Below are positions 1-34,765 of a stretch of 34,765 nt of DNA, one piece after another (positions within the stretch are counted from its first letter, which is position 1; the number at the start of each line of letters is the position of its first letter). Location of the stretch: positions 1 to 34,765 of the forward strand of contig JAFLEB010000012.1 in assembly GCA_017302075.1 (NCBI GenBank). Reading direction: 5' to 3'. The notes under the pieces are model-generated. The model was not told the DNA's origin. It did no database searches and worked only from the letters and a program-made list of their open reading frames with translations. A program made the position numbers and the translations under genes. The DNA comes from Lysobacterales bacterium. GTDB lineage: Bacteria; Pseudomonadota; Gammaproteobacteria; Xanthomonadales; Xanthomonadaceae.

Positions 1-144
1 GGCGACCAGGCGCAGGCCGGGTACGCCTTCGATGTCCCGCGATGCTCCGGCGAAGGCAGGCATGGGGCCGCCAGCCCACAGCCACCACGCCCCGACCCCG
101 AGGTTGAGGACCAGCAAGACCAGGATCGCGGCGCGCAGGAACAT
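1..144 (-). CDS. SPOR-domain-type inner-membrane protein, N-terminal part only
   Basis: The window edge cuts this gene after 48 codons. The visible part starts MFLRAAILVLLVLNLGVGAW, a single hydrophobic N-terminal anchor, followed by a short periplasmic stretch ending in GVPGLRLVA. In xanthomonads the gene after coaX usually encodes a small SPOR-domain (peptidoglycan-binding) protein with this kind of anchor. That assignment rests on position and the anchor, because the SPOR domain lies outside the window. The start lies 9 bases after the coaX stop on the same strand, so it is probably the last gene of the plsY-birA-coaX operon. Confidence 0.6.
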   Translation of the reverse strand, partial: MFLRAAILVLLVLNLGVGAWWLWAGGPMPAFAGASRDIEGVPGLRLVA

Positions 145-153
145 GCCGCGAGT

Positions 154-873
154 TTATGCGAAGGCCAGCGCGTGCCAGCGCGCGAGCCCGCGCAGCACGG
201 CATCCGGCACCCAGTCGTGCGCGGGCAACAACGGGCGCAGCGTCGCCGCACCGCCACCATGCAGGCGCAGCGCCGGCGCGGCACCGAGCAAGGTCGTGGC
301 CTGCGCCAGGCTGCGCTCGACCAGCGCGATCGCCGCGCCTTCGCAACCGGAGGCCAGCGCCGGCGCGGTGTCGTCGGCGAATTCGGCATAGGCACCACCC
401 GCCTCCGGCAACACCATCGCGCGCGCATGCAGGGCCTCGCGCATCAGTCGCGGCGAGGGCGCGATGCGGCCGCCGCGATGGCCGCCAGCGGCATCCAGCA
501 CGTCGATGGTCAACGCGGTGCCGATGCCGACCACCAACGCCGGCCCGGAGCCGCAGGCATCGAGCAGGGCGAGGAAACGATCCACGCCGAGGTGGGCGGG
601 CACGGGATAGGCGATGCGCAACGGGCCAAGGCGCGGCTGCGTGTGCACCCGGTGGATCCGCGCGAAACGGGTGGACAGCGCATCCAGCAGCGCCACCCGG
701 CGCTCCTCGCTGGCCACGCTGGCCACGCAGGCGACCTCGCCCCGCGGTAGCGCGCGCAGCCAGTCGCCAGCCGCATCATGGGCGATGGCCCGGGGTTCGC
801 CGGGCAGGCCATCGGCGCCCACCTCGGCGTATTTCAAGCGCGTGTTGCCGAGGTCGAACACCCAAGTGCTCAT
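154..873 (-). CDS. coaX: Type III pantothenate kinase
   Basis: This 239-residue enzyme phosphorylates pantothenate, the first committed step of coenzyme A synthesis in the cytoplasm. It has the ASKHA-fold landmarks of CoaX: the phosphate loop FDLGNTRLKYA (residues 6-16), LGVDRFLALLDA from residue 95, GTALTID (118-124) and a GGRIAPSPRLM segment near 134-144. Family members have GG-I-PG-LM in that last place, so the P-G pair is replaced here by P-S. The ATG overlaps the birA stop in an ATGA junction (870-873), which implies translational coupling. The length is normal for type III enzymes, which are usually 240-260 residues. Confidence 0.95.
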   Translation of the reverse strand: MSTWVFDLGNTRLKYAEVGADGLPGEPRAIAHDAAGDWLRALPRGEVACVASVASEERRVALLDALSTRFARIHRVHTQPRLGPLRIAYPVPAHLGVDRFLALLDACGSGPALVVGIGTALTIDVLDAAGGHRGGRIAPSPRLMREALHARAMVLPEAGGAYAEFADDTAPALASGCEGAAIALVERSLAQATTLLGAAPALRLHGGGAATLRPLLPAHDWVPDAVLRGLARWHALAFA

Positions 874-1856
874 GCGCGCACGCTCACGTCGGCCGCGTGC
901 ACGCGGCGCTCGTGGCCATCGCCCATGCGCACCCGCAGCGCGCCGTCCTCGGCGATGCCGAGCGCCTGCGCCTCCCATGTGGAGGCCGCGTCGTGCACGC
1001 GCACGCCGCGTCCGGCGAGCGCATCGTGCACGGCATAGCGCGGCAGGAAGGGCGCGAGGCCGTCGGCGTCGAAACGCGACAGCGCCGGCAGCAACGCGTC
1101 CAGCACGGCGGCGACGACGATGTTGCGCGACACCTCGTCCTGCATCCCCGCGAGATCGATCCAGGGCTGGTCGATGCCGGCGCCCACCGCCCCAGGCATG
1201 CGCACGTTGAGGCCGAGGCCGATCACCGCGCGCGCCGCGCCACCGGCCTCGCCGCCGCCTTCGACGAGCAATCCGCCGAGCTTGCGCAGGCCGTGGCCAT
1301 GGTCGACGACCAGGTCGTTAGGCCACTTCAGCGCAACGCGCCCGAAGCCGAGGCCGTGCAACGCCTCGCAGGCGGCGATCCCGGCCACCAGGCTCAGCCC
1401 GCCCAGGCGCGCCAGTCCGCCGTCGAACTGGCGGGCCACCGAGAGATAGACATGCGCGCCCAGCGGCGATTGCCAATTGCGGCCGCGTCGCCCGCGACCG
1501 CCGGTCTGGCGCTCGGCGAGCAGCACCGCGCAGCCGTCCGCCGGCGCCCCGCGTCGCAGCAGCTCGCTGTTGGTGGAGTCGAGCGTCCACGCCACTTCCA
1601 GCGACGCGAGCTGGAGGTGCGCTGCTGGCGCCATCGCGGCACGGATCGCTGCGGCCTCCAGCCACTCGGGCGGATCGCGCAAGACATAGCCTCGCCCGGG
1701 CACGGCCTCGACCACGACACCGGCCGAGCGCAGGGCTTCGATGCGCTTCCACACCGCGGCGCGGGTCTGCCCGGCCTCGCGGGCGAGCGCATCGCCGCTC
1801 ACCGGGCCGGCCGCCAGTCGCTGCAGCAGCGCGCGTTCGGCGTGCGCGTCGCTCAC
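870..1856 (-). CDS. birA: Bifunctional biotin-protein ligase / biotin operon repressor
   Basis: The 328-residue protein activates biotin to biotinyl-AMP and attaches it to acetyl-CoA carboxylase carrier protein. Residues 1-60 form a winged-helix domain (GDALAREAGQTRAAVWKRIE), so it may also act as a repressor. The catalytic part shows TLDSTNSELL (91-100), the biotin/ATP loop GRGRRG (120-125), KWPNDL (177-182) and IGLGLNVRM (212-220). The start is GTG at 1856, read out of the plsY stop as GTGA; no other start fits the winged-helix N-terminus. Its own stop overlaps the coaX start. The three genes plsY, birA and coaX are therefore coupled head to tail. Confidence 0.96.
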   Translation of the reverse strand: MSDAHAERALLQRLAAGPVSGDALAREAGQTRAAVWKRIEALRSAGVVVEAVPGRGYVLRDPPEWLEAAAIRAAMAPAAHLQLASLEVAWTLDSTNSELLRRGAPADGCAVLLAERQTGGRGRRGRNWQSPLGAHVYLSVARQFDGGLARLGGLSLVAGIAACEALHGLGFGRVALKWPNDLVVDHGHGLRKLGGLLVEGGGEAGGAARAVIGLGLNVRMPGAVGAGIDQPWIDLAGMQDEVSRNIVVAAVLDALLPALSRFDADGLAPFLPRYAVHDALAGRGVRVHDAASTWEAQALGIAEDGALRVRMGDGHERRVHAADVSVRA

Positions 1857-2503
1857 CGCAACCAACCGCGATGCAGCCGATGCAACAGGCGCGCCCGTTC
1901 GAAGCGCGACTCGGTGCCGTGCCGCAGGCGCTGCAGGTTGGCGCGGTGGGTGAAGGCGATGAAGATCGCCGCAAACATGGAGAACCACAGCCGCGCGGGC
2001 TCGGCGTCGGTGCCCCACGCGAGCAACGGCAAGGCCAACGCCGCGAGCACGGTCGACAACCCGACGTAACCGGTGGCGACCAGCACCAGCATCCACACCG
2101 GCAGCAGCACGCCGATCGACCACGGCCACAGCATCAACAGGCCGCCGACCGCGGTCGCCGCGCCCTTGCCACCGCGGAAGCCGTGCCATAGCGGCCACAC
2201 ATGGCCGACCACCGCGCAGGCCGCGGCGGCATAGCCATGCGCGGTCACGTCGAGCGCCTGGCCCAGCGGCGCGAAGCGCAGCGCGAGCCACGCCGCCAGC
2301 GCGCCCTTGCCGACATCGATCGCGACCACCCCGAGCGCGAAGCGCCAGCCCAGCGTGCGCAGGGCATTGGTGCCGCCGGCGTTGCCGCTGCCGTGGCGAC
2401 GGATGTCGACCCCGCGCAGGCGACCGAGCAGCAGGCTGCCGGACACCGACCCCAGCAGGTAAGCGCACAGCAGCAGCAGGACGGTCAAGGCGATCGGGGG
2501 CAT
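1853..2503 (-). CDS. plsY: Acyl-phosphate:glycerol-3-phosphate acyltransferase
   Basis: PlsY moves the acyl group from acyl-phosphate to glycerol-3-phosphate, making lysophosphatidic acid at the inner membrane. The 216-residue protein has about five to six membrane helices and the three PlsY motifs: HGSGNAGGTN (37-46), GHVWPLWHGFRGGKG (100-114) and THRANLQRLRHGTE near 186-199. The first motif usually reads GSGNIGATN, so A and G replace I and A, a mild variation. It lies 62 bases downstream of the DhaL-DegV fusion gene and overlaps birA at a GTGA. Its substrate is the product expected of a fatty acid kinase, which makes the upstream neighbour notable. Confidence 0.96.
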   Translation of the reverse strand: MPPIALTVLLLLCAYLLGSVSGSLLLGRLRGVDIRRHGSGNAGGTNALRTLGWRFALGVVAIDVGKGALAAWLALRFAPLGQALDVTAHGYAAAACAVVGHVWPLWHGFRGGKGAATAVGGLLMLWPWSIGVLLPVWMLVLVATGYVGLSTVLAALALPLLAWGTDAEPARLWFSMFAAIFIAFTHRANLQRLRHGTESRFERARLLHRLHRGWLR

Positions 2504-2510
2504 GCCGGTG

Positions 2511-2516
2511 ATGATA
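2511..2516 (-). promoter_or_regulatory. Possible -10 element of plsY, leaderless spacing
   Basis: On the minus strand the bases before the plsY ATG read CGATTATCATCACCGGC. TATCAT is a fair -10 hexamer (five of six to TATAAT) and ends seven bases before the ATG. A transcript from it would begin at or almost at the start codon, that is leaderless or nearly so. No convincing -35 sits 16-18 bases upstream (ACCGGG). This is weak evidence; plsY could equally be read through from the upstream gene. Confidence 0.3.
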
Positions 2517-2565
2517 ATCGCGCCGCGTCAGCGCCCGGTCATCGCGGCAGGCGGGGCCTGCGCAC

Positions 2566-4392
2566 TCAGGCCGCGTCCGGGGCCGGCTGCAGGCCGACCA
2601 CCAGCGTGCCGGGCCCCGCGTGCGCACCCACCGCCGGACCCACTTCGACCAGGTGCGCCTCGACCACCGGCAAGCGCGTGCGCAAGGCCGCAAGCAGGCG
2701 CTCGCCATCCGCGGGTGCATCCGCATGCCCGACGATTAGCCGCCAGCCGGTGGCCACGGGCGCGCGTCGCGCAACGTAACGGGCGAAGGCTTCCGGCGCA
2801 CGGCCACGGGCCAGCAGGCCGCCGGCCACGCCGAGGGTGCCGTCCCCGCGCACCTTGGCGATCGGCAGCAGGCCGCTCCAGCGCACCACCGGCCCCGCCC
2901 AACGCGGGATCCGCCCGCCGCGCACTGCGTGCGAGATGTCGCGCGCCATCGCCCACGTGGTGGTCAGCGGCTTCAGCCGCGTGAGCTCGGCGAGGATCTC
3001 CGCAGCCCCGGCGCCGGCGTGGGCCAGCTCGCCGGCCCGCCACGCCAGCAGGGCCTGGCCCGCGCTCACGTGTCCGCTGTCGAGGCAGGCCGGTGGTTTT
3101 GGCTGCGCGCGCGCGGCGGTCTCCGCGGCCTGCAGGGTGCCGGACAAGGGCCGCGACAAGCCGACATAGACCGCGCCGGGCTGGTGCGCCAGCACGTGCT
3201 CGAACACCCGCCGGAAGTCGCCGGGCGGCGGCTGGCTGGTCTTCGGCAATTGCGCGCTCGCGGCCATGCGCCGGTAGAACGCGCCGGCGGTGAGGCCGAG
3301 GCGGTCGAGGTAGTCGCGGCCGTCCAGGCTCACCCGCACCGGGACGACGTGGATGCCGAGGCGGTCGGCCAGCGACGCCGGCAGGTCGGCCGCGCTGTCG
3401 GTGACGATCGCCACCCGGGTCGGCGACTCCGCGCTGCGCTGCTGCTGCAGCATGTCGTCGGCCTTCATCGACTCGACCTGGCCATGCGCCGCGCAGGCAT
3501 CGAACAGCGCCTGCGGGCTGCCGACATGGCCATGCACGCGCACCCGCGTGCGGCCGCCGGCGACGACCAGGGAATCGACGCCCAGCGCGACCAGCGCCGC
3601 CTGCAGCGCGTCGCGGTCGATCGCATCGCCCAGCACCAGGCATTCGGTGCAGTAGCGGCAATCGGGATCCACATCCTCGTGCAGGTGCGCGATCTCCGCG
3701 CCGGCATCGTTCGCCGCGGCGGGCGCGGCCTGCATGCGCATCGCGCGCGGGCCGCCGTCGACGTATTCGGCGATGCCTTCCAGCCAGTCGACGAAGCCGC
3801 GCGCGCCGGCATCGACCACCCCGGCCTTCTGCAACACCGGCATCTGCCGCGGCGTATCCGCCAGTGCGTGGCGCGCCCGTTGCAATGCGCGGGTGAAGCC
3901 GGTGCGCGGATCGTCGCTGCTGGCCTGGCCCGCGGCCTCGTCGAGCGCATCGGCGAACGCGGAGATGACGCTGAGGATGGTGCCCTCCACCGGCTTGGCC
4001 AGTGCGCTGCGCGCACTGTCCGCGCCCCGTCGCACCGCGGCGGCCAGCGCCCGCGCGTCCAGCACGGGGGCGTTGCGCGCCTGCTCGGCCAGGCCGACGA
4101 GGAACTGCGCCATGATCGCGCCGGAATTGCCGCGCGCGCCATCGATGGCGTCGTTGCCGATGCGCGCGAGCAGTTCGCCGATGTGCCGGCTGCGCCGGCT
4201 CAACGCACCCTGCAGCACGTTGCCGAGGGTCGAGGCGAGGTTGTTGCCGGTATCGCCGTCGGGCACCGGGAACACATTGATGCGATTGAGCTCGTCGCGC
4301 GCGGCGATGACCCGGCGCGTGCCGGCGATCATCGCGCGGCGCAGGGCGGCGGCGGTGACGGTGGGAGCGGGCGTGGACTGGGCGGCATCCAT
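2566..4392 (-). CDS. DhaL (Dak2)-FakA middle domain-DegV fusion, putative single-chain fatty acid kinase
   Basis: The 608-residue protein has three parts. Residues 1-210 are a DhaL/Dak2 kinase domain with the metal/nucleotide loop PDGDTGNN (44-51), GARGNSG (85-91) and VVDAGARGF (192-200). Residues 240-318 match the FakA middle domain, with YCTE (Cys248) and RVHGHV (His287, His289), the cysteine and HxH pattern known as its zinc site. Residues 325-603 are a DegV/FakB domain with TDSAADLP (331-338), SRPLSGT (413-419), DSGHVSAGQ (438-446), GGRIP (492-496) and a PIAKV strand. In Firmicutes separate FakA and FakB turn fatty acid into acyl-phosphate; here both halves sit in one chain without the FakA C-terminal domain. 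plsY follows directly. The kinase role is inferred from domains and context. Divergent from the gene at 4534. Confidence 0.88.
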   Translation of the reverse strand: MDAAQSTPAPTVTAAALRRAMIAGTRRVIAARDELNRINVFPVPDGDTGNNLASTLGNVLQGALSRRSRHIGELLARIGNDAIDGARGNSGAIMAQFLVGLAEQARNAPVLDARALAAAVRRGADSARSALAKPVEGTILSVISAFADALDEAAGQASSDDPRTGFTRALQRARHALADTPRQMPVLQKAGVVDAGARGFVDWLEGIAEYVDGGPRAMRMQAAPAAANDAGAEIAHLHEDVDPDCRYCTECLVLGDAIDRDALQAALVALGVDSLVVAGGRTRVRVHGHVGSPQALFDACAAHGQVESMKADDMLQQQRSAESPTRVAIVTDSAADLPASLADRLGIHVVPVRVSLDGRDYLDRLGLTAGAFYRRMAASAQLPKTSQPPPGDFRRVFEHVLAHQPGAVYVGLSRPLSGTLQAAETAARAQPKPPACLDSGHVSAGQALLAWRAGELAHAGAGAAEILAELTRLKPLTTTWAMARDISHAVRGGRIPRWAGPVVRWSGLLPIAKVRGDGTLGVAGGLLARGRAPEAFARYVARRAPVATGWRLIVGHADAPADGERLLAALRTRLPVVEAHLVEVGPAVGAHAGPGTLVVGLQPAPDAA

Positions 4393-4473
4393 GCGGCGAA
4401 GTCTGCGCGATCCGCGCCACGGGGCCTGTTGCGATGCACCATGCAACCTTTTCCGTTCAGGCTGCATCCACGC

Positions 4474-4479
4474 TATAGT
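4474..4479 (+). promoter_or_regulatory. -10 element for the small secreted protein gene
   Basis: TATAGT lies 54 bases upstream of the ATG at 4534 and matches the -10 consensus in five of six positions. The -35 position at 17-base spacing reads TTCCGT, which is poor. The bases GTTCAG (4455-4460) overlap it, so an activator may compensate. The region lies between this gene and the divergent DhaL-DegV gene. Confidence 0.45.
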
Positions 4480-4533
4480 CCGTGTTGGGATCATGCCTCC
4501 AAGGCACGCCCGTCCTCCTCTCTGGTGACCTGT

Positions 4534-4836
4534 ATGTCGCTGTCCGTCCGCCGCTTCCGCCTGGCCCTGGTCTGCATCGCGCTGCTGTGCGCCAGCGGCG
4601 TCGCCGCCGCCACGGATGGACGCCACCTGTCGGCCGATGGCGCCGGCAGCTGCCCGGATGGGGAAACCGCGACCGCCACCGACGCCGATCGGGTCGAGGA
4701 TCCGGAGGCCGATCCGGCCGCGGCGAACGCCGCGCGCAGGACCCCGAAGGCGAAGCCGGCCGTTGCGCCGCGCGCCACCGGCACGCGTCCTGCCGCGCCG
4801 CGCTGGCACAGTTTCCTGCCCGGGATGTTCCGCTGA
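4534..4836 (+). CDS. Small secreted protein of unknown function
   Basis: The product has 100 residues. The start MSLSVRRFRLALVCIALLCA gives a basic stretch and a hydrophobic core, with a likely signal peptidase I site after ASGVAAA near residue 28. The middle is acidic and proline/alanine-rich (ATDADRVEDPEADPAAANAA), then lysine/proline-rich, and the chain ends in the aromatic tail PRWHSFLPGMFR. I recognise no domain. The third-position G+C is high, as in true genes here, and a good -10 element lies upstream. mtfA follows 37 bases downstream, so the two may share a transcript. The disordered body suggests a periplasmic protein or one attached through its C-terminal tail. Confidence 0.7.
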   Translation: MSLSVRRFRLALVCIALLCASGVAAATDGRHLSADGAGSCPDGETATATDADRVEDPEADPAAANAARRTPKAKPAVAPRATGTRPAAPRWHSFLPGMFR

Positions 4837-4873
4837 TCGAGGCCGGCACCACGCCGGCCCGCCCGCACCCGCG

Positions 4874-5620
4874 ATGATCTGGCCGTTCCGGCGGCGCAAC
4901 ACTGCGCCCGACCTCGATCCTGCGCTCTGGCGCCAGGCCGCCGCCGGCCTGCCCTGGCTGCGCACGCTGGACCCCGCGCGCGACCAGCGCTTGCAGGCGC
5001 TGGTCGCCGCCTTCCTCGCCGGCAAGGCGATCACCCCGCTGCACGGGCTGCGCCTGAACGAGGTGCAGCGCCTGCGCCTCGCGATGCTGTGCTCTCTGCC
5101 GTTGCTCGAGTTCGGACGCGAGGGCCTGCACGGCTGGCGCGAACTGCTGGTCTACCCGGACGCCTTTCGCGTGCAGCGCAGCCACCAGGACGCGCATGGC
5201 GTGCTGCACGAATGGGACGACGACCTGATCGGCGAGGCGTGGGAGCACGGCCCGGTCATCCTGTCCTGGGCCGACGTGCGCGCCGACATCGCGGCGCCGC
5301 GCGACGGCTTCTGCGTGGTCGCCCACGAGATCGCGCACAAGCTGGATGCGCTGGACGGCGCGATGGACGGCACCCCCCCGCTCCCGCGCGACTGGCAGGT
5401 GCAATGGGCCTCCGACTTCCAGCGCGCCTATGACGCGCTGTGCGCACGGGTCGATGCCGGCGACGACAGCCCGATCGACGACTATGCGACCGAATCCCCG
5501 GAGGAGTTCTTCGCGGTCTGCACCGAGTACCACTTCAGCGATCCCGCGCGACTGCGCGACGCCATGCCCGAGGTGGCGGCGCACCTGCAGCGGTTCTACG
5601 GAGCGCCCTTGCTCGCATAG
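4874..5620 (+). CDS. mtfA: M90-family zinc peptidase MtfA
   Basis: The 248-residue protein carries the zinc-binding HEIAH motif at residues 151-155 (VVAHEIAHKLDALDG) and a downstream glutamate-rich helix (ESPEEFFAVCTEYHF), as in the gluzincin-like fold of MtfA. Escherichia coli MtfA (Mlc titration factor A) is a cytosolic peptidase that binds the repressor Mlc and so affects glucose PTS expression. Many xanthomonads probably lack Mlc, so its target here is unknown. The ATG at 4874 was chosen because MIWPFRRR begins the usual MtfA N-terminus. The gene is convergent with the kinase gene at 5787 across a long inverted repeat. Confidence 0.92.
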   Translation: MIWPFRRRNTAPDLDPALWRQAAAGLPWLRTLDPARDQRLQALVAAFLAGKAITPLHGLRLNEVQRLRLAMLCSLPLLEFGREGLHGWRELLVYPDAFRVQRSHQDAHGVLHEWDDDLIGEAWEHGPVILSWADVRADIAAPRDGFCVVAHEIAHKLDALDGAMDGTPPLPRDWQVQWASDFQRAYDALCARVDAGDDSPIDDYATESPEEFFAVCTEYHFSDPARLRDAMPEVAAHLQRFYGAPLLA

Positions 5621-5641
5621 ACCGGCTGGCACGCGTGGCAG

Positions 5642-5763
5642 CCACGCGGCCTGCGCCTCGGGGCATGGCTTCGAGCGGGCCAGGGATGGCCCGCGCCCGC
5701 GACATCAGTCGTGGATGACTGGATAGAGCGGCGAAGCCCTGCCCCGAGGCGCAAGCCGCGTGG
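5642..5763. repeat. Long imperfect inverted repeat with two nested hairpins (REPIN/MITE-like)
   Basis: The arms at 5642-5673 and 5732-5763 are complementary in 30 of 32 positions. The 58-base spacer holds two further hairpins. One is GCGGGCCA-GGGA-TGGCCCGC (5675-5694), a perfect 8-bp stem with a GNRA-type loop. The other is CAGTC-GTGGAT-GACTG (5706-5721). The element fills the gap between the convergent genes mtfA and the sensor kinase, where it could end transcription from both sides. Its size and nested hairpins resemble REP doublets (REPINs) or a small MITE. I found no second copy in this window. Confidence 0.8.
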
Positions 5764-5786
5764 TCGCAGCATCGATGCGTGCGCGG

Positions 5787-7247
5787 TCAGAGTCCCGGCG
5801 GCAACACGATCTCGAACTTCGCGCCACCGAACTCGGCCGAACGCGAGACGTGCAACTCGCCGCGGTAGCTCTTGACGATGTCCTGCACGATCGCGAGGCC
5901 AATGCCATGCCCCTGCACGCGCTCGTCGCCGCGTACGCCACGCTGCAGCACATGCGCGATGCGGTCCTCGGCGATGCCGGGCCCATCGTCCTCGACCGCG
6001 ATCGACAGGCCGGGCCGGCGACCGGCGCTCTCCGTGCCTTCGGCGATGGTCAGCAGGACACGCGCCCGCGCCCACTTGAACGCGTTTTCCAGCAGGTTGC
6101 CCAGCAACTCCTGCAGGTCGCCGACCTCGCCGTGGAAGCGGGCCTGCGGCGCGATCTCGAACTCGCACAGCACCCGCTTGCCGGCATACACCTTCTCCAG
6201 CCCGGTCACGATCTGCTCGGCGTGCGGCTCGATCTCGATCGGCGCGGCGAACAACTGGTGGCCGGAGCGCGCGGCGCGCGCCAGCTGGTAGGACACCAGG
6301 TCATTCATGCGCCGCAATTGGGTGTCGACTTCGGCGCGCAACTCCGCCTCGCCGGCGCCGCTGTCCAGCCGCGTGCGCATCACCGCCAGCGGCGTCTTCA
6401 GGCTGTGCGCGAGGTCGGCGAGCGTGTTGCGCTGGCGGTCCAGGTTCTCGCGCTCGCTCTCGATGAACGCATTGATGCTGGCGGTCAGCGGTTCCAGCTC
6501 GCGCGGATGGGCTTCGCTCATGCCGGACGCGTGGCCGGCCTGGACGCGCTTGAGGTCGGCGATCACGTCGCGCAGCGGACGCAGGCTCCAGCGCAGCACG
6601 AGCATCTGCAGCAGCAGCAGGACGAGGCCCGCACCGCCCAGGTTGAGCCAGAGCGCGGAGCGGAACGCCCCAAGCTGCCGGCCGAGCGCGGTGGTGTCCT
6701 CCAGTACATAGACGGCGTACGGCACCTCGGTGCCGTCGGCGCGAGTCGCGTCGACCAGGCCGATCCCGTAGCGGTAGACCTCGCCCGCCTCGCCATTGAT
6801 CTGGGTGAGCGGCAACGGCCCTTCGAAGACCTGTTGGCGCGCAGCGAGCATCGAGGCCGGCGGCAGGCGCGGCCCTTGCGCGGACTCCGACTCCCAACGC
6901 CGGCTCGGCAGCACGATCTGCGCATACAGCCCGCTACCCGGGCGCTTGAAGCGCGGGTCGGGCGGGTCGTACGGCGGGATGACGCTGCCGTCGCGGGCGA
7001 AGTCGCTGCTGGCGTAGGCAAGCGCATAACTGTGCAGGCGCTCGCGCATGCCGCTCTGCGCGGTGCTGAGGAACGCGCGGTCCAGCGCGAAACCGGCCAG
7101 CGCGAGGAACGCCACCAGGCCCAGGCTTGCCGCCCACAACTGGCGCGACTGCAGCGAACGGGGCTGGGCGATGCGCAAACGACGCGGGCGCGGCTGGTCG
7201 GCCGCGCCCGTGGGCTTCGGGGGATCGACGGCGGGCGCCGGGGTCAT
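5787..7247 (-). CDS. phoQ: PhoQ-like sensor histidine kinase
   Basis: The 486-residue protein has a first membrane helix at about 36-56, a periplasmic sensor of about 140 residues and a second helix at 199-219. A HAMP-type linker (LRWSLRPLRDV) follows. The dimerisation box is DLAHSLKTPLAVM with phospho-acceptor His281, the HSLKTP form typical of PhoQ. The ATPase part shows an N box (LGNLLENAFKW), DDGPGI and GHGIGLAIV. The 30-residue proline-rich N-terminal extension is cytosolic. PhoQ proteins sense low divalent cations, acid or cationic peptides; I cannot see from sequence whether this sensor binds Mg2+. It lies 54 bases after phoP in the same operon. Confidence 0.85.
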   Translation of the reverse strand: MTPAPAVDPPKPTGAADQPRPRRLRIAQPRSLQSRQLWAASLGLVAFLALAGFALDRAFLSTAQSGMRERLHSYALAYASSDFARDGSVIPPYDPPDPRFKRPGSGLYAQIVLPSRRWESESAQGPRLPPASMLAARQQVFEGPLPLTQINGEAGEVYRYGIGLVDATRADGTEVPYAVYVLEDTTALGRQLGAFRSALWLNLGGAGLVLLLLQMLVLRWSLRPLRDVIADLKRVQAGHASGMSEAHPRELEPLTASINAFIESERENLDRQRNTLADLAHSLKTPLAVMRTRLDSGAGEAELRAEVDTQLRRMNDLVSYQLARAARSGHQLFAAPIEIEPHAEQIVTGLEKVYAGKRVLCEFEIAPQARFHGEVGDLQELLGNLLENAFKWARARVLLTIAEGTESAGRRPGLSIAVEDDGPGIAEDRIAHVLQRGVRGDERVQGHGIGLAIVQDIVKSYRGELHVSRSAEFGGAKFEIVLPPGL

Positions 7248-7301
7248 GCGCGGGACGCGCGACCAGCGGCGGGCCTCACGCGCCGCGCCGCCGGAATGCG
7301 C

Positions 7302-7985
7302 TTACTCCCCGCTCCGCGGGATCGCGAAACGGTAGCCACGGCCGCGCACGGTCTCGATCGGCTTGAGGCTGCCATCGGGATCGAGCTTCTTGCGCAGGCG
7401 GCCGATGAACACTTCGAGCACGTTCGAGTCGCGATCGAAGTCCTGCTGGTAGATGTGCTCGGTGAGGTCGGCCTTCGAGACCAGTTCGCCGGCGTGCATC
7501 ATCAGGTACTCGAGCACCTTGTACTCGTAGCTGGTGAGGTCGACGTTGGCGCCGTTGACGCTGACCGTCTGCGCGGCGAGGTCGAGCATCACCGGTCCGC
7601 ATTCCAGGCTCGGCTTGCTCCAGCCGGCGGCGCGGCGGACCAGCGCATTGATGCGGGCCAGCAACTCCTCGACGTGGAACGGCTTCACCAGGTAGTCGTC
7701 GGCACCCTGCTTCAGGCCCTCGACCTTGTCCTGCCAGCTGGAGCGCGCGGTCAGGATCAGCACCGGGAACTTCTTGCCTTCGTCGCGCAGGGCCTTGATC
7801 AACTCCATGCCCGACATCTTCGGCAGGCCGAGGTCGATGATGCCGACGTCGAACGGCACTTCGCGGCCCATGTACAGGCCTTCCTCGCCGTCTTGCGCGG
7901 CATCGACCGCATAGCCTTCGCGCTTCAGGCGCGCGGCCAGGGTTTCGCGCAGCGGGGCTTCGTCTTCGACGAGCAGGATACGCAT
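7302..7985 (-). CDS. phoP: PhoP-like OmpR-family response regulator
   Basis: The protein has 227 residues. The receiver domain begins MRILLVEDEA with acidic residues Glu7, Asp8 and Glu9; the phospho-acceptor is Asp51 in FDVGIIDLGLPKMSG. The switch residues LTARSS and VKPFHVEELL are present. The C-terminal half is an OmpR winged helix with SYEYKVLEYLMMHAGELVSK and the wing RGRGYRF. A strong ribosome site (GAGGAG) lies before the ATG. It sits between the PepSY-domain gene (64-base gap) and phoQ. The phased TTCA repeats at 8484-8512 in front of the operon are the sort of site this family binds. Confidence 0.88.
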   Translation of the reverse strand: MRILLVEDEAPLRETLAARLKREGYAVDAAQDGEEGLYMGREVPFDVGIIDLGLPKMSGMELIKALRDEGKKFPVLILTARSSWQDKVEGLKQGADDYLVKPFHVEELLARINALVRRAAGWSKPSLECGPVMLDLAAQTVSVNGANVDLTSYEYKVLEYLMMHAGELVSKADLTEHIYQQDFDRDSNVLEVFIGRLRKKLDPDGSLKPIETVRGRGYRFAIPRSGE

Positions 7986-8049
7986 GGAATCTCCTCGTGG
8001 GATCCGGCCTCGCGGCCGGGGGCATCTGTCAGCGGCTCAGGATGCGGGG

Positions 8050-8436
8050 TCAGTCGTCATTGTCGCGTGGAGGCGGGGGCGGGCGACGACCACCGTCCTC
8101 GCGCCGGGCCGGGCGTTCGCCTTCGTCGTGGCGCGGCTCCTGTATGAAGACGCGCACGCGGCCCTGGTCGTCCACCACCTTGACCCGGTGCATGTCGCGG
8201 CCGTCGTACTGCACGCGCTCGGCCGACAGCACTTCCCCACGGGTGTCGCGCTCGACCCGGCGCACGGCATCGGACAGGCTGCTGTGGTCCGCGCGATTGT
8301 TGCCCTGGTCCTGCTGCTGGCGCCCGCCCCGGCCACCGTCGTTCGATTGCGGATCCGCGAAGGCCGGCAACGCCGGCAGCATCGCCAGCAAGGCGAGGGC
8401 CAGGAGCGTCAACGAGGGCGGGCGACGGCGGGACAT
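8050..8436 (-). CDS. Secreted PepSY-domain protein heading the phoPQ operon
   Basis: The product has 128 residues with a clear signal peptide (LTLLALALLAMLPALPAFA, cut near residue 27). The PepSY-type region is SLSDAVRRVERDTRGEVLSA followed by RVKVVDDQGRVRVFIQEP, the helix plus beta-hairpin of the family. The tail is highly charged and ends in a proline run (GGRRPPPPPRDNDD). Short periplasmic PepSY proteins often precede PhoPQ-type systems and may tune the sensor or a protease; that role is inferred. It is the first gene after the phased repeats at 8484-8512, so it should be strongly affected by any autoregulation. Confidence 0.8.
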   Translation of the reverse strand: MSRRRPPSLTLLALALLAMLPALPAFADPQSNDGGRGGRQQQDQGNNRADHSSLSDAVRRVERDTRGEVLSAERVQYDGRDMHRVKVVDDQGRVRVFIQEPRHDEGERPARREDGGRRPPPPPRDNDD

Positions 8437-8483
8437 GGCGGGACCAGTTGGCAGATCGTTGGCGACGATTCTGGGCGCGCGCG

Positions 8484-8531
8484 GTGAATCCGCCCTGAAA
8501 TCACCTGAACAGGATACCGCGCTGTTCAGGT
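8484..8531 (-). promoter_or_regulatory. Phased TTCA(GG) repeats and inverted repeat upstream of the PepSY-phoPQ operon
   Basis: On the minus strand TTCAGG, TTCAGG and TTCACC have their TTCA cores at 8509-8506, 8499-8496 and 8488-8485. The spacing is 10 and then 11 bases, one helical turn each. This is the layout of OmpR/PhoP-family sites. A possible -10, CAGAAT (8473-8468), follows nine bases after the last repeat, so the array covers the -35 position. The outermost repeat is also half of a perfect 10-bp inverted repeat, ACCTGAACAG (8503-8512) with CTGTTCAGGT (8522-8531), which may serve the upstream gene's end. Binding by PhoP is inferred. Confidence 0.55.
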
Positions 8532-8549
8532 TCGGGGCAGCGGCACCCG

Positions 8550-9461
8550 TCAAAACACTTCGCCGATGCAACAGCGCAGGGAACCGCCGCCTGCCTCGAT
8601 CGCGTCCAGGGCCACGGATTCGACCCGGAAACCGGCCTCCTCCAGCACCTGCCGACGGGAGGGCGCGAGGGCCTTCGCCGCACTCGCGCTCATCCATACC
8701 GTTTCCGCAGACAAGGCGATGCAATTGCCGACGAAGGCCGCATGTTCGTCGGCGTTGCAGGTGATCGCGTGCGGCGCGTGGATCCCGGCGATCGCCGCGG
8801 GCACCGCCGGATCGGCGAAGCCGCGTGGGCAGACCACCGCCGCCCGCCCGGCCAGCACCGCCAGCACGACGTTCGCGTGGTACTCGCCGGGGGCGAGGTC
8901 GAACAGCAGGGTGGCGCGCAGGCCGAAGGCCGCGTGCATCAGGCGCGCGCCGTCCTCGTCGCAGCGCTCGGAGAGGCCGCAGTAGCCCAGCCCGCGGGCG
9001 CGATCGATCACCAGCGATCCGGTGAGCTCGCACGCATGCGGCTGGCCGGACAGGTCGACCTCGGCGCGGCCCAGCACGTCGTGGAAGAAGGCGCGGATGT
9101 CGGCGCGCGCGGCCTCGCGCTGGCGCACCGGGTGGCGCATGCGCCCGACCACGTAGCGCCCGGGCGCGCAGCCGAAGACGTTGTTCGGGAACACCGCGTC
9201 CGGGGTGGCCGGATCGCCGGCGAAGCAGAGCGTCGGCAGTACCGGGGAGATCGCGCGCTGCAGGTCGCGGTGCTGCAGGGAGGCACGCTGCGCGTCGAAG
9301 GCGGCGGCATCGGCCATGTAGACGTTGTCGGTGGCCGACTGCCCGGCCCGCGCGAACCCGTCCGGCGCGACCAGGAACGCCGCGCGCGGCGTGGCCGGAC
9401 CGAAGTCGGCTTCGACGCCACGCGCGAAGGCGAAGAAGGCATCGAGGTCGCGGGTGATCAT
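8550..9461 (-). CDS. Arginine deiminase-related (amidinotransferase superfamily, CtlX-like) hydrolase
   Basis: The 303-residue protein belongs to the guanidino-group-modifying superfamily. It shows FPNN (91-94), CELTGSLVIDR with Glu145, GLSERCDEDGARL (162-174), EYHANVVL with His195 and a C-terminal GGGSLRC with the nucleophile candidate Cys297. This Cys/His/Glu arrangement is that of dimethylargininase and of the CtlX citrulline hydrolase group. The substrate is probably arginine, citrulline or a methylated arginine, but sequence alone does not decide. The ATG overlaps the dusA stop (ATGA), so the two are translated together. A terminator-like inverted repeat follows at 8503-8531. Confidence 0.82.
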   Translation of the reverse strand: MITRDLDAFFAFARGVEADFGPATPRAAFLVAPDGFARAGQSATDNVYMADAAAFDAQRASLQHRDLQRAISPVLPTLCFAGDPATPDAVFPNNVFGCAPGRYVVGRMRHPVRQREAARADIRAFFHDVLGRAEVDLSGQPHACELTGSLVIDRARGLGYCGLSERCDEDGARLMHAAFGLRATLLFDLAPGEYHANVVLAVLAGRAAVVCPRGFADPAVPAAIAGIHAPHAITCNADEHAAFVGNCIALSAETVWMSASAAKALAPSRRQVLEEAGFRVESVALDAIEAGGGSLRCCIGEVF

Positions 9462-10468
9462 GCCGCCTGCGCCCCGCGCTCGGTGAGCGCCAGCGCCTGC
9501 TCGACCAGCGCCCAGCCGGCACCTGGCTTGTGCGCGCCCTCGCTCAGGACCTGGCGGAACGCGCGACCGCCCGGCTGGCCGGCGAACAGGCCGAGCACGT
9601 GGCGGGCGATGTGCTTGAGGAACACCCCGCGATCGAGCTGCCCCTCGACATACGGCCGGTAGGCGCGCAGCAGGTCGGCCCGCGAGCGCAGCGCGCCGCC
9701 GAACCACGCGACGTCGAGTTCATGCAGCAGGTAGGGCGTGTGGTAAGCGGCGCGACCGAGCATCGCGCCATCGACATGCGCAAGATGCGCGGTCGCCTCC
9801 GCCGCATCGGCGATGCCCCCGTTCACCACCACCTGCAGCGCAGGGCGCTCGCGCTTGAGCCGGTAGGCCCAGTCGTAACGCAGCGGCGGCACCTCGCGGT
9901 TCTCCTTCGGCGACAGGCCCTGCAGCCACGCATTGCGTGCATGCACCACGAAGGTGGCGCAGCCGGCCGCGGCGATGGTGTCGACGAAGGCCAGGAAGCG
10001 TTCCCATTCGTGGTCGTCGTCGACGCCGAGCCGGCACTTCACCGTCACCGGCACGCCCGGCACCGCCGCGATCATCGCCGCCACGCTGTCGGCGACCAGC
10101 CCCGGCTCGCGCATCAGGCAGGCGCCGAAGCGCCCCGCCTGCACCCGATCCGAGGGACAGCCGCAATTGAGGTTGACCTCGTCGAAGCCGGCATCGACGC
10201 CGATCCGCGCGGCCGCGGCCAGCAGCGCCGGCTCGCTGCCGCCAAGCTGCAGCGCGACCGGATGCTCGACGGGGTACATCGCCAGCAGGCGCGCGCGGTC
10301 GCCGTGGAGTACCGCGTTGGCGTGGACCATCTCGCTGTAAAGCCGCGCATGCGGCGCCAGCACGCGGTGGAAGGCGCGGCAATGCGGGTCCGTCCAATCC
10401 ATCATCGGGGCGACGGACAGGCGCAGCTGGTCGGCGGGGATGGCGGGTGCAGGGGTCACGGCCGGCAT
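9458..10468 (-). CDS. dusA: tRNA-dihydrouridine(20/20a) synthase
   Basis: DusA reduces uridines 20 and 20a in the D loop of tRNA with FMN and NADPH. The 336-residue protein has PMMDWTDPHCR (21-31), NLNCGCPSDRVQAGRFGACL with the catalytic Cys104, VKCRLGVDD, and the DusA signature ARNAWLQGLSPKENREVPPL. The MPAVTPAPA start at 10468 is preferred; an in-frame ATG five codons upstream is possible. It is divergent from acnD across an 82-base gap and overlaps the downstream hydrolase gene by an ATGA. Confidence 0.96.
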   Translation of the reverse strand: MPAVTPAPAIPADQLRLSVAPMMDWTDPHCRAFHRVLAPHARLYSEMVHANAVLHGDRARLLAMYPVEHPVALQLGGSEPALLAAAARIGVDAGFDEVNLNCGCPSDRVQAGRFGACLMREPGLVADSVAAMIAAVPGVPVTVKCRLGVDDDHEWERFLAFVDTIAAAGCATFVVHARNAWLQGLSPKENREVPPLRYDWAYRLKRERPALQVVVNGGIADAAEATAHLAHVDGAMLGRAAYHTPYLLHELDVAWFGGALRSRADLLRAYRPYVEGQLDRGVFLKHIARHVLGLFAGQPGGRAFRQVLSEGAHKPGAGWALVEQALALTERGAQAA

Positions 10469-10550
10469 TGTACGGACGACCATCGTCTGACTGCGGCGAA
10501 CGGAGGCATGCGCGACAATGGCGGCTTCGCCCACGCACCCCACGACCGCG

Positions 10551-13181
10551 ATGACCAGCCCCGCCCCTAACGCGATGTTCCGCAAGCCGCTGCCCGGCAC
10601 CTCCCTGGACTGGTACGACGCCCGCGCGGCGGTCGAGGCGCTGCGCCCCGGCGCGTGGGCCGGCCTGCCCTACACCGCCCGCGTGCATGCCGAGAACATC
10701 GTGCGCAAGGCCGACCCCACGATGCGCGACGCCTACCTCGCCCAGCTGGTCGAACGCCGCCGCGACCTCGACTTCCCGTGGTTCCCGGCGCGCGTGGTCT
10801 GCCACGACATCCTCGGCCAGACCGCCCTGGTCGACCTCGCCGGCCTGCGCGACGCGATCGCCGACCAGGGCGGCGATCCCGCGCGGGTCAACCCGGTGGT
10901 GCCGGTGCAGCTGATCGTCGACCACTCGCTGGCGGTGGAGGCGCCGGGCTGGGACCCGGAGGCGTTCCGCAAGAACCGCGAGATCGAGGACCGCCGCAAC
11001 GCCGACCGCTTCCATTTCATCGAATGGACCAAGCACGCGTTCGCCAACGTCGACGTGATCCCCGCGGGCAACGGGATCATGCACCAGATCAACCTGGAGA
11101 AGATGTCGCCGGTGGTGTACGTGCAGGATGGCGTGGCCTTCCCGGACACCTGCGTCGGCACCGACTCGCACACCCCGCACGTGGATGCGCTCGGCGTGAT
11201 CGCGATCGGCGTCGGCGGGCTGGAGGCGGAGAACGTGATGCTCGGCCGCGCCTCGTGGATGCGCACGCCGGACATCGTGGCGGTCGAACTCGATGGCCGG
11301 CCGCGGCCCGGCATCACCGCCACCGACGTGGTGCTGGCGCTGACCGAGTTCCTGCGCAAGGAGAAGGTGGTTGGCGCCTACCTGGAGTTCCGGGGCGAGG
11401 GCGCCGCGGCGCTGACCATCGGCGACCGCGCGACGATCTCCAACATGGCACCCGAGTACGGCGCGACCGCGGCGATGTTCGCCATCGACGACAACACGCT
11501 CGACTACCTGCGCCTGACCGGGCGCGACGACGCCCAGGTCCGGCTGGTCGAGACCTATGCGAAGGCCGCCGGGCTGTGGGCCGATGACCTCGCGGATGCG
11601 CAGTACGAACGCACCCTGCGGTTCGACCTGTCCGGCGTCGTGCGCAACCTGGCCGGTCCGTCGAACCCGCATCGCCGCCTGCCGGTGGACGACCTCGCCG
11701 CGCGCGGCATCGCCGACGAGGCCAAGCTCGCCGCGGGCAAGGCCGACGAAGCCGCCGGCCTGATGCCGGATGGCGCGGTCATCATCGCCGCGATCACCTC
11801 CTGCACCAACACCAGCAACCCGCGCAACGTGATCGCCGCCGGCCTGCTGGCGCGCAACGCGAATGCCCGGGGCCTGCTGCGCAAGCCTTGGGTGAAGAGC
11901 TCGCTGGCGCCGGGCAGCAAGGCGGTGCAGCTGTACCTGGAGGAGGCCGGCCTGCTGGCGGAGCTGGAACGCCTGGGCTTCGGCATCGTCGCCTTCGCCT
12001 GCACCACCTGCAACGGCATGAGCGGCGCGCTGGACCCGGCGATCCAGCAGGAGATCATCGACCGCGACCTGTACGCCACCGCGGTCCTCAGCGGCAACCG
12101 CAACTTCGACGGGCGCATCCATCCCTACGCCAAGCAGGCCTTCCTCGCCTCGCCGCCGCTGGTGATCGCCTACGCGATCGCCGGCACGGTGCGCTTCGAC
12201 ATCGAGAAGGATGCGCTGGGCCTGGATGCCGACGGCCGCCCGGTCACGCTCAAGGACATCTGGCCGAGCGACGCCGAGATCGACGCGGTGGTGCGCGCCA
12301 GCGTGAAGCCCGAACAGTTCCGCCGGGTCTACGACCCGATGTTCGCGCCGCGCGTGGCGCACGCCGGCCACGTCGCGCCGCTCTACGCATGGCGCCCGCA
12401 GAGCACCTACATCCGCCGCCCGCCGTACTGGGAAGGCGCGCTGGCCGGCGAACGCACGCTGCGCGGCATGCGCCCGCTGGCGGTGCTCGGCGACAACATC
12501 ACCACCGACCACCTGTCGCCGTCGAACGCGATCCTCGCCTCCAGCGCGGCCGGCGAATACCTGGCGAAGATGGGCCTGCCGGAGGAGGACTTCAATTCCT
12601 ACGCCACCCATCGCGGCGACCACCTCACCGCGCAGCGCGCGACCTTCGCCAACCCGCAGCTGGTCAACGAGATGGCGGTGGTCGATGGCGAGGTGAAGAA
12701 GGGCTCGCTGGCGCGGATCGAGCCGGACGGCACCGTGGTGCGCATGTGGGACGCGATCGAAACCTACATGCAGCGCAAGCAGCCGCTGGTGATCATCGCC
12801 GGCGCCGACTACGGCCAGGGCAGCTCGCGCGACTGGGCGGCCAAGGGCGTGCGCCTGGCCGGCGTGGAGGCGATCGTCGCCGAGGGCTTCGAGCGCATCC
12901 ACCGCACCAACCTGGTCGGGATGGGCGTGCTGCCGCTGGAGTTCCTGCCCGGCACCACCCGCAAGACGCTGGGCATCGACGGCACCGAGACCTTCGACGT
13001 GGTCGGCGCGCGCACCCCGCGGGCGACGCTGGCGCTGGTGATCCACCGCGCCAACGGCGAGACCGTCGAGGTCCCGGTGACCTGCCGGCTGGATTCCGAC
13101 GAGGACGTCGAGGTCTACGAGGCCGGCGGCGTGCTGCAGCGCTTCGCGCAGGATTTCCTGGCGGCTCACAAGACGGCTTGA
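10551..13181 (+). CDS. acnD: Fe-S-dependent 2-methylcitrate dehydratase AcnD
   Basis: The 876-residue aconitase-family enzyme works in the 2-methylcitrate cycle, which burns propionyl-CoA to pyruvate. AcnD dehydrates 2-methylcitrate to 2-methyl-trans-aconitate, which needs PrpF for further conversion. The [4Fe-4S] ligands are Cys418 (ITSCTNTSNP) and Cys484/Cys487 (ACTTCNGMSG). The swivel domain shows GQGSSRDWAAKG and the N-terminus GTDSHTPHVDALG. The AcnD rather than AcnA assignment rests on the overall match and on prpF downstream. Starts at 10518 and 10575 are also in frame; I chose 10551 (MTSPAPNAMF). The prpB and prpC genes usually beside it are absent from the window. Confidence 0.93.
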   Translation: MTSPAPNAMFRKPLPGTSLDWYDARAAVEALRPGAWAGLPYTARVHAENIVRKADPTMRDAYLAQLVERRRDLDFPWFPARVVCHDILGQTALVDLAGLRDAIADQGGDPARVNPVVPVQLIVDHSLAVEAPGWDPEAFRKNREIEDRRNADRFHFIEWTKHAFANVDVIPAGNGIMHQINLEKMSPVVYVQDGVAFPDTCVGTDSHTPHVDALGVIAIGVGGLEAENVMLGRASWMRTPDIVAVELDGRPRPGITATDVVLALTEFLRKEKVVGAYLEFRGEGAAALTIGDRATISNMAPEYGATAAMFAIDDNTLDYLRLTGRDDAQVRLVETYAKAAGLWADDLADAQYERTLRFDLSGVVRNLAGPSNPHRRLPVDDLAARGIADEAKLAAGKADEAAGLMPDGAVIIAAITSCTNTSNPRNVIAAGLLARNANARGLLRKPWVKSSLAPGSKAVQLYLEEAGLLAELERLGFGIVAFACTTCNGMSGALDPAIQQEIIDRDLYATAVLSGNRNFDGRIHPYAKQAFLASPPLVIAYAIAGTVRFDIEKDALGLDADGRPVTLKDIWPSDAEIDAVVRASVKPEQFRRVYDPMFAPRVAHAGHVAPLYAWRPQSTYIRRPPYWEGALAGERTLRGMRPLAVLGDNITTDHLSPSNAILASSAAGEYLAKMGLPEEDFNSYATHRGDHLTAQRATFANPQLVNEMAVVDGEVKKGSLARIEPDGTVVRMWDAIETYMQRKQPLVIIAGADYGQGSSRDWAAKGVRLAGVEAIVAEGFERIHRTNLVGMGVLPLEFLPGTTRKTLGIDGTETFDVVGARTPRATLALVIHRANGETVEVPVTCRLDSDEDVEVYEAGGVLQRFAQDFLAAHKTA

Positions 13182-13182
13182 G

Positions 13183-13755
13183 ATGGCGTCGCCCGGCCAT
13201 GGGACGGTCTTGGCGCGCGCAACGCCGGTGCGTCGCCAGATCCATCGCGCCATCGAACCCTTGCAATTGACAACGTTCACCGGCAATGCACTCTTTCCAT
13301 CCAGGAATTGGCATCAGTCACTTTGTGGTTGGCACGCACCGGACAAGCTCGGGGCGTTGCAACTCGCATGCCGCCAACTCCAGGCGCATGCCTTCTGTTT
13401 TCGCCTTGACCGCTTCGTATGCACCGGGAAAACCCCCGGCTCCATTCACTGGGCCCTTCGGTCGTCGCATGACGAGCCTCTTGGCTTCGGGGAGTTGCTC
13501 ACCGAGCTGCGCCGCGTTTTCGGTCTCAATGGCATCAACGACGATTGCATGCACACGGCTCATGTCACCCTCAGCTACTTCGCCGAGCAGTGCATCTCCA
13601 ACACGCAGATCGAGCCGATCGATTGGGTGATCGACATGGTCGAGCTTGTCGTGGCTCGCGGCCATGGCGACACATATCGATACGAGACAATCGAGGCCTT
13701 CCCCCTGCTTCCGATGCTGCATATTCCTCCTGCGCAATTCTCCCTGCTTGGCTAG
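13183..13755 (+). CDS. 2'-5' RNA ligase family (2H phosphoesterase) protein inserted between acnD and prpF
   Basis: The frame encodes up to 190 residues with the two catalytic motifs of 2H phosphoesterases: HQSL at 44-47 (NWHQSLCG) and HVTL at 127-130 (TAHVTLSYF). Between them CFRLDRFVC and SIHWALRSS fit the usual strands, and WVIDMVELV fits the penultimate one. Family members (ThpR/LigT) open 2',3'-cyclic phosphates or ligate RNA. The usual first strand (a FFAL-P segment) is not recognisable, so the N-terminus is altered or truncated. The ATG at 13183 lies one base after the acnD stop and no better start is seen. From about 13255 on, G+C falls to roughly 57% (47% in 13261-13320), against about 70% around it, which suggests later arrival. 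Function is uncertain. Confidence 0.72.
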   Translation: MASPGHGTVLARATPVRRQIHRAIEPLQLTTFTGNALFPSRNWHQSLCGWHAPDKLGALQLACRQLQAHAFCFRLDRFVCTGKTPGSIHWALRSSHDEPLGFGELLTELRRVFGLNGINDDCMHTAHVTLSYFAEQCISNTQIEPIDWVIDMVELVVARGHGDTYRYETIEAFPLLPMLHIPPAQFSLLG

Positions 13756-13771
13756 TGAACCGGAGACATTC

Positions 13772-14964
13772 ATGTCCTTCGTCCCGCAACTCCGCATCCC
13801 CGCCACCTACATGCGCGGCGGCACCAGCAAGGGCGTGTTCTTCCGCCTGCAGGACCTGCCCGCGTTCGCGCAGGCGCCCGGCAAGGCGCGCGATGCCCTG
13901 CTGGTGCGGGTCATCGGCTCGCCGGATCCGTACGGCAAGCAGACCGACGGCATGGGCGGCGCGACCTCGAGCACCAGCAAGGTGGTGATCATTTCGCCGG
14001 CGTCGGTGCCGGGCCACGATGTCGACTACCTCTACGGCCAGGTGCCGGTCGACGGCGACTTCATCGACTGGAGCGGCAACTGCGGCAACCTGTCCTCCGC
14101 GGTGGGCCCGTTCGCGATCGCCAATGGCTTCCTCGACCCCGCGCGCATCCCGCGCGACGGCCTGTGCACGGTGCGGATCTGGCAGGCCAACATCGGCAAG
14201 ACCATCGTCGCGCACGTGCCGGTGCGCGCTGGCGAGGTGCAGGAATCCGGTGACTTCGAGCTCGACGGCGTGACCTTCCCCGCCGCCGAGATCGCGCTGG
14301 AATTCCTGGATCCCGCCGACGAAGGCGAGGACGGCGGCGCGATGTTCCCGACCGGCCAGCTGGTCGACGAACTCGACGTGCCCGGCCTAGGCCGCGTCCG
14401 CGCCACCCTGATCAACGCCGGCGTGCCGATGGTGTTCGTCGAGGCGGCGACGCTCGGCTACGACGGCACCGAGCTGCAGCCCGCGATCAACGAGGACAAG
14501 GCCGCGCTGGCCCGGCTGGAGGCGATCCGCGCCGCCGGCGCGGTGCGCATGGGGCTCATCGGCGACGTGGCGCAGGCCGCGGCGCGCCCGCTCACGCCCA
14601 AGGTCGCGTTCGTCGCGCCGCCCAAGGATTACGTCGCGTCGAGCGGCAAGCCGGTCGCCGCCGCCGACATCGCCCTGCTGGCGCGCGCGATCTCGATGGG
14701 CAAGCTGCACCACGCGATGATGGGCACCGCCTCGGTCGCCATCGCCACCGCCGCCGCGGTGCCGGGCACGCTGGTCAATGCCGCGGCAGGCGGCGGGACC
14801 CGCGACGTCGTGCGCTTCGGGCATCCCTCCGGCACCTTGCGCGTGGGCGCGGACGTGCGCCAGGTCGACGGCCAGTGGGTCGCGACCAAGGCGGTGATGT
14901 CGCGGTCCGCGCGCGTGCTGATGGAAGGCACGGTGCGCGTGCCGGTGGAACAGGTGGCCGGCGC

Positions 14965-14968
<4 letters not shown>
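13772..14968 (+). CDS. prpF: 2-methylaconitate cis-trans isomerase
   Basis: PrpF isomerises 2-methyl-trans-aconitate made by AcnD to the cis form, which is then hydrated to 2-methylisocitrate. The 398-residue protein matches family length and features: ATYMRGGTSKGVFFR (12-26), DGMGGATSSTSKVVI (58-72), DWSGNCGNLSSAVGPFA, and C-terminal FGHPSGTLRVG. A good ribosome site (CGGAGA) precedes the ATG. Its stop TAG and the stop of the opposing dehydrogenase gene lie in the same CTAG palindrome. Normally it follows acnD directly; here a lower-G+C gene separates them by 590 bases. Confidence 0.95.
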
Positions 14969-15849
<881 letters not shown>

Positions 15850-15853
15850 GCGT

Positions 15854-16258
15854 TCAGGCCTCGGAAAGATGGGCGATGCCGGCCATCGCCGCCTCGCGGT
15901 GGTGGTCGTCGAAGGGAATCACGCGCACGGCGGCGAGGTCGATGCCATCGAGGCAGCGCGCGTTGACGCTGATCCCGTCCGGGTGGCTGCGCGGCACGTA
16001 GAAGGACTTGATGCCGCAGTGGCCGCAGAACAGGTGCCGGGCCGCGCCGGTATTGAAGCGGTACTCGACCAGCGCGTCCGCGCCGGACAGCAGGCGAAAC
16101 CGCGTGGCCGGCACGATCAGGTGCAGGAAGCCGGTCATCCGGCAGATCGAGCAGTTGCAGTCCAGCACCTCGAGCGGGGTCGCTGCGTCCACTTCGAAAC
16201 GCACGCGCCCGCAATGGCAGCCGCCGGCGAAGTCGGTGCGGGCAGGGGGCGGGGTCAT
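15854..16258 (-). CDS. GFA-family (CENP-V/glutathione-dependent formaldehyde-activating type) zinc protein
   Basis: The 134-residue protein carries the full cysteine set of the GFA fold: Cys14/Cys16 (GGCHCGRVRF), Cys34/Cys36/Cys39 (LDCNCSICRMTG) and Cys78/Cys81 (LFCGHCGIKSFYVPR). These bind two zinc ions. Some family members were described as helping glutathione react with formaldehyde, but most have no tested function. It is the middle gene of a run on the minus strand: ten bases from the secreted protein before it and four from the dehydrogenase after it. Confidence 0.88.
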   Translation of the reverse strand: MTPPPARTDFAGGCHCGRVRFEVDAATPLEVLDCNCSICRMTGFLHLIVPATRFRLLSGADALVEYRFNTGAARHLFCGHCGIKSFYVPRSHPDGISVNARCLDGIDLAAVRVIPFDDHHREAAMAGIAHLSEA

Positions 16259-16268
16259 CGCAAGGCGC

Positions 16269-16889
16269 TCATCGCGGAGTGGCATCGGCCTTGTCGCGCG
16301 GCTTGGTCCGCGCCGCCCTGGCGTCGCCACTGCGTGGGGGCCCCGCTTTCGGCGCCGCCGGCCCTTCTCCCGAGGGGCGTACCCCGGGATCCGCCACCTT
16401 GCCCCGATTGGGATAGATCCGCTGCAGCTCCGCATCCAGGAGGATCGGGCGCGCCCAGCGATCGTAGGTGGGCACCAAGCCCCGCTTCAAGCGACGGAAC
16501 TCCGGCGAACCCGGCCGGATCCCCTGCCGCTGCGCCACCATGCCCCATCCTTGGTCGCGGTGCTGCTGCCAGTCATCCGCGACGGCATCGCAGGGACGAC
16601 CAACCTCCCGCGCGATGGCGCAGGCGTAGTACACGTCGGCGGGCGCCCAGCGACGCCGCACCAACAACTCGTCGACCAGCGGGCGTGGCGCGCCCTGGTA
16701 ACGCACGACTTCGTCGATGAAGGGATCCCGATAGCGATGGGCGTAGGCGTTCATGTCGCCGAGCCAGGCATCGACCCAGGCATCGCCGGTGCGCGGCGTC
16801 CAGCCCGGGCTGGCGACCTGCGCCGCCGCCTGGGCCGCGACGGCCAGCGCCATGGCGCAAACGAACGAAACCGCGCGGAATCTCGGCAC
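16269..16889 (-). CDS. Secreted protein of unknown function
   Basis: The 206-residue product starts with a GTG (PRFRAVSFVCAMALAVAAQA signal peptide, cut near AAAQ). A strong ribosome site, GAGGTGG (16900-16894), lies directly before it and decides this start. The mature part has a well-folded-looking region with DAWLGDMNAYAHRYRDPFID, ADVYYACAIAREVGRPCDAV and GWGMVAQRQGIRPGSPEFRR, then a disordered lysine/proline-rich tail. Two cysteines in the middle could form a disulfide. I do not recognise the family. It is likely periplasmic and co-transcribed with the GFA gene. Confidence 0.75.
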   Translation of the reverse strand: MPRFRAVSFVCAMALAVAAQAAAQVASPGWTPRTGDAWVDAWLGDMNAYAHRYRDPFIDEVVRYQGAPRPLVDELLVRRRWAPADVYYACAIAREVGRPCDAVADDWQQHRDQGWGMVAQRQGIRPGSPEFRRLKRGLVPTYDRWARPILLDAELQRIYPNRGKVADPGVRPSGEGPAAPKAGPPRSGDARAARTKPRDKADATPR

Positions 16890-16966
16890 GGGCCCACCTC
16901 GGGTCGCTGGGATTGGATGCCATTGTGTCGCAAGCGACGGCGTGCGTGGCATGCGAACACGCCGCA

Positions 16967-17386
16967 TCAACGCGGATGGGGTCGGGCCAGCGGCGCCAGC
17001 AGGTCGTCCGCCAGCCGCGGATCCGCCCGCCCGGACGATGCACGCGCCTGCAGGCGGCCATCCGCCAGGCGCAGGTAGGTACGCTCGCCGCCATCGACGC
17101 GCCGCAGTTGCAGCAGGTCGCCGCGCGCGCGCCACGTCCCGGACTCCTCGAAGCGTCGCGCATGGCCATCGTCGAGATAACGTTCGACCAGGCGGTAGCG
17201 CTGCGAGCCACCATCCGCCTCCAATCGCAGCCACGCCTCGATCGCGTCGCAGTCCGCGCAGGCGCGCACGCCGCTGAATTCCATCCCGATACCGGGCTCG
17301 CCCGCCTGCTCCGCCGGCGCTTCCACGCGCCCGCAGCCGGCCAACAGCAGGACGAGTGAGGCGACAACGCAGGAAAGGCGCGGCAT
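16967..17386 (-). CDS. NlpE-like lipoprotein
   Basis: The 139-residue product begins MPRLSCVVASLVLLLAGCGR with a lipobox (LLAGC), so it is a lipoprotein. The mature part resembles the N-terminal domain of NlpE: GVRACADCDAIEAWLRL, then YRLVERYLDDG and SGTWRARGDLLQLR. The CADC pair corresponds to the conserved C-x-x-C of NlpE. Outer-membrane NlpE signals surface contact or copper stress through Cpx; this short form has only the first domain. Whether a Cpx-type partner exists cannot be seen here. The gene is 77 bases upstream of the secreted unknown. Confidence 0.72.
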   Translation of the reverse strand: MPRLSCVVASLVLLLAGCGRVEAPAEQAGEPGIGMEFSGVRACADCDAIEAWLRLEADGGSQRYRLVERYLDDGHARRFEESGTWRARGDLLQLRRVDGGERTYLRLADGRLQARASSGRADPRLADDLLAPLARPHPR

Positions 17387-17422
17387 GCGCCGATTGTGTC
17401 GCACCCGGCCGGATCCGGACGC

Positions 17423-17451
17423 ACGAACGGCGCCCCGTGGGCGCCGTTCGT
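17423..17451 (-). terminator. Hairpin downstream of the YXX-rich secreted protein gene
   Basis: A perfect 12-bp stem, CGAACGGCGCCC (17424-17435) with GGGCGCCGTTCG (17439-17450), plus one more A-T pair, closes a three-base loop CGT. It lies 22 bases past the stop of the gene ending at 17473. No T run follows on either strand, so it is terminator-like rather than a proven intrinsic terminator. Confidence 0.5.
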
Positions 17452-17472
17452 CGTGCCGCGGCATGGCGGAAC

Positions 17473-17913
17473 TCAGCGGCGGTCGCGCCAGCGGCGACCA
17501 TCCCAGTCGCGGTCGCCATCTCGGTCATGGCGCGGGTCGTAGTACACCGCGGTGCACTTGCCGTTGTGGTTGCACTTCACCCGCTGCGGACCGGTCACGG
17601 GATTGCCGCGGTTGCGGTAATGGCCATAGGCGTTGCCGTACGGCGGACCCGCGCGATAGGACGCGCGCGGCACGTAGCGGTAGTAGACCGGGCGGCCGTA
17701 GCGGTCGCGCTGCATCACCAGTCGGTCGCCGTATCCGTAGTTGCCGTAGCGGTAGTACGGCACGCCGCCACGCAAGGCCACGTCGGCGACGTCGACCAGC
17801 ACGCGGACCAGGGCGTCGGACTGCGCCTGCGCCGGAGCCGGCACGGCGATCGCCGCAGCGCCAAGGCTGGCGGCCAGAACGGCGGGGGCAAGGAATCGGG
17901 TCGTCAGGCTCAT
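17473..17913 (-). CDS. Secreted tyrosine/arginine-rich protein of unknown function
   Basis: The 146-residue product has a signal peptide (VLAASLGAAAIAVPAPAQAQ, cut near residue 31). The mature protein is rich in Tyr, Gly and Arg: VPYYRYGNYGYGDRL, RPVYYRYVPRASYRAG and a C-terminal RDGDRDWDGRRWRDRR. A KCNHNGKC pair of cysteines may form a disulfide or bind metal. Such YxY/RGG-like exported proteins are common in xanthomonads without a known role. A ribosome site (GAGGAG) precedes the ATG. Function unknown; a periplasmic or surface location is likely. Confidence 0.72.
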   Translation of the reverse strand: MSLTTRFLAPAVLAASLGAAAIAVPAPAQAQSDALVRVLVDVADVALRGGVPYYRYGNYGYGDRLVMQRDRYGRPVYYRYVPRASYRAGPPYGNAYGHYRNRGNPVTGPQRVKCNHNGKCTAVYYDPRHDRDGDRDWDGRRWRDRR

Positions 17914-18020
17914 GGAGGTCTCCTCGGTCCGCACCATGCGGACGCAGGGACACCTTCGCGCGGCTGCCATGAACATGTTTTTAATCCAGCCCCACTGCGG
18001 CGCTAGCCAAGGGGCGGCAT

Positions 18021-18761
18021 TCAGCGAAGTGAGTTCTGCGCCTGCAGTTCGTGGATCGCCGCGGGAAGCAGCGCCAGTCGCGCGATCGTGCGCATGCGTT
18101 CGATCCCTTCGCCGAGCGGCGCCTCCGCCTCGTGCGCCCAGGTGGTGTGGTACGGCACGTGCACGCCCCAACCGCCCAGCGCCAGCACCGGCGCGATGTC
18201 CGAGCGCAGCGAATTGCCGACCATCAGGAAGCGCCCGGCGTCGATGCCGAATTCCTCGAACAGGCGCGCGTAGGTGGCGGGGTCCTTTTCACTGACGATC
18301 TCGATCCGCCGGAACAGGTCGGAGAGGCCGGAATCGCGCACCTTCGCTTCCTGGTGGAACAGGTCGCCCTTGGTGATCAGCACCACCGGGTGCGTGGACG
18401 CGACCTCGGCCACCGCCTCGCGCACGCCGGGCAGCAACTCGACCGGGTGCTGCAGGAGGTCCTTGCCGAGGACGACGATGCGATGCAGGTCACCGGCGCT
18501 GATGCGTGCGCCGGTGATCTCCACCGCGGCCTCGATCATGGACAGCACCATGCCCTTCACGCCGTAGCCGAACAGCGCGATGTTGCGTTTCTCGACCGCG
18601 TACAGGCGCCCGCCCAGGTCGCCGAGGTCGACATAGCCGGCCACGATCTCCTCGAACCGCGCCTGCGCCTCGTCGAAGTAGTCCTGGCTGCGCCAGAGGG
18701 TGTCGTCGGCATCGAAGCCGACCAGCGCGATGTCCGCGCCGCGAAGGGTCTGTGGCTGCAT
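18021..18761 (-). CDS. HAD-superfamily hydrolase
   Basis: The 246-residue protein shows the HAD motifs: FDADDTLW (16-23) with nucleophile Asp17 and acid Asp19, VVLITKGD with the motif II Thr, a lysine in EIVSEKDPATY, and motif IV GNSLRSDIAPVLALGG. The long helical cap (residues 25-95) fits phosphatases of the small-metabolite group. It is soluble and cytosolic, with no signal peptide. The substrate cannot be told from sequence. A terminator-like hairpin separates it from the EF-hand gene upstream. Confidence 0.85.
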   Translation of the reverse strand: MQPQTLRGADIALVGFDADDTLWRSQDYFDEAQARFEEIVAGYVDLGDLGGRLYAVEKRNIALFGYGVKGMVLSMIEAAVEITGARISAGDLHRIVVLGKDLLQHPVELLPGVREAVAEVASTHPVVLITKGDLFHQEAKVRDSGLSDLFRRIEIVSEKDPATYARLFEEFGIDAGRFLMVGNSLRSDIAPVLALGGWGVHVPYHTTWAHEAEAPLGEGIERMRTIARLALLPAAIHELQAQNSLR

Positions 18762-18783
18762 GGCGCCAGTGTAAACGGGCAAG

Positions 18784-18811
18784 ACGAAGGGCGACTCGCG
18801 CCGCCCTTCGT
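18784..18811 (-). terminator. Hairpin between the EF-hand and HAD hydrolase genes
   Basis: ACGAAGGGCG (18784-18793) pairs perfectly with CGCCCTTCGT (18802-18811) around an eight-base loop. It lies 53 bases past the stop of the EF-hand gene (minus strand). Only a weak T-containing stretch (CTTGCCCGTTT) follows, so Rho-independent termination is possible but not certain. Confidence 0.45.
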
Positions 18812-18863
18812 GCCATGCCACAACGGTTGGCGCGTCCCTGCGCCGTGTTCTCTCGAATCGCGA

Positions 18864-19190
18864 TCAGCCGCCTGCAGCGGGCTTCGCCTTGCCGTTTCCG
18901 TTGGCCGCAAGCCAGGCCTTGTACTCGTCCTGGCTGAGCTCGCCGTTGGCGTCTGCATCCGCCGCCGGGAAGACCTTGGCCAGACTCTCCATGCGCGCGG
19001 CCTCGCCGGCGTCCAGGGTGCCGTTGCCGTTCGCGTCCAGCGCGCTCCACGACATCGGCGCGGCCGGTGGCGCTGGGGTCGCGGGCGGCGCCGGGGCGGG
19101 CTTGGGCGGCATCGGGTCCTGCGCCTGCACCGTCGCCGCGGCCATCGCCAGGATGGCCGACAGCGCGGCCATGAGCATCGTCTTCTGCAT
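18864..19190 (-). CDS. Secreted EF-hand calcium-binding protein
   Basis: The 108-residue product has a signal peptide (MLMAALSAILAMAAATVQAQ). A proline/alanine linker follows, then two EF-hand loops: DANGNGTLDAGE (52-63) and DADANGELSQDE (78-89). Both have acidic or Asn residues in the coordinating positions and Glu at position 12, so both should bind Ca2+ in the periplasm. A ribosome site (GAGGTGA) precedes the ATG. The promoter region contains GGTTAAGG and GGTTCAGG elements (see findings), which recall the repeats before the phoPQ operon. The role is probably calcium binding or sensing; the partner is unknown. Confidence 0.85.
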   Translation of the reverse strand: MQKTMLMAALSAILAMAAATVQAQDPMPPKPAPAPPATPAPPAAPMSWSALDANGNGTLDAGEAARMESLAKVFPAADADANGELSQDEYKAWLAANGNGKAKPAAGG

Positions 19191-19428
19191 GTGTCACCTC
19201 GTGCGTTCTGCGGGGGATCAAAACGTGCGTCGCACCCGGGTCCGCTGACAGGTCCGGCACCGGATGCGCCACCCACCTTACGGACGCGCTCTGAACATGC
19301 CTTGCCGCGCAGCCTGAACCGCAACATCGCCTTAACCACCCAACCACGGATCCGTGCAAGGCGGGCGGCGCCCACGTTGAGCGCCCGCACGGCGCGCGGC
19401 ATGATGCGCGCTTTGCCGAGGACCGCCC

Positions 19429-19947
19429 GTGGCCGACTGGATCCAGCGCATCCGCGACATCCCGGACTTCCCGAAGCCGGGGATCGTGTTCAAGGACATC
19501 ATGCCGATGCTGGCCGATCCGCTCGCGAACGCGGCGGCGATTGATGCACTCGCCGCACCGTGGCGCGACACCGCGATCGACGCGGTGATGGCGATCGAGG
19601 CGCGCGGCTTCCTGCTCGGCGCGCCGCTGGCGCGCGAACTCGGCACCGGGCTGGTGGCGGTCCGCAAGCCGGGCAAGTTGCCGGGCCGGGTGATCGAGCA
19701 ACGCTATGCGCTGGAATACGGCGAGGATGCGTTGCAGGTGCAGGCGGATGCCCTGTCACCGGGCGCGCACGTGTTGCTCGTCGACGACGTGCTCGCGACC
19801 GGCGGCACGCTCGCCGCCGCACGCGGACTGGCGGATGCGCTGCAGGCCGACGTGGTCGGCGCCGCGGTGCTCATCGAGCTCGATTTCCTCGGCGGGCGCG
19901 CGCGCTGGTCCGGCGACGCGCCGTTGCGCGCCGCGTGGGTGCCCTGA
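19429..19947 (+). CDS. apt: Adenine phosphoribosyltransferase
   Basis: Apt salvages adenine by joining it to PRPP to form AMP in the cytoplasm. The 172-residue protein has the family start [19 protein letters not shown] and the PRPP-binding loop [13 protein letters not shown] (115-127). The start is GTG at 19429, which gives [11 protein letters not shown] as expected. A leucine/valine-rich strand IEARGFLLG (56-64) carries the adenine-recognition ARG-F. It is convergent with the secreted hydrolase gene, 33 bases apart, with no strong terminator in between. Confidence 0.96.
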
Positions 19948-19980
19948 CCCCTGTACTGGCGGACGCCGGCGCGACGCGCC

Positions 19981-21003
19981 TCAGCGCCCCTGGTCGACCT
20001 TGCGCAGCCAGCCGAGCAGGCCCGCGAAATACGCCTGCTGATCGTCGTACATCGCCATGTGGCTGCCGTTGGGCAGGTACAGGTAATCGCCGCGCGGGAA
20101 CTTCCGGCTCATCATCTGCATGAACGTCGGATCCATGGTGTCGTGCTCCGCGCCGATCACCAGCGTGGGCACCGCGATCTTCTCCAGGTCGGCGGTGCGG
20201 TCCCACTCCAGCAGGATGCCGCTGGCGCCCATTTCGCTGGGCCCCTGCATCGGCACGTAGACCGCCTTGTTGGTCTTGGAGAATGCGCGCTGCACCGGCT
20301 CCGGCCACTGCGACGCAGGCATGCGCAGGACGTGCTGCTCGTAGTACGGCAGCAGCAGCTCCTCGTAGCGCGCGTCGGTGTACTTGCCCGCGGCCTCCAG
20401 CGCGAGGATCTCCTTCAGCGCCGCCGGGTCCATGCGCGGCATGAGTACATCGCGGGCGTAGCGGTTGTAGGCCGGGATGCTCGACATCATGTTCGAGACC
20501 ACCAGGCACTTGAGGTGCTGCGGGTACTTCAGCGCGTACTCGATGGCGAGGATGCCGCCCCAGGAGTGGCCCAGCACGCAGAAGTCCGCGGCATCCAGGC
20601 CCAGCGCCTGGCGCACCTGCTCGACTTCCTCGACGAAGCGGTCGACCGACAGCAACGGCGCCATGTCCTTGGGCTGGTCGCTGTAGGCCGAGCCCAATTG
20701 GTCGTAGTAGTAGTACTCCACGCCCGCCGCCGGCAGGAAGCTGTCGAACGCCTCGAAGTACTCGTGGGTGGCGCCCGGCCCGCCATGCAGCAACAGCAGC
20801 TTCAACGTCGGGTTGTTGCCGACCCGCTTGGTCCAGACCTTGAAGTCGCCCTGCGGGGTGTGGATCGGGATCATCCGCGCGCCGCCGGAGAACGCATCCG
20901 CGCGCCCGGTGTTGTCGTGGTAGGACCCCAGCGTCGGCGGATCGGCGGCGAACGCGCCCCCCGCCAGCAGCAAGCCCAGCACACCGCCCAAGATCGCGCG
21001 CAT
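19981..21003 (-). CDS. Secreted proline iminopeptidase-like alpha/beta hydrolase (S33)
   Basis: The 340-residue protein has a signal peptide ([17 protein letters not shown]). The alpha/beta hydrolase core has the oxyanion motif HGGPG (73-77), [10 protein letters not shown] (101-110) and the nucleophile elbow GHSWGG (145-150, Ser147). HGGPG plus GHSWGG and the cap region ([11 protein letters not shown]) are typical of proline iminopeptidases, which release N-terminal proline from peptides. The catalytic His is probably in NGSHMAMY near the C-terminus. Export suggests peptide breakdown outside the cytoplasm. Other S33 substrates such as amino-acid amides are possible. Confidence 0.85.
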
Positions 21004-21122
21004 CGTCTTCCCCCGAGGTCAACCAGCCCGCACTTTACGCGGCCCGGGGCGCCACCGCGATCCCTTCACGGTCGCCCGCCGGCGGCGCGCTAGGCTGCGC
21101 GCTTTCCGGCCCGCCGACCACC

Positions 21123-21899
21123 ATGCTGCGCCCCGCCAAGCCCGACAACGAAGCCGAGCGCCTGCGCGCGCTGCAGCGTTACGACATCCTGGATTCCGCG
21201 CCGGAGGCCGCCTTCGACGACCTGGTCGCGATCGCCGCCGCGATCTGCGGGATGCCGATGGCGTCGGTGGCGCTGATCGACGCCGACCGCCAGTGGTTCA
21301 AGGCCCGGCTGGGCATCGAGGATCCGCAGACGCCGCGCGATGCCGCGTTCTGCGCGCATGCCATCCTGCAGCCGCACGAGACCATGGTGGTGCCGGACGC
21401 GCGCGCGGACGCGCGCTTCCGCGACAACCCGTACGTCACCGGCGCACCCGGCATCCGCTTCTACGCGGGCGCGCCGTTGCTCGATGCCGACGGATTGGCG
21501 GTCGGCACCCTCTGCGTCATGGATGGCGAACCGCGCACGCTGGAACCGCAACAGCAGGCGGCGCTGCAGGCGTTGTCGCGGCAGGTGTCGGCGTTGCTGG
21601 AACTGCGAAGGACGAGCCGCGCGCTGCGCCTGCAACTGCAGGAGCGTGCCTGGTACGAAGAACAGCTGGTGAAGTTCAGCGATGCGCTGGAACTGGCCAA
21701 CGCCGACCTCAACGAACAGGCCCGGCTGGACCCGCTGACCGGCCTGGCCAACCGGCGCGCACTGGTCGCGGCGCTGGAGCAGGCGTCGACGGCGGGTCGA
21801 CCTGCCTGCCTGGCGCTGCTCGACATCGACCACTTCAAGGCGATCAACGACACCCATGGCCATCCGGCGGGCGACGAGGTGCTGGTGCAGGCCGCCTGA
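21123..21899 (+). CDS. GAF-domain protein with a truncated GGDEF domain
   Basis: The 258-residue product has a GAF domain (about 25-160, with [19 protein letters not shown] and [19 protein letters not shown]), a helical linker, and the start of a diguanylate cyclase domain: [12 protein letters not shown] (203-214), [21 protein letters not shown] (234-254). It stops at LVQAA. About 100 residues that would hold the active-site GG(D/E)EF loop are missing. Neither other frame downstream continues the domain, and yjdM begins its 3' end 12 bases later on the opposite strand. The protein cannot make c-di-GMP as it stands; it may survive as a GAF ligand sensor or be a decaying gene. Confidence 0.85.
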
Positions 21900-21911
21900 C
21901 CCCGCCCGGGC

Positions 21912-22250
21912 TCAGGCCTTCTTCACGAACTCCGACTTCAGGCCCATCTGGCCGATCCCGTCGACCTTGCAGTCGATGTCGTGGTCGCCCTCGACCAGGC
22001 GGATGTTGCGCACCTTGGTGCCCACCTTCACGACCAGCGACGAGCCCTTGAGCTTGAGGTCCTTGATCACGGTGACGGTGTCGCCGTCCTGCAGGACGTT
22101 GCCGACCGCATCGCGCACGACCTTCGCATCCTCCGCCGCCTCAGCCTGCCCAGGCGACCACTCGTACCCGCACTCCGGGCAGACCAGCAGCGCGCCGTCC
22201 TCGTAGGTGTAGGTGGACGCGCATTGCGGGCAGGGCGGCAAGGTGGACAT
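21912..22250 (-). CDS. yjdM: YjdM/PhnA-family zinc-ribbon protein
   Basis: The 112-residue protein closely follows the family. A zinc ribbon has Cys7, Cys10, Cys24 and Cys27 ([15 protein letters not shown]), then the SH3-like domain [40 protein letters not shown] and the end [10 protein letters not shown]. Despite the old name PhnA it is not a phosphonoacetate hydrolase by strong evidence; its cellular job is unclear. MSTLPPC at 22250 is the usual start; four codons upstream is another ATG. Its 3' end lies against the truncated GGDEF gene. Confidence 0.95.
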
Positions 22251-22353
22251 GGGGGCAACCAAAAACGGGCGAAGCCGAGATTTTACGCCCCGCCACGCGT
22301 TGGCGCCCTGGAGGGGCCGGCGTCACCGCGAAACCGGCACCCGGCTCGCGTCG

Positions 22354-22647
22354 TCAGGTGTTCGGCGCCCCGCAGCCCTGCAGGTCGGCTACCGACGCCG
22401 CCTTCATCGCGCAATCGTAGTGACGCTTGGTCACCATCCCGGTATCCGCGCAGGTCTGGGAATCCTTGGCCAGCTGCTCCTCGCCGAGCACGCCCGCCGC
22501 ATCCATGCCATCGAGCTTGTAGGTGTATTCGTAATAGGCACGGCAATCCGCCGCGCTGAGCTCGCGCGAATCCGATCCTGCCGTGCCACCGCAGCCCGCC
22601 AGCACCAAGCCGCCAAGGACCACGCCCGCGAACCTATGCATCTTCAT
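22354..22647 (-). CDS. Small lipoprotein of unknown function
   Basis: The 97-residue product has a lipoprotein signal peptide with lipobox VLAGC (MKMHRFAGVVLGGLVLAGCG). The mature part has four further cysteines (ADCRAYYEY, TCADTG, YDCAMKA, LQGCGAPNT), likely two disulfide pairs, in a helical fold. A ribosome site (GGGGAGG) precedes the ATG. I do not recognise the family. It follows the lipocalin gene on the same strand after a hairpin. Confidence 0.75.
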   Translation of the reverse strand: MKMHRFAGVVLGGLVLAGCGGTAGSDSRELSAADCRAYYEYTYKLDGMDAAGVLGEEQLAKDSQTCADTGMVTKRHYDCAMKAASVADLQGCGAPNT

Positions 22648-22696
22648 ACCCGCCTCCCCGTATGCGGCTCGCTTCGCCGCCCGCGGAAGATAGACA

Positions 22697-22731
22697 CGCA
22701 GCGACGCAACCACAATCCGCGTGTCGCTGCG
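22697..22731 (-). terminator. Hairpin downstream of the lipocalin gene
   Basis: CGCAGCGAC (22697-22705) pairs perfectly with GTCGCTGCG (22723-22731), extended by a G-T and a G-C pair. On the minus strand the stem is followed by TGTCTATCTTCC, a moderately T-rich tail. It lies about 80 bases past the lipocalin stop, so it is a plausible terminator. Confidence 0.45.
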
Positions 22732-22810
22732 GGATGCGGATCGGGGACCAACGCATGCCAAGCGCGGACGAACGTCCACGTTTCGATCCAGCGGGTTCAG
22801 CCGAGCGTGT

Positions 22811-23353
22811 TCAGTCCAGCGTGCCCAACGGCAGCACCAGCTCGTCGACCGGGTAGCCGCGCTGCGCCGCGCGGGCCACGATCGCGTCGTACTTCGATCG
22901 CGCCATGGTCGGCGTCCGCGACAGGATCCACAGGTACTTGCGGCTCGGGCCGCCGACCACCGCCCACTGGTAATCCGGATCGAGGTCGACCACCCAGTAG
23001 TCCGCCCACACCATCGGCACCCAGGCCAGCCAGTCCGGCGCGAACCGCACTTCCAGCTGTCCTGGCTGACCGGGCACCGGGCGCGCCACGCCCTCCGACA
23101 CCATCCGCTTGCCCTGCTTGTCGTCGCAGGCGTTGCGGACGCCGATCCTGCCGTCGTCGCGGGGCGTGTAGGTCGCGGTGATGTTGGCCACGCAATTGCG
23201 CTGGAAGAACATCGGCACGTGCGCGATCTCGTGCCACTGCCCCGCATAGCGCTCCAGGTCGAGCGCGGGGACCGCGACATTGGGCAGGGTCGCATCCTGC
23301 GCCTGGGCGGTGGCGGCGGCGAACAACAGGGTGAACGGCAACAGGCGTTTCAT
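22811..23353 (-). CDS. blc: Bacterial lipocalin (Blc-like), periplasmic
   Basis: The 180-residue protein starts with a signal peptide (MKRLLPFTLLFAAATAQAQ) lacking a lipobox, so it should be a soluble periplasmic protein unlike E. coli Blc. The lipocalin signature is ERYAGQWHEIA, with G38-x-W40, and the family sequences NCVANITATYTPRDDG, DYWVVDLDPDYQWAVVGGPSRKYLWILSRTP follow in order. Blc binds lysophospholipids or fatty acids and is linked to envelope repair. It is 70 bases after the NAD(P)-binding gene and ahead of the small lipoprotein. Confidence 0.92.
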   Translation of the reverse strand: MKRLLPFTLLFAAATAQAQDATLPNVAVPALDLERYAGQWHEIAHVPMFFQRNCVANITATYTPRDDGRIGVRNACDDKQGKRMVSEGVARPVPGQPGQLEVRFAPDWLAWVPMVWADYWVVDLDPDYQWAVVGGPSRKYLWILSRTPTMARSKYDAIVARAAQRGYPVDELVLPLGTLD

Positions 23354-23423
23354 CGGATCGGCTTCGATGCGTGGGGTGGCGTAGCGTGACGCGCCGCGCG
23401 TGGCCGCCGGGTGAATGCCCGGA

Positions 23424-24056
23424 TCAGGCGAGCGCGGCGGCGTCGACGAGGCCCCGACCCGGGGTCGGGGCCAGCACGCCCGCGACCAGCGCATCGGCGA
23501 TGCGGGCCGCCCTGCTCGGGCGCCAACCGCGCGGCAGCAGCGGGCGCAACACGCGCGACACCGCCAGGGCCGCGCGTTCGCGCGGTCGACGCTCCTGCCG
23601 TTCGCCATCGATCAGGCCGGACCGGACCAGCACCAGCGACGGGAATCCCAGTGCGTCCAGCGCGGCTTCGAGCTCGCCCTTCACCCGGTTGTAGAAGACC
23701 CGGGAATCGGGGTCCGCACCCATCGCGGAATTCAAGGCGAACACGCGCGCGCCATGCAGGCGCGCTTGCCGGGCGACCTCCAACGGGTAGTCGAGGTCGA
23801 CGCGGCGGAACGCTTCGCGCGACCCGGCGTTGGCCATGGTCGTGCCGAGCGTGCACACCACCGCATCCACGTCCCACCAGGCGGCATCGGCCGGCAGGGC
23901 GTCGAAATCCACGACCGGATTGACCAGGCGCGGGTCCGCGAACGGCAATGGTGCGCGCGTCGGTGCCACCACCCGCGAGACTTGCGGGGCCGCCAGCAGC
24001 CGCGGCAATACCAGGCTGCCGACCAGGCCAGTCGCACCCACGTGCAGGATCTCCAT
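23424..24056 (-). CDS. NAD(P)-binding Rossmann protein (TIP30/HTATIP2-like)
   Basis: The 210-residue protein begins MEILHVGATGLVGSLVLPRL, with the nucleotide-binding GATGLVG at 7-13. It continues with VVCTLGTTMANAGSREAF, ALNSAMGADPDSRVFYNRVK (a Ser/Tyr/Lys arrangement) and LVRSGLIDG, which are the pattern of the TIP30-type atypical SDR family. The product is cytosolic and probably a reductase or redox-regulated scaffold; substrate unknown. It lies between the TPR protein and the lipocalin on the same strand with 70-base gaps. Confidence 0.87.
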   Translation of the reverse strand: MEILHVGATGLVGSLVLPRLLAAPQVSRVVAPTRAPLPFADPRLVNPVVDFDALPADAAWWDVDAVVCTLGTTMANAGSREAFRRVDLDYPLEVARQARLHGARVFALNSAMGADPDSRVFYNRVKGELEAALDALGFPSLVLVRSGLIDGERQERRPRERAALAVSRVLRPLLPRGWRPSRAARIADALVAGVLAPTPGRGLVDAAALA

Positions 24057-24127
24057 CACGCGCCTCGCCTCGAACCGGGGTGGCGATGATGCCATCGCCA
24101 CGCGTCCGGCCGGCGTCATGCGGACGG

Positions 24128-26041
24128 TCAGCGCGCGGTCGAGCCGCCCGGCGCCTCGTAGCCCCGGTAGCGTTCGGCCACGCCCGCATCGAGCGCCTGC
24201 GCCTTGTCCAGGTCGGCCTTGGCGCCGGCCTCGTCGCCGAGGGCGCGCTTGGCCAATCCCCGCACATGCCAGGAGGAGGCGATGCCGGGGTTCAATGCGA
24301 TCGACCTGTCGTCGTCGGCGATGGCCTCGCGGTGGCGGCCGCTGCGGTAGTGGATGTAGGCGCGTGAGTTGTAGGCATTCCAGCCTTCCGGATCCAGCGC
24401 GATCGCGCGGTCGCAATCCGTCCGCCCGGCGTCGAGCTCGCCCAGCATGGCGCGCACCCAGCAGCGCGCGTCATGGCCGATCGGGTTGGCCGGGGCCAGC
24501 GCGATCGCCCGCCCGTAGACCGCATCGGCGTCCCCGAAGCGCTGCAGCCCTTCCAAAGCGGCGCCGCGCGCCATCAGGCCGCGCAAGGCCTCGGGTTGCA
24601 GCCGCAGGACGGCATCCGCATCCAGCAGTGCCGCCGCATGGTCCTTCAGGCGCAGGTTCGAGACCGCGCGCGCGTGGTGCAGGTCGGCATCGCCCGGCCT
24701 CAGCTTGATGGCGTGGTCCAGGTCGGCTTTCGCCAGGCCCGGCTTCTCCTCGCGGAGACGGAATCCCGCACGCGCCGCCAGCCATTGCGCGCGCGCCTTG
24801 TCGGTGGTGGCGGGATCGTCGATCAAACGGGTGCAGGAAGCCACGCCGGCCATGATGTCGCCGCCAGCATCGGCGCAAGCCATGCCCTCGTGCTCGCGGG
24901 CGCTCAACGCGGGGTCGGTGGCCTGCGGGATCTCCGCCTTCCACTCATGCCCGTGGCCGCCTTCCAGCAGCTGCATCCGGCTGCGCTCGTAGTTCGCGCT
25001 CTGCCCGAACTTGGTGGTGCGTTCGTCCTCGTACATCTCGACCACGCCGGTGGCGCGATGGATCACCACGAAACCGCTGTCGACCACCGAGATGGTGTCC
25101 GGGAGCGCTTCCCGCTCGGCAGCGGTGATCTTGCGGTCGTAGAGCTTCTCCATCGTGGCGAGCAGGACGCCTGCGCCCTTCACCGGGTCGATCTCGACCG
25201 TCCACTCGCCGATCGCGTCCTCGGGGTCGTTCTCGGACACGTACATCCCGAACGTCATCTTGGCCGGGAAGTTGCCGACCTGCAGGGGATTCTCGATCTC
25301 GGTCGCAGACTCGTAGCTGGCGCCATCCTCCACGCCGCCGCCGGTGAAGAAGGCGTAGTACGACGGCTGCCGCGCGAGCAGGGTGCCCAGCACCTGCGGC
25401 GAGGTCGTCCTGGCGAGCAAGCCGTCCAGCCTTCCCGTCGCCTCCGTCAACGCCTTTTCGCGCTGGGCAGGCTCTGCTGAGGCCATCGCCTTCGCAATCT
25501 CCTCCCGCACCTGCGCCTCCATGACCGGACGCAGTGCATCACGCATCCGCCCGGCGATATCCTCGATGTCGACCAGCGCCTTGAAGCTGCCGTCGGGATC
25601 CAGCGCGACCTTGAGCGGCACCCCATCAAGCTGGCGCATCGCCTGCGCCACCTCGCGACCGGCGTCATCACCGCCTTCCACGTAGCGATGCACGCTCTCG
25701 GTGCCGACCCAATGCTGCAGCACGCCATCCTTGTCCACCGACAGGGTGCGGATCTCCGCCTTGCCGGTCGTCACCGCTTTCTCGCGCTTGCCCGGGCTGG
25801 TGTCGCTCTCGACATGCTCGGTGGCGTAGCGCAGGACCAGGCCGGGCTTCCACGGAATCGGCAGGCTGATGGTCTCGGCCTTCGCATCGGTCAGCGCAGC
25901 CGTCGAGGTGTTCGCGGCAGGCGCCGGCGATGCAGATTGCGGGGGAGCCGCGGTGGCGGTGGCGCTGAACGCGGCCAGCAGGCTGGCTTGCAGCAGCGCG
26001 CGCATGCGCCGCTCGCGCATGTGTCGGATCGAACGGGACAT
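24128..26041 (-). CDS. Secreted tetratricopeptide-repeat protein
   Basis: The 637-residue product has an N-terminal signal region (MRALLQASLLAAFSATATAA). A 340-residue N-terminal domain of unknown type follows (LPIPWKPGLVLRYATEHVES, FTGGGVEDGASYESATEIEN, EMYEDERTTKFGQ). The C-terminal part from about 430 has six TPR-like units with the A-D-AI-L-P pattern, e.g. ADLDHAIKLRP, DADAVLRLQP, YGRAIALAP, CDRAIALDP, DDRSIALNP. The ribosome site AGGAG decides the 26041 start. It is likely periplasmic and part of a protein complex. The N-terminal domain is not recognised. Confidence 0.8.
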   Translation of the reverse strand: MSRSIRHMRERRMRALLQASLLAAFSATATAAPPQSASPAPAANTSTAALTDAKAETISLPIPWKPGLVLRYATEHVESDTSPGKREKAVTTGKAEIRTLSVDKDGVLQHWVGTESVHRYVEGGDDAGREVAQAMRQLDGVPLKVALDPDGSFKALVDIEDIAGRMRDALRPVMEAQVREEIAKAMASAEPAQREKALTEATGRLDGLLARTTSPQVLGTLLARQPSYYAFFTGGGVEDGASYESATEIENPLQVGNFPAKMTFGMYVSENDPEDAIGEWTVEIDPVKGAGVLLATMEKLYDRKITAAEREALPDTISVVDSGFVVIHRATGVVEMYEDERTTKFGQSANYERSRMQLLEGGHGHEWKAEIPQATDPALSAREHEGMACADAGGDIMAGVASCTRLIDDPATTDKARAQWLAARAGFRLREEKPGLAKADLDHAIKLRPGDADLHHARAVSNLRLKDHAAALLDADAVLRLQPEALRGLMARGAALEGLQRFGDADAVYGRAIALAPANPIGHDARCWVRAMLGELDAGRTDCDRAIALDPEGWNAYNSRAYIHYRSGRHREAIADDDRSIALNPGIASSWHVRGLAKRALGDEAGAKADLDKAQALDAGVAERYRGYEAPGGSTAR

Positions 26042-26157
26042 CCTGGTCTCCTGGCGTGCATTCCCGGCCGCGATGCTACCGGGGCGCGCCCCACGGAACG
26101 AGTGTCAGGACTCCACTCTGCGCGTCCGCACCGACGTTCGCGTGAAACCGCGATCGT

Positions 26158-26532
26158 TCATTCCGGATCCAGGTTGATCCGCACGCCCTTGACGGTGTTC
26201 TCGACGATCGTCACCGAGAAGTTGCGTTCGCCGCGGCCCTTCTTCACCAGCACGTCCTCGCCGTCGTCGACTTCGACCTTGAAGCGCTTGCCGACCGCCG
26301 CGCGCAGGCCGTCGCGCACGTCGCGGGCCACGCCGTTCTCGCTGCGGCCCTTGCGGATCTCGACGGTCGCCGCGACCGGCTCGCCGCCCTCTTCGGGCAC
26401 CAGCTGCAGCACGATGCGGCCGGCCGACTCGGCATTGCCGCTGAATTCCAGCCGCCACTTGTTGTCGGTACCGCGGGCCTGGGCGAGCGTGGCCAGGGCA
26501 AGCAGGGCGAAGGCGAGCAAGGGGCGGCGCAT
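26158..26532 (-). CDS. Small secreted protein of unknown function
   Basis: The 124-residue product has a signal peptide (RPLLAFALLALATLAQARG). The mature domain is beta-rich: NKWRLEFSGNAESAGRIVLQ, ATVEIRKGRSENGVARDV and RNFSVTIVENTVKGVRINL. The spacing of GAGG to the ATG at 26532 is eight bases, better than the two bases to the ATG at 26538, so the shorter start is chosen. I recognise no family. It lies before the TPR protein gene, 116 bases upstream of it. Confidence 0.72.
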   Translation of the reverse strand: MRRPLLAFALLALATLAQARGTDNKWRLEFSGNAESAGRIVLQLVPEEGGEPVAATVEIRKGRSENGVARDVRDGLRAAVGKRFKVEVDDGEDVLVKKGRGERNFSVTIVENTVKGVRINLDPE

Positions 26533-26616
26533 GGGCATTCCTCGGGCGGGCGGTGGCGGGATCGTCCGCCGCCCGCACGGGGCCGGCAATCGGCCCATGG
26601 GCCTATCGCGGCTCGG

Positions 26617-26997
26617 TCAGGGCGCCGTGGCCGGCGCGCGGGTGGCGCCCCAGTTGAACAGGAAGCGCCGGTGCTCCGCCCAGGTCTGGCCCTCGGCGTG
26701 GTCGCCGACCAGGCACACCGCGGTGTGGTACGGGCCGACGCCGTCGGTGGTGCGGAAGCTCGCGCACAGGCGGCCGCGGTCGCGCTTCCAGCGGCCGGCC
26801 TCGATGGTGCTGTTGTAGAAGCTGCCGGTCACGCTGCCGTCGGCCAGCAGCGCCAGATCCATCGGCTGGGTGTAGGGCTTGCCGGGCTCGCTGGAGAGAT
26901 CGACCACCCAGCGCCCGTCGAGCCCGGGCTCGGCCGCACGGAGGGGCGTGGTCGACGTCGCGACCAGCAGGGCAGTGGCGAGGACGGTCATGCGCAT
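26617..26997 (-). CDS. Small secreted beta-rich protein of unknown function
   Basis: The 126-residue product has a signal peptide (MTVLATALLVATSTTPLRA). The mature part starts GLDGRWVVDLSSEPGKPYTQ, followed by DLALLADGSVTGSFYNSTIE, LCASFRTTDGVGPYHTAVCL and WAEHRRFLFNWGA. Two cysteines could form a disulfide. The pattern of short strands and glycine turns suggests a small beta-barrel-like or jelly-roll domain. I do not recognise the family. The upstream gap to ltaE is a divergent promoter region. Confidence 0.7.
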   Translation of the reverse strand: MRMTVLATALLVATSTTPLRAAEPGLDGRWVVDLSSEPGKPYTQPMDLALLADGSVTGSFYNSTIEAGRWKRDRGRLCASFRTTDGVGPYHTAVCLVGDHAEGQTWAEHRRFLFNWGATRAPATAP

Positions 26998-27138
26998 GGA
27001 GGTTCCCGGGTCATGGAGGAAGTGCGGGCCCGCATCGATCGCCACGCTGGCATGCACCCGTCCCACTACGCGCCGGGACCGGTTCCGGATGCCGCGTCGC
27101 GCAGTAAAGTCGCCGTTCCCGTTTCCGAAGGACGCACG

Positions 27139-28158
27139 ATGACCCCGGTGGACCTGCGCAGCGACACCGTGACCCGCCCCACCGACGCGATGCGCGAGGC
27201 GATGCGGGCGGCGGACGTCGGCGACGACGTCTACGGCGAGGATCCCACGGTCGATGCGCTGCAGCGCCGGCTGGCCGACGACCTCGGCTTCGAGGCGGGC
27301 CTGTTCGTGCCCAGCGGCACCCAGTCCAACCTGCTGGCCCTGCTCGCGCACTGCGAGCGCGGCGACGAATACCTCGTCGGCATGGACGCGCATACCTACA
27401 AGTTCGAGGGCGGCGGCGCGGCGGTGCTCGGCTCGATCCAGCCGCAACCGATCGTGCAGGCCGACGACGGCAGCCTGCCGCTCGACCGCGTGGCCGCCGC
27501 GATCAAGCCGATCGACCCGCACTTCGCGCGTACCCGACTGCTCGCGCTGGAGAACACCTGGCACGGCCGCACGCTGCCGCTCGACTACCTGCGGCAAGCC
27601 AGCGCGCTCGCGCGCGACCGTGGCCTCGGCATCCACCTCGACGGCGCGCGGCTGTTCAACGCGGCGGTGGCCTGCGGCGTGCCGGCGCGGGAGATCGCGC
27701 GGCATTTCGACACCGTGTCGGTGTGCCTGTCGAAGGGCCTGGGCGCGCCGGTGGGCTCGGTGCTGGTCGGCCCGCATGCCTTGATCGGGAAGGCGCGGCG
27801 CTGGCGCAAGGTCTGCGGCGGCGGCTGGCGCCAGGCGGGGATGCTCGCCGCGGCCTGCCTGCACGCGCTGGACCACCACGTCGACCGGCTCGCCGACGAC
27901 CACGCGCGCGCGGCGCGACTGGCGCAACGCCTGGCCGACATCGACGGACCGACCGTGCTCGGCCAGCACACCAACATGGTCTTCGTCGACGTGCCGGTGG
28001 ACCGCCTGCGCGCGCTCGACGCGCACCTGCGCGACGCCGGCATCCGCATCAGCATCGGCACCCTGCCGACGCTGCGCCTGGTCACCCACCTCGACATCGA
28101 CGATGCCGGCATCGAACGCACCGCGGACGCGTTCGCGCAGTTCTTCGCCGCGCGCTGA
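27139..28158 (+). CDS. ltaE: Low-specificity L-threonine aldolase
   Basis: The 339-residue PLP enzyme splits L-threonine to glycine and acetaldehyde. It shows the family start VDLRSDTVTRPT (4-15), GEDPTVDALQRRLA, the ring-stacking His85 (DAHTYKFEGG), the Asp168/Arg171 pair (HLDGARLFN) and the PLP lysine Lys199 in SVCLSKGLGAPVGSVL. The order and length (330-345 residues) match. A purine-rich ribosome site (GAAGGAC) lies before the ATG. It is divergent from the small secreted protein gene. It is probably single-gene, since the cold-shock gene follows only after 281 bases. Confidence 0.95.
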   Translation: MTPVDLRSDTVTRPTDAMREAMRAADVGDDVYGEDPTVDALQRRLADDLGFEAGLFVPSGTQSNLLALLAHCERGDEYLVGMDAHTYKFEGGGAAVLGSIQPQPIVQADDGSLPLDRVAAAIKPIDPHFARTRLLALENTWHGRTLPLDYLRQASALARDRGLGIHLDGARLFNAAVACGVPAREIARHFDTVSVCLSKGLGAPVGSVLVGPHALIGKARRWRKVCGGGWRQAGMLAAACLHALDHHVDRLADDHARAARLAQRLADIDGPTVLGQHTNMVFVDVPVDRLRALDAHLRDAGIRISIGTLPTLRLVTHLDIDDAGIERTADAFAQFFAAR

Positions 28159-28439
28159 GGCGCTCCGCGACGTGCATCGAGTGGGCCGCGCGTCCGTTCG
28201 CCGAAGCGTAGGACGGCGTTCCGTTCATGTTCGCGCGCCGAATTGCTGTAGGGTGGCGCCACTGTCCAAGGCGGGATCACGGTACATCGTGACTCCGGTG
28301 CTGTAGATCAATCGGTGACATGGTCGAAGACGACCGCTCCAGACGATCCGCCTCATCGCTTCGCGTTACCCCTTGCTCGATGCAGTCGCAGCACCGCCCC
28401 GCGGGCTGCGTAACCCCAACTGTCACAAGGAGTAACACC
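28159..28439 (+). promoter_or_regulatory. Intergenic region and likely leader of the cold-shock gene
   Basis: These 281 bases between ltaE and the cold-shock gene hold no convincing gene. A small hairpin TCACG-GTACAT-CGTGA lies at 28277-28292. Long untranslated leaders are typical of cspA-type genes, where they control translation and mRNA stability at low temperature. Here that is inferred from length and position; I see no definite promoter. The ribosome site AAGGAG lies just before the ATG at 28440. Confidence 0.4.
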
Positions 28440-28649
28440 ATGTCCAATCGCGAAAGCGGCACCGTCAAGTGGTTCAACGACGCCAAGGGCTTCGGCTTCA
28501 TCACCCCGGAGAGCGGCGCCGACCTGTTCGTGCACTTCCGTTCCATCCAGGGCAGCGGCTTCAAGTCCCTGCAGGAAGGCCAGAAGGTGACCTTCAAGGT
28601 CGCGCAGGGCCAGAAGGGCCTGCAGGCCGAGGAAGTCCAGGCCGTCTGA
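28440..28649 (+). CDS. cspA: Cold-shock domain protein
   Basis: The 69-residue protein is a complete cold-shock domain, an RNA chaperone. [17 protein letters not shown] includes RNP1 (KGFGFI, 16-21), and RNP2 is LFVHF (29-33). The end [18 protein letters not shown] is typical of CspA-type proteins. A strong ribosome site (AAGGAG) precedes it. A clear intrinsic terminator follows at 28691-28717, so it is probably monocistronic. Confidence 0.97.
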
Positions 28650-28690
28650 GCCAGCCGCGGCGCTTCGCGCGCCGCCGGTGCGACACCCGA

Positions 28691-28717
28691 CCCCGCACGG
28701 CGACGTGCGGGGTTTTT
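28691..28717 (+). terminator. Intrinsic terminator of the cold-shock gene
   Basis: CCCCGCACG (28691-28699) pairs perfectly with CGTGCGGGG (28704-28712) around a GCGA tetraloop (GNRA class), and five T follow (28713-28717). It stands 41 bases past the cold-shock stop. This is the clearest intrinsic terminator in the window along with that at 33912. Confidence 0.92.
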
Positions 28718-28823
28718 CGTTCATGGGACATCCCTCGGCGATGCACCCGCGATGCGCACCCGAAGATACGCGGGCGGCGCGGGCCGGCGAGAATGCCCGC
28801 ACCGCACTCGCCTCCCGGCCCGC

Positions 28824-30119
28824 ATGCACACCCCTCGTCGCAAGCTTCCGATCCTGGTCCTGGCTGCCGGACTGGCCTGCGCCGTCCTGGCGGGGGTGCA
28901 TGCCTGGATGTATCGAACCCCCGGAGCTCGACTGGCTGCGGGCGAGACCTATCCCGAGATGCGCGAGGATGCGTCGCACCACTACATCGACCTGCCGGTG
29001 GACCACGCCGACCTCGCGCGAGGCACGCTGCGCGGCTTCTACCTGCTGAGCCCGGGCTTCCGGAAGGGCGGGGACGTCACCTTCCTGCTCACCGACGGCC
29101 AGATGGAACTGGTCGACCTCGATCCCGACTTCGACTTCTTCGAAGCCATGCTGGGTGGTGTGTCCTACGTCCTGATCGGGGTGCGTGGGCATGCACCGAC
29201 GCTGTTGCCGGAGGTGTATCGGGACGGAAAGGTCGACCACGCGCAGGCGATGCGGCTGTACGGTTCGGAGCAGCAAGTCGGCGACATCGAAGCGGTGCGC
29301 CTGGACATGCTGCGCAAGGGATTGCTTCCCGCGGATGGCCGGATCAACGTGTTCGGCGCCTCTGGCGCCGGCGTCCTCGCCCAGCAGTACGTCTCCGCGC
29401 ACGGCGCCCACGTGCGCCGGCTGCTGCTGGAGTCCACCGGCGCTCCCGACCTGTCGCAGCGCGCCGGACTGCCCTACTCCCCGGATTTCGCCAACGACAA
29501 CCCGATGGCCGCCAAGGCATTGGCGCCCTGGCTGCAAGCGCATCCTTCGGCGCGCGTCCGGGTGGCGAACGTGTTGTACCAGCAGGGTCGCGACGCGGCC
29601 GACCCGCGCGCGGCGCAATTGCGCACGGCCCGGGGACTTGCGGGTGGCCGCTGGCTCTGGACGTACGAGCTGTCGCCGCGACGCAACCTGGGCATGCTGG
29701 CCTACATCGCCCGCGCGCCCTCGTCCCTGATGGCACGGGTCCGCTGGTTCGAGCTGGTCGGCGCGGACCTGGTGCGCTACCAGCGAAACGATCGCTTCAA
29801 CCTGCTCTACGAACTCTCGACGGTCGCGCTGGACGACATGCTGGCGTGGCATCGTCGCCATCGCATCGCGCCGATGCGCTTCGAGATCGATCGCCGCTTC
29901 GCGGGCGACGTCCTGGTCATCAAGGGGCGGCAGGACGTGGTGTTCGACGACGCGTCCAGCGAGCTGTTGCGCGCGGCCTATCCGCACGCGCGGCTGCTCT
30001 ACGTCGCGGGCGGCCATCGACTCATCGGCGACGAGTACCGGACGGTCCGGCTGGGCTTCCTGCAGGGCGGGTTCGCAGGGGCGGATGCGGCGTCGCTGGC
30101 GTACCCGGCGAAGCCGTGA
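28824..30119 (+). CDS. Alpha/beta hydrolase, membrane-anchored or secreted
   Basis: The 431-residue protein starts with a hydrophobic N-terminal helix (LPILVLAAGLACAVLAGVHA) that is either a signal peptide or an anchor. The hydrolase core has SYVLIGVRGHAPTLLP and the nucleophile elbow GASGAG (178-183, Ser180). A late strand LVIKGRQDVVFDDAS fits the catalytic Asp and VAGGHRLIGDE the catalytic His. The long insertion between the elbow and these elements forms a cap. The substrate is unknown. It is read after the cold-shock terminator and 61 bases before the EEP gene. Confidence 0.78.
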   Translation: MHTPRRKLPILVLAAGLACAVLAGVHAWMYRTPGARLAAGETYPEMREDASHHYIDLPVDHADLARGTLRGFYLLSPGFRKGGDVTFLLTDGQMELVDLDPDFDFFEAMLGGVSYVLIGVRGHAPTLLPEVYRDGKVDHAQAMRLYGSEQQVGDIEAVRLDMLRKGLLPADGRINVFGASGAGVLAQQYVSAHGAHVRRLLLESTGAPDLSQRAGLPYSPDFANDNPMAAKALAPWLQAHPSARVRVANVLYQQGRDAADPRAAQLRTARGLAGGRWLWTYELSPRRNLGMLAYIARAPSSLMARVRWFELVGADLVRYQRNDRFNLLYELSTVALDDMLAWHRRHRIAPMRFEIDRRFAGDVLVIKGRQDVVFDDASSELLRAAYPHARLLYVAGGHRLIGDEYRTVRLGFLQGGFAGADAASLAYPAKP

Positions 30120-30180
30120 GACGCCCGCCGCGGATCGGCGATGCTGGCGAACGGCGATGCGTGGATGCTTTACTAGTCGC

Positions 30181-31071
30181 ATGACACGCCATGCCCTGCT
30201 CGCCGCCCTCTGCCTGTTCCTCGCCGCGTCCTGCACCGGCGTGCGCGAACGCGGGGCCGCCGCGCCCACGCTGACCTTGGCGAGCTGGAACATGGAGCAC
30301 CTGGCCGAGCACGACGGTTCCGGCTGCCGCCCGCGCACCGAGGCCGATTACGCCGCGATGCGCGCCTACGTCGATGCGCTCGGCGCGGACGTGGTGGCGT
30401 TCCAGGAAGTGGAATCGAAGGCCGCGGCGGAGCGCGTGTTCGACCCGGCGCGCTACACCGTGGAGATCGAGGCCCGCGTCGGCACCGGGCGCAAGGGCGA
30501 ATGCGGCGGCCGTCCCGGGCTGACCGTGAACGCGCAACGGACCGGCTTCGCGATCCGCAAGGGCGTGGCCTACCAGCGCCTGGCCGACGTCACCGCGCTG
30601 CAGGTCGGCAACCCCGACCTGCGCTCGGGCGTCGACCTCATCGTGCGCCCTGCGGGCGGCGCGCCGATCCGCGTGCTGTCGGTGCACCTCAAGGCCGGCT
30701 GCACCGCCGGCGACCGCAACGAGGCCTGCCCGGTGCTGCTGCAGCAGGTGCCGGTGCTGGAGCGCTGGATCGACCAGCGCGCCGGCGAGGGCCTGCGCTT
30801 CGCCGTGCTCGGCGACTACAACCGCCGCCTCTCGGTGCCCGGCGACGTGGTGTGGGCCGACCTCGACGACGGCCTGCCGGCCAACGCCGACCTCGCGCGT
30901 GCCTCCGGCGACCAGGGCGCGCGCTGCAACCCGCGCTACCCCGACTTCATCGACTACATCGTGCTGGACCGGCGCGCGGCCGACGACCTGGTCGGCTTCG
31001 AGGAATCGCGCTATCCGGGCGAGTCGCTGAGCGACCACTGCGCGATCGCTGCGCGGCTCACCCTGCGCTGA
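30181..31071 (+). CDS. Endonuclease/exonuclease/phosphatase-family lipoprotein
   Basis: The 296-residue product has a signal peptide ending in a probable lipobox (LAASC in LLAALCLFLAASCTG). The EEP fold is shown by SWNMEHL (residues 35-41), ADVVAFQEVES, VHLKAGC, GDYNRR and SDHCAIAARL, which are the metal- and phosphate-binding motifs in order. Four additional cysteines may form disulfides outside the cytoplasm. Exported EEP proteins are nucleases or phosphatases; the substrate is unknown. TTTACTAGT just upstream could be a -10 region. Confidence 0.88.
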   Translation: MTRHALLAALCLFLAASCTGVRERGAAAPTLTLASWNMEHLAEHDGSGCRPRTEADYAAMRAYVDALGADVVAFQEVESKAAAERVFDPARYTVEIEARVGTGRKGECGGRPGLTVNAQRTGFAIRKGVAYQRLADVTALQVGNPDLRSGVDLIVRPAGGAPIRVLSVHLKAGCTAGDRNEACPVLLQQVPVLERWIDQRAGEGLRFAVLGDYNRRLSVPGDVVWADLDDGLPANADLARASGDQGARCNPRYPDFIDYIVLDRRAADDLVGFEESRYPGESLSDHCAIAARLTLR

Positions 31072-31122
31072 GGCCAAGGCGATGCAGCAGCGGCGGCCGT
31101 CGACATGGCGACGACGCTGCGC

Positions 31123-31548
31123 TCAGAACACCTGCATCGCCGCGCGCGCGACCAGCGCGAACAGCACCAGCGACGACATCGCGAACAGGGCGAAGCGCAC
31201 CGGGATGCGGTTGACCAGCGCCTGCCACAGGCTGTGCACGATGCGCAGCGCCACGTACGCCCAGGCCAACGCGAGCGAGGCCGTGCTGGCATCGCCCAGT
31301 ATCGCCAGCGCCAACGCCGTGGCATAGAACAGCACCGGCTGCTCGAACAGATGGTTGTAGTTGTCCGCCTTCCAGCGCACCACCGCCGGCAGCGTGGCCA
31401 TCTGCTCGCCGCGCGGCAGGTGGCCGTCGAGCTTGATGCGCAGGCGCAGGATCGCGGGAATGCGGGTCGCGTACATCCAGGCCCACATCACCGCGGTCCA
31501 GGTGACCAGCGCGATGACGGGGGCGAGCAGCGGTTGCGGGGATGCCAT
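31123..31548 (-). CDS. MAPEG-family integral membrane protein
   Basis: The 141-residue protein has four predicted membrane helices, with APVIALVTWTAVMWAWMY at the N-terminus. The family segment WKADNYNHLFEQPVLFYATAL (E-N-P-like NHLFEQPVLFY) identifies MAPEG, a family including glutathione transferases and related enzymes. A ribosome site (GGAG) precedes the ATG at 31548. It is convergent with the EEP gene, 51 bases apart. The actual substrate is unknown. Confidence 0.88.
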   Translation of the reverse strand: MASPQPLLAPVIALVTWTAVMWAWMYATRIPAILRLRIKLDGHLPRGEQMATLPAVVRWKADNYNHLFEQPVLFYATALALAILGDASTASLALAWAYVALRIVHSLWQALVNRIPVRFALFAMSSLVLFALVARAAMQVF

Positions 31549-31678
31549 GGCGGCTCCATGCGGCGGCGGGCGATGCCGGATCATGCCGCAATCGCGCCAG
31601 TGGCGCCGGCCCACGGCCGCTGCAGGCGGCCGATCGCGGGGACGAACGGGCGGTCCGCGAGGTCCGTCGTCTCGAGCC

Positions 31679-32050
31679 TCAGCCCGGCAGGTAGAACGGC
31701 AGCGGGATGAGTTCCACCGCCCAGCCGACGTCCTCGCCCAGTTTCGCGGCCGGGTGCATCGCCGCGATGCGCAGCGCCTCCTCATGGGTGTCGGCTTCGA
31801 TGATGAACAATCCGCCGACCACTTCCCTGGCCTCGGCGTAGGGCCCGTCGCTCACGTGGGTCGCGCCGTTGCGCGGGCGCAGCGTACGCCAGGTGTCGAG
31901 GTCGCCCAACGAGGCCGACACCCGCACCTTGCCGGTCGCGCGCATGCGCTCGTCCAGCGGCGGGCATTGGCTGACCAGCGCCTTGACCTCCTCGGGGCTC
32001 AGCTCGGCGAAGCGATCGGGCGTGAAGTAGGCGAGGCCGACGTAATGCAT
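31679..32050 (-). CDS. YCII-domain protein
   Basis: The 123-residue protein shows the YCII-related fold: MHYVGLAYFTPDRFAELSPE, LRPRNGATHVSDGPYAEARE and the family segment VVGGLFIIEADTHEEALRIA. Such dimeric alpha/beta-barrel proteins resemble monooxygenase-type or sigma-factor-associated YCII proteins; a function for this one is not known. A ribosome site (GGAGAT) lies before the ATG. Confidence 0.9.
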   Translation of the reverse strand: MHYVGLAYFTPDRFAELSPEEVKALVSQCPPLDERMRATGKVRVSASLGDLDTWRTLRPRNGATHVSDGPYAEAREVVGGLFIIEADTHEEALRIAAMHPAAKLGEDVGWAVELIPLPFYLPG

Positions 32051-32114
32051 GGGCGATCTCCGGTGGACATGCCCCGACGACGCGCCAGGGCGACGCGTTT
32101 CGACAGGCCGCGGA

Positions 32115-32585
32115 TCAGTCGCGGCAATACGCCTCGCCCGGCTTGACCACCAGGCAGTCCTGCTTGCCGGCGAGGTACTTCAGGCCGGTGGCATCGCCAA
32201 TGCCGGGGACCGCGGTCTCCGCCACGCCGTCGCGCATGAACCGCAGGCCTTCCGCGGTGACCGAGCCGTCGAAGGTGCCGCGATGGTCGAGGTCCCACTG
32301 CATCTGCACCCTGACCCCGCCGCCGGGCTTGCTGGCGATGTCGAGGTACATGCCCTCGACGCCGGTCCAGCGGCCGAGGTAATCGGCCTCGAGCATCGCC
32401 GCCTCGGTGGCCGGCGGGGTGGGCATGGCCTCGGCCGCGGGCGTCGGCGCGGGTTCGACGGACGGCGCCGGCGTCGCGCTCACCGGGTCCGGCGCAGCGG
32501 GGGTGGCGGGCGCGGGCGTGCGATCGGAACAGGCCGCGATCGCGACGACGGCGAACACCAGGAACGGCAGCGGGGAATGACGCAC
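32115..32585 (-). CDS. Lipoprotein of unknown function
   Basis: The 156-residue product has a lipobox (AIAACSD) and a proline/alanine-rich linker of about 40 residues (TPAPATPAAPDPVSATPAPS). The folded part is DYLGRWTGVEGMYLDI, then GVRVQMQWDLDHRGTFDG and LKYLAGKQDCLVVKPGEAYC. The start is GTG at 32585, supported by AGGTG six bases before it. The two C-terminal cysteines may pair. The family is not recognised. It probably sits in the outer membrane with a tether. Confidence 0.75.
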   Translation of the reverse strand: MRHSPLPFLVFAVVAIAACSDRTPAPATPAAPDPVSATPAPSVEPAPTPAAEAMPTPPATEAAMLEADYLGRWTGVEGMYLDIASKPGGGVRVQMQWDLDHRGTFDGSVTAEGLRFMRDGVAETAVPGIGDATGLKYLAGKQDCLVVKPGEAYCRD

Positions 32586-32654
32586 GGCGCACCTATGGCG
32601 TGGGAATGCCTGCAGGATGGCCGCGCGGGTGCGATGGCGACGTGAGCGGGTCGC

Positions 32655-33008
32655 TTACGCCCCGAGCAATTCCACCTCGAACAGCAGGGTCGCGTTCGGC
32701 GGGATCACCCCGCCAGCACCGCGCGCGCCGTAGCCCAAGGCGGCCGGAATCACCAGCATGCGGCGGCCGCCTTCGCGCATCCCCTGCACCCCCTCGTCCC
32801 AGCCCTTGATGACCATGCCCGCGCCGAGCGGGAAGATGAAGGGCTCGCCGCGGTCCTTGCTGGAATCGAACTTCGCGCCCTGCATGCCGCCCTCGTACAA
32901 CCAGCCGGTGTAATGCACCACGACGTTGCGGCCGGGCCGCGCTTCGGGGCCGGTGCCGACGACGAGGTCCTCGAACTGCAGGCCGGAGGCGGTGGTGGTG
33001 TACGGCAT
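32655..33008 (-). CDS. FKBP-type peptidyl-prolyl cis-trans isomerase
   Basis: The 117-residue protein is a single FKBP domain: [70 protein letters not shown] and [15 protein letters not shown]. These carry the active-site Tyr, Phe, Asp, Trp and the VI pair of FKBPs. It has no signal peptide, so it is cytosolic. A ribosome site (AAAGGA) precedes the ATG at 33008. Confidence 0.96.
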
Positions 33009-33050
33009 GGCGATTCCTTTGTGCGGTGATGGCAATGGGTCGCGCACAGT

Positions 33051-33194
33051 CTACCGGCGCGCATCGTGCACTGACGCCGCCTGCACCTCCGTGAGCAGCA
33101 ACGGAACCTTCACCTCTTCGAATGCGGCGACCTGCGCGACGCATGCATCCGCCCCGCGCGGGGCCTCGTAACGCAACCACGCACGCCCCGGCAC
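33051..33194 (-). CDS. Possible small open frame upstream of the FKBP gene
   Basis: A frame of 47 codons starting from GTG at 33194 reads PGRAWLRYEAPRGADACVAQ then VAAFEEVKVPLLLTEVQAAS and ends VHDARR. Its third positions are about 80% G or C. The sequence looks protein-like but no ribosome site stands out, and the family is unknown. It could be a remnant of a longer gene whose 5' end would overlap the fasciclin gene. Low confidence. Confidence 0.25.
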   Translation of the reverse strand: MPGRAWLRYEAPRGADACVAQVAAFEEVKVPLLLTEVQAASVHDARR

Positions 33195-33237
33195 TCCCGC
33201 CGCGCAGGCGGGCCCATCCCCCTCAAGGAGAATGCCG

Positions 33238-33876
33238 ATGAAGCCGCACCTGACCCTCCCGATCGCCATCGCCAGCGCGCTGGCCCTCGCCGCCTGCGCC
33301 AAGCAGGAGACCCCGCCGCCCGCCGCCGAGCCGGTCGCGGCCGAGACCCCGGCGGAGACGATGCCGGCCGAGCCGATGCCCGCCGCCAGCGAGAACCCCA
33401 CCGTCGGCGGCGCCGCGATGGACGCGACCAAGGACATCGTCACCAATGCCTCGGCTGCGCCGAACCTCAGCACCCTGGTCGCCGCGGTCAAGGCCGCCGA
33501 CCTCGTCGGCACCCTGCAGGGCGCAGGTCCGTTCACCGTGTTCGCCCCGACCGACGATGCCTTCGCCAAGCTGCCGGCCGGTACCGTCGACGGCCTGCTG
33601 AAGCCGGAGAAGAAGGCCGACCTCGCCGGCCTGCTGACCTACCACGTGGTCGCCGGCAACGTGGATGCCGCCGCGCTGGCGCAGCAGATCGAAGCGGGCG
33701 GCGGCAGCGCCACCCTGACCACCGTGCAGGGCGCCACCCTCACCGCGAAGTCGGATGGCATGGGCGGCATCACCCTGACCGACGGCAAGGGCGGCACTGC
33801 GAAGGTGACCACCGCGGACGTCCGCCAGAGCAACGGCGTGGTGCACGTGATCGACAGCGTGCTGATGCCCAAGTAA
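33238..33876 (+). CDS. Fasciclin (FAS1)-domain lipoprotein
   Basis: The 212-residue product has a lipobox (LALAACAK) and a proline/alanine/glutamate-rich linker. One FAS1 domain fills the rest: NLSTLVAAVKAADLVGTLQG, FTVFAPTDDAFAKLP (the conserved FAPTD-AF), LLTYHVVAG (the YH motif) and the end NGVVHVIDSVLMP. FAS1 proteins act in adhesion or as surface proteins. AAGGAG lies seven bases before the ATG at 33238, which decides it over the ATG at 33232. A strong intrinsic terminator follows. Confidence 0.93.
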   Translation: MKPHLTLPIAIASALALAACAKQETPPPAAEPVAAETPAETMPAEPMPAASENPTVGGAAMDATKDIVTNASAAPNLSTLVAAVKAADLVGTLQGAGPFTVFAPTDDAFAKLPAGTVDGLLKPEKKADLAGLLTYHVVAGNVDAAALAQQIEAGGGSATLTTVQGATLTAKSDGMGGITLTDGKGGTAKVTTADVRQSNGVVHVIDSVLMPK

Positions 33877-33911
33877 TCGCGTTCCAACAGCCGTGGTGTG
33901 GCGCGGTTGGG

Positions 33912-33936
33912 CGGGCGGCTTCGGCCGCCCGTTTTT
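33912..33936 (+). terminator. Intrinsic terminator of the fasciclin gene
   Basis: CGGGCGGC (33912-33919) pairs perfectly with GCCGCCCG (33924-33931) around a TTCG tetraloop, and five T follow (33932-33936). It stands 36 bases past the fasciclin stop. The UUCG loop makes the hairpin unusually stable. Confidence 0.93.
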
Positions 33937-34071
33937 ATGCGCCGCAGCCCGGCGATGCGGCGGGACGACCTCCCCCGCGCGTGCGCCCGGCTGGGGCCAA
34001 GGTCCCATACCCAAGGCCGCGCGGTCCTACCTACCCTCATCCTCCGAATCGGCCATTCCGCGGAGGGTGCA

Positions 34072-34765
34072 GTGAGCGACAAGAAGCCAACAGACCTGGG
34101 CGCATCGCGCCGGGATTTCCTCAAGGCATCGGGCCTGAGCGCACTCGCCCTCGGCACCGGCGCGGCCCTCGGCGCCGCCGGCAACGCCACCGCATCGCCC
34201 GGCCCGCAGCCGTCCGGCGGCGGCCTGATGCAGGGCCAGGGGTCGCACACCGGGCCTTACAACATCCTGTTCCTGCTGGTCGACCAGGAACGCCTGTTCC
34301 GCCCGGGCGAGCTGCCGGTCGGCTTCCACCTGCCGGGGCACGAGCGGCTGATGAAGGCGGGCACCACCTTCCTCAACCACCGCATCAACTCTGCCGTCTG
34401 CACCTCGTCGCGCTCGGTGATCTACACCGGCCGGCACATCCAGCAGACCAAGATGTTCGACAACACCAACTTCCCGTGGATCCAGAGCCTGTCCACCGAG
34501 GTGCCGACGGTCGGCAAGATGCTGCGCGATTCCGGCTACTACACCGCCTACAAGGGCAAGTGGCACCTCACCAAGGAATTCGAGACCGTCAACAAGCTCG
34601 GCCATCCGACCAAGATCTTCACCGAGGAGATGGAGGCCTACGGCTTCTCCGACTACTTCGGCGTCGGCGACATCATCGCCCACGACCGCGGCGGCTATAA
34701 GCACGACGGCATCATCTCGGCGATGGGCGTGAGCTGGCTGCGCGGCAAGGGCCGCGACCTCGCCG
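34072..34765 (+). CDS. Tat-exported sulfatase, N-terminal part
   Basis: The window edge cuts this gene after 231 codons. It starts with GTG (ribosome site CGGAGGG) and a twin-arginine signal, SRRDFLKASGLSALALGTG (from residue 12). The mature part has NILFLLVDQERLFRPGEL with the metal Asp71, and the sulfatase activation motif Cys110-Thr-Ser-Ser-Arg114, followed by SVIYTGRHIQQTKMFD and KGKWHLTKEF. The cysteine should be turned to formylglycine by a maturase in the cytoplasm before Tat export. The substrate sulfate ester cannot be told from this part. The family is clear. Confidence 0.9.
   Translation, partial: MSDKKPTDLGASRRDFLKASGLSALALGTGAALGAAGNATASPGPQPSGGGLMQGQGSHTGPYNILFLLVDQERLFRPGELPVGFHLPGHERLMKAGTTFLNHRINSAVCTSSRSVIYTGRHIQQTKMFDNTNFPWIQSLSTEVPTVGKMLRDSGYYTAYKGKWHLTKEFETVNKLGHPTKIFTEEMEAYGFSDYFGVGDIIAHDRGGYKHDGIISAMGVSWLRGKGRDLA

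Follow-up and report, generated by a model that had tools for sequence, protein, structure and literature searches.

The window, a stretch of 34,765 nucleotides from a Lysobacterales bacterium (contig JAFLEB010000012.1), encodes a single chain that consists of FakA minus its C-terminal FakB-docking domain plus a complete FakB-like domain, and this fusion is followed on the same strand by plsY. The two genes probably constitute a PlsX-free salvage module, in which acyl-phosphate made from free fatty acid would supply PlsY alongside PlsB.

FakAB is presented in PMC10146087 as a strategy of Gram-positive bacteria, and Xanthomonadales are described in two sources as using PlsB/PlsC only, without PlsY (PMC11633183, PMC13400652). 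In contrast to this published view, 46 of the 119 Lysobacteraceae genomes surveyed have PlsY, 45 of them together with a single-chain Fak, and PlsX was not detected in 44 of these 45. The fusion and PlsY without PlsX thus indicate a lipid-salvage route hitherto undescribed in Xanthomonas relatives. Compact fusions also occur in other phyla, and the protein is hence of a known kind, not a wholly new one.

Domain architecture and predicted fold

The earlier note on this DNA, made from the letters, had described a 608-residue DhaL/FakA-middle/DegV protein 62 bases ahead of plsY, with birA and coaX in coupled frames. All of this is borne out: the frame runs from an ATG at 4392 to a stop at 2566, carries three Pfam domains and contains every motif given for it, including C248 and H287-x-H289; plsY starts at 2503, 62 bases past the stop; and the order fusion, plsY, birA, coaX continues through overlapping frames (plsY/birA as GTGA, birA/coaX as ATGA). 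The genome also encodes a second, separate DegV protein (L002). The features are as follows.

2566..4392, minus strand: predicted single-chain FakA-FakB-like fatty acid kinase gene, 608 aa (ORF, Pfam, profile models, predicted fold, Foldseek)
3766..4269, minus strand: DhaL-type (Dak2) kinase domain, residues 42-209 (Pfam 2e-35; Staphylococcus aureus FakA_N structure, TM 0.94 of target)
3436..3660, minus strand: FakA middle domain (FakA-like_M), residues 245-319, with the C248/H287/H289 zinc-type site (Pfam 6.7e-14)
2590..3414, minus strand: DegV/FakB-like domain, residues 327-601 (Pfam 2.7e-56; Thermus DegV TM 0.90 and FakB1 TM 0.87 of target)
2812..2814, minus strand: codon of L527, at the place of the FakA-docking arginine of FakB, FakB2 R202 (alignment)
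1853..2503, minus strand: plsY, acyl-phosphate:glycerol-3-phosphate acyltransferase, 216 aa (TIGR00023, 161.8 bits against a cut-off of 137.2; motifs)
870..1856, minus strand: birA, GTG start, a neighbour (ORF, Pfam, profile models)
154..873, minus strand: coaX, type III pantothenate kinase, a neighbour (Pfam Pan_kinase 7.2e-28)

Compared with FakA and FakB profiles and structures, Dak2, FakA-like_M and DegV all match, the DegV domain over its cut-offs with 191.4 bits against 27 for Pfam and 206.6 against 99.7 for TIGR00762, and the structural matches to FakA_N and FakB1 listed above agree with these assignments. The full-length FakA model YloV is not reached, at 254.7 bits against a cut-off of 396.1, its match ending at position 316 of 530, and the match of the FakA_VfrB profile stops at 313 of 549, leaving the C-terminal docking domain of that profile without a match. 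An AlphaFold model of the fusion (pLDDT 88.7, pTM 0.85) aligns with whole FakA in Foldseek at a TM of only 0.33, the single domains matching in a different arrangement. Judged from its sequence, the fusion would work like FakA, yet it falls outside FakA by the full-length model. The single-chain FakA-FakB reading of the earlier note therefore holds for sequence, residues and fold and fails for a whole FakA, of which the docking domain, together with the FakB-side arginine, is missing.

Could the third domain be a mere FakA C-terminal domain, with a separate FakB still required? FakA_C is structurally akin to FakB according to PMC9136124, and a possible partner exists in the second DegV protein of the same genome. 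Against this, the DegV model matches over its full length and above its cut-off, the FakA models end at 313-316, the FakB residues T, S and R are retained, and FakA_C is described in PMC9136124 as having no fatty acid tunnel. We consider this reading highly improbable and set it aside on the Pfam, profile-model and Foldseek evidence.

Kinase and zinc residues are retained and the docking arginine is lost

Residues were compared in 32 sequences from several phyla, namely the window fusion and 31 of the 58 whole-chain fusion loci described below. The metal-binding kinase residues D45, D47 and N51 and the zinc-type site C248, H287 and H289 are invariant in all 32. On the FakB side, T385, S417, R494 and H591 of the fusion occupy the places of T61, S93, R170 and H266 of FakB2; S417 and R494 are invariant among the fusions, the T385 column holds 29 T and 3 S, and the H591 column holds H in 29/32 fusions (S or N in the other 3) and in just half (7) of the 14 separate DegV/FakB proteins. 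The fusion has thus kept the kinase and zinc residues and most of those that bind the carboxylate.

The column of the docking arginine (R202/R205) behaves differently, being L, F, I or P in 31/32 fusions and R or K in 14/14 separate DegV/FakB proteins, a set made up of 4 of the 22 solved sequences and 10 of the 11 separate DegV frames (the fragment L082 omitted), with three pairs of close relatives among these frames. Because both halves of the interface are gone, the FakA_C domain on one side and the FakB arginine on the other, a covalent tether seems to have replaced FakA_C:FakB docking. FakB binding is the job of the FakA C-terminal domain, and FakA without it is still active with a roughly tenfold higher KM for FakB1, as reported in PMC9136124. 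If the chemistry holds, the protein is an example of gene fusion followed by the loss of a known protein-docking site on both of its sides.

Relatives of the fusion and conservation of gene order

A genome scan found 112 relatives, and among the 80 loci kept, 58 (L003-L060) match over the full length of the chain, 57 through a single continuous alignment, so the fusion is not a product of chance. Five genomes with weak DegV-only matches (G144, G161, G176, G391, G422) were not counted as fusions; in G205 kinase and DegV are separate pieces, and G199, G223 and G346 are partial.

Among loci with at least 50% identity, plsY lies downstream on the same strand in 37/39, and birA and coaX follow in 36/39. 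The proximity of fusion and plsY is accordingly kept across related genomes, and a quirk of one genome is ruled out by these loci and by the co-occurrence within the family. Outside Lysobacteraceae, plsY lies downstream in none of the 19 fusion loci below 50% identity, and PlsX is present in 18/19 and in 13/16 fusion-bearing genomes (two sets). Since these bearers mostly have PlsX and lack plsY downstream, the pairing is not general to the fusion; the same counts refute the idea that the fusion is tied to PlsX absence everywhere.

The earlier note had also linked birA and coaX, through biotin and CoA supply, to acyl flux. Their overlapping frames and their presence in 36/39 loci, and in another family (L123), would fit membership in the module. 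Both are housekeeping genes, and they remain beside plsY where the fusion has relocated (L136) or is absent (L133), for which reason they are best read as neighbours; the flux link is unsupported, and their belonging to the module very unlikely.

PlsY, PlsX and PlsB across Lysobacteraceae

The family survey covered 119 genomes of Lysobacteraceae, the family that holds Xanthomonas. PlsY is found in 45/45 fusion genomes versus 1/74 fusion-less ones, a count that includes G011 and G051 despite split frames and leaves out of the fusions G054, G070 and G072, whose matches are weak and DegV-only (E 9e-5 to 5e-4). PlsB is present in 116/119 genomes and PlsX in a single one (G112), also fusion-bearing; PlsX was likewise not found in the window's own genome, which is 86.8% complete. 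With this co-occurrence and the absence of PlsX, the link to plsY is stronger than had been noted.

Fusion and plsY are linked in 43/45 genomes, with a median of 97 bases between domain hits, and two lineages retain both genes at separate places: G021/G066, of one genus, and G501, a 100% complete genome without PlsX from another family of the order. Of 10 independent contrasts on a PlsB tree, PlsY goes with the fusion in 9.9 (sign test, p ~0.002). The tree serves as a one-gene proxy for the species phylogeny, comes from a quick search under LG+G4 and omits 6/119 genomes (G023, G056 and G084 with no PlsB match; G014, G104 and G110 with fragments). Joint loss of linked neighbours accounts for part of the co-occurrence.

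The window PlsY retains the motifs GSGNAGGTN, FRGGKG and HRxN, and in an alignment of 19 sequences its residues S39, R49, K113, H186 and N189 correspond to the glycerol-3-phosphate-pocket residues S35, R45, K104, H177 and N180 of the Aquifex enzyme, as mapped by eye from the motifs. G072, the sole genome with PlsY and no fusion, is the only one among 74 plsY loci (a set that includes some genomes twice) with GTGSAGGSN as motif 1. In genus g5 (G056, 99% complete; G084, 93%), PlsB was not found even with a genus-mate query, and neither was PlsX.

A proposed salvage route and its alternatives

In the route that we infer, the DegV domain would bind a free fatty acid, perhaps exogenous rather than recycled, with its carboxylate exposed, through S417, T385 and H591, while R494 would lie close to the acyl-phosphate. 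ATP-dependent phosphorylation of the bound fatty acid would then fall to the DhaL and zinc middle domains of the same chain, and the labile acyl-phosphate would be handed to PlsY, which would transfer the acyl chain onto sn-1 of glycerol-3-phosphate at the membrane. With PlsX missing from nearly all these genomes, free fatty acid would be the sole source of acyl-phosphate, and conversion to acyl-ACP would not be possible; the module would hence bypass the PlsB step by salvage and stand outside de novo synthesis. If the chemistry holds, it offers a natural one-chain acyl-phosphate source and would let sn-1 fatty acid salvage be studied cleanly, separate from de novo synthesis.

The closest competitor keeps the enzyme and changes its main task to recycling endogenous free fatty acids released by thioesterases, lipases or RpfF-type signal synthesis. 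RpfF has thioesterase activity in the Xanthomonas family. The module would work alongside PlsB, which can serve both acyl-CoA and acyl-ACP. Fak recycling is reported in Enterococcus faecalis (PMC12594616). We regard this as a serious possibility, if a somewhat less probable one than not. Since DegV ligands are known for few members only, the substrate of the fusion could conceivably be some other lipid-like carboxylate, or its role could lie in regulation rather than in phospholipid salvage; the pairing with PlsY, a user of acyl-phosphate, makes this improbable.

Fusion and plsY might also be old neighbours, gained and lost as one block with no common pathway, as the tight linkage within the family suggests, together with the bearers in other groups that mostly keep the genes apart and have PlsX. 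Yet both genes are kept when apart in two lineages, PlsY without PlsX would have no other known acyl donor, and motif 1 is altered in the single orphan PlsY, all of which leaves this explanation unlikely. A bolder extension of the salvage module is improbable as well: in Gram-negatives the single-chain Fak and PlsY would make up a self-standing, PlsX-free route leading from free fatty acid to lysophosphatidic acid, the docking arginine, turned into Leu/Phe, would form a hydrophobic tip for membrane exchange, and in at least one lineage, genus g5, the route would have replaced PlsB. If PlsB is replaced there, phospholipid synthesis in that genus starts from free fatty acid.

Comparison with known systems

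With the FakA/FakB (YloV/DegV) system of Firmicutes the window fusion shares the kinase, the zinc middle domain and a FakB-like domain with most key residues, and its product is expected to feed PlsY. Unlike that system, it is one chain, lacks the FakA C-terminal docking domain and has lost the docking arginine, and its host is a Gram-negative with PlsB and without PlsX. The PlsX/PlsY pathway has PlsY and acyl-phosphate in common with the proposed module; there, PlsX makes acyl-phosphate from acyl-ACP, while here PlsX occurs in 1/119 genomes. Gram-negatives also recycle fatty acids through FadD/RpfB, an acyl-CoA synthetase. Like the proposed module, it makes free fatty acid usable again, yet its product is acyl-CoA, which goes to PlsB/PlsC, and not the acyl-phosphate that PlsY uses.

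Compact DhaL-FakA_M-DegV chains of Izemoplasma, Bacilli, Eubacteriaceae, Spirochaetaceae and other Gammaproteobacteria have the same domain order at about 28-41% identity. Their kinase domains fall in one clade with the window fusion in a FakA tree that has long branches, including L048, and contains 19 of the 22 loci classed as separate (L072, L079 and L080 omitted). Their sequences are compatible with a single origin of the fusion and do not prove it, all loci having been fetched with the window protein as bait. Unlike the window fusion, these chains mostly occur with PlsX and without plsY directly downstream; for the compact chain of G142/L123, from a different family, the four genes stand in the same order as in the window. 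In the PlsY-DegV fusions of Bellilinea and Thermanaerothrix, for which channelling is proposed in PMC5700162, a FakB-like domain is likewise physically coupled to the acyl-phosphate pathway; in those proteins DegV shares a chain with PlsY, whereas in the window it shares one with the kinase, and plsY is the neighbouring gene.

Locus and domain architecture

The fusion, a single chain of DhaL, FakA-middle and DegV domains, heads a run of minus-strand genes:

2566-4392, minus strand: fusion gene, 608 codons
1853-2503, minus strand: plsY, 62 bases after the fusion gene
870-1856, minus strand: birA, after plsY
154-873, minus strand: coaX, after birA

The distance of 62 bases between the fusion gene and plsY, both on the minus strand, and the coupled frames described in the earlier note were both confirmed, with a GTGA overlap at the plsY/birA junction and ATGA at birA/coaX. 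Upstream of the fusion gene lies a divergent M90 peptidase ORF (MtfA-like); together with genes for a histidine kinase and response regulator pair and for a protein of the DDAH type (dimethylargininase family), it occupies 4616-9458, adjoining the module. The window makes up contig 24 of a genome that is 2.77 Mb long and 86.8% complete, and the nearest named relatives (75-81% identity) are Thermomonas, placed in Lysobacteraceae, the family of Xanthomonas.

Pfam assigns Dak2 (42-209), FakA-like_M (245-319) and DegV (327-601) to the fusion. Neither the YloV nor the FakA model of NCBIfam reaches its cut-off, and their matches end at model positions 316 (of 530) and 313 (of 549); the DegV model scores far above cut-off. 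The chain thus carries the FakA kinase and middle domains and, in place of the FakA C-terminal domain, a complete DegV/FakB domain. An AlphaFold model made from 32 fusions reached a pLDDT of 88.7 and a pTM of 0.85. When searched against the PDB with Foldseek, Streptococcus suis FakA matched over the chain with a TM of only 0.33, and the domain arrangement therefore differs; single domains matched Staphylococcus aureus FakA_N (TM of target, 0.94), Thermus DegV (0.90) and FakB1 (0.87). The single-chain FakA-FakB reading proposed earlier is well supported, except that the FakA part of the chain is not whole.

Conserved residues and the docking site

Among the 32 fusions, D45, D47, N51, C248, H287, H289, S417 and R494 are invariant; position 385 holds T in 29 and S in three, and H591 is kept in 29. 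In an alignment to FakB2 (4x9x), the DegV residues match T61, S93, R170 and H266, for which a 2016 FakB2 paper reportedly describes roles at the carboxylate and acyl-phosphate; H266 is the weakest of the four, being H in only 7 of 14 separate DegV/FakB proteins. The docking arginine, which contacts the C-terminal domain of FakA and is R202 in FakB2, shows another pattern: its column holds L, F, I or P in 31 of 32 fusions and R or K in all 14 separate proteins, and MAFFT yields an identical column. The window's genome also encodes a second, separate DegV protein (L002, C218:5458-6366), which retains R at the position of R170 and has K at the docking position; it could be a further fatty acid carrier.

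The Cys/His/His site of FakA binds zinc and is required for activity (PMC11617999), and the FakA C-terminal domain binds FakB through an arginine wedge (R205 in FakB1) that also binds bilayers; FakA lacking this domain still works, its apparent KM for FakB1 being 0.99 instead of 0.09 uM (PMC9136124). Given the hydrophobic residue at the wedge, we infer that the membrane step would have to differ. The sole fusion with the docking arginine, L048 from Eisenbacteria, has about 32 extra residues ahead of its DegV domain and branches first in the fusion clade of the kinase tree (with a long-branch warning); it is possibly an early stage, and the order would then be joining of the domains, followed by loss of the docking site.

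Co-occurrence with PlsY in Lysobacteraceae

The fusion is present in 45 of 119 family genomes (48 matches minus three weak DegV-only ones), and PlsY in 46, namely all 45 fusion genomes and G072. PlsB occurs in 116 and PlsX, the usual maker of acyl-phosphate, in one (G112). Fisher's test for the fusion-PlsY association gives 3e-32, a value that takes no account of kinship. In a tree built on PlsB from 113 genomes, the fusion undergoes at least 15 state changes, 10 of them forced by supported branches, and in 10 independent contrasts PlsY moves with it in 9.9 on average and never in the opposite direction (p about 0.002).

Part of this co-occurrence is due to neighbouring genes being lost together. 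A survey of the pairing, as the earlier note had suggested, covered 39 loci from Lysobacteraceae or relatives with at least 50% identity to the fusion, and proximity was kept: plsY is next on the same strand in 37, and birA and coaX in 36, the exceptions being L017 and L020, where all three are absent beside the fusion, and L034, which stops at a contig edge. Fusion and PlsY are linked in 43 of 45 family genomes, their domain hits lying a median of 97 bases apart. Against linkage alone, both genes are retained unlinked on separate contigs in G021 and G066, of one genus, and in the 100% complete G501 from another family of the order, where the fusion lies on contig 14 and PlsY on contig 1, and PlsX is missing. 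Split fusion frames beside a kept plsY, in Thermomonas haemolytica (G051; L054/L139) and G011 (L138), may be sequencing error or beginning loss.

G072, the only family genome with PlsY and no fusion, still has plsY, birA and coaX in a row next to the M90 peptidase gene. Motif 1 of its PlsY (L133, 6228-6875) reads GTGSAGGSN, with three changes; the motif is GSGNAG(G/A)TN in 70 of the 74 plsY loci and GSGSAGGTN in two, and was left unread in one. Aquifex PlsY S35T has 17% residual activity (PMC5700162). The G072 protein looks as if it were decaying after loss of the fusion gene, an anecdote from a single genome.

The PlsX of G112 (L134, C50, 1242-2303) adjoins fabH in a gene cluster whose GC matches (0.708 vs 0.717), and the near-identical species G086 has no PlsX; it may be the genome's own gene or a contaminant. 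No PlsB match was found in G023 or in G056 and G084 (genus g5), even with a genus-mate query, and all three have fusion and PlsY and lack PlsX. As plsB is split over two contigs in G110, of the same genus, an assembly gap is a possible cause.

Fusions outside the family

The fusion query matched 22 of 369 Gammaproteobacteria. Besides the window's own genome, 15 of these carry the fusion (partial in three), G205 has its pieces apart, and the other five are weak matches to DegV only. Of the 16 others with a fusion or its pieces, 13 have PlsX; it is absent in G501, G205 and G142 (62% complete), the last with fusion-plsY-birA-coaX in the window's order. PlsX also occurs in 18 of a further 19 fusion genomes; none was found in the remaining one, a Spirochaetaceae MAG in which DUF1295 and plsY genes form a pair that diverges from the adjacent fusion (L044, 3508-6800). 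PlsY occurs in 33 of the 35 genomes of both sets, which have one genome in common (G120 = G502). In the kinase tree, 36 fusions lie on one side of a supported branch vs 19 FakAs taken as separate. The compact fusion therefore extends beyond Lysobacteraceae, and its PlsX-free pairing with PlsY is the family's speciality.

Proposed route and known systems

Free fatty acid, exogenous or recycled, would probably enter the DegV pocket and be phosphorylated there by the tethered kinase, and PlsY would probably take the acyl-phosphate. Since, with no PlsX, the product could not turn into acyl-ACP, salvaged chains should reach sn-1 unelongated, with PlsB serving de novo synthesis.

Two recent papers give Xanthomonadales PlsB/PlsC only (PMC11633183, PMC13400652), and searches of an open-access library turned up no title or abstract concerned with a single-chain Fak, a Gram-negative Fak, or Lysobacter PlsY or fatty acid kinase. 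The separate parts are known; their joined, trimmed form with PlsX-free PlsY is not described in the titles and abstracts of that literature. From PlsY-DegV fusions, channelling between a FakB-like domain and PlsY has been proposed (PMC5700162); there DegV is joined to PlsY, whereas in the window it is joined to the kinase, with PlsY adjacent.
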